Origin: a virus
DNA: 31,893 nucleotides
Virus record (IMG/VR): IMGVR_UViG_3300002835_000694
Coordinates: 1 to 31,893 of that record
Direction: 5' to 3' (one strand)
Shown here: in pieces, positions 1 through 31,893 of the stretch
Layout of the letters: every line of letters starts with the position of its first letter
Position numbering within the stretch: position 1 is the first letter of the stretch
Program-made: the position numbers and the translations under genes
The notes under the pieces: generated by a model
Told to the model about the DNA's origin: nothing
The model's database searches: none
What the model saw: only the letters and a program-made list of their open reading frames with translations

Positions 1-44
1 CCCCTCTTGTCGTTCGCTATCAGTCACCGCGCAGAAATGCTAAT

Positions 45-136
45 AGTTTTCCACAGGTTCTAAGTATAAATCTGCGAGAACACAGTGAGTAACAGTGTTT
101 TGATGCACAGTAGGTATCAGCAACCTGTGGAAAACT
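45..136. repeat. 15-bp perfect inverted repeat containing DnaA-like boxes
   Basis: The 15 bases at 45-59 (AGTTTTCCACAGGTT) are repeated exactly as the reverse complement at 122-136. A 62-bp spacer separates the arms. Each arm includes one TTTTCCACA box, so the repeat extends 2 bp to one side of the box and 4 bp to the other. The spacing suits paired protein binding sites better than a simple RNA hairpin. Confidence 0.8.
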
Positions 137-166
137 TTATACTTTATGTGGAAAACTTGTGGAAAA
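47..166. other. Cluster of four cyanobacterial-type DnaA-box sequences
   Basis: TTTTCCACA occurs on the + strand at 47-55, and its complement TGTGGAAAA occurs at 126-134, 147-155 and 158-166. The last two are only 11 bp apart. From memory, TTTTCCACA is the DnaA-box form described for Synechococcus, differing from the E. coli box TTATCCACA at one base. All four copies are exact and non-coding. Use by host DnaA, as an origin or as a titration site, is inference. Confidence 0.5.
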
Positions 167-178
167 CAGAATACTCAG

Positions 179-206
179 AGGACAGTGAAATTCTGTCCTT
201 TTTTTA
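179..206 (+). terminator. Rho-independent terminator, + strand
   Basis: A perfect 7-bp stem (AGGACAG at 179-185, CTGTCCT at 193-199) with a 7-nt loop is followed by six T residues at 200-205. The reverse strand lacks a T run after the stem, so it should work rightward. It would end transcripts from a gene upstream of the window or from the region at 1-178. Confidence 0.8.
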
Positions 207-281
207 TACTTTGAGGTGGGCGTGTTAAATGTGCAAAATGACAGTTAATTTGTGGTGAATTCTTTATACTTAAGCGGGCGT
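203..281. repeat. Imperfect direct repeat TTTATACTT-(T/A)(G)AG-GGGCGT
   Basis: TTTATACTTTGAGGTGGGCGT at 203-223 recurs as TTTATACTTAAGCGGGCGT at 263-281, two bases shorter. The TTTATACTT part alone also occurs at 136-144 and, inverted (AAGTATAAA), at 62-70 and 968-976. All of these copies are in non-coding DNA. Function is unknown; a binding site or promoter element is possible. Confidence 0.5.
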
Positions 282-376
282 AGCGGATATATAAAAGCAT
301 AAGTCCCTAACCTACAAAGGTCCCCCAACGCTATCAATATAATGAATCCATTTTTATAAAAAAATTCCCGTGGCAC

Positions 377-407
377 AAAAAAAATCCCCCAGGGTCACTG
401 AGGGATT
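377..407 (-). terminator. Rho-independent terminator for the minus-strand gene
   Basis: Read on the minus strand, AATCCCTCAG pairs with CTGGGGGATT (10 bp, one G-T pair) around a 5-nt loop, followed by a run of T residues. On the + strand the arms are 383-392 and 398-407 and the A run is 377-384. It lies about 20 bp after the stop codon of the minus-strand gene. A T run at 413-418 could also give weak + strand activity. Confidence 0.85.
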
Positions 408-427
408 TAAAGTTTTTTATTGTTTAA

Positions 428-895
428 TCAGCGACCCTGAGAAGCATACCACTTTTCAAATGCCTCACGATCCTTATTACCTCTAGGTGGCATTGGGCGT
501 GATTCTCCACGAACTTTCTCATACTTTTTATTTTCTTCTCTCTCATACTTCTCAGGATTCTCACGAGCTCTTTGTGCTTCCAGAATAGAATCTCTCCACT
601 CCTCGCTCATGTTTGCCATAATTGCGGTAGCAGATTCGGCAGAGTCTGCGTATCCATCTGAGAGAAGATGTGAGAGAATAATATCAAAAGATTCTTTCAT
701 TTCTTTTTCAGTAACCTTCTCACCCTTCTCTTCCTTACCTTTGGGGTGCTTACCTTCTTTGTGCTTTCCGCCTTCATCTTTACCAGATTCTTTGCCTTCC
801 TTTTCTGTTTCTTTTTCTGCTTCTGCTGCTTCATAAACTGATGCGTAAGCCTCGCTCAGAGCATCAATTTCCTTTGAACTAAATGAGGGAAACAT
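428..895 (-). CDS. Conserved phage protein with charged linker and MSEEWRDSIL-type motif
   Basis: A 155-aa protein and the only minus-strand gene in the window. After a short N-terminal helix (about 1-28) comes a hydrophilic Lys/Glu/Gly linker (about 29-65) that is surely disordered. A helical segment follows at about 66-107, with the words HLLSDGYADS and NMSEEWRDSIL, then a basic tail with a Pro-rich turn. From memory the DGYAD...MSEEWRxSI pattern recurs at the ends of proteins in marine T4-like phages, but I know no function for it. The ATG at 895 is about 29 bp downstream of a minus-strand late-type promoter, and a strong terminator follows the stop. It is therefore a self-contained, probably late unit. 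Function is unknown. Confidence 0.8.
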   Translation of the reverse strand: MFPSFSSKEIDALSEAYASVYEAAEAEKETEKEGKESGKDEGGKHKEGKHPKGKEEKGEKVTEKEMKESFDIILSHLLSDGYADSAESATAIMANMSEEWRDSILEAQRARENPEKYEREENKKYEKVRGESRPMPPRGNKDREAFEKWYASQGR

Positions 896-923
896 GAGTC
901 TTTATAAAATAACTTGATACCGC

Positions 924-931
924 TATTTATC
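924..931 (-). promoter_or_regulatory. T4-type late promoter (GATAAATA), minus strand
   Basis: TATTTATC on the + strand reads GATAAATA on the minus strand, fitting the NATAAATA late-promoter form of T4-like phages. It lies 29 bp before the ATG at 895, a spacing that leaves a normal leader. It would express the minus-strand gene late in infection. Confidence 0.55.
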
Positions 932-934
932 ATC

Positions 935-963
935 TTGACACTCGCTAAATACTGTTGTATGAT
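935..963 (+). promoter_or_regulatory. Near-consensus sigma70 promoter
   Basis: TTGACA at 935-940 and TATGAT at 958-963 are separated by exactly 17 bp, almost the bacterial consensus. A start near 970 leaves a leader of about 17 nt before the ATG at 987. This suggests early transcription by unmodified host RNA polymerase. TATAAATC at 971-978 could add a late-type start, but it would leave only a few leader bases. Confidence 0.7.
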
Positions 964-986
964 ACTGAAGTATAAATCATTTTCTT

Positions 987-1760
987 ATGACAAAGGGATT
1001 TAAGGTTATTGCTAAAAACACTGAGTCTGAAGATCAGTGGAATTATGATCTAATTAAAAAGAGAGCACAAGGTAAGACAATTATTTTCTGTCTTCCAGGT
1101 CGTGGGTGTTCTTATCTGTTTCTAAAGAATTTTGTTCAACTCTGTTTTGATCTGGTTCAAAACGGAATGTCGATTCAGATCTCTCAAGATTATTCTTCCA
1201 TGGTGAACTTTGCACGTTGTAAAGTATTGGGTGCAAATGTTCTTCGTGGTCCTAAGCAGATTCCTTGGGATGGCAAACTGGAGTATGATTATCAACTTTG
1301 GATTGATAATGACATTGTGTTCAATACCGAAAAGTTTTGGCAACTGATTGGATTGGCACAAGGAGATGCTGAGGATGGTTCTGAAGACAAAGGCATTGTG
1401 GCAGGGTGGTATGCAACTGAAGACGGATACACCACATCCGTTGCTCATTGGTTGGAAGAAAATGACTTCCGTAAGAATGGTGGTGTGATGAATCACGAAA
1501 CCGTCGAATCAATCAGCAAGAGGCGCAAACCTTTCACAGTCGATTACACAGGATTTGGTTGGGTACTGATTAAGAAAGGTGTATTTGAAAAACTCACCTA
1601 TCCTTGGTTTGCACCTCAGATGCAAGTCTTTGAGTCTGGTGAAGTTCAAGACATGTGTGGTGAAGACGTTTCGTTCTGTCTTGATGCAAAGAAAGAAGGT
1701 TTTGAAATCTGGTGTGATCCTCGGATTCGCGTTGGTCACGAAAAAACTCGTATTATTTGA
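987..1760 (+). CDS. GT-A type glycosyltransferase-like protein
   Basis: 257 aa. The features fit a GT-A fold nucleotide-sugar transferase: a beta strand followed by FCLPGRGCS near residues 34-42, a DxD-like metal site in LWIDNDIVF (D107, N108, D109), and a C-terminal GEDVSFC...VGH pattern (E226, D227, H251). The last pattern matches the acid pair and metal-binding His of this fold. No membrane segment or signal peptide is visible, so it should be cytoplasmic. Sugar and acceptor cannot be told; phage DNA, a virion protein or a host glycan are all possible. No clear Shine-Dalgarno precedes the ATG, while a strong sigma70 promoter does, suggesting early expression unlike the late genes downstream. 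Confidence 0.7.
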   Translation: MTKGFKVIAKNTESEDQWNYDLIKKRAQGKTIIFCLPGRGCSYLFLKNFVQLCFDLVQNGMSIQISQDYSSMVNFARCKVLGANVLRGPKQIPWDGKLEYDYQLWIDNDIVFNTEKFWQLIGLAQGDAEDGSEDKGIVAGWYATEDGYTTSVAHWLEENDFRKNGGVMNHETVESISKRRKPFTVDYTGFGWVLIKKGVFEKLTYPWFAPQMQVFESGEVQDMCGEDVSFCLDAKKEGFEIWCDPRIRVGHEKTRII

Positions 1761-1774
1761 TGGAGATTTAATTT

Positions 1775-1918
1775 ATGGCACCTCGTAAAAGTTCTGGTGG
1801 TTCACTGTTTGTTCCTGGTTCTCCCAAGAAAACTCGTCAAGGTCGTTCACAATACACCAAGTTGAGCGCCTCTTCTCGTAATGGAGCAAAGAAAAGGTAT
1901 AGGGGTCAAGGACGGTAG
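1775..1918 (+). CDS. Small very basic conserved phage protein (47 aa)
   Basis: The ATG at 1775 follows a GGAGA ribosome binding site at 1762-1766, and the frame stops at TAG 1916-1918. About a quarter of the 47 residues are Lys or Arg, with many Ser and Gly. Words include SLFVPGSPKKTRQGRSQYT and GAKKRYRGQGR. I recall similar small basic proteins (SLFxPGxPKKTRQGRS) in other marine T4-like phages, without known function. Composition suggests nucleic-acid binding or a disordered virion or scaffold component. It lies 14 bp after the glycosyltransferase gene and 3 bp before the 205-aa gene, so the three are probably co-transcribed. Confidence 0.75.
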   Translation: MAPRKSSGGSLFVPGSPKKTRQGRSQYTKLSASSRNGAKKRYRGQGR

Positions 1919-1921
1919 TTT

Positions 1922-2539
1922 ATGTATCTACTAGATGGAGACGAAGAATGGAATCACATTCATTCAAAAGACATCTGGGCATACAATAAATTGCATTTAA
2001 GTCGGGTTTTGGGTTATACATGTGGTCCAGTTGGTACTACAGTTCCCAAACCCGACTTTTATGTTGTGCGTCCTTGTATGAATTTATTAGGAATGGGGCG
2101 TTTTTCTCGGGTAGAGTGGATTCAACACTATACTGATCAGTTTCATCCTGCAGAATTTTGGTGTGAAAGGTTCACGGGAGAGCATTTAAGCGTTGATTTT
2201 CAACACAAAGAGTGCAAATTGGTAATTTTGGGTGAACGAAACAAAGAAGATGAGTTATATAAATGGAAAAAATGGACTAAGATAGATAAAGTAGTACAAT
2301 TTCCATTAATTTTAGACGACTTAGTTGGTGATTATGAGTGGATTAACTGCGAATTTATCGACAATCAGTTAATTGAAGTACATTTCAGAAGAAATCCTGA
2401 CTTTCGGTATGGTAATTCCATTGCAATTCCAGTTTGGAATGATCAAAAAATAGAAGGACCCATCAATTATCACTTTGTATCAGATCCAGACTTTCATCGA
2501 AAAGGATTTTTTATTGATCAAGGGATAGAAACCCCTTAA
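1922..2539 (+). CDS. Conserved hypothetical protein with RPCMNLLGMG motif
   Basis: 205 aa, starting 3 bp after the preceding stop, with AGGACGG (1908-1914) as a usable ribosome binding site. The N-terminal half carries DIWAYNKLHLSRVLGYTCGP and PDFYVVRPCMNLLGMGR, followed by a Trp- and His-rich middle. The arrangement of a strand, RPxxN and GMG vaguely recalls substrate-handling enzymes of the ATP-grasp kind. I see no complete nucleotide site, so I do not assign a function. It is not like T4 gp53, the baseplate gene one might expect near gp25 and gp6. No membrane segment is seen. Confidence 0.7.
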   Translation: MYLLDGDEEWNHIHSKDIWAYNKLHLSRVLGYTCGPVGTTVPKPDFYVVRPCMNLLGMGRFSRVEWIQHYTDQFHPAEFWCERFTGEHLSVDFQHKECKLVILGERNKEDELYKWKKWTKIDKVVQFPLILDDLVGDYEWINCEFIDNQLIEVHFRRNPDFRYGNSIAIPVWNDQKIEGPINYHFVSDPDFHRKGFFIDQGIETP

Positions 2540-2543
2540 AAAG

Positions 2544-2566
2544 TTCTAATTCAACCGAATTAGGAG
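2544..2566 (+). promoter_or_regulatory. RNA hairpin sequestering the ribosome binding site
   Basis: TTCTAATTC (2544-2552) pairs with GAATTAGGA (2557-2565) around an AACC loop, nine pairs with one G-T. The 3' arm contains most of the TAGGAG ribosome binding site (2561-2566) for the ATG at 2572. No T run follows, so it is not a terminator. Translational control is inferred. Confidence 0.55.
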
Positions 2567-2571
2567 TAAAA

Positions 2572-2736
2572 ATGGACGATCAACTATTTTTAAGTGAAAT
2601 TTTACACGACAATCTCACCGAAAAAAAGCATAATCTCAAAAAACAAACTGAATTACATGAAAAAATTCGTAATGATGAAGATTATGATGATTGGGACTAT
2701 GGTACTGAACCAGTTTATGGAAAAATAACCATGTAA
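2572..2736 (+). CDS. Small acidic hypothetical protein (54 aa)
   Basis: The frame runs from ATG 2572 to TAA 2734-2736, preceded by TAGGAG at 2561-2566. The protein begins MDDQLFLSEILHD, has a Lys/Glu/His-rich helical middle (about 15-33) and an acidic DEDYDDWDYG segment at about 36-45. I do not recognise it. The good ribosome binding site and its position between two genes on the same strand support it. The hairpin over its ribosome binding site suggests regulated translation. A late promoter starts 6 bp after its stop, so gp25 can be expressed separately. Confidence 0.6.
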   Translation: MDDQLFLSEILHDNLTEKKHNLKKQTELHEKIRNDEDYDDWDYGTEPVYGKITM

Positions 2737-2741
2737 ATACT

Positions 2742-2750
2742 CTATAAATA
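2742..2750 (+). promoter_or_regulatory. T4-type late promoter (CTATAAATA)
   Basis: CTATAAATA contains the exact T4 late promoter core TATAAATA (2743-2750). It lies 27 bp upstream of the gp25 start and is the best late-promoter match in the window. It should drive the gp25-gp6-gp7 baseplate block using the phage late sigma factor gp55 and sliding-clamp coactivation, as known for T4. Confidence 0.75.
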
Positions 2751-2776
2751 CAAAAAGATTAACGGAGAAACTGTAA

Positions 2777-3175
2777 TTGTCGGAGTATAGCAGAGCTTTT
2801 AGGGACATAAATCTTTCATTTAAGTCTCATCCTGTCACTAAGGACATTTTGCCTCTTACAAATGAAGAGGCAATTAAAAGATCTGTTAAAAACATTGTGT
2901 TTACAAAATTTGGTGAGAAATTTTTTGATCAAAATTTTGGATCTACCATTAATCAAGCACTTTTTGAACTTGATACTACATTAAATGCAATTGGTTTGCA
3001 GAGTGAACTTGAAACTGCGATCATAAATTATGAACCAAGAGTTGAAAATGTAAGTGTTTTGGTAACTGTGAGTGGAGAAGATCACGAACTTTCTGCCACA
3101 ATCACTTACGACATCATTGGTTTACCGCTTCCGACAATTACAGTCGAATTTATTCTTTTACCAACTAGAGTATAA
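2777..3175 (+). CDS. 25: Baseplate wedge subunit gp25
   Basis: 132 aa, the same length as T4 gp25 as I remember it. It shows the gp25/GPW fold pattern: SFKSHPVTKDI near the N terminus, NIVFTKFGEKFFDQNFGS around residues 39-57, and the conserved NYEPRVENV at about 83-92. gp25 joins gp6 and gp53 in the inner wedge that triggers sheath contraction, and is the lysozyme-like gpW/gp25 family member found in all contractile injection systems. The start is TTG at 2777. An in-frame TAA lies directly upstream and GGAGA at 2764-2768 is well placed, so no ATG start is available. Its stop overlaps the gp6 ATG (TAATG), indicating translational coupling. Confidence 0.92.
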   Translation: MSEYSRAFRDINLSFKSHPVTKDILPLTNEEAIKRSVKNIVFTKFGEKFFDQNFGSTINQALFELDTTLNAIGLQSELETAIINYEPRVENVSVLVTVSGEDHELSATITYDIIGLPLPTITVEFILLPTRV

Positions 3176-5064
3176 TGGCTTTCGGTCAATTTACAAGTCT
3201 GGATTTCGATCAGATAAAGACCTCCATTAAGGATTATCTGAGATCCAATAGCAATTTTACAGATTTTGACTTCGAAGGGTCAAACCTGTCTATTCTAGTT
3301 GATGCTTTGGCATACAATACTTATCTGACTGCTTATAATACAAACTTAGCAATTAATGAATCCTTTCTTGATTCTGCAACATTAAGAGAAAACGTCGTTT
3401 CTCTTGTTAGAAACATTGGTTATGTTCCTAGATCAAGAAGATCTGCAATTGCAAAAATTACTTTTAGAATTAATAATCTATCATCTTTAACTGCTACACT
3501 AAAAGCAGGAATTATTGCAAACGGAACAGAAAGCAATACAGTTTATGTTTTTTCAATTCCAGAAGACATTACAGTAAATGTGGTCAATGGAGTTGCAATC
3601 TTCAGCAACATAGAAATTTATGAAGGAACATTTATAACATCAAACTTCACTGTAAATAAGGCATCGTTTGAGCAGAGATTCATTTTACCAAACCCCTTTG
3701 TCGATACCTCTACATTAAGAGTTACTATTAAACCAACAATTGATTCTTCAATTACAGCAGAGTACATTCAAGTCGATAACATTCTAGGATTAAATTCAGC
3801 ATCGAATGTTTATCTTGTTCAAGAAGTTGCAGATGAAAAGTATGAACTTCTTTTTGGCGATGGCATTATTGGTTCTAAGTTAAATGATAAAAATTACATC
3901 GAAGCATCTTACATTATAAGTTCTGGTAGACTCGGAAACGGAGTTAATAATTTTAACTTCGTAGGAATTGTAAAAGATGAATTTAATGTAGACATTGATC
4001 CTGGTAAGATTTCAAGAATCACCACAGCAGATCGCTCAAGAAATGGTGATGAAATTGAATCTATTACTTCAATTAAACACTATGCACCAAGAATCTATTC
4101 TTCACAGTATAGAGCAGTAACTGCTTCTGATTATGAAGCAATCATTGGATACATTTATCCAAATGTAGATTCTGTGACTGCTTATGGTGGAGAAGAATTA
4201 ACTCCACCAAAATATGGGAAGGTTTATATTTCAGTAAAACCAAGAAATGGTGATACAATTTCAGATTCTACGAAAAAGAGTTTGTTAGAAAAACTTAAAA
4301 ATTATTCAATTGCTGGTATCATTCCAGAGTTTATTGATGCGAAATATTTACATGTAGAAATTGATTCTAGTGTTTATTATGACACTCGGAAAAATAATAG
4401 ACCTAATGATCTTAAATCTTTAATTACAAGTTCATTAACTCAATATGCAAATTCATTGGATTTGAATAAATTTGGCGGAAGATTTAAGTATAGTAAAGTA
4501 ATTTCTCTGATTGATAATGTTAACTATGCAATTACCTCAAACATTACAAAGGTTATAATGCGTAGAGATTTAAATGCAGTGATTGGAACGAATGCTCAGT
4601 ATGAATTATGTTTTGGCAATAAGTTTCACGTATCACAAAATGAGTATAACATTATTTCCACTTATTTTAGAATCAATGGAGTAACTGGAAACATTTATTT
4701 GGCAGACAGGAAAATTAATTCTACACAGGGGGAAATTTTCTTTTTCAGATACCAATCTGGTGGAACTCCACAAGTCGTTAAGAATAATGCAGGCACTGTT
4801 AATTATGCCACTGGTGAAATTCTTATAGATACTGTAAACATAACTGAAACAGAAGTTTCTGATGAAATTATTCAAATTCAGGCAATTCCAGAATCAAACG
4901 ATGTGATTGGTTTGAGAGATCTTTACATTAAATTTGATGTTGGTTCATCTAAGATTGGTTTAATTAAGGATGTCATTTCTTCAGGAGAAAATACCTCTGG
5001 ATCTAGATTGACAACTCAAACTAGTTATGTTCAACAAAAATATGTAAGAACGGCAACCAATTAA
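3175..5064 (+). CDS. 6: Baseplate wedge subunit gp6 (baseplate J-like)
   Basis: 629 aa, close to T4 gp6 (about 660). The N terminus contains DFDFEGSNLSILVDALAYNT, the usual opening of this family. The baseplate-J core appears at about residues 310-355 with TASDYEAIIGYIYPNVDSV followed by PPKYGKVYISVKP. gp6 dimers form the continuous ring that holds the wedges together around the tail tube. The ATG overlaps the gp25 stop codon. The C-terminal part (about 490-629) looks like an added beta-rich segment, with a YATGEI word, before the gp7 gene 11 bp downstream. Confidence 0.9.
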   Translation: MAFGQFTSLDFDQIKTSIKDYLRSNSNFTDFDFEGSNLSILVDALAYNTYLTAYNTNLAINESFLDSATLRENVVSLVRNIGYVPRSRRSAIAKITFRINNLSSLTATLKAGIIANGTESNTVYVFSIPEDITVNVVNGVAIFSNIEIYEGTFITSNFTVNKASFEQRFILPNPFVDTSTLRVTIKPTIDSSITAEYIQVDNILGLNSASNVYLVQEVADEKYELLFGDGIIGSKLNDKNYIEASYIISSGRLGNGVNNFNFVGIVKDEFNVDIDPGKISRITTADRSRNGDEIESITSIKHYAPRIYSSQYRAVTASDYEAIIGYIYPNVDSVTAYGGEELTPPKYGKVYISVKPRNGDTISDSTKKSLLEKLKNYSIAGIIPEFIDAKYLHVEIDSSVYYDTRKNNRPNDLKSLITSSLTQYANSLDLNKFGGRFKYSKVISLIDNVNYAITSNITKVIMRRDLNAVIGTNAQYELCFGNKFHVSQNEYNIISTYFRINGVTGNIYLADRKINSTQGEIFFFRYQSGGTPQVVKNNAGTVNYATGEILIDTVNITETEVSDEIIQIQAIPESNDVIGLRDLYIKFDVGSSKIGLIKDVISSGENTSGSRLTTQTSYVQQKYVRTATN

Positions 5065-5075
5065 TTGGCAAGTAA

Positions 5076-8000
5076 ATGATAAACACAGAAGCACAAAGAG
5101 TTAAAATCAGTCAGTTAATTCAGAATCAACTTCCAGATTTTGTTGTTTCTGAAAACCCTCTTTTTGTCGATTTTCTTAAAACTTATTACATTTCACAAGA
5201 TCATCATGGAGGTCCATCTGATCTTGGAGAAAATTTAGATTACTATACAAAATTTGATTCTTTAGTTGGATCTGCTCTTACTTCCTATACAGAATTAAGT
5301 TATTCTATTGAATCTTATTCAAAAACAATTACGGTTAAAAGTGCTGCAGGATTTCCAGATAGTTATGGTCTTTTAAAAATTGATGATGAGATTATTACAT
5401 ACACTGGTTTAAAAGCAGTTGCCCCATCACAAACATTTACTGTCAGAGTTTCTCAAAGTGAATTATCTGGAGAAAATGTCAAGTTCTTCATTAATGGCGA
5501 AGAATCCCCATTATTAAGTTTTAAAAAATCGGGTACATACATTTTTGACCAATCTCATGTTTCAAATACAGGTTTCTATCTAAAATTCTCAACAACTCAA
5601 GATGGCATTTGGAATTCTGGTGTAGAGTATACCACAGGTGTTACTGTTACTGGAACTCCTGGAAAAGATGGTAAAGTTAAAATAGTAGTAAGTGAATCAG
5701 CCCCTCTGACTTTGTATGTTTATAATGCAAGTGTCGAAGCGATGTATGGTGATGGAGAAATTAGTGTTGATTCTCTAGTTAAAAATACTTTTACTGGATG
5801 TATACGTGGATTTAGTGGAGTTGATAATCTACAGAAGACAAATAGAAAAGATGTTCTTTCATTTATCAGCACTAAAGCAGCATCTCATAATAAAAAATCC
5901 AGAGTACAAAATTTAAGCAGTCTTTTTGCTAGAGAATTTTATAAAAAAATTAAGTCAACATACGCCACAGATTTTGAAGGAGTTGATTTCAATAGCGAGA
6001 TTGATAAAATTAATTTTATTCGTCAAATTAAAGATTTTTACTTATCAAAAGGAACTGAAGAATCTTTCAAGATTTTATTCAGAGTTTTGTTTGGTGTTGA
6101 ATCTCAAATTATCAAACCACAAGATTATTTGTTCAAACCATCAGATGCAGATTATACCAAATCATATAAAATAGTTGTACAACATGCAAATAAACTTTAT
6201 AGAAATAGAGGTGCTGGAGAATTAGTAAATGTTCCAGATGTTAAAGATGTAGAAGGATCTACGTTAGTACAAACATCTCCAAGAGTTTCAGCATCTATTT
6301 CCAATGTGAGTGAATTTAGATATAATGATGAAAGTTATTACATTTTAAGTGTACCTACAGATCAAACAGTCGGAAGATTTACAATTTCAAGTAGAACAAG
6401 ATTAACTGCAGATGTTCCAGCAAGTTCTTCTTCACTGACTGTTGATTCGACATTGGGATTTCCATCAAGCGGAACATTAGTATTAAATGGATATGAAACT
6501 GTTAGGTATACTAGCAAGACATTCAATCAATTTTTGGGATTGAGTTCTTTTGCTAGAAATTATTCTTACGGTGATGATGTAATCTTACAAAGTAGTGTTT
6601 ATGCTTATTCTTCCGTAGAACCAGATGTAAAGATTGATTTAATTATTACTGGTGTTTTGTCAAAATTGGACATACCTAGTGATCATAGATTATTGAGATC
6701 TGGAGATGTAATTAGAGCTGGAGCGCAAGGAATTGTTAAACAAGAAAGTGACGAAAAGTTTAATAGTTGGATTTTCAATCCAAGTGTTAATTTTGAAATT
6801 AAATCAATAACATCGACATTAGTTGCTGGTTCATTCCAAATAGAAACAAAAACAAAACACAATTTTATAGATAAAGATACAGTAGAAATAATTTACAAGA
6901 AAAAGGGAGAAAAAATCTTATGTACAGTATCATCAATTAGTGGGTCTAACACACTAATTGTATCTGGGGCAAATAATTTAGTTCCAAATCAAGCAATTTA
7001 TTTAAGAAGAAAAACTCTGTTCGGCAAAAGCAGTATCTATAAGAGTGTAGAAAAATACACCACAGATGTTCAAAATGTCTATGATAACAATGGTGATTTG
7101 TATGTAACATCAACTTCAATTCCGTCTTTATTGCAACGAAGTATAGATGTCTCTGATCGTTCTGTCTCTTGGGAAGGTGCTTCCAGCGGAACTGCAGTTC
7201 AAGTCACAACTGGATTCGTAGACCATGGATTCTATAGCGGCGATTTGGTAAAGTTCACTGCATTATCAGGATCTTTGGGTTCTTTGATCAACAAAAAAAA
7301 TTATTATGTTAAAAGAGTAGATTCAAACAGAATCCGATTTGCAAATAGTTTAGTCGATTTAGTCAATGAAAGATTTGTAAATGTTAATGGAACTGGAAAG
7401 TTTAAAATTGAAATACCAGAATTTTCTGGTAAAACTATTGAAAACCAAAAGTTACTTAAAAGAGTTCAACAAAAAGTTAATTTTGATGGATCTATAAATG
7501 AAACTCTTCCAGGTACAACAGGAATTTTAATCAATGGAGTTGAAATCCTAAACTACAAATCTGGCGATAAAGTATTTTATGGACCGATAGAATCTATTGA
7601 TGTTCTTGGTGGTGGAGAAAATTATGATGTAATCAATCCACCAACAGTAATTTTTGAATCGGATAATGGCACTGCAGCATCTGCAATTTGCTGTGTCAAA
7701 GGATCTTTGCAAAAGATAGAAGTTATTGATCCTGGATTTGATTACATTGAAACACCAACCATTGCTATAACTGGAGGGAACGGACAAGGAGCAACTGCTG
7801 AGGTAAGAATGGAGTCATTCTTACATTTTGTTGACTTAGATTCTTCTTCTGGAAAAACTGTTGACACAACAAATAATTTAATCGGATTTGGTACATTTCA
7901 TAAATTTGAAAATGGCGAAGAAGTAATTTATAGGACGTTTGGAAAACAGGGAATTGGAATTGCTGGTGTAACTACGACTTTGATTAATAATGCTTCATAC

Positions 8001-11000
8001 TTTGTATCAAGAGTTGGTCCAAGTAGTATTGCTTTGGCAAACGATTCTGTCAATGCTATAAATGGAACTAACTTGATTGATTTAAATGCACTTGGAGTTG
8101 GAAAGCATAGATTTGAATCTGCACAGTTAAAGCAAAAAATTGGTGAGATTATCGTAACTAATTCTGGATCAGATTATTCGAATAAAAAAAGACTAATAAA
8201 ATCTGTAGGTATCAATACATTTACCAGCACTTTATCGTACAAAAATCATAATTTCAATGATGGTGATTTAGTACAATACAAAACAAGTTCAGTTTCTATT
8301 GGAGGTCTTTTCAATAATAATTACTATCACATTTTAAAAGTTGATGATAATAATTTTAAACTCTGTTTTGCTGGATCGACACTATCTTCAATTTCATTAA
8401 CAAATTATCAAACTCAGCAATACGTTGGTATAACTTCTTTTGGTAGTGGAAATCACATTTTAAACTATCCTCCTATTTCAGTTACAGTTTCTGGTAAAAT
8501 TGGTATTAAAAAATCTGCAATAGAAGATTACACCGCAAAAATAAGACCATTGTTTAGAGGATCCATAACTTCAGTTGATGTTGAAAATGAAGGAAGAAAT
8601 TATGGATATTCATCAATTTTAAATAATCAAAGACCAGTATCTATTAGAGTTTCTGCAGCAAATACTCAAAGCTCCTACAAAGCAATTGTAAATGAGGTAG
8701 GATCAATAACTGATGTTATTATTTCTAAAACTGGTGGAGGATATGTCTCCCCACCAGAACTTGTTGTTTTTGGTGATGGAGTTGGTGCAGAATTAGTAGC
8801 AGTTTCTGCTGGAAGTAGCATAACTAGTGTAAAAATCAAAAATGGTGGTGTTGGATATAGTACTTCAAATCTTTCCATAGTAGAAAAATTACCAGGAAAC
8901 GGTGCCAAATTCTTTGTCAATCTCAAATCATGGACTGTTAATAATGTTAAGAGATTTGAAAATAAAATTTCATCTGATGATGGATTTTTAGTTGTAGGTG
9001 ATGGAGGCAACGGTATTAAATTTACATCATTATATGCTCCGAGAGAATTAAGAAAGTCAATAAAGCAAAAAAATAACAATGGGTCTATAAATTATACTCA
9101 AAATGATTTGCAATTTATTGGAAATGTAGAAAAGGATTCTAAGTCTCATTCTCCTATCATTGGTTGGGCATATGATGGAAATCCAATCTATGGTCCTTAT
9201 GGGTATGAGAATAAAAATGGAGGACAAGTAAAACTTCTTACATCAAGTTATTCATTAAAATCTGCAAGATTAAATGGACCCCCAACAAGTACTTTCCCAC
9301 TGGGATTTTTTGTAGATGATTATGAATATCTTGGGAATGGTGATTTGGATGCAAATAATGGAAGATTTTGCGTAACTCCAGATTATCCAGAAGGCACATA
9401 TGCATACTTTGCGACATTTAGTAAAAAGAATAGTACCTCTGGAACTTTTAAAAATTATAAAGAACCACAATTTCCATATTTGATTGGACAAAATTATGCT
9501 GCTAACCCAGATGAGTATAATTTTAACAAATTTAATAATCAAAGTAAAAACATTAATACAAATCAGTATCATAGAAATACTTATCCATACAGATTGGGCG
9601 ACTTTGGTGCTCTTTATGAAGGTCTTTATCAAAATGATTTTACTGAAGAGATTAAAATTAAATCTTCTTCAACTGGGGGAATTGATAGTGCAATTATTCA
9701 AAATGCAGGAAACGGTTATACAGTTGGAGAAAGTTTTGTATTAGATAAGGATACAGTAACTGGTTCTGGATTTTATGCTGAGGTTACTAAGGTAAGAGGC
9801 AAAGCAATAAAATCTGTATCTTCATCAATCACTGAAATTGAAAATGTCGTTATTCTCTACAATAAAGGCACGGGTCAAATTACTGGATTCTCACCTACTC
9901 CACATTCACTTATTAATAATGATCTAGTTACTATAAGTGGGGTTTCTACAGAATCATTTAAAAATTTAAATAGACAATTTAATGTATCAATAATTGACCC
10001 CATTTATTCTTTATCAAAAGGAATTGGAAATACTAGTACAACTGGTATTGTTACTACGATTTATGTTACTGGACCAGACATTAATGATTTAAACAACATT
10101 TCTCCAAATGACATTATAGCATTTGGAAATGAACAGATGTTGGTATTGAATGTAGATTCTGTTAATGGTGGATTGAGAGTTTTAAGAAAGTATTCAAATG
10201 CAGGTGGAGGATCTATTTCTGCTGGAAATAAGTTAACTTTAAGTACTAAAAAAATTACATTTAATTCTGGCATTAATACTAATGTTGAGACTAATAGGAA
10301 TCTTCCATATTATTTTGATCCATCAGAACTTGTTGGGATAGGAACATCATTTGGTGTTGGAATTGGATCCACGATTTCGTATTCAATTAATGTTCCTGGT
10401 AACATTTCAACTACAAGATTTATACCTACTAGAACAATTTACTTGCCAGGTCATAAGTTTAAAACTGGTGATTCATTAACTTATTCAAACGGGTCTGGTT
10501 CATCTATTATTGTTTCCAATGGATCTACTACATTTTCATTGCAAGATTCTTCAACAGTATATGCAATTGCTACGAGTTTAGATTTACTTGGAATTTCTAC
10601 AACAAAAAATGGAACCCAAGTTTCTTTTGTAAATGTTGGTTCTGGTAAATATCATAGTTTTACCCCACAAAAGCAAGAATACAAGGTAATAGTTGAAAAA
10701 ATTATTGCAACAGTTGTTTGTGATGAAGCACATAATTTATCTTTACTTGATAATGTTGAACTTTCACTCACTCCTGGCATTTCTACAACTATTTCGGTAA
10801 GATATGATTTAGACACAAACTTAACACTATTCAATCCATTAACATTTAATTCCACAGGAATCAATACAAATAGTAGTAAAATTACAATACAAAATCACGG
10901 TCTTCAGGATGGAGACAAAGTTCTTTACTCTAGTTCGAACCCAGCAAGTCCACTTCAAAACAAAAAATCTTATTATGCAATTAGATTGGATAAAAATAAC

Positions 11001-12842
11001 ATTCGATTAGCAACTACTTACTTTAATGCAATTAAAGATTTCCCAACTTTTGTTGGTATTGCAACAACTGGAGGACCATCACATACGATTTCTAAAATAA
11101 ATCCAAAAGTTGACATTATAAATGGATTCAAAGTTGTATTTGATTTATCTGATTCATCTCTTAGTCAATCTGTTTCTGGTAAAAAAATTGAAGTTTTTGA
11201 TTTTAATTTATACAGAGACAAAAATTTTACAATTCCATACCACAGCAATGCTGGAGAAAATAAATTCAATGTAGTTAAAATAGGAAAGGTAGGAATCGGA
11301 ACAGCAAAAATTCAATTTGATGTTACTGAAAATACTCCTAAACAAATTTTCTATAGATTAGAACCAAAATCTTTAGACTTAATTGATGATAAGCATAAAA
11401 ATCCAGTAGTAGATGATGATGTTTTTTCTAATAATACATTGAAGGTAGTTGGAAAAAGTTTATATAATCAATCATCTTCAGTCGTTGGCGTTGCAACTAC
11501 GACATTCCAAATCAATTTAAAATTTGAACCAGAAAAATCTTCATATAAAGATGTCGAAACAACATCCATTAAATATTCCACTACATCAACAAATATCAAA
11601 GGACCTATAGATGCGGTTAAAATTTATTCACAAGGAGTTGAATTTAACTATCCACCAAATGTATCATCAATTGGAAGCACTGGAAATTCTACAGCAATTA
11701 TAAAATTATCTGGAAGAAACTTAGGTAAAATTAAAAACACAGAATTAGTAAACTTTGGATTTAATTACTCATCAGATTTAACATTAAGACCAACAGCTAT
11801 TTTCCCACAAGTAGTTAGATTGGAATCTTTATCCAAATTAAAATCAATTCAAATTGTAAAAGGAGGAAAAAATTATACAACTCCTCCAAACATTATTGTT
11901 GTCGATTCAACGACTAATGCACAATCTTCTGGATTTGTATTCGATACTAAACTAAATGGAACCTCAATTGCAAACATAAAAATCTTGGTTTCCCCTGATG
12001 ATCTGTTTTCAGTTGAACCAAAAGTTTTTGCGGTAAATAATACTAATGGAGTTGGCATTACAACAGTATCATTCAATAGTTCTACAAAAACTGTTACTGT
12101 GGTATTGAATAAAACTTTTACTAACGCTACTTTCCCATTTAGAATTGGTGATAGTGTTTTTGTAGAGAACATTGGAATTACTTCAACTGGAGATGGATTT
12201 AACTCTGCAAATTATCAGTATAAAAACTTTACCATTGTTGGTGTGTCTACTAGTGCAAACCAATTGTCCTACCAGATTACTTCATCTAATCCAGGAACTT
12301 TCAGTCCTACTAAATCTTCAGGAAGAGTTATTTTATCTTCTGATCTTCCTCAATTTAAATCTACAATTCAACCATCTAAGTTTTCCAAAAATGAAACCTT
12401 CTATACTAAAGATGGTAAAAATTTCGGTGAAATAATTTCCATGGATGAGAAAAATAAAATAGCAAAGGTTATTAGTAATGTTAAACCTCTCAGTGCTGGT
12501 GATGTAATCGTTGGCAATTCTTCTAAATCATCAGCTGTTATTTCTAATTCTGAAACAGTGGTTTCGTATTTTAATGTCAATTCTTCAGCATTTACTGTAG
12601 ATGGATGGCAAAAAGATACTGGTATTTTGAGCAATGAACTTCAAAAAATACATGATAGTGATTACTATCAACAGTTTTCATACTCAGTGAAAAGCACTAT
12701 ACCAAAACAAAAATGGGATAGTGTTGTAGATTCAACTGCTCACATTGTAGGATTTAAAAATTTTGCAGATTTACAAGTAGTTTCTATACCAGAAAATACT
12801 GCTACAGTCAAACCTGCAATCATTACCACTATATTCAGATAA
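5076..12842 (+). CDS. 7: Giant baseplate wedge protein gp7 with large modular insertion
   Basis: 2588 aa, against about 1032 in T4. The ends resemble T4 gp7. NPLFVDFLKTYYISQ lies at about 28-42. FYLSKGTEESFKILFRVLFG (about 318-337) corresponds to FYSTKGIEASYKFLFKVLY in T4. YYQQFSYSVKS and PKQKWD (about 2527-2545) correspond to the T4 YYVMKIKS...SSRW end. Between them lies about 2,100 residues of beta-type modules: IDDE..RG modules (about 85-250 and 450-510), a cupredoxin-like domain nested at about 118-230, up to seven H..GD..Y modules, about eight GGxGY repeats, and a YHYH-like domain (about 1350-1470; GWAYDGNPIYGPYGY, YPEGTYAYFATF). No signal peptide or membrane segment is seen. gp7 initiates the wedge in T4. 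Only the cores support the gp7 name. Confidence 0.8.
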   Translation: MINTEAQRVKISQLIQNQLPDFVVSENPLFVDFLKTYYISQDHHGGPSDLGENLDYYTKFDSLVGSALTSYTELSYSIESYSKTITVKSAAGFPDSYGLLKIDDEIITYTGLKAVAPSQTFTVRVSQSELSGENVKFFINGEESPLLSFKKSGTYIFDQSHVSNTGFYLKFSTTQDGIWNSGVEYTTGVTVTGTPGKDGKVKIVVSESAPLTLYVYNASVEAMYGDGEISVDSLVKNTFTGCIRGFSGVDNLQKTNRKDVLSFISTKAASHNKKSRVQNLSSLFAREFYKKIKSTYATDFEGVDFNSEIDKINFIRQIKDFYLSKGTEESFKILFRVLFGVESQIIKPQDYLFKPSDADYTKSYKIVVQHANKLYRNRGAGELVNVPDVKDVEGSTLVQTSPRVSASISNVSEFRYNDESYYILSVPTDQTVGRFTISSRTRLTADVPASSSSLTVDSTLGFPSSGTLVLNGYETVRYTSKTFNQFLGLSSFARNYSYGDDVILQSSVYAYSSVEPDVKIDLIITGVLSKLDIPSDHRLLRSGDVIRAGAQGIVKQESDEKFNSWIFNPSVNFEIKSITSTLVAGSFQIETKTKHNFIDKDTVEIIYKKKGEKILCTVSSISGSNTLIVSGANNLVPNQAIYLRRKTLFGKSSIYKSVEKYTTDVQNVYDNNGDLYVTSTSIPSLLQRSIDVSDRSVSWEGASSGTAVQVTTGFVDHGFYSGDLVKFTALSGSLGSLINKKNYYVKRVDSNRIRFANSLVDLVNERFVNVNGTGKFKIEIPEFSGKTIENQKLLKRVQQKVNFDGSINETLPGTTGILINGVEILNYKSGDKVFYGPIESIDVLGGGENYDVINPPTVIFESDNGTAASAICCVKGSLQKIEVIDPGFDYIETPTIAITGGNGQGATAEVRMESFLHFVDLDSSSGKTVDTTNNLIGFGTFHKFENGEEVIYRTFGKQGIGIAGVTTTLINNASYFVSRVGPSSIALANDSVNAINGTNLIDLNALGVGKHRFESAQLKQKIGEIIVTNSGSDYSNKKRLIKSVGINTFTSTLSYKNHNFNDGDLVQYKTSSVSIGGLFNNNYYHILKVDDNNFKLCFAGSTLSSISLTNYQTQQYVGITSFGSGNHILNYPPISVTVSGKIGIKKSAIEDYTAKIRPLFRGSITSVDVENEGRNYGYSSILNNQRPVSIRVSAANTQSSYKAIVNEVGSITDVIISKTGGGYVSPPELVVFGDGVGAELVAVSAGSSITSVKIKNGGVGYSTSNLSIVEKLPGNGAKFFVNLKSWTVNNVKRFENKISSDDGFLVVGDGGNGIKFTSLYAPRELRKSIKQKNNNGSINYTQNDLQFIGNVEKDSKSHSPIIGWAYDGNPIYGPYGYENKNGGQVKLLTSSYSLKSARLNGPPTSTFPLGFFVDDYEYLGNGDLDANNGRFCVTPDYPEGTYAYFATFSKKNSTSGTFKNYKEPQFPYLIGQNYAANPDEYNFNKFNNQSKNINTNQYHRNTYPYRLGDFGALYEGLYQNDFTEEIKIKSSSTGGIDSAIIQNAGNGYTVGESFVLDKDTVTGSGFYAEVTKVRGKAIKSVSSSITEIENVVILYNKGTGQITGFSPTPHSLINNDLVTISGVSTESFKNLNRQFNVSIIDPIYSLSKGIGNTSTTGIVTTIYVTGPDINDLNNISPNDIIAFGNEQMLVLNVDSVNGGLRVLRKYSNAGGGSISAGNKLTLSTKKITFNSGINTNVETNRNLPYYFDPSELVGIGTSFGVGIGSTISYSINVPGNISTTRFIPTRTIYLPGHKFKTGDSLTYSNGSGSSIIVSNGSTTFSLQDSSTVYAIATSLDLLGISTTKNGTQVSFVNVGSGKYHSFTPQKQEYKVIVEKIIATVVCDEAHNLSLLDNVELSLTPGISTTISVRYDLDTNLTLFNPLTFNSTGINTNSSKITIQNHGLQDGDKVLYSSSNPASPLQNKKSYYAIRLDKNNIRLATTYFNAIKDFPTFVGIATTGGPSHTISKINPKVDIINGFKVVFDLSDSSLSQSVSGKKIEVFDFNLYRDKNFTIPYHSNAGENKFNVVKIGKVGIGTAKIQFDVTENTPKQIFYRLEPKSLDLIDDKHKNPVVDDDVFSNNTLKVVGKSLYNQSSSVVGVATTTFQINLKFEPEKSSYKDVETTSIKYSTTSTNIKGPIDAVKIYSQGVEFNYPPNVSSIGSTGNSTAIIKLSGRNLGKIKNTELVNFGFNYSSDLTLRPTAIFPQVVRLESLSKLKSIQIVKGGKNYTTPPNIIVVDSTTNAQSSGFVFDTKLNGTSIANIKILVSPDDLFSVEPKVFAVNNTNGVGITTVSFNSSTKTVTVVLNKTFTNATFPFRIGDSVFVENIGITSTGDGFNSANYQYKNFTIVGVSTSANQLSYQITSSNPGTFSPTKSSGRVILSSDLPQFKSTIQPSKFSKNETFYTKDGKNFGEIISMDEKNKIAKVISNVKPLSAGDVIVGNSSKSSAVISNSETVVSYFNVNSSAFTVDGWQKDTGILSNELQKIHDSDYYQQFSYSVKSTIPKQKWDSVVDSTAHIVGFKNFADLQVVSIPENTATVKPAIITTIFR

Positions 12843-12848
12843 TAAATA
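12841..12848 (+). promoter_or_regulatory. Possible late promoter (AATAAATA)
   Basis: AATAAATA fits NATAAATA and sits 16 bp before the ATG of the 49-aa ORF, overlapping the gp7 stop codon. Such words are common in AT-rich DNA and stop codons favour them, so support is weak. Confidence 0.35.
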
Positions 12849-12864
12849 GTTAAAAAACAAACTT

Positions 12865-13014
12865 ATGGAAGAAGAAATTATAATTATTGAGGAGAACACT
12901 CAAGTCACCAATAAAATTGATGTTGTAGAAGAAGGGGTTTCCGTTCATCAAAGAATTGATTTTGATTTGTGTGGTGAAAATTCTATAACTATTGTTTCTG
13001 CAAATAGTAACTAG
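12865..13014 (+). CDS. Small hypothetical protein (49 aa)
   Basis: The frame runs from ATG 12865 to TAG 13012-13014 and fills most of the gap between gp7 and the 1479-aa gene. The protein opens MEEEIIIIEENTQV, is acidic and Ile/Val-rich, and ends with SITIVSANSN. No motif, signal peptide or clear membrane helix is visible, since the Ile run is only four long. There is no clear Shine-Dalgarno, which is true of several neighbouring real genes too. The fit to the gap and the phage-like composition support coding. Function is unknown. Confidence 0.5.
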   Translation: MEEEIIIIEENTQVTNKIDVVEEGVSVHQRIDFDLCGENSITIVSANSN

Positions 13015-13029
13015 TGAGGAACATAGGTA

Positions 13030-16000
13030 ATGTCATCGAAAAAAATTTCTAACGAAATTTACTTAGAAAATAAAATAGTTTCTGACCACATAGAATGTAT
13101 CGGAAATAGGGTTATTCAAATAGATGACATAAGTTCTCTATTTAATGATCAACCAAGAGCAACATATTATTCACAAATAGATGAACTAGATTTATTACAA
13201 TTTGGTTCATTTAAATACTACATCTATGTTTACGATACAAAATATCCAACAGAAAGTGAGTTTTTACAAGTAAACTTATCTCATGATGGTAATGAAGGAT
13301 TTGTAGTTCCTTATGGAAACGTTTATTCATTATTTACATTGGGTGATGTTGAGTACCGACCATCGGATGTAAAGACAAATTTTGGAACTTTGTTGTTTTA
13401 TCCAACAAAATATCTTTATAATAGTTATGGTATAAGAATTGTTAGGATTCCTCTTTTTACATCTTCTGGAATAGGCGTTAGTACTAAGACATTTGGTAAT
13501 GGTTTTGCTATAAATTCTACTTTTATTGGAATCACTTCATCAACATCACCAACAGCCGTTGGTATTTCTTCATTCTTAACGACAGATTATAGTACTTCCA
13601 AATATTCTATTCAGGTAATAAACGATGATAATGATTCAGTCAAGCAGTTTAAAGAATTCATATTAATAAACAACAACACATCTTCAATTCTTTATGAATT
13701 GGATTATGGTGATGTAAATACTGATAGTTTGGATCCTTCCAATACAACTGGATTGGGAACATTTGGATCATCAATTTCTAGTGGCAGTGTATATTTAAAT
13801 TTTACACCAATTCCAAACGTCAATACTAGTGTTAAAATTCATCACACCGCAATTCATTCTTCAAACACTGGTGTTGGAAGTACAAACATTGGTACATCAC
13901 AAATTTTAACATCATATACATCTATTGCATCAACAGCATCTCCTACTGCTACAAGAATTAGTGGATTTTCTACTGATTTATATAATGCCACAGATTACTT
14001 AGTAGAAATAAAGGACACAACTAACTCTGAGTTTGAAATTTCTCAAATTTCATTAATACACGATGGAACAGAAATTTACTACAATGAAATTGCTGGTGTT
14101 AGAACAAATGACACAGGTATAGGAACATTTTACCCTAGATTTAATGGTACTGATCTAGAATTGACATTTACACCAAACCCAAACATCAATGTTACTGCAA
14201 AAGTTTTTCAATTAAACATCTCTAAAGATTCATCCTCTGTTGGAGTATCGTCCTTTTCGTCAAGTCAAATTGAATTTTTAAACGCAACGTATGTTGCAGC
14301 ATCGGACGATTCATCAAAAACTTTCAGTTTGAAGCATAAAGGAGATTCACTGTTTTATAAAGAATTTGTTGGATCCAGTTCTACTACAGTGTCTCTAGAT
14401 ACAAATACTTTTATTATCAAAAATCACTTTTATACAACTGGAGAACCAATTACCTACACTGCACCATCACTTGGCACTAGAATAGGAATTGCATCTACAA
14501 ACGTATCTGGAATTGGTGTTACTGATAAATTACCAGAAAATTTATTTGTAGTTAAAGTTGCTGAAAATAAATTTCAAGTTTCAGATACTGCACAAAATGC
14601 ATTATCAATCCCACCTGTAATTTTAGATTTATCTACTTTAGCACCAGCGACTCAAACTTTACATAGTTTTGAGTCCTCTGTTCCTCCCGAATCAAAAACA
14701 TTAATTGCTTTGGATAATGCAGTCCAAGGACCTTTAGTAAGGTCTAATTTATCATTGTCTTTAGGAGAAAACATAACAGACATTCAACCAACGTTTTCTG
14801 TTGTGGGTATTGTTTCATTTTTTGCTAATGACATCATTAGAATTGATGAGGAGTATTTGAGAATTAGATCCTTGTTGGATGATGAATTAACTGTAGATAG
14901 AGGATGGTTAAATAGTCAGTTTTCCTCACACTCTATCGGTTCAACAGTTACAAAATACGTTGGGGACTACAAAATTGATAAAGATAAAATTTCCTTTGTA
15001 GAAGCACCAAAAGGATTAAAGGGATATAGTGGACTTCAGACTTCATCTACTTTTAATGGTAGAGTTTTTGTTAGAAACACAGATTCTGATACGTCCATAG
15101 AAAATTATGTTGACAATTATCTATTTGATGATATTGCACACCAATTTAATGGAATTTCAAAAACATTTATACTCAAAGAAAATTCATTAAACATAACAGG
15201 AATATCAACAAATCATCCATTTATAATGGTCAACCAAGTTATACAGCATCCAAATGATAATTATACCATTTCGGAAACGTCTGGAATAACTTCAGTAACT
15301 TTTGTTGGTTTAGCAGCTTCTTCCGTTTATGACGTTAACACTGCAACTATACCTAAAGGTGGTGTTATAGTTTCTGTAGCATCTTCCATTTCTTATGGTT
15401 ATCAACCATTAGTTGCTGCAGGTGGAACTGCAATTATTTCTGGGTTGGGTTCTATTACTTCAATTTCTATTGGAAATAGTGGATCTGGATATAGACCAGG
15501 AATTCAAACGAGTATTTATGTAAAAGCACTTTCTTCAGTCGGAATTATTACTGTAGGAACAGCAAATGTTACAAATGGAATCGTAACATCAGTAACTATA
15601 ACAAATTCTGGATTTGGGTTTACGTCATCAAATCCACCAAAAGTTTCTTTTGACTCACCATTACCTTATGAAAATGTTCCTCTTGTCGGTAGTCCAACAG
15701 GTATTGGAGCATCAGTAACAATTTCTGTTGGGTATGGTCTCAGTGTAAATAATTATGAATTGACAAACTATGGAAGTAATTATAGACCTGGGGATGTTTT
15801 AACAATTAGTTCTGGTGGAGTTGCTGGAATACCAACAGATTCGACTGTTGGAGCAGCATTTACATCATTCAGATTAACTGTTAAAAAAGTTTATGATGAC
15901 ATCTTTTCTGGATGGACAATCGGAAAACTTAAGTTATTAGACAACATTAGTGACCAATTTAATGGCATAGAAAAAACGTTCAAATTAACAGAAACCGTAA

Positions 16001-17469
16001 ATGCAGATAAAATTCCTTTTAGATATAGATCACCAAAAGGATCACAGATTGACATCAATCAAAATTTTGTAATTTTCATCAATGACATTTTACAAATTCC
16101 AAGAGAAAGTTATAGTGTAGTTGGCAACTTGATTCGTTTTGATGAGGCACCAATTTCTGGTGATAAATGTTACATTTATTTTTACCTTGGAAGCGATTTC
16201 AATGTTGCAAATAAAGAAATCTTACCATCAATTACTGTTGGTGATTATGTAAGAATTTCAAATTATCCAGAAGTTAATGATAATGAAGATTTCGAATTTG
16301 AAAGATCAATCGTTGGTATTAATACTTTTGATACTAATACATTATTAACAAATGTTTATGAGAACGATGGTATTTCTGATGAAAAAGATTATTTACGTCC
16401 ACTTACTTTTAGAAAGCAAACTTCAGATTTGATTATTGATGGAGAAGAGCATCCAAAAGATAGAAAAAGCATTGAATCTAGAATTAGACCATTTTCTTTC
16501 ATAATCAATAATGTTGGAGCATCATCAACTGAAATTTTTGTTGATTATGCAGTTCCTTTGTTTAATGAATATGATGATTATCCACAAAGTTTGCGTTCTA
16601 TAAAAATTATCGACCAATCTGAAAAATTAGTAGCAATAGCAACGGCAATAGTTTCTGGTTCTGGATCAATTTCTCAGATTAAGGTTTCTGATGGTGGTGT
16701 TGGATACACAACATCACCTATAATTTCAATTGCATCTACGATTGGAGTTGGAACTGCTGGTATCATTGCACAAACATCAAATGCAACGGCAATTTCATCT
16801 ATTTCTGGAATAGGTACAGTTTCACTAATTTCAATAGTTGATTCTGGTCTTGGGTATACGTCAACAAATCCACCACAAGTATTGATTTCATCACCATCTA
16901 GTTCTATCGAAACTATAATCAATGTAAAGTATGATGGTGATTTTGGAATTATAACAGGAATTGGATCAACATCAGTTGGTATTGCTTCCACTGGATTAAA
17001 TTTTGACTTGTTTATTCCTTTGGATTCTCCTCTCAGAGATTCTACTCTAATGTCCTCGCCAATTACAGAAAGTGGAATTAAAACTGGATATTATTTTGTT
17101 GTCTATGAATCAAATGTCGGAACATCATTGACATCTTATTCTGATTCTTCTAGATCTTCTATAGTTGGAGTTGGTACAACATTCATTGATAATGTATATA
17201 AAGTTGTTGGAGTTACTACAATTACTGATAATGCAGTTGGTATTGGGTTAACAACTCTTGTTAGAGTAACTGTAAGTGTGAGTGATAATTCAATTGCTGT
17301 TGGATCAAGTGAATTTTATGGCAATTACTCTTGGGGAAAAATTTATGACTTCAAACGACCAAATAAAAAAGCATTTAGTGCCCAGACTCAAAATGGAATT
17401 ACTGGTTTGCAGACATCACCAATCATAACAAGATTATTGGAATTGTCAGATTCTTATGAACTTTATTAA
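13030..17469 (+). CDS. Large modular virion structural protein between gp7 and gp8 (1479 aa)
   Basis: The ATG follows GAGGA at 13016-13020. I know no T4 counterpart between genes 7 and 8; similar large structural proteins occur there in marine T4-like phages. Residues about 58-425 hold three tandem repeats of about 131-133 residues. They share a Y-x-I-x-V-x-D strand, an SLxHDG-type turn, an LxFTP strand and SPTAxxIS linkers. There follow an H..GD-like module (about 452-545), an IDDE..RG-type module (about 590-645), two copies of an FNGIxKTFxL module (about 700-770 and 965-1055) and at least five GGxGY-type repeats (about 805-930 and 1210-1290). It is Ser/Thr/Ile/Gly-rich with almost no Cys, as expected for an extracellular beta fibre. 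It is probably baseplate-associated; the exact place is unknown. Confidence 0.75.
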   Translation: MSSKKISNEIYLENKIVSDHIECIGNRVIQIDDISSLFNDQPRATYYSQIDELDLLQFGSFKYYIYVYDTKYPTESEFLQVNLSHDGNEGFVVPYGNVYSLFTLGDVEYRPSDVKTNFGTLLFYPTKYLYNSYGIRIVRIPLFTSSGIGVSTKTFGNGFAINSTFIGITSSTSPTAVGISSFLTTDYSTSKYSIQVINDDNDSVKQFKEFILINNNTSSILYELDYGDVNTDSLDPSNTTGLGTFGSSISSGSVYLNFTPIPNVNTSVKIHHTAIHSSNTGVGSTNIGTSQILTSYTSIASTASPTATRISGFSTDLYNATDYLVEIKDTTNSEFEISQISLIHDGTEIYYNEIAGVRTNDTGIGTFYPRFNGTDLELTFTPNPNINVTAKVFQLNISKDSSSVGVSSFSSSQIEFLNATYVAASDDSSKTFSLKHKGDSLFYKEFVGSSSTTVSLDTNTFIIKNHFYTTGEPITYTAPSLGTRIGIASTNVSGIGVTDKLPENLFVVKVAENKFQVSDTAQNALSIPPVILDLSTLAPATQTLHSFESSVPPESKTLIALDNAVQGPLVRSNLSLSLGENITDIQPTFSVVGIVSFFANDIIRIDEEYLRIRSLLDDELTVDRGWLNSQFSSHSIGSTVTKYVGDYKIDKDKISFVEAPKGLKGYSGLQTSSTFNGRVFVRNTDSDTSIENYVDNYLFDDIAHQFNGISKTFILKENSLNITGISTNHPFIMVNQVIQHPNDNYTISETSGITSVTFVGLAASSVYDVNTATIPKGGVIVSVASSISYGYQPLVAAGGTAIISGLGSITSISIGNSGSGYRPGIQTSIYVKALSSVGIITVGTANVTNGIVTSVTITNSGFGFTSSNPPKVSFDSPLPYENVPLVGSPTGIGASVTISVGYGLSVNNYELTNYGSNYRPGDVLTISSGGVAGIPTDSTVGAAFTSFRLTVKKVYDDIFSGWTIGKLKLLDNISDQFNGIEKTFKLTETVNADKIPFRYRSPKGSQIDINQNFVIFINDILQIPRESYSVVGNLIRFDEAPISGDKCYIYFYLGSDFNVANKEILPSITVGDYVRISNYPEVNDNEDFEFERSIVGINTFDTNTLLTNVYENDGISDEKDYLRPLTFRKQTSDLIIDGEEHPKDRKSIESRIRPFSFIINNVGASSTEIFVDYAVPLFNEYDDYPQSLRSIKIIDQSEKLVAIATAIVSGSGSISQIKVSDGGVGYTTSPIISIASTIGVGTAGIIAQTSNATAISSISGIGTVSLISIVDSGLGYTSTNPPQVLISSPSSSIETIINVKYDGDFGIITGIGSTSVGIASTGLNFDLFIPLDSPLRDSTLMSSPITESGIKTGYYFVVYESNVGTSLTSYSDSSRSSIVGVGTTFIDNVYKVVGVTTITDNAVGIGLTTLVRVTVSVSDNSIAVGSSEFYGNYSWGKIYDFKRPNKKAFSAQTQNGITGLQTSPIITRLLELSDSYELY

Positions 17470-17474
17470 TGACG

Positions 17475-17482
17475 CATAAATA
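17475..17482 (+). promoter_or_regulatory. T4-type late promoter (CATAAATA) before gp8
   Basis: CATAAATA fits NATAAATA, lies in the 33-bp gap after the 1479-aa gene and is 20 bp before the gp8 ATG. The position and non-coding context are what a late promoter needs. It would allow gp8 and the genes after it to be made independently of the very long upstream message. Confidence 0.55.
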
Positions 17483-17502
17483 AAAACAAAAAGACTTGTA
17501 AA

Positions 17503-19053
17503 ATGACAGCAATCATAACTGATCAATTTCGTATAAAAAGTGCGGAATCTTTTGTTTCTGGAATAGGTTCTACCTCAGGTAGTAATTACTATCTTTGGAT
17601 TGGTTTGCCTAATGCTAACGAGATCTCTGCATCTTGGGATGATAACCCCCCAGCACCAAAAGATTCATTTAATGATGAAAATGATTATTGGGATACGATG
17701 CTTTCCCTAAAAAAATTAAACGAAGACGATGTAGTTAGAGTAGTAAGAAAAATTCAGTGGACTTCTGGTACTTTTTATGATTACTATAGACATGACTATA
17801 GTAGATCAAACTTAACAAAAGTTACTTCAGCAACTAATCTTTATGATTCAAATTTTTATGTAGTCAATTCTGATTATAGAGTTTACATTTGTCTTCAAAA
17901 TGGAACTGATCCTGAAAATCCCTTAGGAAAACCTTCATTAGATGAACCAACATTTACTGATTTAGAACCACGTTCTGCTGGAACCAGTGGAGATGGTTAT
18001 ATTTGGAAATATCTTTATACAATTAAACCAACCGAAATTATTAAATTTGATTCCACAAATTACATTCCAGTTCCAAATGGATGGTTCACTAAAGCAGAAT
18101 ATGGTGCAGTAAGAAATAATGCAGAATCTAGTGGGCAAATTAAAATTATTACTATTGCAAATAGAGGAGTTGGATACGGAACTGCAGCGACTTATAACAA
18201 TGTCGAAATTAAAGGGGATGGTAGTGGAGCTACTTGTTCTGTCGTCGTAAACAGTACTGGAACTATAGGTGCAGTAGAAGTTACAAATGGGGGTTCAAAT
18301 TATACATTTGGGACTGTAGATCTAATTTCTGCAGGAATTGCAAATGATGGTTCGACAACAGCTAGTCTTGAAGTAATTATACCACCAAAAGGAGGTCATG
18401 GATCTGACATTTATCGTGAGTTAGGTGCCTATAGAGTTTTGGTTTATTCTAGACTTGAAAATGATTCAATTAATCCAGACTTCATAACAGGAAACCAATT
18501 TGCAAGAGTTGGAATTGTTAAGAATCCTTTGGCATTCGATTCTACAGATTTGTTAGATTTATCTAAAGCAAGTGCAGTTTATGCTTTAAAACTGACTGGA
18601 TCTAATGTCACTAGTACTACGTTTACAGCAGACTCTTACATTAGACAAACTGTTAGTACTGCTTCAACTTCTGTTGGGCGTGTTGTTTCTTGGAATGCTG
18701 CTAGTGGTGTCTTAAAATACTGGCAAGACAGAAAACTAGCTAGTGGAAATACTGCAACGTATGGATACAATCTTTTAAGATTTACTGGATCTCCAGATAC
18801 AGGAGGTAGTGCGGTTGTCTCTGGAGGATCTAATAATCTAACCATTGATACTAACTTTGGATCAACATCAAATCCAGGTATTAAAACCACAATAAATAGT
18901 AAAACATATTATCTTGGTCAAAACTTTGTATCTGGAGTTGCAAACCCAGAAGTGAAAAAATACAGCGGAGAAATTATTTACGTTGACAACAGAGCATCGG
19001 TGACAAGATCCGCAACTCAAAAAGAAGACATTAAAATCGTATTGGAATTTTAA
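17503..19053 (+). CDS. 8: Baseplate wedge subunit gp8 with inserted repeats
   Basis: 516 aa, against 334 in T4. The N terminus has ITDQFRIKSAESFV, matching the T4 gp8 opening (VTSKFRTEKMLNFY). A middle GDGYIWKYLYTIKPTE (about 166-181) matches GDGYVWEYLFEIPPD. The end, SGEIIYVDNR...EDIKIVLEF (about 490-516), matches GEMIYMENR...EEINILFTF. gp8 is a dimer in the wedge that binds gp7 and gp10 in T4. Extra length includes two GGxGY-type repeats at about 213-275 (ITIANRGVGYG, VTNGGSNYTFG) and a Gly/Ser-rich stretch near 380-470. No clear Shine-Dalgarno is present. The next gene starts 6 bp after the stop. Confidence 0.88.
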   Translation: MTAIITDQFRIKSAESFVSGIGSTSGSNYYLWIGLPNANEISASWDDNPPAPKDSFNDENDYWDTMLSLKKLNEDDVVRVVRKIQWTSGTFYDYYRHDYSRSNLTKVTSATNLYDSNFYVVNSDYRVYICLQNGTDPENPLGKPSLDEPTFTDLEPRSAGTSGDGYIWKYLYTIKPTEIIKFDSTNYIPVPNGWFTKAEYGAVRNNAESSGQIKIITIANRGVGYGTAATYNNVEIKGDGSGATCSVVVNSTGTIGAVEVTNGGSNYTFGTVDLISAGIANDGSTTASLEVIIPPKGGHGSDIYRELGAYRVLVYSRLENDSINPDFITGNQFARVGIVKNPLAFDSTDLLDLSKASAVYALKLTGSNVTSTTFTADSYIRQTVSTASTSVGRVVSWNAASGVLKYWQDRKLASGNTATYGYNLLRFTGSPDTGGSAVVSGGSNNLTIDTNFGSTSNPGIKTTINSKTYYLGQNFVSGVANPEVKKYSGEIIYVDNRASVTRSATQKEDIKIVLEF

Positions 19054-19059
19054 AGAACC

Positions 19060-22000
19060 ATGCCACAGGAAACTAATCTCAACAATAGTCCTTATTTTGA
19101 CGATTTCAATAGAGACAATGAATATTATAGGGTTCTATTCAAACCTGGATTTCCAGTACAAGCTAGAGAATTAACAACTCTCCAATCAATTTTACAGAAT
19201 CAAATTGAGCAGTTTGGTAAGCACTTCTTTAAAGAGGGATCTAAAATTATTCCTGGAAATCTTACTTATGATAATGATTATGATGCAGTGGAACTTGAAC
19301 CAACGTCTTCAGGAATCGACATTTCTTTATATTTAAAAGAACTTGTTGGAAAACGAATTAAAGGATCTAGATCAGGAGTAACGGCAACTGTTAGAAATTA
19401 CATTTTAGCAGAAAATTCCGAAAGAGGAAATAATACTTTATACATCAAATATGAGGGATCGAATAAAGATACAGTAACTAAAGAATTTTCAAATGGCGAG
19501 CAATTAACTTGCAATTCCAGAATTGTTTATGGAACAAGAGTCATTCCACAAAACCAACCATTTGCGGTAACTATTGCAAACAATGCAACTTCAACTGGTT
19601 CTGCAATGTCCATTGGAGATGGTGTTTATTTTGTAAGAGGAATTTTTTCTGAGGTACAAAAACAAACTCTTATTCTTGACCAGTATTCTCCAAATCCATC
19701 ATATAGAATTGGATTGGTAGTTACTGAAAAATTGATTACTGCAGATGATGATCCGAATCTTAATGATAATGCTCAGGGATTTAGTAATTATTCTGCTCCT
19801 GGTGCTGATCGCCTCAAAGTAACTCTGACATTAGAAAAAAGACCTTTAGATTCTTACGAAGATAAAGAATTTGTTGAAATTGCAAGAGTTGATGATGGTA
19901 TTCTTCAAACTTTTGTTAATAATACACAGTATAATTTAATCAGAGATGAATTAGCTAAGAGAACGTTCGAAGAATCTGGCAATTATTATGTGAAACCTTT
20001 TGATGTTTTTATAAAAGAATCTTTAGACGATAGAGAAGGAAATAAGGGTGTATTTTTGCCCAATAGAAAAACTGATGATGGTAATACTCCATCAGAAGCA
20101 TTATTGGCTTTGGAAATTTCTCCAGGAAAAGCATACGTCAAAGGATACGATATTGAAAAAATTGCATCCACAATTATTGATGTTCCTAAACCAAGAACAA
20201 CTACAAGTGTTAAAAATGTATCCATAAATTTTAACGCAGGAACACAAATTGGATTAAATAACATTTATGGATCTCCAGCAATTGGAATTGGAACAACAGC
20301 AACAATTGAACTGTTAAGTAATAGAATGGTTGGTTCATCCTATCATTCTACAGGAAATTCAATCGGACAGGCAAGAGTATATGATTTCAAAGCAGATGCT
20401 GCAAGTTATGTAAATCCATCCACTCCTTTTGTTGTTTCCTTATTTGATGTTGAAATTTTTACCACAATCGAATTAAATAGCAACATTACATTAGCAAAAT
20501 CTTCTTACGTTGAAGGAAAGAGAAGTGGTGCTTCTGGATTTGTAGTTTCTGCTGTAACAAATTCAAAAACCATTAATTTAACTAGTGTAACTGGAACTTT
20601 TTATAAAGATGAACAAATTTCGGTAAATGAAATAGACAATGGAAGAATTATTACCAAAGTAATTGATTATACTGCTGATGATGTTTTAGCAATGAGAAGT
20701 TCTGTAGGAATTGTAACATTCTCTGCAGATTTAAATTTATCATCCATTAAAAAACTCTCAACTTCGAAAGGATCCAGTTTTCTTTTAACTAGAACTAGTG
20801 GCAATTCTGGTATTATTACTTGCGGAACACAAAATTTTGCTGGTATTGTCACATCTGGAAACATTATTAGTTATTCTACCTCTGGATTAAAAGTTCCAAC
20901 ATTTAATGTTATTACTGGGGTTTCAACTGACGGTGATACAATTTTTGTATCTGGTGTATCTACAGTAACTGGAATTTGTGATGGGGGAGTTCCTTCAGGA
21001 TCTACTACATTGACCGATTTGGCATTACGAAAATCTTTATTTACATCAGGAGATAATAGTCTTGTAACACCTCTTCGCCATTCTAACATAAAAAGTGTTG
21101 ATGTTACAAGATCTAACATTCAATTACGAAAAAGATATAATGATCTTACGATTTCATCTTCATCTTTTACTTCTCCTTCTGCAGGAACTGATTTGTTCTT
21201 TCAACCATTTGATGAAGAAAGATATTTTATTTCTTATGATGATGGAACCATTGAAAACTTAACCAGAGACAAGTTTTCAATTTCTGCAGACAAGAAAACA
21301 GTAACTTTTAAGGGGTTATCAAAAAGCAGCGGTAAAGCAGATTTATTGGCAACTGTCTTAAAATCAACAATAAGAACAAAAGAAAAAACATTAAAAAAAG
21401 CAACAGTATTAACAATTACCAGATCAAAACAATCATCTTCAAAAAACAGCGTTGATGGGTTAACATACAGTACCGTTTATGGAACTAGAGTACAAGATGA
21501 AAAGATCTCTCTAAACGTATGCGATGTTGCTGATGTCATAGGAATTTTTGAATCAGACACTAACAGTAACCCAGATCTTCCTAGTGCAATTTTTACTAGT
21601 TTTACTGGACCCAGCGCAAATACAAGTAATCTTGTTCTTGGAGAAAGAATTGTTGGCGAAACTAGCGGTGCTGTTGCTACTGTTTGTGAGATTCCAACGT
21701 CAACAAAAGTTTCTTTTGTTTATCGCAATAGTCAAACATTCAACGTAGGAGAAAAGGTAACATTTGAATCTTCAGGAATTAATGCTATCGTTTCCTCTTG
21801 CAGCAAAGGGGACAAAGAAATTACAGACTACTACACTGCTTCCAATGGAATGGAACCAGGATTTTACAATTATGGATTTCTGATTAGAAAGAAAAATTCT
21901 CCAATTCCTTCACGAAGAATGAAAATTGTATATGATCATTTTACGGTGGAATCTTCAGACCGAGGAGACTTCTTTACAGCATCTAGTTATAGTCAAAACG

Positions 22001-25000
22001 ATAGAATTTATCTGACATCTATTAATGGCGTATCATCAAAACAAGATTCTTTAATAGACATAAGACCAAGAGTTTCTAATTATTCTACATCTTCATCTAT
22101 CTCTCCATTTGATTTTAGTGGAAGAGATTTTACTTCTTCTGGTGCAAGTGTTTCAGATCCATTAGTCAGTGATGAATCATTAATTATATCCTATGAGTTT
22201 TATTTGCCAAGAATTGATTGCCTTTATTTGGATAAAGATGGGAAATTTTTATATCAAAAAGGAACTCCATCACTCAATCCTACTGAACCAAGATCATTGG
22301 ATGAGTCAATAAAAATTGCAACACTGACACTCCCTGCATATACTTACAGTGCCACTGAAGTAACTATTCAAAAATCAAGCCATAAACGCTATAGAATGTC
22401 TGACATTTCTAAGCTGGAGCAGAGAATTTTTAACGTAGAATACTACACACAACTTTCTTTATTAGAAGCAGATACTTCAAATTTAACTATTGCAGATTCT
22501 TCTGGTCTGGATAGATTTAAGTGTGGATTTTTTGTCGATAATTTTAAATCACACAACAGTCATAGTCCTAATCATCCAGATTTTGAGGCATCAATTGATA
22601 AATCTGAAGGAATTTTAAGACCATCCCATTTTACTACAGCACTAGATTTGATGGTCGGTTCAGAATCTTTGATTGGAATTGGCAGCACTGCAAATCCAGA
22701 TGTTGATGCAAATTTTGTTACTGATTTGGATGGTGTTAACATCAAAAAATCTGGAAGAATGTTAACTTTAACATACAGTGAAGTTAAAGTTATTGATCAA
22801 CCATTTGCCTCTAGAATTGAAAATGTAAATCCTTTTGCGGTGGTATTTTATCAGGGAACTTTGGAATTGAGTCCTCAATCTGATGTTTGGATTGATCAAA
22901 AACGAATCTCTGCTTTAACACCAGAAGTTAATGATTTATATGATAAAACAATTAAGGAGTTAGGGGTTAACGAAAAAACAGGATTTGCACCAATAGAATG
23001 GAACTCTTGGGAGACGTATCATACTTCTGTACAGAAAAGTAATCCTGTTGAAATTCCTGGTACAAGAGAAACAACGGTCAAACGCAATCCTACAGCAGAT
23101 GAACTAAAAGGTGTACCAAATACACGAGTAGCAGATCCAGGTCGTAATGGTCTTACTACTCTTACAAGAACAACGGCAGATTTTACTACAACAGAGACCA
23201 CCACATCCCAACAAGCTAGAAGTGGAATTCAAAGTAAAGTAACCCCAGTAATTGAGTCTGTTGACCTTGGTGATCGTATTGTAAGTAGAGATATAATCCC
23301 TTACATGAGATCACGAAACATTGAATTCAGAATTAGTAGATTAAAACCAAATACCAGATTTTATGTATTTTTTGATGGTGTTGATGTTACAAAATATTGC
23401 ACTCCAAAGTTCATAGAAATTACTATGTACACTGGAAGTACACCATTTAAGATTGGTGAAAAAGTTACTTGTAAGAAAAACATTGATGGAGATAAGAAGC
23501 AAGAGGTAATGACCTTCAGAGTTGCACATCCACAGCATTTGGAAGGAGATTATCGCAAACCAAGTGATAGGATAGGAAATAGTCCATATGATAATAGTAA
23601 AAAACTTCAAGATAGTTATACTTCAACCAGCACAGTATTAAATGCTGATTTGTTTAGTTTATCTTCACAGATTACACAATTTAATGGATATTTAAATACT
23701 GGATTTACCCTCAATGGAGTGACTAGCGGAGCTGAGGCAAGAGTTACAAATCAACGATTGGTATCTGATGATGTTGGCGATCTTTATGGTACATTATACA
23801 TACCAGATCCAAATGTAAAAGAAAACCCAAGATGGGAAACAGGATCAAAAACAATAAGATTTACCACAAGTTCAACAAATTCTAAAGTTGGTGGAGTTGT
23901 TCAAAGTTCTGCTGAGGCAAGTTTCTATTCTCAAGGAGAACTTGATACAATTCAACAAACAACTTTAAGTATAAAACTTCCTCTCGTAGAGTCTATTCCA
24001 AAAATTGATACAAGAACAGTAAAAACTGTCGATAAAACTACACAAAAGGATGCTTTGATTTCTCAATCATCTACAACGTATTATGATCCTTTAGCACAAT
24101 CTTTTGCAGTTGACGAAAAAACTGGAATCTTTTGTACTTCAGTTGAGGTTTATTTCAGAACAAAAGATGATAAGTTACCTGTTACAATGCAATTGCGAGA
24201 AATGAAAGGAGGATTTCCTACTACAACAATTCTTCCTTTCTCTGTAGTAAAGTTAACACCAGATAAAGTCAACATTTCTGAAGATGCATCTAAACCTACA
24301 AAATTCACTTTTGAAAGTCCTGTTTATTTACAAGGAACAACAGAATATGCTGTGGTTTTAGTAACAATTTCAGATAAGTATGAAGCTTGGATTTCTAGAA
24401 TGGGAGAAATTGATATTTCAACTATTAATTTGGAAAATTCAAAGCAAGTTGTTATTTCTTCACAACCTTATCTTGGATCGCTCTTCAAATCTCAAAATGG
24501 AGCAACTTGGGATGCAAGTCAATTGGAAGACTTAAAAATGAAGGTCTATAAGGCACAATTTGTAAGTCAACCAGGAATTGTAAGATTCTACAATCCAGAG
24601 TTGCATAAAGGTAATAATCAACTTGCTAAATTAGCAAAAAATCCAATTAGAACTAACTCAAAAAGAGCAATTGTTGGATTGGGAACTACATTCTCTAACG
24701 TTGATGTTGTTCCTGGCGTTAAAATTAGTCAACAAAATAACACAACAGCAACTGCAACTCTAATATTGACTGCAGGAACAGTTGCTACAGGTTCAACTTC
24801 ATTAACAATTACAAATGCTGGAGTCGGATACACTCCTTATTCTGGATCTGCTACTTATTATGATGTTCCTTTAGATCCACTAGAGTTTACTAGTTGGAGA
24901 CAAGATCAAGGAAGTGGACTCGTTGGTATCGTTACCATTACCGATGGACGAGTTAGTGGCGTCACAGTAACAAGTGGAGGTAAAAACTTTAGTGTTGGTA

Positions 25001-26601
25001 ATGTTGTTGGTATTTCAACAATTGGTGATGGAAATGGAAGATTTGCACAATTTACTGTTGGGATTATTTCTGCTACTAATGCATTAGTTGTTAAAGATAT
25101 TCAAGGACAGTTTACTGTTGGTGTGAATACTGTTACGTTCACAGATCCAGATACTTTGGTCACATCTCCAATTGTATCTGGTGGTGTAATAAATGAGATT
25201 AGTTATAGTCCAACATTTGATGGATTACACTTCCGTGTCAATCATAGAGCTCATGCAATGAATTCGTTTGCAAATTTTGTAGAAATTTCAAGTGTTGATT
25301 CTGATGTTTCTCCAACCAGACTTTCCGATGATTATGCTCAAAATTCTACAGATAGTATTAACGTTGTCAGCACTGCAAACTTTAGTTCTTTTGAAGGAGT
25401 GGGAGTTGGAACAACAAATCCAGGATATATTCAAATTGATGATGAAATCATCAGATATACAGGAACTACTGCTACCAGTTTAACTGGAATTACTCGCTCC
25501 ATTGATTCCACACCAAAAGCATCTTATGACCAAAATGATAGCGTTTTTAAATATGAATTTAAAGGCGTTTCATTGAGAAGAATTAATAAAGTTCATAATA
25601 AAACATTGGTTACAATACCAGGAGAAGATTACCTTGATGAAGGATATCTGTTAAAAACAGAAGGTCTTGATCATTATTATTTAAAAGTTGACATGTCATC
25701 CAATGGTACAAACAGATCAAGTGGAGTAGGTTTCCCTAAACTGTTCTTCAAGGAAACGAGTTATGGTGGAGGAAATAGTGTTTATGCCTCTCAAAACATT
25801 CAGTTTGAAACATTAACACCAAACATTCAAACAATGCTTCCATCTGGAACATCTATTTCAGGAAGAGTTAGAACAATTAGTGCAACCAGTATTGGTGGAA
25901 ATGAAGAATCATTCATAGATCAAGGATTCCAGGAAATTAGTTTAAATAGTCAAAATTCATTTGATACACCAAGAATGATTGCATCAAGAGTTAATGAAGA
26001 TTATTATCTTACTAATCTTCCCGCCAATAAATCATTTACTCTTGAGGTATTAATGAATTCTGACAATAGAAATTTATCTCCAGTCATAGATCTTGATCGC
26101 GTAAGTATGGTAACTACTACCAATAGAATAAATGTACCATTTTCTAGTGTAGATTCTTGGAAAACTCATCCTGCTCCATCTAAAACTGGAAAAGATCCTT
26201 GTATTGCAACTTATGTTAGCAAAGTTGTTGAACTTGAAAATCCAGCAACTTCATTGAAAGTTCTTTTTGCTGCCTTTAGAAATCTCGATAATGACATCAG
26301 AGTTTTTTATAAGATTATTAGAGTTGGAGCAACTCAAAATGTAACAAGTGAAAAATTTGTTCCTTTTCCTGGTTATGGAAATATAAATAGTGATGGAAAT
26401 GTAATTTTAATCGAAGAAAGCACTGGTCTTCCAGATGATAAAGTTATTCCTAGTAGAACAACTACAGAATTTAAAGAATTCACGTACACAGCAAATCCTT
26501 TACCAAAATTCACTAAGTTCCAAATTAAAATTGACATGACTTCAACAAATCAGGCGATCGTACCAAAAATTAAAGATCTGAGAGCAATTGCATTAGCGTG
26601 A
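19060..26601 (+). CDS. Giant DUF4815-type virion structural protein (2513 aa)
   Basis: The N terminus (YFDDFNRDNEYYRVLFKPG then FPVQARELTTLQSILQNQIE) and the following FKEGSKIIPG and YVKGYDIEKIAS words fit the DUF4815 phage structural family as I know it. The gene sits where T4 has genes 9-12, so a baseplate periphery or fibre role is likely, but no T4 gene name is justified. Visible parts are an SGA-type module (about 105-125, again about 850-920), a Thr-rich hinge (about 1360-1390; RTTADFTTTETTTS), a conserved DPLAQSFAVDEKTGIFCTSV domain (about 1675 on), GGxGY repeats (about 1915-2000) and an IDDE..RG module (about 2115-2165; YIQIDDEIIRYTG). The stop overlaps the next gene's ATG. No signal peptide or membrane helix is seen. 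Confidence 0.8.
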   Translation: MPQETNLNNSPYFDDFNRDNEYYRVLFKPGFPVQARELTTLQSILQNQIEQFGKHFFKEGSKIIPGNLTYDNDYDAVELEPTSSGIDISLYLKELVGKRIKGSRSGVTATVRNYILAENSERGNNTLYIKYEGSNKDTVTKEFSNGEQLTCNSRIVYGTRVIPQNQPFAVTIANNATSTGSAMSIGDGVYFVRGIFSEVQKQTLILDQYSPNPSYRIGLVVTEKLITADDDPNLNDNAQGFSNYSAPGADRLKVTLTLEKRPLDSYEDKEFVEIARVDDGILQTFVNNTQYNLIRDELAKRTFEESGNYYVKPFDVFIKESLDDREGNKGVFLPNRKTDDGNTPSEALLALEISPGKAYVKGYDIEKIASTIIDVPKPRTTTSVKNVSINFNAGTQIGLNNIYGSPAIGIGTTATIELLSNRMVGSSYHSTGNSIGQARVYDFKADAASYVNPSTPFVVSLFDVEIFTTIELNSNITLAKSSYVEGKRSGASGFVVSAVTNSKTINLTSVTGTFYKDEQISVNEIDNGRIITKVIDYTADDVLAMRSSVGIVTFSADLNLSSIKKLSTSKGSSFLLTRTSGNSGIITCGTQNFAGIVTSGNIISYSTSGLKVPTFNVITGVSTDGDTIFVSGVSTVTGICDGGVPSGSTTLTDLALRKSLFTSGDNSLVTPLRHSNIKSVDVTRSNIQLRKRYNDLTISSSSFTSPSAGTDLFFQPFDEERYFISYDDGTIENLTRDKFSISADKKTVTFKGLSKSSGKADLLATVLKSTIRTKEKTLKKATVLTITRSKQSSSKNSVDGLTYSTVYGTRVQDEKISLNVCDVADVIGIFESDTNSNPDLPSAIFTSFTGPSANTSNLVLGERIVGETSGAVATVCEIPTSTKVSFVYRNSQTFNVGEKVTFESSGINAIVSSCSKGDKEITDYYTASNGMEPGFYNYGFLIRKKNSPIPSRRMKIVYDHFTVESSDRGDFFTASSYSQNDRIYLTSINGVSSKQDSLIDIRPRVSNYSTSSSISPFDFSGRDFTSSGASVSDPLVSDESLIISYEFYLPRIDCLYLDKDGKFLYQKGTPSLNPTEPRSLDESIKIATLTLPAYTYSATEVTIQKSSHKRYRMSDISKLEQRIFNVEYYTQLSLLEADTSNLTIADSSGLDRFKCGFFVDNFKSHNSHSPNHPDFEASIDKSEGILRPSHFTTALDLMVGSESLIGIGSTANPDVDANFVTDLDGVNIKKSGRMLTLTYSEVKVIDQPFASRIENVNPFAVVFYQGTLELSPQSDVWIDQKRISALTPEVNDLYDKTIKELGVNEKTGFAPIEWNSWETYHTSVQKSNPVEIPGTRETTVKRNPTADELKGVPNTRVADPGRNGLTTLTRTTADFTTTETTTSQQARSGIQSKVTPVIESVDLGDRIVSRDIIPYMRSRNIEFRISRLKPNTRFYVFFDGVDVTKYCTPKFIEITMYTGSTPFKIGEKVTCKKNIDGDKKQEVMTFRVAHPQHLEGDYRKPSDRIGNSPYDNSKKLQDSYTSTSTVLNADLFSLSSQITQFNGYLNTGFTLNGVTSGAEARVTNQRLVSDDVGDLYGTLYIPDPNVKENPRWETGSKTIRFTTSSTNSKVGGVVQSSAEASFYSQGELDTIQQTTLSIKLPLVESIPKIDTRTVKTVDKTTQKDALISQSSTTYYDPLAQSFAVDEKTGIFCTSVEVYFRTKDDKLPVTMQLREMKGGFPTTTILPFSVVKLTPDKVNISEDASKPTKFTFESPVYLQGTTEYAVVLVTISDKYEAWISRMGEIDISTINLENSKQVVISSQPYLGSLFKSQNGATWDASQLEDLKMKVYKAQFVSQPGIVRFYNPELHKGNNQLAKLAKNPIRTNSKRAIVGLGTTFSNVDVVPGVKISQQNNTTATATLILTAGTVATGSTSLTITNAGVGYTPYSGSATYYDVPLDPLEFTSWRQDQGSGLVGIVTITDGRVSGVTVTSGGKNFSVGNVVGISTIGDGNGRFAQFTVGIISATNALVVKDIQGQFTVGVNTVTFTDPDTLVTSPIVSGGVINEISYSPTFDGLHFRVNHRAHAMNSFANFVEISSVDSDVSPTRLSDDYAQNSTDSINVVSTANFSSFEGVGVGTTNPGYIQIDDEIIRYTGTTATSLTGITRSIDSTPKASYDQNDSVFKYEFKGVSLRRINKVHNKTLVTIPGEDYLDEGYLLKTEGLDHYYLKVDMSSNGTNRSSGVGFPKLFFKETSYGGGNSVYASQNIQFETLTPNIQTMLPSGTSISGRVRTISATSIGGNEESFIDQGFQEISLNSQNSFDTPRMIASRVNEDYYLTNLPANKSFTLEVLMNSDNRNLSPVIDLDRVSMVTTTNRINVPFSSVDSWKTHPAPSKTGKDPCIATYVSKVVELENPATSLKVLFAAFRNLDNDIRVFYKIIRVGATQNVTSEKFVPFPGYGNINSDGNVILIEESTGLPDDKVIPSRTTTEFKEFTYTANPLPKFTKFQIKIDMTSTNQAIVPKIKDLRAIALA

Positions 26602-26852
26602 TGAGTGAACTTATACCAGTTGAAGGAAAAATAGGATTATTTAGAGATCCTCAAAGTAATGCTATCGTAAATAAAAACAAAGTGGAATATCAATCTTACA
26701 TAGAAAGAAAAAAAATTACAGAGTCCAAAGAGAAGAAAATTGAAAATGTCCAAAGTGATGTTTCTTCTCTTAAGGACGAGGTGAATAAAGTAAAAGATGA
26801 TTTAAATGAAATTAAAAATTTGCTTCAATGCCTAGTCAATCAGAATAAATAA
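26601..26852 (+). CDS. Small coiled-coil protein at the wac (fibritin) position
   Basis: 83 aa from the ATG at 26601, which overlaps the previous stop codon (TGATG). A GTG one codon earlier is an alternative start. The N terminus is ELIPVEGKIGLFRDPQSNAI. Residues about 45-80 form a near-perfect coiled coil, with hydrophobic residues at heptad a/d positions through VSSLKDEVNKVKDDLNEIKN. T4 has fibritin, a trimeric coiled-coil whisker, at this place before gene 13, but this protein is far shorter. It could be a small trimerising virion part or an assembly factor. I cannot claim homology. The GLFRDPxSxAI opening looks conserved in marine T4-like phages, from memory. Confidence 0.75.
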   Translation: MSELIPVEGKIGLFRDPQSNAIVNKNKVEYQSYIERKKITESKEKKIENVQSDVSSLKDEVNKVKDDLNEIKNLLQCLVNQNK

Positions 26853-26860
26853 TTCAAAAA

Positions 26861-27694
26861 ATGGCACAACCAAGTAGTAAGACAGAACTAATACAGTATG
26901 CCAAGAGACAACTTGGTTATCCAGTACTAGAAGTTAATGTAGCTGACGAACAATTTGATGATCTTTTGGATGATGCTCTCCAATATTTCCAAGAGAGACA
27001 CTTTGATGGTGTTGAACTGATGTATTTGAAATATGCTCTTACTGAAGCAGATGTTGCAAGAGGTAGAGGATCAGGGAGTGCTGGAATTACTACTACTACA
27101 GCAACATCGACAATAGTTGGAACTGCTACAACATTTAACTTTTTAGAAAATTCTAATTACATTGAAATCCCACCAACAGTTATTGGAATTAATAGAATTT
27201 TTAAAGTTGATACCAGCACAGTTTCAGATGGTTTGTTTAACATTAGATATCAATTATTCCTGAATGATCTTTACTATTTCAGTTCTGTTGATCTACTACA
27301 TTATTCGATGGTCAAAACATACTTATCTGACATCGAATTTTTATTGACCCCAGAAAAGCAAATTAGATTTAATAAAAGACAAGACAGACTTTACATTGAC
27401 ACTGATTGGGAAAGATTGAAGGCAGGAGATTTTATTGTTATAGAATGTTATAGGATTTTAGATCCTACAAATTATGCAAGAGTTTATAATGATTCTTTCT
27501 TAAAGAGATACTTTACTGCATTAGTAAAGAGACAATGGGGGCAAAATTTGATCAAATTTAATAATGTAGCACTTCCTGGTGGAGTAACACTTAATGGTAG
27601 ACAAATCTATGAAGATGGTCAGAGAGAATTGGATGCAATACAAGAAAAAATGTCTTCCACTTATGAACTTCCACCTCTCGACATGATTGGATAA
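26861..27694 (+). CDS. 13: Head completion/neck protein gp13
   Basis: 277 aa (T4 gp13 is about 309). The opening has KTELIQYAKRQLGYPVLEV followed by FDDLLDDALQYFQERHFDG, the family signature. Later come FLKRYFTALVKRQWGQNLIK (about 208-227) and GVTLNGRQIYEDGQRE, also typical. gp13 joins gp14 to form the neck that closes the filled head and receives the tail. A Thr-rich stretch at about 75-95 may be a small loop insertion. The ATG is 8 bp after the coiled-coil gene and lacks a clear Shine-Dalgarno. Confidence 0.9.
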   Translation: MAQPSSKTELIQYAKRQLGYPVLEVNVADEQFDDLLDDALQYFQERHFDGVELMYLKYALTEADVARGRGSGSAGITTTTATSTIVGTATTFNFLENSNYIEIPPTVIGINRIFKVDTSTVSDGLFNIRYQLFLNDLYYFSSVDLLHYSMVKTYLSDIEFLLTPEKQIRFNKRQDRLYIDTDWERLKAGDFIVIECYRILDPTNYARVYNDSFLKRYFTALVKRQWGQNLIKFNNVALPGGVTLNGRQIYEDGQRELDAIQEKMSSTYELPPLDMIG

Positions 27695-27700
27695 TCACTT

Positions 27701-29059
27701 ATGTTAAATCCATTTTTTACTCAAGGAAGTTCTGGGGAACAAGGTTTAATTCAAGATCTTGTTAATGAGCAAATTAAAATGTATGGTATTGAGTGTTATT
27801 ACATTCCAAGGAAATTTGTCACAACCTCCAAAGTTATTGAAGAAGTAATTCAATCAACATTTGATCAGGCATTTCCTCTTGAAGCATATGTCAATACTTA
27901 CGATGGATTTTCTGGGCAAGGTGACATTCTTTCAAAATTTGGATTAGTCCAAAAGGATGAACTTGTTCTTACAATTTCAAGAGAAAGATTTGAGAGTCAA
28001 ATAGGACCTTTTCTTCAAGAAAGTATAGAAAAATATGTTCGAGTAAGACCAAAAGAAGGTGACATTGTTTATTTTCCATTGTCAAAGAACTTCTTTGAAA
28101 TTAAGTTCGTAGAGCATGAAAAACCTTTTTATCAATTAGGAAAACTTTATACTTACGAACTTAAGTGCGAACTCTTTGAGTATGAGGATGAATTGGTAGA
28201 TACTGGAAACGATGAAATTGATTCTGTAGTGGAAAAAGAAGGATATAATGCAAGAATTATTCTTGCAGGAATTGGTGATACTGCTATCGCATTTACTGGA
28301 ATTGTGGATGGAGCAATTCAATCTATGTTTGTTGAATATGAAGGATATGGTTACACATCTACCCCCATCGTATCAATAAGTACAGCACCATCTGGTGGAA
28401 TTAACGCTTCTGCAGTTGCAATTACGACAAGCAAATCAGGAATTACCACATCATCTTCAATCTACAAAGTTTTTGTGGTAAATCCAGGAAGAGGATATTT
28501 GGGGATTCCAACTGTGACTGTTTCTGGACCAGGAATCGTGACCGCAAAAATTTCATCTCAAGGATCAATTGGTATTGTAACAATTACTAATGAGGGACAA
28601 AGTTACTTTAGTGTTCCATCAATTACATTCTCTTCTCCAAATGTTGGAAATGGTATTACAGCAACTGCAGAAGCTGTTGTAAGTTCTGCTGGAACGATTA
28701 GTCAGATTAGAGTTACAAATACTGGATTTGGTTATACAGAAGCTCCAACAATTACGATTGCACCTCCAAATCTAATTGCTACAGGAACTTTCACATTAGG
28801 TGAAAAAATTGTTGGATCATCTTCAAGTGTAACAGCAAGAGTCAGAACTTGGGATGAATCAACTTCAACATTAGACATTTCAATCATAACTGATCATAAA
28901 TTGAGTGTAGGAGAGCAGATAGTTGGTCAAGAATCTGGAGCAACTTATGTAATTAAGAGTATCAGTTACAATGATCCTTCAGAAGGAAATGATGACATTG
29001 AAGCAGAGGCAGATTTAATTTTGGACTTTTCAGAATCTAATCCATTTGGAACTTACTAA
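27701..29059 (+). CDS. 14: Neck protein gp14 with inserted beta repeats
   Basis: 452 aa, against 256 in T4. The first 185 residues look like gp14 (LNPFFTQGS, GIECYYIPRKFVT, FELKCELFEYEDE-type end of domain at about 150-165). The extreme C terminus ILDFSESNPFGTY also fits. Between them lie four GGxGY-type repeats (about 200-345: VEYEGYGYTSTP, VVNPGRGYLGIP, ITNEGQSYFSVP, VTNTGFGYTEAP) and two GE..VG modules (about 360-425: TLGEKIVGSSSS, SVGEQIVGQESGA). gp14 ties the neck to gp13 and whiskers in T4. The insertion would stick out from the neck, perhaps as a collar decoration. It is 6 bp after gp13. Confidence 0.88.
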   Translation: MLNPFFTQGSSGEQGLIQDLVNEQIKMYGIECYYIPRKFVTTSKVIEEVIQSTFDQAFPLEAYVNTYDGFSGQGDILSKFGLVQKDELVLTISRERFESQIGPFLQESIEKYVRVRPKEGDIVYFPLSKNFFEIKFVEHEKPFYQLGKLYTYELKCELFEYEDELVDTGNDEIDSVVEKEGYNARIILAGIGDTAIAFTGIVDGAIQSMFVEYEGYGYTSTPIVSISTAPSGGINASAVAITTSKSGITTSSSIYKVFVVNPGRGYLGIPTVTVSGPGIVTAKISSQGSIGIVTITNEGQSYFSVPSITFSSPNVGNGITATAEAVVSSAGTISQIRVTNTGFGYTEAPTITIAPPNLIATGTFTLGEKIVGSSSSVTARVRTWDESTSTLDISIITDHKLSVGEQIVGQESGATYVIKSISYNDPSEGNDDIEAEADLILDFSESNPFGTY

Positions 29060-29080
29060 ATAGTAAAAAAATGTTTTGAA

Positions 29081-30139
29081 ATGGATACATATTTTTATCA
29101 TCAAATAATCAGAAAAACCGTTATTGGTTTTGGAACATTATTCAATAACATCAGAGTCAAACACTCTGATGCGAATGGGGGTGGTGTAAGTATGTTAAAG
29201 GTGCCATTATCATACGCACCAACACAAAAGTTTTTAGCAAGATCGAGACAAGAATCTTTAAACAAAAAAGTGGAAGTTAATGTGCCAAGAATGTCATTTG
29301 AGATGACTGGCATTTCTTATGATCCATCAAGAAAAACAAGCGTTACTCAAACTTTTAAATCATTTCCAACATCAGATGGAAAGTTATTGAAAAAGGTTTA
29401 CATGCCTGTTCCATATAATCTTTCATTTGAATTGAATTTATATTCAAAATTAAATGATGATGCTCTACAAGTTATTGAACAAATTTTACCATTTTTCCAA
29501 CCATCACTCAACATCACAATTGATTTGATTTCTTCCATAGGAGAAAAGAAAGATGTACCTGTGGTTCTGGAAAGCATTTCTCAAACAGATGATTATGAGG
29601 GGGATTTTGAATCCAGAAGAACTATCATTTATACTTTAAGATTTACTGCAAAAACACATCTTTTCGGTCCAGTATCGGATACTACAGATGGTCTTATCAA
29701 GAAAGTTATTGTCGATAATTACGCATCGACTGACGTTAAAACTGCTCAAAGATCTTATCGTTATACTGTTACCCCTAGAGCAATTAAAGATTATAATGAT
29801 GACAATACAACCGTATTGGATGGTTCTATCAATACAGTAGTAGGAAAAGTTTCTGTTTCGGATGCATCATCACTTACTGCTGAATCTAGAATTAGAATAG
29901 ATGAAGAGACGATGTACATCAAGTCTATTGAAGAAAATGTCTTGTATGTGATCAGAGGTTATGATGGTACTACTATTCAAAGTCATGAACATGCTGCATC
30001 AATCGACATTCTCAATTCTCTTGATGATGCATTAGTAGAACCAGAAGATGATTTTGGATTCAACGAAACTACAGTTTTTTATGACATTGGTGGTGAATTT
30101 GTTCCAGAACAATCTACTGGTAGAGATCCAATTGTATAA
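29081..30139 (+). CDS. 15: Tail terminator / proximal sheath stabiliser gp15 with C-terminal module
   Basis: 352 aa, against 272 in T4. The opening (DTYFYHQIIRK...FGTLFNNIRVK) and the central QVIEQILPFFQPSLNITIDL (about 127-146) match T4 gp15 closely (QIVEQILPYFQPHFNTTM). The RRTIIYTLRFTAKTHLFGPV stretch (about 180-200) fits too. gp15 caps the finished tail tube and sheath and connects the tail to the neck. Beyond the T4 length lies an extra IDDE..RG-type module (about 255-310: SRIRIDEETMYIKS, LYVIRGYDGT, SHEHAASIDIL) that also occurs in the baseplate proteins here. gp16 begins 2 bp after its stop. Confidence 0.92.
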   Translation: MDTYFYHQIIRKTVIGFGTLFNNIRVKHSDANGGGVSMLKVPLSYAPTQKFLARSRQESLNKKVEVNVPRMSFEMTGISYDPSRKTSVTQTFKSFPTSDGKLLKKVYMPVPYNLSFELNLYSKLNDDALQVIEQILPFFQPSLNITIDLISSIGEKKDVPVVLESISQTDDYEGDFESRRTIIYTLRFTAKTHLFGPVSDTTDGLIKKVIVDNYASTDVKTAQRSYRYTVTPRAIKDYNDDNTTVLDGSINTVVGKVSVSDASSLTAESRIRIDEETMYIKSIEENVLYVIRGYDGTTIQSHEHAASIDILNSLDDALVEPEDDFGFNETTVFYDIGGEFVPEQSTGRDPIV

Positions 30140-30141
30140 TT

Positions 30142-30594
30142 ATGACAAATTCAAAAAAACTCAAAAAGACAGATCCAATTGGAGATTCTTTAGGAATTGA
30201 GTCTCAGATTATTTCTGTTGATGCTACTTCCGTAACTGAGTTGGTTTCTAATTCTACAGACTCACCAAAAGAATCTATTGACGTAGATCAAATTCAAAAA
30301 GATTATGAGTATAGTAGAGGAAATTTATATTCGTTGGTGGAAAAGGGGCAAGAAGCAATTAATGGTATTTTAGAATTAGCACAAGAAAGTGATAGTCCTA
30401 GAGCTTATGAAGTTGCTGGTCAATTAATTAAAAGCGTAGCTGATACTACAGATAAATTAATTGATCTGCAGAAAAAAATGAAAGATTTATATGAAAATCA
30501 GCCCAAGGGTCCGACTAATGTTACGAATGCTTTGTTTGTTGGATCAACTACCGAACTATCAAAATTACTTAAGAACAATAATTTAAATAAATAG
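30142..30594 (+). CDS. 16: Small terminase subunit gp16
   Basis: 150 aa (T4 gp16 is 164). The central helical hairpin carries ESDSPRAYEVAGQLIKSVA (about 80-98) and DKLIDLQKKMKDL, matching the T4 pattern NADSPRHMEVFATLMGQM...KLHKDMKDI. The C-terminal NATxFxGS-type word appears as NALFVGSTTELSKLL. gp16 forms rings that recognise DNA and stimulate the large terminase gp17. The N terminus is acidic and Ser/Asp-rich, likely flexible. gp17 itself is not in the next 1.3 kb, so accessory genes separate the two terminase subunits or gp17 lies elsewhere. Confidence 0.9.
   Translation: MTNSKKLKKTDPIGDSLGIESQIISVDATSVTELVSNSTDSPKESIDVDQIQKDYEYSRGNLYSLVEKGQEAINGILELAQESDSPRAYEVAGQLIKSVADTTDKLIDLQKKMKDLYENQPKGPTNVTNALFVGSTTELSKLLKNNNLNK
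30586..30593 (+). promoter_or_regulatory. Possible late promoter (AATAAATA)
   Basis: AATAAATA lies 21 bp before the GTG start at 30615 and overlaps the end of gp16. Spacing is right for a late promoter, but the word arises easily at Asn-Lys-stop codons, so this is tentative. Confidence 0.35.
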
Positions 30595-30614
30595 TATCAA
30601 AAGTCTTTTAAAAA

Positions 30615-30980
30615 GTGGCAAATACTAACATAACATTTGACTCTGGAACAGGAAATCCTTTTCCTGTAAATTTGACCATTTATACTGGTGTTGACTTTTT
30701 TTATACTTTTAATCCAAAAACATCGAGTAATGGATCCTATGATTTTACTGATTATTCAGGATCTTGCCAAATAAAAAAACATCCAACAGCAACTTCTGGA
30801 ATTGTTACTTGTTCGGTTTCTTTTCCAGGATTATCTAGAATACAAATTTCTTTAGGATCTACGGAAACAAAGTTATTAACTGAAGGTAGACATGTTTATG
30901 ATGTCAATGTATCTGTTGGTGGATCATTTTTTAAAGTTGTGACAGGAACTGCTATGGTGAGAACGGGAGTCTCAAGTTAA
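30615..30980 (+). CDS. Small beta-rich virion-type protein (121 aa)
   Basis: The start is GTG at 30615, preceded by A-rich sequence with only a weak AAAAAG as ribosome binding site. The protein reads as an all-beta domain: an opening with TIYTGVDFFYTF, then YDFTDYSGSCQIKKHPTATS, an IQISL strand, and LTEGRHVYDVNVSVGGS followed by a VxGTAMV strand. This layout resembles the small Ig-like or upper-baseplate-type domain found in many phage structural proteins ("tDLTGytakaqirk...l..G.Y.Ydv"). The partner is unknown. It ends with its TAA directly abutting the ATG of the next gene. Confidence 0.7.
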   Translation: MANTNITFDSGTGNPFPVNLTIYTGVDFFYTFNPKTSSNGSYDFTDYSGSCQIKKHPTATSGIVTCSVSFPGLSRIQISLGSTETKLLTEGRHVYDVNVSVGGSFFKVVTGTAMVRTGVSS

Positions 30981-31893
30981 ATGAACGAACAATTAAAGTC
31001 ACATAAAACAGTTGAACAGATTGCAAAGAAGCATCGTCTTGATGTTTCTTTTATTGCGAATCAACTTAAGATGGGAGTTCCGATTGAGCATGAACATACT
31101 AAAAATAATGTAATGGCAATGGACATTGCTCTTCAACATTTAGATGAAATACCAGATTATTATACACGTTTAAAGAAAATGGAATCGGATGCCAAAAAAC
31201 ATCATAGAAAATTTAAAGATGTTTCGGAAGCATGTTGGAAAGGGTATACCCAAAAAGGATTGAAGAAGAAAGGAAATAAAATAGTTCCTAATTGTGTTCC
31301 CACAAACGAAGAGACAACATCTGGAGATGAAGGTCTTCATGATTGGTTTAACAAATCAAAATCATCTGACGGAAAAAAGGGGTGGGTGCAACTTGGTGGA
31401 AAACACGCAGGAAAACCCTGTGCTCGTCAACCTGGACAAACTTCCACACCAAAATGTGGTAGTTCAAAAATGGCAGCAAATTTATCTTCAGAAGACGAAG
31501 AGAGAGCAAGACGCAGAAAAAATAGATTAGATCCAAATCAACCAGAAAAAACAGGTGGTGCAAAACCAACAAATGTAAGAACAGAAGAATGGTCTGATAA
31601 ATATAAGAAGTCTATAAATTGTGAAGATCCAAAAGGATTTTCCCAAAGAGCACACTGTCAAGGAAGGAAAAAGAAAATGAATGAACAGAGTTTTCAAATT
31701 GATACTTCTGCACATAAATCCGCACAGAGACAGCAGAAGATTAGAAATCTTGCCAGCGGAACTAATAATCCGAATGAAAAAGCAGCGGCACAAAGAAAAC
31801 TTTCTGGACCTTCATTGCCATTGGCAGATGAATACCTCAATGAAGTAAAAGATAAACCAGGAAAAGGTAGCGGGAAAAAAGATGCTTGCTATA
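30981..31893 (+). CDS. Mosaic basic protein with DUF5661-like N terminus, cut by window edge
   Basis: Open from ATG 30981 to the window end (304 codons, no stop). Residues about 10-75 resemble DUF5661: an IAKKH helix, LKMGVPIEHEHTKN, then ALQHLDEIPDYYTRLKKME. After that come short basic Cys-bearing modules: CWKGYTQKGLKKKG...NCVP (about 85-107), GWVQLGGKHAGKPCARQPGQ with TPKCGSSKM (about 134-165), NCEDPKGFSQRAHCQGRKKK (about 214-233), and GKGSGKKDACY at the edge. From memory these modules recur in many marine phage proteins, and DACY is usually followed by VWPSAYASGALVKCR. The Cys pairs might bind metal, which is unproven. Function is unknown. It starts right at the previous stop, so co-translation is likely. 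Confidence 0.75.
   Translation, partial: MNEQLKSHKTVEQIAKKHRLDVSFIANQLKMGVPIEHEHTKNNVMAMDIALQHLDEIPDYYTRLKKMESDAKKHHRKFKDVSEACWKGYTQKGLKKKGNKIVPNCVPTNEETTSGDEGLHDWFNKSKSSDGKKGWVQLGGKHAGKPCARQPGQTSTPKCGSSKMAANLSSEDEERARRRKNRLDPNQPEKTGGAKPTNVRTEEWSDKYKKSINCEDPKGFSQRAHCQGRKKKMNEQSFQIDTSAHKSAQRQQKIRNLASGTNNPNEKAAAQRKLSGPSLPLADEYLNEVKDKPGKGSGKKDACY

Follow-up and report, generated by a model that had tools for sequence, protein, structure and literature searches.

Clustered DnaA boxes of the cyanobacterial type upstream of the baseplate genes of T4-like cyanophages: a candidate origin element that may use host DnaA

Introduction

T4-like cyanophages are abundant in water, and in the literature searched the start of their replication is not known experimentally. 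To our knowledge, initiation in T4 itself does not use DnaA; the publications searched, which deal with T4 initiation, the genomics of cyanomyoviruses and T4-like cyanophages, are silent on DnaA in this respect, and DnaA-dependent initiation has not previously been described in them for T4-like lytic phages. Four exact copies of the word TTTTCCACA, closely spaced in a non-coding region of a phage of this group, raise the question of which protein these sites bind and whether they could belong to an origin of replication. According to the earlier note on this DNA, a phage origin recruiting host DnaA, or a decoy titrating it, would be new for the phage group, and this assessment stands within a search that included little subscription literature, in which no report of DnaA boxes or of a DnaA-box origin in a cyanophage was found.

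The box array and its genomic context

The window, that is, the whole stretch of DNA analysed, is a linear IMG/VR record of 31.9 kb. Judged from its gene content, it is a fragment of the genome of a T4-like cyanophage (Kyanoviridae): it encodes a T4-type structural module with cyanophage homologues of gp25, gp6, the tail sheath stabiliser and the terminase small subunit, and its glycosyltransferase protein is 71-83% identical to those of Kyanoviridae isolates. From left to right, an intergenic region (1-427) is followed by a minus-strand ORF of 155 aa (428-895) that has no assigned function and weak matches to PHROGs of unknown function, a glycosyltransferase-like gene homologous to T4-GC 102 (987-1760, plus strand), which serves as the synteny anchor downstream of the boxes, the gp25 baseplate wedge gene with which the structural module starts (2777-3175, plus strand; PHROG baseplate wedge, E = 3e-44) and the gp6 baseplate wedge gene (3175-5064, plus strand; PHROG baseplate wedge, E = 6e-192). 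Beyond gp6 lie a very long ORF in the place of gp7 and then baseplate, neck, tail sheath stabiliser and terminase small-subunit genes. The GC content is 0.39-0.41 in the first 2000 nucleotides of the window versus about 0.29-0.36 in the remainder, and an Rfam scan of positions 1-3000 yielded nothing above the gathering score.

All four exact boxes that the earlier note had placed within 120 bp of non-coding DNA were located, and the 31.9 kb contain no further copy; the region 1-427 is not covered by any ORF of at least 50 aa. Box 1 occupies positions 47-55 on the plus strand, and boxes 2, 3 and 4 occupy positions 126-134, 147-155 and 158-166 on the minus strand. Boxes 1 and 2 form the cores of the two arms, AGTTTTCCACAGGTT (45-59, plus strand) and AACCTGTGGAAAACT (122-136, minus strand), of an inverted repeat of 15 bp which is perfect, as had been claimed, the arms being exact reverse complements; likewise, the 11-bp distance reported between two boxes is that between the starts of boxes 3 and 4 (147 and 158). 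The distance from box 2 to box 3 (126 to 147), which the earlier note did not mention, is 21 bp, or two helical turns. Directly after the array, a terminator-like hairpin (AGGACAG...CTGTCCT, then a T-run; 179-205, plus strand) can be read from the sequence. The local GC content falls to 0.28-0.30 at positions 126-275, with comparable dips nearby.

The array far exceeds chance expectation: with 20,000 dinucleotide shuffles applied to the first 430 bp, four boxes never arose (the maximum was two), and 1,000 shuffles of the complete window likewise never placed more than two boxes in a stretch of 121 bp. For the relaxed box TTWTNCACA, the window shows no enrichment (8 occurrences against 7.4 expected), so that the signal lies in the exact cyanobacterial form and in its clustering.

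Recurrence of the box clusters at one locus

When 2.9 million viral contigs were scanned for the inverted repeat of the window, with a gap of 50-75 bp, 38 contigs were recovered, in which the total arm-to-arm length is quantised at 86-88 or 97-98 bp, values about one helical turn apart. The boxes in the matching contigs are massed at one place, often as 5-12 copies at steps of 21-22 bp; the arrays of some freshwater phages reach 9-12 boxes, and most marine genomes carry 2-4 clustered boxes. The freshwater-type order is box cluster, glycosyltransferase gene, gp25 and gp6; where the glycosyltransferase gene is in reach, nearly all such loci have the cluster 0.7-1.9 kb upstream of it. The prospect of clusters at the syntenic site of relatives, raised in the earlier note, is thus borne out in many T4-like cyanophages, where they recur upstream of the glycosyltransferase-gp25-gp6 (or equivalent baseplate) genes. 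In the isolate DSL-LC03 (L045, 1393-3907), the glycosyltransferase gene has two minus-strand genes without known function on its upstream side, and the box cluster is situated about 6 kb upstream.

Two relatives are especially informative, L009, which is near-identical to the window, and L033, with a glycosyltransferase that is 89% identical. Boxes 1 and 2 are invariant in both, and in L033 every box and every spacing is kept while the flanks have diverged, a fifth box is present at +22 bp beyond box 4, and the stem of the hairpin at 179-205 is preserved through a compensating G-C to A-T change. Both relatives carry further boxes 0.6-1.2 kb further upstream of the array; the window does not because its contig ends at base 1.

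The second form of the element, typical of the marine clade, consists of two convergent boxes, TTTTCCACA-N14-TGTGGAAAA, with A/T-rich DNA after them. When all IMG/VR viral contigs were scanned for such pairs, at least 120 stretches matched, compared with 8 for the reversed word used as the control. Among the matches listed, 73 of the 114 pair loci examined carry genes of this locus and the pair is upstream in all 73 (gp25, 65/65; gp6, 62/62; glycosyltransferase, 34/34; wedge gene, 25/25), and none of the control loci contains these genes. Syn9 and S-CAM22, for which complete genomes are available, each possess exactly one convergent pair, located at the locus (52565-52597 in Syn9) and overlapping small annotated hypothetical ORFs in both phages.

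Convergent pairs peak at 23-24 bp, a peak that is partly selected by the pair search and is also seen in the motif-anchored sample described below, and same-strand spacings peak at 11-12 and 20-22 bp. The 10.5-bp phase has R = 0.57 (n = 101 spacings), with related sequences counted and kinship uncorrected.

Enrichment in samples drawn without reference to boxes

An intergenic motif, CCCTAACCTACAAAGG (305-320, plus strand), preceded by ATATATAAAA at 287-296, is a putative late-promoter-like element which is conserved across Kyanoviridae, box-less isolates included. The surrounding stretch of the window (285-330) corresponds to a strongly conserved Kyanoviridae intergenic element (L053-L171) near the start of the baseplate module, roughly TATTAAAAA-N-ACTACCCTAACCTACAAAGGTTCCC, which resembles a late promoter whose transcript would have a conserved leader and which matches no Rfam family.

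With CCCTAACCTACAAAGG as the anchor, 84 loci were sampled without reference to boxes. The density of exact boxes is 1.28/kb within -1200 to +200 of the motif compared with 0.08/kb elsewhere, and none of 300 permuted words exceeds 0.14/kb near the motif. Upstream of the motif, no other 9-mer is repeated nearly as often as TTTTCCACA (54 of 84 loci): its shifts by one base are repeated in 28, 20 and 19 loci, and the next unrelated word in 11, a ranking which implies that the core under selection coincides exactly, at both edges, with the DnaA box. No exact box is present in 26 of the 84 loci. The second anchor consisted of the 80 nearest relatives of the glycosyltransferase, 46 of which have enough upstream sequence; the exact box is enriched 11-fold in this sample, with at least two boxes in only 10 of the 46 loci. 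Since 34 of these 46 loci, the nearest relatives of the window, contain no exact box, the element is common but patchy among T4-like cyanophages. Two conditions that the earlier note named as refuting, a lack of conservation in relatives and a box frequency at the level of chance, do not apply.

The same patchiness is apparent among isolates: the exact box is absent altogether from Bellamy and S-B05, and P-SSM2, S-T4, ACG-2014f, S-CAM9 and P-TIM40 have none at the locus. These absences are incompatible with an obligatory origin shared by the whole family. Degenerate convergent pairs with up to two mismatches were not found at the locus of the box-less isolates, and a search of box-less loci for an alternative repeated 9-mer returned only A/T-rich words and small-family repeats. 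In a DNA similarity search of positions 1-1000 of the window against named phages, P-TIM40 alone matched; the stretch concerned (236-331) shares 74% identity with intergenic P-TIM40 DNA that is unannotated and carries no boxes.

Host DnaA as the likely ligand

The earlier note took TTTTCCACA to be the DnaA-box form of Synechococcus, and the literature confirms this identity: it is the cyanobacterial DnaA box of S. elongatus, Anabaena and Cyanothece, where it adjoins dnaN (PMC4674748). In the likely host family, represented by 30 dnaN loci of about 4 kb each from the family of a Cyanobium genome (genomes of 1.0-3.9 Mb), 20 of the 30 loci contain one or two exact boxes, and all 25 copies sit upstream of dnaN at a distance of about 140-350 bp, the remainder of these loci being free of them. 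The C-terminal DNA-binding domain of DnaA (domain IV) was not found in 19 phage records and was detected in the control genomes. Because the box is that of the host and the sampled phages lack this domain, host DnaA is the likely and most parsimonious ligand of the array, and we are strongly inclined to the view, based on sequence comparison, that the site evolved for binding by it. Replication of S. elongatus depends on DnaA and certain other cyanobacteria do not need it (PMC7198777).

A candidate origin element and alternative functions

What the bound protein would do is a separate question. Our best reading, held with about even confidence, is that the cluster would be a cis-acting site for host DnaA and most likely a phage replication origin or part of one; we give the same even chance to replication initiation being the main role of the site. 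A broader proposal is put forward more tentatively, namely that many T4-like cyanophages may possess a dedicated origin at the conserved locus upstream of the baseplate genes and start replication there by commandeering host DnaA, which would be bound by phased arrays of boxes or by a convergent pair. Under this scheme, host DnaA, present in the cell before infection, would bind the boxes, the identity and conservation of which are observed. The bound DnaA molecules, brought onto one face of the helix by the 11/21-bp phasing or turned towards each other in the convergent pair, would then bend and open the adjacent AT-rich DNA, and the phage could load its T4-type replisome on the opened strand for the first round or rounds, perhaps assisted by a transcript from the nearby conserved promoter-like element. 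Recombination-dependent replication would subsequently take over.

The fixed position of the site, its phasing and its location in cis near a promoter-like element favour an origin and are in keeping with the known origins of T4 (PMC3016281). Several DnaA boxes in a defined arrangement are present, and in box-bearing genomes they occupy a single conserved locus per replicon, although the element is patchy across the family. One contig of 284 kb, IMGVR_UViG_3300027541_000009, has a second cluster of four DnaA boxes (239066-239129), about 210 kb from the first. The GC and AT skews that the earlier note invoked as a check are monotonic and uninformative, and GC skew gave no sign of an origin: its cumulative curve is monotonic in four complete relatives, so that there is no minimum at this or any other site. 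DnaA normally recruits the host DnaB and not gp41. Furthermore, T4-type phages encode their own helicase and loader, and a T4-type replisome needs no DnaA, which argues against an origin. The DnaA-trio motif is highly degenerate (PMC8287927).

Should the origin reading be correct, replication of these phages would be linked to the host cell cycle, and phages with DnaA boxes would be set apart from their box-less relatives. In the box-bearing laboratory phages Syn9, S-CAM22, P-SSM7 and S-SM2, the locus provides a concrete place and a concrete host factor for the study of initiation.

Among the alternatives, transcriptional control fares best, although we regard it as unlikely: array-bound host DnaA would activate or repress phage promoters at the start of the baseplate module, by which late transcription would be tied to the DnaA level or to the replication state of the host. 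Such a role would fit the position of the boxes upstream of the structural module and near the promoter-like motif (ATATAAAA plus CCCTAACCTACAAAGG), as well as the single boxes that several marine loci have at positions of about +52/+73 counted from the motif. However, the distance between boxes and motif is loose for a promoter operator (0.25-1.3 kb, or several kb), the terminator-like hairpin stands between array and motif in the window, and arrays of up to 12 boxes exceed usual operators.

A titration decoy, in which replicating phage DNA would soak up host DnaA and block host initiation in the manner of E. coli datA, appears distinctly less probable. The boxes are exact host boxes, present in the high numbers noted above (up to 9-12 per array) in some freshwater phages, and their copy number rises during infection, as is generally known, but most marine genomes have just 2-4 in their clusters, and a decoy would require neither a fixed genomic locus nor the 23/24-bp pair geometry nor helical phasing; the conserved position, the phasing and the fixed pair geometry thus favour a function in cis over a decoy. 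Moreover, host DNA is generally degraded by lytic phages of this kind, so that blocking host initiation would be less useful.

We assign a similarly low probability to the boxes being sites of a phage-encoded protein whose recognition sequence coincides with the host DnaA box. In freshwater phages, the dominant context of the boxes, AG-TTTTCCACA-GG-TT, whose AG-box-GG part also occurs in the inverted repeat of the window, is shared and longer than in the host oriC boxes, as might be expected of such a protein, but this flanking context differs between lineages, the sharp edges of the 9-bp core in the marine sample are those of the cyanobacterial DnaA box, and the 19 phage records lack the DnaA C-terminal domain. 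Finally, the enrichment in these intergenic regions extends to A/T homopolymer-like words, but a chance or compositional artefact of A/T-rich intergenic DNA is refuted by the shuffles, the permuted-word controls, the reversed-word scan (8 against at least 120) and the conservation, and we attach next to no weight to it.

Comparison with known systems

The closest counterpart of the phage array is the cyanobacterial oriC beside dnaN, in S. elongatus PCC 7942, Anabaena 7120 and Cyanothece 51142, in which the identical box is clustered in non-coding DNA (PMC4674748). The phage arrays differ in having the 11/21-bp phasing or the 23/24-bp convergent pair, in lying upstream of virion genes and in lacking an adjoining dnaN or dnaA, whereas the sampled host loci contain one or two exact boxes at other spacings.

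The statement of the earlier note that T4 does not rely on DnaA boxes agrees with the literature, in which T4 starts from R-loops without DnaA (PMC3016281), and no such box was found in oriE. T4 oriE resembles the phage locus in being an origin region of the T4 group with evenly spaced repeats upstream of gene 6 (PMC3016281); it differs in that its repeats lie inside gene 5, have a 24-bp spacing and another sequence, and include no DnaA box that could be found. Homology to oriE was considered and rejected given that the repeats (gene 5, repEA/repEB) differ in sequence, spacing and neighbours.

Host DnaA boxes or DnaA involvement are familiar from other foreign replicons, including P1 oriR, iteron plasmids and phage lambda. 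These replicons use their own initiator (O, RepA) with iterons and the host DnaB. The phage examined here, by contrast, is lytic and T4-like and brings its own replisome, and no initiator is recognised next to the array. The E. coli datA locus, a DnaA titration site, is likewise a cluster of DnaA boxes outside oriC, but it is chromosomal. Within the same phage group, a single theta origin has been predicted for cyanophage Syn9, as reported in PMC2984593, and its genome carries the one convergent box pair described above.

Stretches that resemble the freshwater arrays also occur in gut microviruses, namely Microvirus mar31 (MZ089777.1, about 1953-2077) and Capybara microvirus Cap1_SP_128; in the former, the array-like stretch is repeated and lies in the non-coding gap between the capsid and pilot-protein genes.
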